Positions 1 to 28,291 of a stretch of 28,291 bases of DNA are shown in pieces. Below the pieces are notes generated by a model. That model ran no database searches. It saw nothing but the letters and a program-made list of their open reading frames with translations, and was not told the origin of the DNA. The stretch is from assembly GCF_000003605.2 (NCBI RefSeq), contig NW_003107094.1, forward strand, positions 104,017 to 132,307, given 5' to 3'. Within the stretch, counting starts at the first letter, position 1. Each line of letters opens with the position of its first letter. The stretch comes from Saccoglossus kowalevskii. Taxonomy: Eukaryota > Hemichordata > Enteropneusta > Harrimaniidae. The position numbers were made by a program, and so were the translations under genes.

Positions 1-697
1 CATACGTTGTCAAGACCGATATAAGCTGACGTCACCATTGCTCGTACTGCTGGATCTTACTAAGTTGAACCTAGTAATACTAATATAGGAATATGTGTGA
101 ACAGTCCACAACTGTTTATAAGATTGATACGCAATTGATATACTGTCAAAAACAAATAGGCGAATGATATTTATGCAAACAATATAAACCAATGTAGCGT
201 ACGCACTTTTACTCGCGAGACCCAGTGTGGGTGTGCAACTGTTAGTTTTCAGTTTGTATCTGTATTTGTATCTATTTTGCGTAAAAAAATCCGCTTGCGA
301 TGCTGGCGAAAATAAATGCGGCCTACATTTATAGTTGTATATATTCTAAACTGTATTCGAAATAATATTGCAGTGGTTTAATTTTGTTTTAATTATAACT
401 GTAGCTTGGATAGGCATTTGAAGTGCTTGCAGTTGAACACCATGGAGGCCATTCATGGAGGGGAATAAAAAACGAACGAACATATTTAACATCCGGGTAC
501 TTTTCAAAGCTATGACTTTTTAGTATCTGACCTCATTCGTATACGCCATTGTACATAGCCGTTCATGCTGCAAAGCATTGTGTAATACTAGTATAAACTC
601 AATTTTTATATGCACAATGTGTTTTTTAGAACTTGGGTTAGAGCATTATACGTTTGAACCACAGTATTTTGAAAGTGGAAGCCCAGTTGCGTTAAAG

Positions 698-722
698 TAC
701 CGTACTTCCCGATCGTAAGCCC
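698..722 (-). repeat. Dispersed repeat copy 1 (inverted relative to 1995-2020)
   Basis: Read on the - strand this is GGGCTTACGATC followed by GGGAAGTACGGTA. It matches 1995-2020 on the + strand at 24 of 26 aligned positions, with one gap. Weaker similarity continues into the flank on the GGGCTTA side (CTCGGGAGG here, TGCCTCC there, next to a shared TTCATA). Two copies in opposite orientation 1.3 kb apart indicate either an interspersed element or a diverged long inverted repeat. Its family is not recognised. Confidence 0.6.
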
Positions 723-1994
723 CTCCCGAGTATGAAGCCCATCCCTCTATTTTTACTGGATATTTATCGAGTTGAGGGCATTCACGATTATAATACAGGG
801 CGTCGACAATATTTTTTAAAATATGCGTGTAAAAAGTATGTTTCATTTCATAATAATCGGGATTAGCATGGTAGTTTGGTGCGTGCTTTTATGAGAAAAC
901 TCGCATTAATTTCAGAGCGCATGGCGAACGTACACAACGTGGTTCCATCCTTTCTATTCTTTCATTTACTCGGGATGAACCCCGATGGAGTAATCCATAT
1001 TCCTTTGAGTAGTAGCTTTTAAAAAGCCCAAAAAATGTGATCGTTATTAAGTCGTATACCTGGTTATAGGTTGTGATAAGTTGGTGACCGTGAAAGGTGT
1101 TTAAATTCTTCATCCACACTCAGTTTACCAACGGTTACTATTATAATAATAATTTATTGACACTTACACATTCCCCGGAGGGATTGGCAATGGTTACAAA
1201 GGTTTAAGAAGGAATAAAAGGTTACAAAGGTTACAAAAAAGTAAATAGATAAAACAAAATAAAACAAACAAAGCTAATACATTACAGAGAATAACCAGTA
1301 TAAAATTAGGATACTATAATAGATAGAAAACAAAATGCAAAACTTGTGAAAGAAGATTGTCACTATTAACCGTCGTTTACTTTTCGGAAATTGCGAATCG
1401 CCAGTTTTAGGAAACATACATCGTTCTTTCGTTGCAATCAGTGCTACAGATTTTAACATTGCGGTAATTCACGTCCGCATTGCGTTAAAAAATCATCCTC
1501 AATAATCGGAAAATTTCATCATTACGACACATCATTTTGATTGGTTAATGAAAGACATGACCTGTTAGGTCAAAGGAAGTTGTTTCAGGTCAAATCGTGC
1601 TGAAAAATCTCATGGTGAAAAATTGCTTTGCGTCGAGAGTTTGCGTACGATAATGATAAATGCCTTCGTCCACTGTTTCCTCACAGACCCTACCCATTAT
1701 TACACCGTAAATTCAGACGGTATGTAAATCGTATTGTAATAAAATGTGTGTGTTTTTGATGAACATGTTTGTTTCTTCATTGTAAGTGTCGCATTTTTTT
1801 CTTCAAAAATAAGTATTATTTTCCCGAGCCCGGCGTGGTGAACGAATAATTTTTTTTGGATATTTTTTCGTTGTTGGCAAGATGGTTACAGCGGGGGTTA
1901 CAGTGTTTAACCCCAAAACAAAATCATCTTTTCTGAGTTGGTCCTCGAGTATAAGCTCACCCCTTACTTTTCCCTTACGTGTTCATATGCCTCC

Positions 1995-2020
1995 GGGCTT
2001 ATGATCAGGGAAGTACGGTA
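1995..2020 (+). repeat. Dispersed repeat copy 2
   Basis: This is the + strand partner of 698-722: GGGCTTATGATCA followed by GGGAAGTACGGTA. See that entry for the comparison. Confidence 0.6.
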
Positions 2021-2612
2021 TACTGTGAAGATTCAGATCAGTCCGAGTGAGTGATGAGAGTATATCGTCGACGACGCCCCTTGTTCTGATGATAGTTTTA
2101 TTTCAAATTACCCGGAAGTCTGTCAACAATCTGCTTGGTGTTCCTGTGACAATTGTCCCATGATTTGCCAGTGCAGCCCCTTGAATAAATGGACGAAAAT
2201 GTTTCCACCACCACCCTACGAACTCAAGATTGCATACTCCAGCATCCATACTTTGAAATAACTTGCACGCACAGTGCAGTACTGGAAACAGCATTTATTA
2301 GACAGTTAGACAAAAAAATGCCTGGCTCGATCAATCGCACATCCATAATGTTTGTATGTTGGTACGCTTAAAAATAATATTAACGTAAAAGTCGAAACAA
2401 CCTAGACTAGAAGTCAATTCACCAGTCCAGACAACTATGGCTCCCTAAGTTGTTTATATTTAATCAGATACTATTTCGTCATCATGCTTTGTTACCTTTC
2501 TGGTTTATACCTCGCGAGGGCGTTGTTTTATGGCAAGATGGCGCAAACGGAAGTCCTTCGCAGGTTTATGGTTTCTCATAATTAAATCATCATAACTCTG
2601 AAGATAATCATG

Positions 2613-2632
2613 TTTTATTTATTTATTTATTT
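2613..2632. repeat. TTTA simple repeat
   Basis: TTTA units run for about 20 bases and are followed by an AT-rich stretch. Such runs often form the tail of retroposons, but no element body is recognisable beside it. Confidence 0.7.
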
Positions 2633-3409
2633 CAAATTTATAATCAATATACATAACTTGATAAACAAAAACACCAAATTAGGCTTCATTTAGTTCCCCT
2701 TTAAAGAAGAAAAATGTTGTCTATGACTGAATAACTGGAGATTAAATCTTGGTTTGTTGGCAATAATTTCGTTCCAACAACAGCGCGATACAAAACGTTG
2801 CTTAGCGATAACCTTACGCGTTGCCCACGGCACGTGGACTATTGATTATATATATATATTTCAAGTAGATGACCTTTATCTTGCCTGAATTTTGCAGAGT
2901 CACCGTGATAGCATGGTCCCCCTGCGACATCTCCGTAAACCCAGGGAATAGTTTGTACGAGAGAAATATACCAACATTTACGCCTGAAATGATAAAAAAA
3001 TACTAAATTATTATTGAGTACAAAAAACATTCAATCCATTTACTAAACTTATTTAGAGAAACGTGTAATGTGTTATTTTTTGTTGTTGACGGGATACAAA
3101 GGGTATATATTGTCCACCACATGAGGTAAACTCATCCACATGTAATACGATAACAAGGTGTCGTTACTAGTTTGAGTTTTAAAGGGCGATTGTTGCCGGT
3201 TGTCTGTTCGATATGGAACTCATAGCGACATATACAACGCGTGTAAAATACATTCATTGTTCACATGGAATTCGAACACGCGCTGCGCGACGACCGCCTC
3301 CTGTTAAATTATGGCTGGACATGGTCTTACTACGTTTATCATGCACCCGGTATACGGAGATTTCGGCTTGGGGAAACAGTAACAGCTTAAGTAGTAATGT
3401 GCAAACAAT

Positions 3410-3627
3410 TCCGATAGCCCGGTATCATTCGGACTTTGTTACACGGTTGTGTAAGGTGGGACTATCACGTGACCACAAATCAGCACGGTCATATGGTATA
3501 ATAAGTAGATGTTGGAATATACATTTGAGTAGCCACTGCAGCACGAACCTTATTCATGCGATCGTATACACCAGCCATCATTTGCGGCACATCAAATTCC
3601 CACGCAGATTAAGCAGTCTAAATAACC
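3410..3627 (+). promoter_or_regulatory. Probable GST promoter and 5' UTR
   Basis: The block is directly upstream of the GST start codon and is duplicated in front of the exon-1 relic at 8225-8345, which argues that it is part of the original gene unit. It contains an E-box-like CACGTGAC (3466-3473), a half Maf/antioxidant-type site AATCAGCAC (3478-3486, TGCTGATT on the other strand) and a TATA-like TATAATA (3497-3503). A TATA box there predicts a start of transcription near 3527-3533 and a leader of roughly 95-100 bases. The two short sites keep identical spacing in both copies. Factor binding is inference from motif resemblance. Confidence 0.5.
3556..3612 (+). other. Possible upstream ORF in the GST leader
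   Basis: An ATG at 3556 opens an 18-codon frame closed by TAA at 3610-3612, 15 bases before the main ATG at 3628. If transcription starts at the predicted TATA-driven site, the upstream frame lies in the mRNA leader and could dampen translation. No such frame is kept in the relic copy, where the matching region is replaced by a T-run. The transcription start is predicted, so this stays tentative. Confidence 0.3.
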
Positions 3628-3760
3628 ATGCCTACCTACAAGTTACATTACTTCAACCTCCAAGGCCGCGGGGAGATCATTCGCTTGGTGTTCGCTGCAG
3701 CGGGCGTTGAATACGAAGAAATACAATACGAGTTTAAAGACTGGCCTACAGTTAAAGGCA
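3628..3760 (+). CDS. GST exon 1 (residues 1-44 plus 1 base)
   Basis: It starts MPTYKLHYFN and contains the catalytic Tyr8, then GRGEIIR and the DWP motif (38-40). The exon ends in phase 1 before the consensus donor GTAAGT at 3761. The reading frame runs on past the donor to 3834, but that part has no GST similarity. Confidence 0.95.
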
Positions 3761-6700
3761 GTAAGTCAATACATACTTATGCATTTTTTGCATATAGAGG
3801 GCACACATTCTATCGCTATGTGTATTCGAGGTAATCTTAATCTATTCGCCTTGGAGACACATTTCGCATCTAGCAAAAAATAAAATCATTTTTTTGTAAA
3901 AGCCACGAAGCAGGTGATCGAGGGATGTTGTGATATGAAACCCATACATGATAGTGTTATACTCAAATACCGCTGTGGTTAAATCTAAATAACGCGATAT
4001 ATAGAGGAACTGCTTTGGAAAATCGAAGTCAGTGGAACGTTATTTTCATACACATTTCGTTTGAGCGTAAAGCGAGCTAGAATCTATTCTTGCCGTGTAT
4101 GTTGCTGGGTGACCTTACTCGCGCATGCGCTTGGTTTGTTCACATTAAGGTGTCGTCTGTTGCTTGATCTCCCGATGAACGAAATTTTGATTTGGGATTC
4201 GAGTTTCTCAAATTTTGGCAAGGGAAATTGGATCCTACGATAATTGGAGAGAGGAATGAATTGAGAGAAATTATTCACTCCCAGAAATTAACAACGATGC
4301 TACAGCCTCTGTCAGGGTGTTTAGAGAGCAAAGCCACAGTCAGCTGGCGCACGCGTGATAATAAATAAAAAAAAGCGATATTTACTATATGAGGGCCGCC
4401 ATCGTTAATGCGGCATAAAACTAAATAAGAGACAAATTGTGAAACGCGTTTTTCAGATTCCTACAAATCAGGACAAAATGCCAATCTTTCACAGAAATAC
4501 GATCCAATGGGGGGGGGGGGTAATATAAAGGCAACCGAAAATTCGGCCGAATTCGTATTTTTTGTGTGGAAGAATCCCTTAAATACGAACACCAAATTAC
4601 ACGAAGAACACTTTCTAGGGGTATTTGAAACAAAAATTTGTCATTCCAGCTCAGCAGCCAATCAGCGACGGCCTTACAGTTAGATGACAATTTCGGTTTC
4701 GAAACATCGAAATCGATATACCTTAATATATACCGCCGCCTCTAGTTACAAAGCGTTTTTTATGACGTGATTGGGTGACACTAAGGCCATTCAAAGCGTC
4801 GATATCGAAGATTATGGTTTTAAAAGATCTCACTCTATTCCTGCTGATGAACGACTATATACACAACCAAATACAGTGATCAATTTCAATGACATTGTCG
4901 ACATATCCTCGTGCGGACATCCGGGCATTTTCACCGCCTTGCAACCATCACGGTAAAAACAAAGACCGAAAACTCTAGCAAAAACTGTACTTTAGGGTGG
5001 TTGCTGAGACTCTGCTGAACATGTGCAACATAGATAAATTTGGTTGTTCAGGATTATTTCAAAGTTGAGTTTGTGCTGTTTTCTCGACCCTAGCTGTTTT
5101 CACCGGTTCTTCGGCCGGTGTTCCACAGCAGCTCACGCAGTGCTCATAGAAATGCATTAGAGGCGGCGTCACTAAATTTTGCACGAGGGGCGAGATCTGA
5201 ATAACCAACCTTGTGCCGAATGCGCGGCCTTTCTACGGCCTCCAGGGGTATACTCCACCTCAGCAAATCGCTATTTCCTGCATTTTGAGGGGCAAATTTT
5301 TACACAAAGGATTTCAGCTTTTTTTTTCGAGGGGCGATTGCCCCCCCCTCGTGTCGCCGCAACTGTACATGTCAGAGTGGTGCGCGCCTTAGCAACATAG
5401 AAAATTCTGTGGCGTAGCTTCACCCCCAAGAATAAGTCATGTTGATATCAAAAAAGCGTTTTATCAGTAAGAGGGCACATTTTATATGAATAGCAACAGT
5501 ATGAACAGAACACTCAACACATAGTAGTGACAAGTGATATTTTCATTCGAAATTTGTCAATACACGTACGTATAATTTATAAAACTTTTTTTCTTTCATT
5601 TTCACATAGCTAACACGACTTACAAAAATGTTAAGTGTTTTTGTCAATACTGTATTGTACTTTGATTACAGATTTTCCTTTTGGAAAGCTTCCTTGTCTT
5701 GAAGTCAATGGGGATTATCTACCGGAATCCAATACAATTGCTCGTTATCTCAGTAATGAGTTTGGTAAGCAGTTATCAAATCAAGCTGGAAAAAACCGGC
5801 CTGCAAATTCAGGAGACAGGAAATTCAGAAAATACGCAGCCAAAATCCCTTAAAATCTAGCATAATTTCTAGCTTTTTGTAGTCATAATCACCGTAATTT
5901 TCAGATGTTTTTGTAATTTTAAGTCATCACAATAATGCATGGACATTATGACAATTTGTTGGCGCTATTCGCATGCGCTTAAGCGGATAAATACAACCGT
6001 TAGTCAATTACGTGGCATGACCTTTGTTCATTTTTTACCTTTTCTTTTTATGGCGCAATGTTTCCCATTTTACACCAGTTTTCAATCATACAACTTTATT
6101 CAAACCGGATATAACCCAGTGTCATTTCTGATTATTGAATAATCAGCTGTCTGATAACCATTATAAAACCGGTATATTCATGAAATAGATATTCTTCATA
6201 CATAAATCGAACTTGGATTTACCATAATCATAATGATGAAACAACACATTTAACTGATACAATTTTATTCCTGCAACAGTGGTCCTTGAATATGTGTTAA
6301 CTTCGTTTATAGGATTGGCAGGGAAAACGAAATGGGACAAGGCCCGTGTTGACATGATTACTGACGCCTTAGTTGATGTAACTGAGGCGATTTTTAGACG
6401 TTTTCAAGAGAAGGATGAAAAAAGAAAGGTGGGCAGACACAAGCTGTCAGTATGTGCATGAGCACAGAGTCATGCAATATCAAAAGAAGTTTTATTGACA
6501 ATCTATCTTTTCCATTGAATGAAATACACTTCGATATTATTGACTACGTCAGTAAAGCGTAGGATAGAGTAAGCTGATTTCTAATGATCAATTTCCCGCA
6601 TGGCTGTAATTATTTTAAAGGCAATATTACTTGAGGAGATAGGAACAAAGCTTGCACCAGAGTGCTTTGCGTCACTGGAGAAAATACTTGGTGCCAATAG

Positions 6701-7459
6701 AAGAGGAAGGGGTTTCTTTGTCGGTGAAGCGGTAGGTGTGACATTCTTACAGCGGCTTGCAACACAAAACTGCTTTTTTTTCAAGTTAGGACAGTGATCC
6801 ATTTAGAAGAACGAAATATTTTCATTTGTTTCGCCAAATATTATTCTTATCATTCAATACTTTATATCGCGTTATTCATTTTACATTGCTGAGTGGATTT
6901 TAAACAAAGAAAAATACTGCTTATTTAATTTGCTATTGTCTCAAATGCATGTACGGTACATAGGTGTGGTTTCTATGACACAATCATAATCTTTCAGTTC
7001 AAGCGAAATCATGTAATACGGCTAGAATACTATTATAGGCTGTAATTGTACATAGTAATTACACAGTTCATTGTGTTTTTTGAATGAATTTCATATACCG
7101 CATACCAATCTAATTTTCATCTCTTATGATTTTTTCATAATTATTCATAATTGTTTAACAATTAAAATAAGTATCTACGTACACGTATCAGCGGTAAATA
7201 TCCACAAGCGAAGTATTTGGTAGATCACGTTGCAATGTCTTCTTCAACTATATAAAATATTTAGTAACTGTAGATATTTGGTATTTTATTTCAGTTTACA
7301 AGGGCTGATTTGTATTTCATTAACACTGTCGACGCTGTGACACGGCACTACCCGGATATACTAAATTCCACGCCGATGCTGAAATCGTTGTACGACCGTG
7401 TTCGAGCTGCTCCAAAGATTGCTGAATATATCGAGAATAGAGCAAACACTATTATATAA
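3628..7459 (+). CDS. Sigma-class glutathione S-transferase (HPGDS-like), five exons
   Basis: Join 3628-3760, 5672-5764, 6313-6428, 6621-6731, 7295-7459: 618 nt, 205 aa plus stop, the usual sigma-class length. The family is cytosolic and dimeric; members conjugate glutathione to electrophiles, and some isomerise prostaglandin H2 to D2. The thioredoxin-like N-domain spans about residues 2-78, with catalytic Tyr8, Arg14, Trp39, Lys43, cis-Pro52 in GKLPCLEV, and Glu63-Ser64 before NTIARYL. The helical C-domain spans about 80-205 and keeps the N-capping T-x-x-D box (153-156) before LYF. The junctions keep phase throughout and reproduce family spacing. The ATG has A at -3. No signal peptide or membrane segment is seen. 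Compared with human HPGDS as I recall it, Trp104 is Arg and one of three metal-site Asp (96) is Val, so prostaglandin D synthase activity is doubtful while general GST chemistry looks intact. Class is firm; exact substrate is not. Confidence 0.95.
4509..4520. repeat. Homopolymeric G run
   Basis: Twelve consecutive G bases on the + strand within intron 1. Such runs are unstable and prone to sequencing length errors. Confidence 0.9.
4771..4956 (+). other. Unassigned open segment inside GST intron 1
   Basis: A 62-codon frame (61 aa plus TAA) with mixed, soluble-protein-like composition (for example KRSHSIPADERLYTQPN, then VINFNDIVDI). It starts with TTG rather than ATG, has no convincing acceptor immediately upstream and carries no motif I recognise. 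It could be a chance frame, a processed relic or a cryptic exon. It does not fit into the GST frame, which is complete without it. Confidence 0.2.
5672..5764 (+). CDS. GST exon 2 (residues 45-76)
   Basis: It follows acceptor TTTGATTACAG and begins in phase 1, making Asn45 across the junction, then FPFGKLPCLEVNG, LPESNTIARYL and SNEFG. It holds the cis-proline loop and the Glu63-Ser64 glutathione site (Gln in human HPGDS). Donor GTAAGC follows at 5765. Confidence 0.95.
5765..6312 (+). other. GST intron 2
   Basis: A 548-bp phase-1 GT-AG intron. No internal feature is recognised; the open frame at 5939-6142 is of chance size and hydrophobic, AT-driven composition. Confidence 0.85.
6313..6428 (+). 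CDS. GST exon 3 (residues 76-114)
   Basis: It completes Gly76 and reads LAGKTKWDKARVD, then MITDALVDVTEAIFRRF and a charged QEKDEKRK end. This is the linker and helix 4 region of sigma GSTs. Asp89, Asp93 and Asp97 are present; 96 is Val and 104 is Arg. The donor is GTGGGC at 6429, a weaker but valid GT site. Phase 0. Confidence 0.93.
6429..6620 (+). other. GST intron 3
   Basis: A 192-bp phase-0 intron, the shortest of the gene. It ends TTATTTTAAAG before GCA; CTAAT at about 6582-6586 could serve as the branch point. Confidence 0.8.
6621..6731 (+). CDS. GST exon 4 (residues 115-151)
   Basis: It reads AILLEEIGTKLAPECFASLE, then KILGANRRGRGFFVGEA, matching the helix 5-6 region where the family has a LExxL segment followed by GxxxFVG. 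Phase 0 at both ends. The donor is GTAGGT at 6732. The start at 6621 is set by the acceptor and by family spacing; the ATG at 6600 is intronic. Confidence 0.92.
6732..7294 (+). other. GST intron 4
   Basis: A 563-bp phase-0 intron ending in the strong acceptor TATTTTATTTCAG. It is AT-rich and holds nothing else recognisable. Confidence 0.85.
7295..7459 (+). CDS. GST exon 5 (residues 152-205 and stop)
   Basis: It reads FTRADLYFINTVDAV, then RHYPDILNSTPMLKSLYDRV, then RAAPKIAEYIENR, ending in TAA at 7457-7459. T153-x-x-D156 is the conserved N-capping box. The family usually has Trp where Arg154 stands. The C-terminal AAPKIAEYI block is the typical last helix. Confidence 0.95.
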   Translation, partial: FTRADLYFINTVDAVTRHYPDILNSTPMLKSLYDRVRAAPKIAEYIENRANTII

Positions 7460-7556
7460 AACTTCCTGTATTCAATTCCTTGTTCAGGCGGCAGTATTTG
7501 TTCCTCCATTGCTATAGTTTGAAATAGTATACATAAATAACTCTATTTCTTATGCA

Positions 7557-7562
7557 TATAAA
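7557..7562 (+). terminator. Candidate polyadenylation signal (TATAAA variant)
   Basis: About 100 bases after the GST stop there is no AATAAA; TATAAA, a known weaker variant, is the best nearby hexamer. Cleavage site unverified. Confidence 0.25.
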
Positions 7563-8224
7563 TGCGTATCTTTCCACATATCTATCACTTTTGAGATTTA
7601 TTAGACCTTCCGTATCGATGGAATATCGATTAGATTTTTATCTTCCAAAATAATTTACACACAAATTGCGTCTTTATTACAATGTCGACGAGCATATCAA
7701 CTTACAGTGTGATCCGATCAAGCGAGAAGGGAGAGCACTCCAAAACGCCGATGACTTCACGGCTAGAAATTTTGAATATAAAAACCTCCCAGAAGAAAGT
7801 TCATTGTCGACATATTATAGCTTCGTCCACGCTCAAATCAAGCTATTCTTTGCATATACTAGTATTTTCCAGGTTAGAACGCATTGAAGGTTCATCCCTG
7901 TACGCAAATTGCTGATTGACTGCAATGATGGGCGTTGCTTAGGACGATATAATACGAGGCCTTTTATGGATATATGACTGGTCGAGATAACTTCACCTTC
8001 GTTCTAGCCTAGAACAATTAAACTGTATATAGCTGATAACACTAACAGATAATCTCTAGCCCTGACGTCATTGACACTGTGGGCATGTCGCCGTGGGAAC
8101 TTTGCCATGCACTTACATTCCCATGTTGTGTGGCATCGTGACATCGGGTTCGTGGTTTCCATGGAACCAGCTTTGCAGTGCATTATAAATATATATATGA
8201 TAGACAAAGTAAACGCTTGTTTGT
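7563..8224. other. Spacer between GST and its exon-1 relic
   Basis: No recognisable gene. Open frames at 7666-7915 (+) overlap one another in two frames; one of them ends in CAG followed by GTTAGA at about 7873, which could be a donor, but there is no family similarity. Nothing else stands out. Confidence 0.5.
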
Positions 8225-8345
8225 AATACCATATCTTATCATCGGACTTTACACCACAGTCGAAGTACAGTAGACGTATTACGTGACCATGAATCAGCAC
8301 AAGTATTAAATGAAAATGTTGGAAACTACCTGTACATTTAAAAAT
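8225..8345 (+). pseudogene. Duplicated GST promoter block (relic)
   Basis: This stretch aligns with 3410-3545: TTATCATCGGACTTT here against GTATCATTCGGACTTT there, then ACGTGACCA and AATCAGCAC with only two substitutions over 20 bases, then ATGTTGGAA and a diverged end. It shows that the duplicated unit included the regulatory region. The TATA-like element is weakened (TATTAAA). Confidence 0.75.
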
Positions 8346-8355
8346 TGCTGTACTG

Positions 8356-8373
8356 TTTTTTTTTTTTTTTTTT
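8356..8373. repeat. Poly-T run
   Basis: Eighteen T bases followed by TTTTTTAG-type repeats, lying where the relic gene's leader should be. It could mark an A-tailed insertion in reverse orientation or slippage. Confidence 0.85.
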
Positions 8374-8448
8374 AGTTTTTTTAGTTTTTTAGTTTGGGCA
8401 CACTAGCGTGTCAACACATAATTTGGACACAACAAATATTCTGTCTTG

Positions 8449-8554
8449 ATTCAACTTCACGATACGCGAAGTAACTATGACTACAGTCGTAAAAAGGTCA
8501 TCAAGTACGAGGACATTCAATACGAGTCGAAAGGCTGGTCGAAAGAAACGAACA
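8449..8554 (+). pseudogene. GST exon-1 relic, frameshifted
   Basis: Two reading frames together cover exon 1. At 8449-8470 one frame reads FNFTIRE, against FNLQGRGE of the intact gene. From about 8497 another frame reads KYEDIQYESKGWSKETN, against EYEEIQYEFKDWPTVKG. The start codon and catalytic Tyr are not preserved, and the middle is shortened. The distance from Trp to the GTAAGT donor (8555) is identical to the intact gene, including phase. No exons 2-5 were found downstream, so the copy is truncated and almost certainly non-functional. Confidence 0.8.
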
Positions 8555-9878
8555 GTAAGTACAAATTCGAATAACAGTTTACCCACACCGCAGGGACAAT
8601 GGATATTGAAAGGTGCTAAACCACGGTCTGTTGAGTTTAATTAAACAATCTTTGTATACTAATGCATTAGTACAATTAGTTCCCTAAATGTAGGTCTTAT
8701 ATATCTAGCGCCCTCATTTGCAATAGGTACAAGTTAATTTGTTTTTGTTTTGTTGAGGAGGGGGGGGGAGGCTTTCGTCACTCGCGTTATTTACATGATC
8801 CATAGCAAAATTGCATATTAATTAATTATTGCTTAGTGATTTTTCCTAAAGTTTCTGGAAAATAATTAATTTCATAATATGAGGTTATTACGAGGATGCC
8901 TCATCGTATGCAGGAAGACAGTACAGCGAAGTATCAACCGACGCAGCGATACTACGATATTATTGTACATCTTTCCTCCTAATGACATATCTTGGGAATG
9001 CCGACATTGAAAAAGTTTAGAACAGAATCAGCAAACTTCTTTGTATGGAGTCCGGTTAAACTCCGGTGGCAGCCACGTGTGTTTATATCATTAGAGGACG
9101 CTTACGCGTGTAATCATTCCATATTTGGAATTCGCATTTCCTAATATGGTAGGATGCAAATACCCCGTAAAAAAAAACGCAAAATTACGACATGCTATAA
9201 CTTATGGCGTTACGGTGACAGATGTATAATAATACTCATTATTGCTTGATAACATGCAAATCAGAGACCATTATTTAAGCGTACATCCCCGTAGGCAGTG
9301 AATATGCGTGCAGTGGCAGCTTGAGAAGGAAAAAGTCTGCATTTAAGTCAGGACGTCGTAGAAGCTTGTATGCAAGTTATACGCTGTAAGTCCAGAGTCA
9401 AACGACATAGAACACGTTGATCAGGTGATTTTTCAAATAAAAATGACTTAATGTGAAAGCGTCATATCTAGCTTGTTATTAAAAAGATACTCGCACAAGT
9501 GGTAAACTATTATATATTATTGGGCCTGTCTCGCACACATATACTTAGAACGTTAGAGAACTGACATACGATCTGCACAGTAAATACTTATTGCAAAGAC
9601 ACGAGTGTACGTATATTTCATCACGGGTAATGACATGTGTGGCCTCGTGAAACAGTCTCGAGGGTTAATAGACTTATACTAGTGGCCGAATAAACCCATG
9701 CAATATGTGTTTTATAACACATCACCCACTCATACTCGTACTATTCATCAACACATGATTCATATCATCACGTTTCAGTATGAGTGGAAGCATTGTCTTT
9801 GGAATAATAAAGATTTTAATTCGTAACATTTTGTATACGTTCACAATATGTGGACTTTTATTTGAACACGCAATCTAA

Positions 9879-9894
9879 ATATATATATATATAT
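9879..9894. repeat. (AT)8 microsatellite
   Basis: Sixteen bases of perfect AT alternation. Confidence 0.9.
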
Positions 9895-9936
9895 CATTAT
9901 TTAACTGTGTCAGGTTCTAATAGTTGTGGATATTAA

Positions 9937-10149
9937 CTACACAACTATGAAAGTTACACTATTGTTGCTATTTTGGATTTCTTGATGGGATAGAACATTA
10001 ACAGGCACGACGGGTGAGTTGATAAGATCGTTGAGAATGTGTTCTGACGATAAACTGAGCTTGCCTTTCTTGGACGACGTCGTTACGTATGATATGCTAG
10101 CTGGCTGAGGTGAACTACCTTGGATCTCAGTAATAAGATCACGACTCAT
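9937..10149 (-). CDS. Weak candidate ORF or first exon, 70 aa
   Basis: The ORF begins MSRDLITEIQGSSPQPAS and is serine-rich and polar, with G at -3 of the ATG. Its GC content is higher than the flanks. It ends at a stop after 70 codons, but CCT followed by GTTAAT inside it could be a donor. No domain or family is recognised and no matching next exon was found. A chance frame is the main alternative. Confidence 0.2.
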   Translation of the reverse strand: MSRDLITEIQGSSPQPASISYVTTSSKKGKLSLSSEHILNDLINSPVVPVNVLSHQEIQNSNNSVTFIVV

Positions 10150-12244
10150 TTCTCTCTATAGCATCCTATACTTCTTAATATGCTGGACTCGGATTTATGA
10201 CCATTCACTCCCACTATGTCGTGCCTCGAACCCGCTGCTTTCTAGAGCTTCCCATGAGAATTAATAACTTTCATGGCGCAACTATGGTAATATAGTCGAT
10301 ACCACGTGACACGGATTTTAATAATGGGTAGCGTGAAACTAACGAGAAGAGGTGAAAATCGCCTCCACCCACTGAGTGTTGAATACGATAGTTATTGAAT
10401 GATTGCACACAATATTCTTCAATGTAATTATCCGCACACTATTCTGCATCAATGTTAGATGACGGTGGAGAATAGAAGAAACAGAGAGAAAAAAAATCCG
10501 ACGTAACATCCGGCCTGTTATTCAATGAGACCAAACTAGAATTAGGGTAGTAGGGTATCTGTAAATCAAAATGCGTTGCACTTTATTTATATATCATGTC
10601 ACATATTTCCACGTATACTTATTTTATTATGTGATTCAAGATGGCTGTTATCAGCCCATCAAGAGAGAATAAATATTTGGCATTGACGGCATTTCGTTTT
10701 TTTTTCAAGCGCACATTGCTTTATTTTTCTCCTAAAAGCCTGTGATATACAATCAACACGCAAAACATTTTTTTGATCTATTGAAGTATGGATAAACAAA
10801 TAATTGAAATGTTTAAAATTTTTGCCGGAAACCAATATGGCAGCGAAATCACGTGACTGTCTGAAGGAGTTCAATGTAGGAATGCAACATCATAAATTTC
10901 ACCTCAATCGGGAATCTATAAGGCCAGTTTAAAGCCATTTTCTGTTTAGAAGACGCCCATTGTAGCGGCCAAACCATTTATCAAGCATAAAGGGCTTTTA
11001 CAAAAAAAATCGAAGTTGAATATGACGAGGAAGTTTTGTTAACATATCTTTATTTTCACGTAATCATTGTTCAATAAATGTTTCATTTTCTATATAAAAT
11101 TGTATTACAATAAAAATTGTCATTCAAATTTTTCATTTGACAATTTAAAGTACATGCTTTCAGTGTAAAAGTGTCATATGATGTAAGTGTTCACATTGTT
11201 TAGTATCCAATTAAATAATAAATGAAGGTAAAACATCGAAGAAAAAGTTAAACATTTATTTGTAGATCATCACTGAATCCGTTTTGCATATTGAATATTC
11301 TTCAAAGCTACGCAGTAGGCAGTGTGTACTATTGCGAGAGGTTATGTCATCTACGTAATAGGTTGTGTCGTGACGTAGTAAAACGGATGTGCTTGACGTT
11401 AGGGTTAGGCTTGTAAGTTGAACAAGTACAAAGATTACAGTCGTCGTCTGTATATGGCAATAAGTAATACGTTGCATCCAGAGTAATTGTTGAAATTTTT
11501 AGTCACACATAAATCCATAAATCAGTGCATTTGGATGATGATACTCCTTCCGAGATGTTGAATGGATGTGGATTTAAGCAGTAGGTACGTCAGCAAAAAC
11601 TCCTGCGGCAAATCCGACTACCACGACCCGCCGTGTGCCAAAAAATGGGAAATTATAAGTGTACGTGTTAACTTGAAGTAATCGTTTTCTGAACTAACTA
11701 AAGAATGTGAAACATATGTTCTAATATATTAAATAGACAATCAAATACCGATATATCCATGGAATATAGGGATAAAATAGCGTATATACTTGTGTTTTCA
11801 ACATTACTCGAGAAATAAGAATGTATAAACTAATAAAAATGAAAGGAATAGAAATCAAAGCGAATTAATATTTTTCGTTATCTTGGATCAGATTTGCTGG
11901 TATTCTTATAGGTATACCATGGAGACAAAATCGGGCTTTGGTTTTCATTTAATTATGTTGTGCTTCGTCCCCAGAATAATTACTTGCGGTTTGCTTAGTA
12001 TGTGCAAAAGACATTATATAGGCAATATACAGAGACATATAACTGCATCCCGCCTGAATATTCTACAACTGGTTGCAACTGACATTAGAACCTAATAAAT
12101 ATGTTTACGATGGACAAATCTTAGATCAACGACGTTACTATATAGCACATTGTTAACATTAGAAAAAGTGAGTAGAATGCCTTATATCGAGAACGGGTGA
12201 CCCAAATGGAGTTAACAGTCGATTGAAGTCGATGTAAGTGTATG

Positions 12245-13290
12245 ATATCTTTATCCGTTGATTTTCAAAGAAAAACAAGTCTGTGACAAAGTACATAAAT
12301 TAGATACATAAACAAGTAGATTGTAAACATATTTCGTACATCGTATTTTTAAAAGCGGGTTGCAGAAACAACTGGAGAAAGTGTTATTCTGCGGTTGGGG
12401 GTTTGTTGTGCATCTAGAGGTTTGGGTAATAGACAACGACCCACCAAGAGACACTATTCTATTCTTTTGATTTTTGCCGCAATTGCATGACCCTGATTGC
12501 GCTAGAGTATATAGTACGTGCGTTATCGCATACTGAGCCAGCCATAACGTACATATTTCCAGAAAGTAAGTAGCCGAATTTCAATATAACAGCANNNNNN
12601 NNNNNNNNNNNNNNNNNNNNNNNNNNNNNNNNNNNNNNNNNNNNNNNNNNNNNNNNNNNNNNNNNNNNNNNNNNNNNNNNNNNNNNNNNNNNNNNNNNNN
12701 NNNNNNNNGATTCCCGAATTACTCTTTCTTCTACGATTTCGCAATAATATACTGCACCGATTAATAGACATAGACTTCAAATAAGTTCCTTTTGAAATCT
12801 AGATCTGCGCCACGTAGGGGTGGTTTATCTAAGAGAAAATAAAAACGGAGGTTTTTTATCAGAATGGCATTATTGGAACAATTAACACAGTGACACTTTT
12901 CTTTGTTTTCGAAAGTGTATGCAGTTCGAGTAGTGGCACGTCTCAAATAAACGAATCTAAGGTTCTCCATCTTCAAAAATAGTTAACTGTAGATTTTCAG
13001 AATATTGAATTTTCATATTGAGTTTTTGCACCATCTTGTTACATGAATGAATGTGTTGACCCTCCATCAAATAATATTATATTACTATAGTTATTTCGGT
13101 ATATGTGGATATTTGAGCAAGTGCTGTATTCAGTAGCACAGAGCTTGGTCCCCCATCATTTTTTGTTTTGACGAGTTTGCTTGAGTTGGGGCGTCTTTTT
13201 TGTATTATTTGTTGTTGACGTTAGAGATTATCGTCACGTTGATAAGTGCTTAAAGACGTGCAGTATTTCCTGTTACATAAACAAATCTAA
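12245..13290 (+). repeat. Diverged long repeat, copy A
   Basis: It shares ordered landmarks with copies B and C: ATATCTTTATCCGTTGATTT (12245), TTGTAAACAT 75 bases later, a TTTTTAAAAGCG block, TTTTTGCCG (about 12470), CCAGAAAGTA (about 12559), a TCAGTAGCA block (about 13130) and, shared with B only, GACGTGCA then TTACATAAAC (about 13255-13288). The assembly gap removes part of it. No protein is encoded. The element type is not recognised. Confidence 0.75.
12595..12708. other. Assembly gap (114 N)
   Basis: Undetermined bases. The gap falls inside repeat copy A, where similarity to copies B and C may have impeded assembly. Confidence 1.
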
Positions 13291-13546
13291 CAATTCCATG
13301 GCAAAGTTCATAACTATCATTGACGAATTGCGAAACCTCCTGCAAAGATATGGATTTTGCTTGTTTTAGGGCTGCTAAATATGGAATTCGGTTTTGGTGA
13401 TGTTGGTTTTTTACACGCTCGCTTGTCGCCAAAGTTACGGCGAATATATCAGGATATTTGGACCACTCGTCATTCGATTTGATATACATCAGTTTGTATG
13501 TAATATTTCAATCATTTAGTCGATTAGACATCGAAGTAACCTTTAC

Positions 13547-13588
13547 AGATTGGGTAGATTTACAGTGGAGTTCATTCAATACTTTATA
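13547..13588 (+). repeat. Short repeat matching the left flank of copy B
   Basis: TTGGGTAGATTTACA then GGAGTTCATTCAAT matches CTGGGTAGATTTATA then GGAGTTCAATCAAT at 16210-16245. Confidence 0.6.
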
Positions 13589-15267
13589 AAACACAGGAAC
13601 AATGTTCAATGAGACTCATTGTGCGTTGATAGTAAGGTTTCGGTCTGTGAATATTGGTTCTCTGAAGCTCTAGCAGCGATACTACATTTGTCGTGTCTCT
13701 TGGTTGGAACGTCGTGTCTGGAACGCTTCTTATATAAAATGTGTGAGTGGGACAGTTGTCATTTGACAGTTCATTAGTTGTATATGTATATGTCTGTTTG
13801 ATACACACCAGCTGACCCTAATCATGCTTCACTCATGAAAAGGAACGGAATCGATTTTGAATAATAATACATAGACTTTCATAAATATCAAAAAGAGCTA
13901 TTTATTCTTTATCAAGTGCTTGGTCTTTGTGCAATAGTCTCAGTATGGTTGGTTTACAATTATTTCAGATACAAAATCCGAATTCAACCAAAATCCTGGA
14001 GAACTATCTAGCTCATTACTTGTATCATAAAACACTGAGTCACTGTCATCTATAAGAGAACACATTTCTCTTGCCATATTAATATGGTACGATACTTTAC
14101 AACAGCATTTGTGAGATTCGTGACGTCCTTCTCCTTTTCAGTTGTGAAATCAAAATAAAGAACGCGATGATAATTATACTCCTTGGTACTAGTTTTAACT
14201 CGTTAAGTACTAGTGTCGCTATGGTCTGCCCCGTGGATACATGATATTTACTGATATTTACCCAAGTTTATACCCTGAATTGTTACGAAACTCATTAGGT
14301 AGTACATTAAACATTTGTAAGTATAACTGGACTTGATTTATGTTCTTTTGGATATACTGGAATCTATTGAAATTACCTTCATATCATCCTATGTATGTCT
14401 AATAAAACAATCAGGGTGGTGAATATGACAAATGTTTATAATTTAGTTCAAAATTACAGAATTACAAAGCTGAACTACATAAACATGTTCATCATTTTGA
14501 AATTTGGTTTAAAGGATAATAATTTATAATTGAGTGGCATCTATATATTACAATTGGTCAGTCACTAACTTTACGACGTCCACACCTACTACAAAGTCAG
14601 CCATCCAAGCATCTTGAAACCAGTCGGCCCATACCAAACAACCATCTCTTATTTCAAATTCATGACAATAAAACACAAATATAATTACACCAAAACCTAT
14701 AATAATTGAATCAAATTAATTAGATTTCCCATTGTAGAGAGTTACATCAAAATCCAAAATTCGAAACACATCTAGTGCAGTGTTGACATTTACCTCACAT
14801 AGCCATTTCCTTCTTCGTGATTCATTACCGAATTTCACTCCAAGTATTAGAGCTTTCACCTATACATTGCACAACCATACATTTTAAATAATCAATATTA
14901 ACGGTCTGATGTTGTCCTCCCCGTCTCGTCTTAACAGGGACTAGTGCTCCAAAACCAATGCTGCTTACCACCCAGAAATTTAGTAAAATGTCTCTGTTAC
15001 TGAAACTGAGCAAAGCTGAGTACAAAAACCTGAAATGTTCCTATGTATGCCTACACAAACCGGTTACTGAAGACATGTGCTCGCCCAAAGACAACTGGAC
15101 TGACTCGCTACACTTCCAGCTGTCCACAGCAAACCCAACAATCTCAGTTTACATACCAAAGCGGTGTCCTTCTGACAATGTATTGACTCCTCATAGCATA
15201 GCGACCTATTCATATTCAAATACATAAAGTTATCAAATAGCTGCCCTACAATCAACAAAACACTGTA

Positions 15268-15395
15268 TTTTTGTCCCTTTATTATAATCTGCCCTAATTT
15301 CAAAATGGCGTTTTAGGGATGGGACTTACAATCAAACTGGCTTGTTGGAATTAAAACATAAATTACCTCGTGCTTTTTGTTCCTTTATTGTCTAC
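15268..15395 (+). repeat. Direct repeat, first copy
   Basis: It shares AATTTCAAAATGGCG, the AATCAAACTG block, then TTGGAATTAAAACATAAATT and CTCGTG with 15455-15575 in the same order. Confidence 0.65.
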
Positions 15396-15454
15396 CAAGT
15401 TATCAAAATTTATTTCATGTGTATTACATGTGCTATTAACTGCTTTTAGAGTTA

Positions 15455-15575
15455 CTCCTGTTTGTTCCATTGTCTCTGTCCGAATTTCAAAAATGGTGGT
15501 TGGCGTTTAAGGAAGGTGACCTATAATCAAACTGCTTTGCTGGGATTAAAACATAAATTATTTCGTGGTTTGTGA
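15455..15575 (+). repeat. Direct repeat, second copy
   Basis: Diverged partner of 15268-15395 (AATTTCAAAAATGG, AATCAAACTG, TGGGATTAAAACATAAATTA, TTCGTGG). The offset is about 185 bases. Confidence 0.65.
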
Positions 15576-16245
15576 TAATATATTGACTATTGCATAATAT
15601 GTGTTTAATGAGTGGCCCGATTTGTTACAGAATGCACTGGATTGATGTCGACTCTTACAGTTCTCAAATAAATGATGCTTTTCCTCTTTATATGTGCAAT
15701 AAATCGGACATGCTCCTGTTATATTGCTAGGATTTATTTTTATACTGCTTTACTAGATTCATTGATCATTGAGCAGTTATAGTTTAAGAATCTGATACTC
15801 CAAGATAATCTCTTATAATTTATGCTGTAATTCATATTTATTAGCATGGAGTTGTTTTATAATTTGTCAGCACTTTGTAATTTAGTTGAATCTAACTGTT
15901 TCTGCGTTGAACTTTTCTCGTATATTAATTTCTGAATGAAAAGATTTCTGTTACTTTGTTTAGAATTACCACTCACTGAGCTTAGGTGTTCATGTAAAGA
16001 CTATATTTTTTGTTCCTCTTTCAAGCCGTAGTACCAACAAACTGCCAGTGGAAACCACTTCAGTAATACTAGACTGACCAAATCTTTATAATGCATATGT
16101 ACTCTTCAAAGGGTTTTTTCAAGTGTTTAGGTTGCCTGTCATGACCTGGAACGGGAACTTACCTCTATGCTTGAAACAGCCATCTGTCCAAACTTCACCT
16201 TCACTAATGAACTGGGTAGATTTATAGGGGAGTTCAATCAATTTT

Positions 16246-17010
16246 ATATCTTTATCCGTCGATTTTCAAGGAAATTACGTCTACAGTAGTACGTGCTCAG
16301 TAGTATTTGAACTAATCTATTGTAAACATTGATATATCGTATTTTTAAAAGCGGGTTACATACATTACTAAAGTGTGATTTGTTGGCACAAAAGGAGGCG
16401 TCGCACAAAACACTATGCTATTCTTATTGATGTTACTGCATTTGCCTGACCCTGTATTCCCTAGTGAATTTAGTAACAGCGAAGCTAAAAGGTTTTCTTT
16501 CTTCTGCAAAAACAAAGCTTGCAATAACGTATAGATTTGTAGTACTTGTAGATGTATTTCATACATAATGTAATGTATAATAGGACCAGAAAGTAGACAA
16601 CCGCATTTGGATAGTAGATCCGTTGAACCTAGTCCTAGACTTCTACAAATTTCCTATCAAAATCTACACTGAAATTGTATGCAGTTCGAATAGTTTCAGA
16701 CAAATAAACATATCCGGAGTTTTCAATCTTCAAAAATTATAGAATTTCCGAATGTTCAATATGGAGGTTTTGTGTCAAATCTTGTGATATAAATGACCGT
16801 GTTGCCACTTAATCGAATAATATGAGTATCGTATTTATTTCAGAAAATTCGTCTATTTCCGCCATTGTCTTCAGTAGCATTGAGCTGGCTATCAGAACAT
16901 TTTTACGAAGCTTGATAAATGTGTCTGTTTGTATTTGTTGACGTGGTAAATTCGTTAGAAACGTTGTGGACGTGCAATGTTTCTTGTTATATAAACGAAT
17001 CAGAGATACG
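16246..17010 (+). repeat. Diverged long repeat, copy B
   Basis: Landmarks in the same order as copy A: ATATCTTTATCCGTCGATTT (16246), TTGTAAACAT 74 bases later, TTTTTAAAAGCGGGTT, CCAGAAAGTAGACA (about 16588), TCTTCAGTAGCA (about 16870) and GACGTGCAATGTTTC then TTATATAAACGAATC (about 16969-17002). It is uninterrupted, so it is the best reference copy. Confidence 0.8.
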
Positions 17011-17174
17011 ATTTCAGTAACACGTAATTAGACAATTCCTACTGGGTGACGTCATGATAGAACATCGCTTGCGTAATTACTTGCGTGGTGCGCATTGAAT
17101 GATTTTCAAAAGAATTAATACAAAACCTACTACGCACTATAAACACTCATACGATGCAGGTTAACAATAATACG

Positions 17175-17955
17175 ATATCTTTATCCGTCGAAATTCATCC
17201 AAAAAAGGTTTACGTTATAGAACATTAATATGGTACTTAAAGGAGTATATTGTAAACATATTTGATACATTTTATTTTTAAAAGCCAGTGACATATATTG
17301 CTGAACTAAGCTCATGTGGCGTTTGTGGATTCGTTGCGTGCACCCAGACGCTCACGTAATAGAATACGGCCAGCCAAGAGAAGTCGCATAAAAACACTTC
17401 ATTCCCTTTCATTTTTGCCGTAGTTGCCTGTTTCTCTATTCCCTAGTGTATTTGGGTACGTGCTATGCTAAAATATATTCTTGTTCGCTGTAATCGAATT
17501 CATTCTGTAAATACAGCAATACATTACTTGTAGATGTATTCGTGCATGTCTTGCATAATAAGACCAGAAAGCAGACAGCCAAATTCGTATAGCCCAGCAT
17601 TAGCCTTCAAATAACTTTGTCTTCTAATCATACTCTATAATAATCTTCACATATTAAAACAGATATTTCAAATAAGTCTAAATATAAGCCCCGTAGGGGC
17701 ATAGACATTTTTTGAAAATCAGCGCGGCGAGTTTATTTTGTTCCCTCATGTGTATGGAATTGTAATATCCAATGTATTCTATTTTTAAAAGTACTTAACT
17801 ACAGGATTTCCAATTTCCTCATATCCTGTGAAGTGATTGAATACGTTTCTCCTTGTCGAATAGTATGGTTTTAGCGAAGAATTGAAAATTTGTGAATATT
17901 TCAGCAACTGCTGTCTTCAGTAGCACTGCGCTTGGAATCATTTTGGGTTCGTGTT
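17175..17955 (+). repeat. Diverged long repeat, copy C
   Basis: It begins ATATCTTTATCCGTCGAAAT, with TTGTAAACAT 75 bases later, TTTTTAAAAGC, TTTTTGCCGTAG, CTATTCCCTAGTG (shared with B), CCAGAAAGCAGACAGCC (about 17573) and TCTTCAGTAGCA (about 17912). It lies 929 bases after copy B, a tandem arrangement. A perfect hairpin GCCCC-GTA-GGGGC sits at 17688-17700. Confidence 0.8.
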
Positions 17956-19213
17956 TTGATACTTGATGTGGTTACAATGTAGAATGCAGTTGAATATCAA
18001 ACCAGAGGCGCATTGATTTCTATAAAATTGACTCCCGATTCCATCAGTAATAATGAGAAAACGAGATTTTAACCCCATCATATGTGTGTTAAATAGTATA
18101 TGGCTCTGTCCATAAGAAATGCAAAAGAGTTGAAGAGCATGTTGAAGAATATACATGCATGGTGCCGGATAGTTGATTACGCAGATATTGAAATTTGAGA
18201 ATACCATAGCGATTAGTAAACTGATTATACCTGTTTGTTATATCTTGTTTTGTTATTTTGCACTCAATCTTTAAATAATTCTGCTCTTCATTTTTAAAAG
18301 ATGTAATAAGCTCTTAAGTTTTGTCATCTGCTTGCGGTGGCCTCTTCCGACCACGCCACCTTGAAAATTGACTTTGTACGTCGACTCTACAATCTCAGCT
18401 GTTGTAATACATTAATAGACTCCCTATGTTGGCATCATACATGTGTAAGGTGGATAGGGAATTGTAACCGCAATGATATGTACGTGTTAACTTAAAGAAA
18501 TTGTGTATTTAAACTAGATAAAAAAAATACGTTGAATACTACAGTCGAACACCAAAATAAAGTTGTTCTTTTATATGGCTGTATAGCTTCAATGTCAGGA
18601 TTGCATGACATAGTAGTTTTGAAATCGCGCCGTCGCAATCTGGAGTATTGTACCAGTGCATAACGTGAATGTAATCTGAATGGCCCACCCATCCTTTGCC
18701 ATGTATACAGATCTCAATATAGGCGTTAGTCATCTGTGCTAACATCTTACACACCCATTGTCTGCCTTGAACGGAAGTACTGCCACGATTTAGCTTTGAA
18801 TAAACCCGTGATTGACAGTCGTTTTGATGAACCTCGTAGTGGTTTAAGGTAACAAGAATTGTGTTATTTAATGTTTTCCAGCCCTGAAACGTTAACATTT
18901 TTCATTGGCTTGTGGATCGTTGTTTGATATATTTTGCACTAATAATACAAAAATATTTACTTTCAAAAATACAAATTGTGACAATAAATCTTGCCCGAAT
19001 AATAAACTAAATTGGAAATTGTCATGATCGTATGAGACGAAGAAATAAATTACTTCATGCATTCTAATGATCAATAAGAACCATTTTATGTAGCAAACAT
19101 ACATCCGATGCCATCTTTTAGTTTATACACCCGGAGTCGAGGTTGAAATGTTTTGAGCTTTGTATTTTACAATTCGATAGTAATCAGAATGTTATTATTA
19201 CAAACTGGGCGTT
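17956..19213. other. Stretch between repeat copy C and the transposon-like element
   Basis: The only notable content is a 119-codon - strand frame at 18539-18898, rejected below as chance-sized. No RNA gene or repeat is seen. Confidence 0.45.
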
Positions 19214-19225
19214 CACTGTAAATCT
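19214..19225 (+). repeat. Left terminal inverted repeat
   Basis: CACTGTAAATCT, a perfect 12-base inverted match to 22790-22801. Confidence 0.6.
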
Positions 19226-19499
19226 TTGTGTTTTAAAGTATGACACATTTTTGTTCCCACTTTAAAATAACTTTAAGTGATTTATAATTAAACACATTAG
19301 GTGTTTTTTCTCAAAATCGCTAATGAGTTATTTTACAACACTACTGTTTTAAAGTAAAACATTTATACTGTTTTGTGATAAAACATTTAAAGTGTTTATA
19401 AGGTTGTCCCCACTTTAAAAACACTTAAAGTGTTTATAATCTGCATAATTGCGAGAAGTGTATATTATGAAAACCTTTTTCAGGGATGTGTTTGCCCAT

Positions 19500-19960
19500 A
19501 ACACATTAAAAACACGTTTTTAAAAGTGTTTCTACCAGAAACATGTATATATAATGCTTATTATCACAACACTTTTAAAAGTGTTTTACTGGTCACACAT
19601 TTCTAAAGTGTTTCCACCAGAAACATGTATAAAACATGTTTATTATCACAACACTTTTTAAAGTGTTTTTACTAGACACACATGTTGTAAAGTGTTTGCA
19701 CCAGGAACATGTATAAAATGTGCTTATTATTACAACACATTTAAAAGTGTTTTTACTAGATACACATTTTGTGTTTATAATCACGATACGTAGAAAAAAG
19801 TCTAAACCAAAGACATGTTTTAATAAAGTGATTTTACTGGCCACACATTGAAAAGAGTTTCCACCAGAAATATGTATTGAAAAAGTGTTTATCATCACAA
19901 CACTTTGAACAGTAAAACACAATATTGACAAGTGCTCGTAACAGAGACACATTTTAAAAT
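19500..19960 (+). repeat. Left subterminal tandem array, 82-84 bp units
   Basis: The word CACAAC/TACAAC recurs at 19565, 19647 and 19731, then degenerately to 19896. Each unit carries AACACTTTTAAAAGTGTT-type palindromes, ACTRGxCACACAT, a second AAAGTGTTT, CCACCAGAAACATGTATAAA and a TTATTAT end. The 18-base sequence at 19568-19585 is a perfect palindrome. A - strand open frame across it (19593-19952) is a by-product of the repetition. Confidence 0.8.
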
Positions 19961-20526
19961 GTATTTACACCGATTACATGGTAAAAAATCATTAACATTA
20001 TCATTTTTGAAAACAAAATATATCAAGTGATGTGTTTCATGATGAGACACTTTGCACTATTGTACAGTAATCATAACAAACGGCAAACAAACCACATAAT
20101 CAAGTAAGAATGTATTCATAAATATAAACATTAATAAAGTAAGTTCGAGTGTAACATTTAAGAGAAACAAACATGTATAGTTGTTGTAAAAGATATTATC
20201 AATCGCGTGAGTAAGTGTGTTTACTAGTACTGAAATTCAAACCTTTCGTGGATATAATACCCAATATTTGCGAACACTTACACTTCAAAACAGATGAGTA
20301 ATTAACTGAAACGAACAATAACATCTTTGAACCTGTTCATTAGTAACCCATATTAACAGGACAAAATTAATTCCCAATATTAGCAGTTTCATCTTGTTCG
20401 CTCCGATCGCTTCTCTTAAAATCTGAAAAGTATAATATTATCAAAATGCAGTAAGTAATGTTCAAATAATTATCATTATTGTTTCAAACAATGCGATATA
20501 AGATGAAAATATTATTGTTGTTATAG

Positions 20527-20820
20527 ACTAACGCGCATGTAATGAGAAGACGAGAATATGACCACAAACAAATTGAACTGGAATTTCCTGTTAAATTCTG
20601 CAACATTTCTATGATTGTATTTGGTAACTCAGATCTTGATCTGTGGGATGTCGGTATGGACGTAATGTGGTATGGAATTCTCTGGTCCTGCAAATTCATG
20701 AACTTGATTGAAGCAGTTATCCCGCACACAAAGAAATTAATGGAGGCCGCTGCAGATGTCAATGTAGTACACAACTGCCAACGCTGGCTTTATCAATTAC
20801 ACTTTCCACACGCTTCGTAA
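20527..20820 (+). CDS. Unassigned candidate coding segment in the transposon core
   Basis: After a possible acceptor TTGTTGTTATAG, an open frame runs from 20527 through an ATG at 20542 to TAA at 20818-20820. From the ATG it is 92 aa, for example DLDLWDVGMDVMWYGILWS and HTKKLMEAAADVNVVHN. Composition is protein-like and GC is higher than the flanks. I recognise no domain, and it has none of the D-D-E signature spacing needed to call a transposase. It may be captured host sequence, a relic exon or chance. Confidence 0.25.
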   Translation, partial: TNAHVMRRREYDHKQIELEFPVKFCNISMIVFGNSDLDLWDVGMDVMWYGILWSCKFMNLIEAVIPHTKKLMEAAADVNVVHNCQRWLYQLHFPHAS

Positions 20821-21557
20821 CGGAGTAACAATATCATCATACCTTCAGGTTTGTTTAGAATAACTTCTGGTTCCCTTCTTTCCTCAGAAAATCAAAAAAG
20901 ACTTCACTCGGTTCAAGTTGTTATTGCTTCTTCAACGAATATCCCACCTGTCCACGCACTCCCGATAGTATAATTCAATCTGAATGAGCGTGCGCACTAC
21001 ACGAGTTACCAGTTACTTGAACACGCAACATACATTAATGTCAATCGTCGTTTACGAAAGGTATCTCAAAATATTTGTAAAGAAGTAGCAAACTTATTTA
21101 TTGTTCAATATTTATTTTCATATTGTATTTATTGTATTAATTAAGTTTCTGAATAACAATTTAATGCTTATGTATTATTAGAGGCTTAAAGGAGCTCGTT
21201 TAAAAATAGGCGACAATTTGCATAGGTGCGTGGTAATCACCTTATTGGAATTCAACACCGAGGCTCCGCCAATAGAATAATTGCTGTTAAGAAATTGAAT
21301 CTAATGACATTTAATAATTTCCTGTCTATAGCGCACCGTCGTCCAGCTTACTAACTCGAGCATTGATAACAACACCAGCATGTTTAATTCCATCGGTTAT
21401 TAAACTTGTGGCAGGTACAAGGTATGCACACTCGCAAAATACTAAAAACGGTAAATTTATCGCTACATGCACAGTATGACTTGCTGCCAAATGGGACGTG
21501 TGTGAGCATTTCTCCTCAATAAATATGCTGCATACAGTCGATAATAAGTAGTGTGTA

Positions 21558-22160
21558 TATTATAGGTTGAAACATTGCATGTTTGTTTTCTGAAGTGCTT
21601 CAAAATAAAACAGTTTCAAAGAAAAGTGCTTTAGTTACTCTTATGATATTTTGTACATGTCATATACATAAACACTTATAAAACATGCATAGTCGGGTGT
21701 TTTATCTTGAAACATTACATGTGTGTTTGTTTTAGAAAGTGTTTCAAGACAAAACAATTTGTAAAAAAAGTGTTATAGTTACACTGATGAAATTGTGTAC
21801 ATGTCGTATACATAAACACTTATAAAACATGCATAGTCGGGTGTTTTATCTTGAAACATTACATGTGTGTTTGTTTTAGAAAGTGTTTCAAGACAAAACA
21901 ATTTGTAAAAAAAGTGTTTAGTTACACTGATGAAATTGTGTACATGTCGTATACATAAACACTTATGAAACATGCATAGTCGAGTGTTTTACCTTGAAAC
22001 ATTACATGTGTGTTTGTTTTAGGAAGTGCTCCATGATAAAACAGTTTAACAATTTGGAAGATAAGTGTTTTAGTGTTTTACTCTCATAAACACAAATGTG
22101 TCTTAAACATTAACACTTTAAAAACATTTATAGTTTGGTGTTTTGTGTTGAAACATCGTT
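21558..22160 (+). repeat. Right subterminal tandem array, 143-144 bp units
   Basis: CATAAACACTTATxAAACATG starts units at 21667, 21811 and 21954, preceded by a partial unit from about 21558 and followed by a decaying one. The 21667 and 21811 units differ, as far as I can read, by one small change near GTGTTATAG/GTGTTTAG, which implies recent duplication. Each unit carries AAACACTT, TGTTTTATCTTGAAACATT and GAAAGTGTTTC. Confidence 0.85.
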
Positions 22161-22524
22161 GGTGATTTTGCTTTTTGGAGCGGTTCAAATTGAGCATTTT
22201 TCGAGAAAAAATACAAGGGAGAATGCACAGATGTGATTGGAACTACCGTTCACCAAATGCGGATTAGTAAAACTTAAGGCCACGAGGTACATAATTCACC
22301 ACGTGTCTCGATTTCTAGTTGTACTTAGGTTGGTAAGACCATATAGGTTGGTGCGTGACATAACATTATTTTCTGGATTTAATGTCATAACCCATCGTAT
22401 CATTACGTCACTTTCGGTGATTGTCGTTGGCATATATACCATCATGTTTACTCACGAGTCCCGAGACTTTTCACTCAATTTCGCATAAACGAGGATGCAT
22501 TAGTCCTTGAATGTTCTATCAACA

Positions 22525-22700
22525 AACACTTTAATTACACATTTATGTCACCGTAAAACACCTAGTGTTTTATTTCGGAAAAGTGTATTTTTGTGTGTTT
22601 ATAATGTGCTTAATTTTCATCAAAAAGTGCTTTAATAACTCCCTAAAACACTTTTCTAAAAATACTAAAACACTACTGTTTCGATATAGAAAACAAGTGT
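22525..22700 (+). repeat. Right-end subterminal motif cluster
   Basis: Non-tandem copies of AAACACTT and AAGTGTTT with near-palindromes such as AAACACCTAGTGTTT (about 22556-22570). They precede the right terminal repeat. Confidence 0.6.
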
Positions 22701-22789
22701 TTTATTATATAGTACGCATGTTTTTAATTACAACAGTGTGTTTTCAACTAAAACGGTGTGTTTTAATGGAAAACATGAAAGTGCTTCCG

Positions 22790-22801
22790 AGATTTACAGT
22801 G
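22790..22801 (-). repeat. Right terminal inverted repeat
   Basis: AGATTTACAGTG, the complement of the left end 19214-19225. Confidence 0.6.
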
Positions 22802-24490
22802 TTGGTATACGTCCTTTGAAGGTACACAATGCTCTCTGAAACATATTGGAATGCATTATTCAATATTACCGGTAATTTTTGTATACATGTTTTCAAAACA
22901 AATAGTGTTTTGTTTTATCTTTTTTGTACTTTTTATACACATGTAATAAATAAGTCAATACAAGTAGATTTTCATGATGACGAGTTGATGCAATTATACT
23001 ATAGAGTCATGCTACATTGAAAAATGTCGTATATTTGTTGTTTCTCATTTTCCCTGTTTTCTGAATTAACAATAATATTATTACCACGAGACACTTTCCA
23101 TTCCAAAATATGGTCTATGCAATGAATATCCTTTTAGTTTGTGTGAATGTTATTCGTGATTTAGTCTTTTTGTTGGCAAAAGAAAATTACATTACAAATA
23201 CGACGTAAGTAAACTTGCAAAGAAGACAGGTACAACGCACAAGACCTATACACGATATACCCCAATATAACTTGTCTCCTCTGCTTTTCTACTCGAGCGT
23301 GGGTATGTGTTACCGTTAGTTTCACCTTCATAAAAACACTGTCATTATTGTCATGGTATCATACGTTCCGTGGTTATATAGTAACACATTTATTGCGATG
23401 AAAATCAGTAGTTGCGGTTTCACTTATTCCAGGGCTGAGAAGAATAGAGTACTGTTAAATTATAATAGGATAATATACCATATATATACCATAATGACGT
23501 AATGCTGAACGCCATGCAAAGCATATGTCAAATATGTTCAGATTAATTGATATTTGTGGTAACAAGTAAACAATAATATCAATAATCAATACAATGTTGC
23601 TCTGACTCCTTAACACCTAACACCTTAACCTAAATAACATTATTATCGTATGCCTTTAATATCACATTTTTACTCTCGCAATGTCGGTAATATTCAGCTA
23701 TTGGTCGTCTTTCCACTGCTTACTACTTTACCTTCATATTAACAATTGTATTTTATGGTTTCTAAAGCTAAAGACGATTCGAAAATCAATAAAAAATATG
23801 ATAAACTACATTGTTAAATTAACTGTAATTCGTGGACAATATTATATTGCCCAATTTGTAAACCATCTGTCACGCCATCGTGTTATCTATTTTATTTCGC
23901 GTCAATGAGTGGGAGTTAATTGCAACATAACAAATGTAATGAAGAAATATGTAATTTATAATTCCTACGCATTTTTTTAGGCAAATAAGGTGCGACAAGT
24001 TCAACTGTTCTAAATGTTGACTAATATTTTGTAATTATTTTGTTATATCTTCCCAATTTCGTTCCATTATTCGTCATGTTACCTTGTATGCATTCACAAC
24101 AGAACTGAATATGAACAGTTAACTCGTGGTATATTTGTTGAAATACAATGTTACCACAAAATATTGTGAATATTAATTTGACACTTTGAACTATCTCCGT
24201 TTGCACTCAGTCTCATATGCAAAAGCTGGCCTATTACATATAACGTAAGCTGCGTGTATGTTGTTTAACAACGTGTATACGAACAGTCACTAGACACATC
24301 ATCATCCTGGCAGTTGAGTAAACCTTCGGCTCCTTCAGCTTACTAGATAAACTTAAATTTTTAGATGACTTATTATATTTGTTCTAGAGTCAATCACGTC
24401 TATCTGTGAACATTCATTTATTAGACACGCCATTTGCCAAAAAAACAGTGTACTATAAATTACAGACACAGTGTGCACATTTAAACATGC
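22802..24490. other. Gene-poor stretch right of the transposon
   Basis: AT-rich sequence in which every open frame is short and hydrophobic, as expected by chance. No feature is recognised. Confidence 0.5.
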
Positions 24491-24576
24491 TTGAAAGCGA
24501 TAATCGAACTCATGACGGATTGAATGTCTTTAGTCAACGTCTTTAGGCACACGCGTACCGATTACGCTACACTCAC
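24491..24576 (-). repeat. tRNA-like relic (tRNA pseudogene or SINE head)
   Basis: On the - strand TAGCGTAATCGGTACGCG resembles a tRNA D-arm / polymerase III box A, and GAGTTCGATTAT about 50 bases later resembles the T-arm / box B (its last C is replaced). The distance and the extra bases before the T-arm fit a Ser/Leu-type tRNA with a long variable arm. The acceptor and anticodon stems do not pair well, so it is not a functional tRNA. A tRNA-derived SINE is equally possible. Confidence 0.45.
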
Positions 24577-27360
24577 AAACCGAATGGACGTGCCCACATA
24601 AAATCGTTGACGTAAAAACAACAATCAGATTGTGTGATCAGTGTTAGTATATGTTACATTGCCATAAACGAATAAATGATTTACCGCATAACCCTTACTT
24701 TTACACCAATGAGTTTTACATTACTATTTCCAAGGCTGGATTTGATGATTCGAATGACGCATAATTTGAAACTATATAGTTCTGTTAAATCAGGGTTATA
24801 TTGTCTAACAGCTGTATCGCATTGTCTAACTGTCTCAGCTGCATCCTAATGTCGATCATTTACACAATTGAAAACAGTATAATATAAACGATCACGTCGA
24901 CATGTTATCTATTTATTCATTTCTGGGAAATCAAGCAAAGATACCTACATTATTTAAAACATCTTACATGTTAGTGACGAGGACGTGTCTGAACATGTTC
25001 AATAAATAATTTCATTACATTCCCCGTGAATTGCCGTAAAGTGCGTAAAAGACATAAAGTGCGTTTGCCGCAATAGTGTAACAGTCCGAACCGCACTCGA
25101 TGAGTGGTGTTCCTCCGGCGGTAATCACCATTTTATGAGAAAGTGTTATTCCTCTTGCACGTAAACCCGCAAAGTGTGCAATGTGGCGATTCTGGTTGTT
25201 CCTGATACTTATGACAAATATTGACAAGTATACATATCATATTCCGTTGTTATCGAACACACTACTATACCGATAGCTACTGTCAATATGTCGGCTTTGG
25301 TTTTATGTGAAGTCAAACTACAATGATAGTATTCTTACCATTCTACATACTACGCTGTCATACTTAATATAGAATAGGGTAATATGAATATTTCAGTATT
25401 TAATCATACAAGCAGACAGTGATTATTTATTAAGTTGGTATTGTCAGGTTGAGTAAATAATACAAGAGCCAATGATACTCCAGAATAACGTACTAATGTG
25501 TACTCAGTAGACGGGAGACACAAAATAAGTCTATAAAGTGACATCTAATATGTTTTTACAAACGTATGAGCAAATTAATAACACAAATCTGAGAAAAAAA
25601 TAGACCATCGTACATATAAACTTAGCCAGGTAGCACCCAAGCTTACTGCCACGAAGCCAGAGTTAAAGGCCACTGTGCCAATTCTGCCAGGATCGAAATG
25701 TCAACCCAAAACACCCAACAGTAATCGAGAATTTCATCGCTTCCTGTGTGGGATCTTAACATACCCAAAATATCACAATTCATGTAACACCGGATAATTT
25801 TACTTACAAACACCAACAGTATAATTCTATATATTTATAGATAGGGACATATATGGATAGGTAGGGAAAGCACATCAGTCAATCTTACAAATACAAAACC
25901 ATTCACAAAGTACATGAAGCCGTCATTTAATACATACAAGAATTATTCTTGGTATTAGTAAAATACCTCAGTGTTAAACGCGTCCTTCACCATGCACCAA
26001 CGTGAAGACGCAATTAGTAAGAAGTGAAGGTGAAAATTACTTACGCCACACACGCCACAGCAAGGTTAGAAATGATATAACGAGATTGATATAGAGAACA
26101 TTTAATTCTTCACACAATTGTTTGTAAAATATACAGGGAATGAAAATGGCCAGGGAAATAAAGGATTATATAATAACTTAAGCTTGGTATATTTACTGAC
26201 AGCCTATAGCTAATTAACGGATGCGGACGACGGTCTGGTAACTGTATGTCATGATAAATGTCGCGTCTTGACGAGTGGTGAAATAATACAGTGCCAGGCA
26301 GTGTTGGACGCCCAGGTGAATGGAGTGTTGTTATTACCTTGTCAACTGTGTCATGTATTTCCCTTGCTATCTGTATACTCGTCAAGGACCGAAAAGTCCA
26401 GTGTGTCATTAATACATTTGCTCTTAAGTTGCGGTTATTCTTTGTACTAATTATACAATTGGAAAATGATTGAAGCTATATGCCCTATCATATAATCGAA
26501 CTATTAGCAAATTCAACAGTTTTCGTATCAGTTAGAAAGTGGTGGTCAGTTTCGATCAAAAATTCATGAAGGCACATTCTCCAAAATAAGACAACAATTC
26601 CTTTTCAATCACTACATAATCCAATGTCATTTCCAATCGATTGTGTAGGTCAATGACATATCTCTCGCAGGATGATCATTGGATCTACCATTGTTCTTCA
26701 ATATAGCAGCTCAAGCACAGAGAATCCTAAGTTTTTAGACCTTCGCTGTAGGCAAACAATACAGGGGATATGTAACAGTGCCAGTCATTTGAACATGGTC
26801 ATCATTACTATATTCACATAAGATGTGATCTGGCATTGTAATGATTCATTCAATAGACAAGTGATTGGCCAGTGCGAACATGTGTGGTTTTACCCCCGTT
26901 ACTATACATTGTCATAGAGTCTCAGCTACCACCCCAGTCATGCTAGTAGTGGGTTGCATAACCAACCACTGTATGTAAGTATGTAAGCTGACGCCATGTG
27001 GATCATTGGGTATCTGGATGGCACATAAAAGGGTCGTGAGAGTGTCGGTTTTCAAGCAAAATTAAAATTACTTATTTTTCACAGACAATTACATATTCGT
27101 TCCATTACCACTGTTGACATTCGCAGTAGTGTGAATACGGCTCTTGCAAAAACAAATGAATAATAAATAACCGTACTCCTGGGTTTATTTTCCAGAGAGT
27201 TGAGTATCTTCATAAAGCATGAAACAGAAAATAATGTATTACGTAGAAATATTTGTGTTAATGAATACTTAATGTAGGCTTTTGCACACATCTATCAGTA
27301 TGACAAAAAAATTATAAAATACAGTATACGTCTATTAAATATGCAAAATAATAATTTATT

Positions 27361-27383
27361 ATATAAATATAAATATAAATATA
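27361..27383. repeat. ATATAA hexamer repeat
   Basis: About four tandem ATATAA units. Confidence 0.8.
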
Positions 27384-27393
27384 GGCGTCTTAC

Positions 27394-27542
27394 ATACTCT
27401 ACATATGCTAGATTATACGAGTTCATACTCTCATATCGGTCACTAAATTGACGTTTAGTTTCATCGCACATATGTTCCCAATTATAGCCCACAAATGACC
27501 TCTTTATCATACGAACAACTGCATCCTCACGAAAATTGCAAT
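27394..27542 (-). CDS. Weak candidate internal exon, - strand
   Basis: Between a TCGTGGTCAG acceptor and a GTAAGA donor (- strand) the open frame reads NFREDAVVRMIKRSFVGYN, then WEHMCDETKRQFSDRYESMN. It is charged, mixed-composition and unlike AT-driven chance frames, and it is open for its whole 149 bases. No family is recognised and no partner exons were found, so it could be chance. Confidence 0.25.
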
Positions 27543-28291
27543 CTGACCACGAGAAACAGGACGAACTGAAAAGTATCAGCTGAAACCTTTGAGAGCGACA
27601 AAGAGCACAGTACACATATTCCAGGACGCGAAGAATTTAATGTGGAGAATAATGTCGAACACCAAACGAATTGCTTTACCGAATTATAGACTCAGAGCAT
27701 ATCTAGTAGTAGCAAAAGTTGAATATTTTCTTGCAAAGAAGTTAATTAATTTGATTCTTTAATGTTAAATTGCGAACAATTTTGAATGTGCACACAACTT
27801 TAATATCCACATTTGGGGAGTATTGCTTTGCTATGAACGTTTTATAGTAACTTTAAGGTAGCGAGACTATTATTTGTGTTGAAAATTACGATTTTCACAT
27901 TTATTTATTAATTGATGAAATGCACTATAAACTTTCAAATGATAAAGTCAACATAACATAGAATGTCATGTAAGTTGGTTAAAATGTATATTTTCTGAAG
28001 GAAAGCAAGGCAGCCTCAGTAGTGTTTTCCAAAATCAACAATACAGGTTTAATCTGTGTGCCTATAAGTTTCAAAGATAAACTCAAGACAAAGCAATGTT
28101 AGGATGTGTTATCAGTAGCTATCTGACACACAATGAGTGTTTCCAAAAATTCGAGTGGGTTGTCTCCGCCCCTGTTTGTTTCACAGATTAGTCATTTGCA
28201 TATGAATGTGTCAGACAGAGGTCACACAGCCACTGAAAAAAATCATTGATCTTGGTGTTTTCATATGCCGAATTTATCCAATTATAGCTAT

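Follow-up and report, generated by a model that had tools for sequence, protein, structure and literature searches.

The segment at positions 19214–22801 of the window (by which we mean the whole stretch of DNA analysed, 28,291 nucleotides) is one copy of a real, well-bounded, multi-copy family of DNA transposons with terminal inverted repeats. The family is new, of a known kind and mostly ordinary in its features. No description of it was found in the portions of the literature searched, a scope outside which Repbase and Dfam fall, and one could still have been published. The parts of this copy are as follows, in window coordinates.

19212..19213, left target-site duplication, TT
19214..19225, + strand, left terminal inverted repeat CACTGTAAATCT, an exact 12-mer
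19214..19963, + strand, left subterminal zone with 10 AAGTGTTT/AAACACTT motifs, 13.3 per kb
19420..19434, dyad AACACTTAAAGTGTT
19523..19769, + strand, tandem array of an 84-bp unit, 3.0 units
19568–19585 and 19650–19667, further dyads
19964..21563, + strand, core with 0 AAGTGTTT/AAACACTT motifs in 1600 bp
21564..22801, + strand, right subterminal zone with 10 AAGTGTTT/AAACACTT motifs, 8.1 per kb
21580..22047, + strand, tandem array of a 144-bp unit, 3.3 units
22719..22775, + strand, tandem array of a 20-bp unit, adjoining the right end
22790..22801, − strand, right terminal inverted repeat, an exact 12-mer that reads AGATTTACAGTG on the + strand
22802..22803, right target-site duplication, TT

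The perfect 12-bp inverted repeat that a sequence-only reading had placed at both outer edges is exact at 19214–19225 (+) and 22790–22801 (−), and positions 19212–22803 read TT, CACTGTAAATCT ... AGATTTACAGTG, TT. The window holds 41 pairs of exact inverted 12-mers spaced 0.5–6 kb apart; the 19214/22801 pair alone has both a CA start and a 2-bp direct repeat (TT) outside both arms. The ends are of the CACTA/CACTG type, here CACTG. A third exact CACTGTAAATCT occurs in the window at 13556–13567 (−) without the rest of the element. It does not resemble an element end: it sits in a short diverged local repeat, the other copy of which (16213) does not carry the word.

Whether these borders are shared was examined in the genome's own 572-Mb assembly of 4830 contigs. 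The left 247 bp matched at least 40 places, the window included (40 scored of 202 candidates), and among the matches listed homology began at base 1 of the element in 35 of 40. The right 242 bp likewise matched at least 40 places (40 scored of 198 candidates), with homology ending at base 242, the exact right edge, in 34 of the 40 matches listed. The same termini thus recur in dispersed copies, and the breaks at 19214 and 22801 proposed from the single copy hold in the genome.

We examined 20 copies of the left end, those ranked as most similar to the one in the window, each with as much as 8 kb of the sequence that follows it. The right end was found in 13, which gives 14 two-ended copies with the window. 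No right end lay within the examined stretch in the remaining seven (L018, L020, L021, L023, L026, L027 and L028), among which L026 ends at a contig end and L021, L023, L027 and L028 enter N stretches. In six further copies of about 4 kb each, the right end was present in L046 and L050 and unrecognised in L047, L048, L049 and L051. A joint alignment of 8 full copies (8 of the 14 two-ended) gave pairwise identities of 83–93%, the closest to the window being L010 at 92.5%; the figures for L009 include core sequence that is foreign to the family. Of the 20 examined copies, 13 match the 1600-base core over 800 bases or more, and 9 over 1200 or more. The ranking by similarity of the left end favours such copies, so 13 of 20 is not the share in the whole family. 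Copies with both ends around different cores had been expected. Sharing of half the core or more in 13 of the 20 departs from this, although the copy on contig C1359 does combine the two ends with another interior, in which 10 of 1600 core bases match.

Several copies depart from this plan. L016 (element at 1001–3455, turned) combines the left half of the family with a right half unrelated to it and has TA on both sides; only about 11 terminal bases fit the right end, and it is a possible one-sided swap or sister family. L012 has an extra ~3.6 kb, partly N, inserted into its right array. The core of L009 carries an unrelated insert at about 2440–2910 that contains, by eye, an inverted repeat and may be a nested foldback element. 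In L048 a second piece of family core lies at 3233–4000 (turned), in the opposite orientation and shortly downstream of the first copy. At G000:C955:7763-20999, left and right ends stand 13.2 kb apart with CA/CA flanks and a partly N interior, which we take, pairing the ends by inference, as an unusually long copy or a copy into which other sequences have inserted.

The flanks of these copies define the target. The same 2 bp stands on both sides of 16 of the 19 copies in which both edges are readable (12 TA, 2 TG, 1 TT and 1 CA), a target-site duplication of fixed length. Matching pairs occur in 12 of the 14 comprising the 13 copies and the window, with TA in 9, TG in 2 (L010, L015) and TT in the window; L016 is counted among the TA matches on its roughly 11 terminal bases and TA flanks. 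Five additional two-ended copies contribute TA/TA (C3160, C1359, C3701), CA/CA (C955, with ends joined by inference across the 13.2 kb) and TA/CA (C1605). The flanks are unlike in L019 (TA/TG), L024 (AA/TA) and C1605, that is, in 3 of the 19. Outside the tally stand C1212 (right edge ambiguous), C2106 (left end truncated), C1240 (contig end) and C2595 (partial right end). On the left, the flanking dinucleotide in 38 of the 40 listed copies, C1759 and C2106 being set aside and some edges being placed by inexact matching, is TA in 30, TG in 5 and CA, AA and TT in one each. On the right, 20 short fetches gave TA 13 times, CA twice and TT, AA, TC, AT and AC once each, the AC (C1212) being off by one base. 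TA makes up 9.5% of dinucleotides in the flanking DNA. TA is strongly preferred as a target, yet not required. Matching 2-bp flanks together with exact shared borders therefore identify a terminal-inverted-repeat transposon that makes 2-bp duplications with a strong preference for TA. Empty sites carrying a single TT had been predicted; the usual duplication is TA, with TT in this copy, and when the flanks of 14 copies were joined and compared with the fetched loci, none of those loci proved to be an empty site.

Inside the borders, the most conspicuous feature is the distribution of one short word. The 8-mer AAGTGTTT/AAACACTT occurs 23 times in the window on both strands against 2.9 expected from dinucleotide shuffling (100 shuffles, highest count 9), and only 3 of these lie outside the element (0.12 per kb). 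It had been described as enriched in both orientations at both ends. Enrichment is present at both; the right zone (1238 bp) has five forward and five reverse sites, and the left 750 bp is lopsided, with nine forward and one reverse. For the 8-mer, the core is strictly motif-free in this copy and almost so across the 14 two-ended copies, window included. In that set we counted 116 motifs in 10,137 bases of left end (750 bp each; 11.4 per kb), 71 in 17,160 bases of right end (the last 1240 bp of each; 4.1 per kb), 6 in 16,472 bases of core (0.36 per kb) and 4 in 62,365 bases of flanking DNA (0.06 per kb). Reiterated subterminal motifs, a feature of CACTA/EnSpm elements, are thus present both in this copy and in the 14-copy set.

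The two different tandem unit lengths noticed originally, 84 bp and 144 bp, are confirmed, besides the 20-bp unit. An 83–84-bp array was called in 9 of the 14 two-ended copies (2.5 to 5.0 units) and a 142–144-bp array in 6 (2.2 to 3.4 units). A palindromic AACACTT-AAGTGTT pair occurs at least once in 12 of the 14, the two copies with none being L013 and L014. The word CACTTTAA, one base apart from the start of the terminal repeat, CACTGTAA, has all 7 of its occurrences in the window inside the element; the looser CACTNTAAA is found 7 times inside and 3 times outside. The subterminal site may therefore be a relative of the terminal end, a resemblance between short AT-rich words that is to be held lightly.

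Nothing recognisable as a transposase is encoded here. Ten ORFs of the window had no Pfam match at cut-off, including two of about 100 amino acids within the core (19964..21563), and comparison with the phage collection and Rfam gave no match. The absence of a transposase that had been asserted from the letters is thus upheld for the tested ORFs, in which Pfam revealed no transposase domain. Because the core ORFs lack a Pfam match and half or more of the core recurs in 13 of 20 copies, the element looks non-autonomous.

The only candidate for a partner is C1359:198995-209380 (L060/L061), which has TA on both sides. Its left 754 bp is about 70% identical to the element and its last 1.1 kb about 77%; 46 AAGTGTT/AACACTT sites lie in its left 1.5 kb, open frames lie between its ends, and N fills about 2.2 kb of the interior. 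It also contains an inner site resembling the right end, AAATTTACAGTG followed by TA, which ends at 9174 of the joined stretch, and so has two candidate right borders, both followed by TA. Its ORF pieces had no match at cut-off in Pfam (10 pieces) or NCBIfam (5 pieces), with the interior partly N. One 77-aa piece had a weak zf-C2H2 match below cut-off (E 0.045), and a PDB search with one piece returned the fingers of PRDM9 (E 0.029). A DNA search found the coding-like stretch once in the genome, and therefore no further partner copies come from it. The C1359 copy could be either an ancient autonomous relative or an element that carries foreign sequence.

Other repeats and frames lie near the element and its copies. 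A diverged three-block repeat occupies 12241–13163, 16246–16904 and 17171–17935 of the window, on the same strand and with pieces 67–85% identical; it is a further element, either dispersed or duplicated locally. Two direct repeats, at 15288–15394 and 15475–15589, are 75% identical over 115 columns. A short dispersed repeat at 8874–9243 is common to the window and the C1359 interior (L060, about 4220–4515) and also occurs in L003, L008, L009, L014, L015 and L063. By eye, the flanking ORF L018 4251–5252 (−) resembles a receptor of the rhodopsin type and L014 2–991 (−) a reverse transcriptase of the non-LTR kind; both would suit an animal genome, which this large one probably is.

The element shares features with several described groups, which we compare as the cited passages describe them. 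Plant En/Spm CACTA elements have short CACTA/CACTG ends, 13 bp long in Tgmt* (PMC2613891; PMC10741241), and the asymmetric reiterated subterminal motifs of Tgmt*, which are TNPA-like binding sites there, are like ours by description (PMC2613891); TNPA recognises such subterminal repeats, which are cis-determinants of transposition (PMC2613891). Plant CACTA elements differ in making 3-bp duplications, as reported in the text cited (PMC10741241), where this family makes 2 bp, and neither tnpD nor tnpA was found here. Animal TRC CACTA elements such as SmTRC1 and its kin make 2-bp duplications, and SmTRC1 has a tandem-repeat region; in the sections cited they differ in encoding Transposase_21 and in having ends that start CCC, not CACTG (PMC1636069; PMC4298943). 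Neither group therefore fits fully. CNEST, the clade of which groups with unclassified animal transposases (PMC12810828), and the EnSpm-like ESTA (PMC12730594) both make 2-bp TA duplications, predominant and not exclusive in our family, and share its 5' CA. Both are described as gene-bearing, unlike this element, and CNEST has 33-bp ends that start CACGG. CNIRT6 is described as a CACTA element with CACTG ends (PMC12810828), and the wider CMC group as having CA..TG ends common to most members and duplications of 2–5 bp (PMC12730594).

We consider it probable that the element is a non-autonomous cut-and-paste transposon, belonging to a multi-copy family mobilised by a trans-acting DDE transposase of putative CMC (EnSpm-like) type. 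Terminal-inverted-repeat elements of this kind are moved in a cut-and-paste manner by a DDE transposase acting in trans, which is why we assign that mode of movement. The explanation builds on observed ends, borders in many copies, 2-bp duplications, target preference and a motif layout that recurs in other copies. From the CACTG ends, the TA-biased 2-bp duplications and the subterminal repeats we infer an enzyme of CMC type. The DDE transposase, supplied from another locus, would cut beside the CACTG ends and join them to a target staggered by 2 bp, preferably TA, leaving a 2-bp duplication (TT here). The dense AAACACTT/AAGTGTTT sites would most likely bind the transposase or an accessory protein, and protein loading on them would pair both ends as TNPA does in En/Spm. 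Several of these candidate sites form short dyads and several share the CACTTTAA core with the end CACTGTAA. The original assignment to CACTA/EnSpm stands in so far as this is a mobile element with a CACTA-like layout and CACTG ends that works like a CACTA element. Membership of CACTA/EnSpm is unproven, because the duplication is 2 bp and not the 3 bp of plant CACTA and no transposase is tied to the family.

A bolder version, which we regard as doubtful, would make the family an undescribed animal branch of CMC that targets TA, with arrays multiplied from terminal sequence (CACTGTAAA to CACTTTAAA) and an autonomous form of the C1359 type, about 9–10 kb long and coding on both strands, one with a C2H2-finger-like exon and the opposite one with a second gene.

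Other origins would account for parts of the evidence. Tc1/mariner elements have a strict TA target, a rule broken by the TG/TG (L010, L015), TT/TT (window) and CA/CA (C955, pairing inferred) flanks, which make TA a preference only; long subterminal arrays and CACTG ends are also not known as features of mariner-type elements. A non-autonomous element of some TA-targeting superfamily outside CMC, whether Tc1/mariner or Harbinger-like, is thus unlikely, although TA does stand at 30 of 38 left edges and the Harbinger-like PHISTA is, in the passage cited, named for its TA duplications (PMC12730594). The TT on either side of this copy and the tandem arrays could also recall a non-autonomous derivative of a Helentron. 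Helentrons (Helitron2) insert between T and T without a target-site duplication, often with tandem repeats. The duplicated TA or TG of other copies contradicts such an origin, the ends form a symmetric 12-bp inverted repeat, and we give it very little credence. Finally, the left and right zones are partly tandem repeat, and the isolated 12-mer at 13556 is a case of the word outside any element, as a local satellite or chance arrangement with no mobile element would have it; identical borders with 2-bp duplications in dozens of contigs rule this out for practical purposes.

A genome of animal size thereby gains a sharply bounded family whose ends are CACTG and whose 2-bp duplications are biased towards TA. 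The TA-biased target and the end-like subterminal sites are points of mild interest, and the likeness between the ends and the subterminal motif offers a testable idea for the origin of subterminal arrays of the CACTA type.
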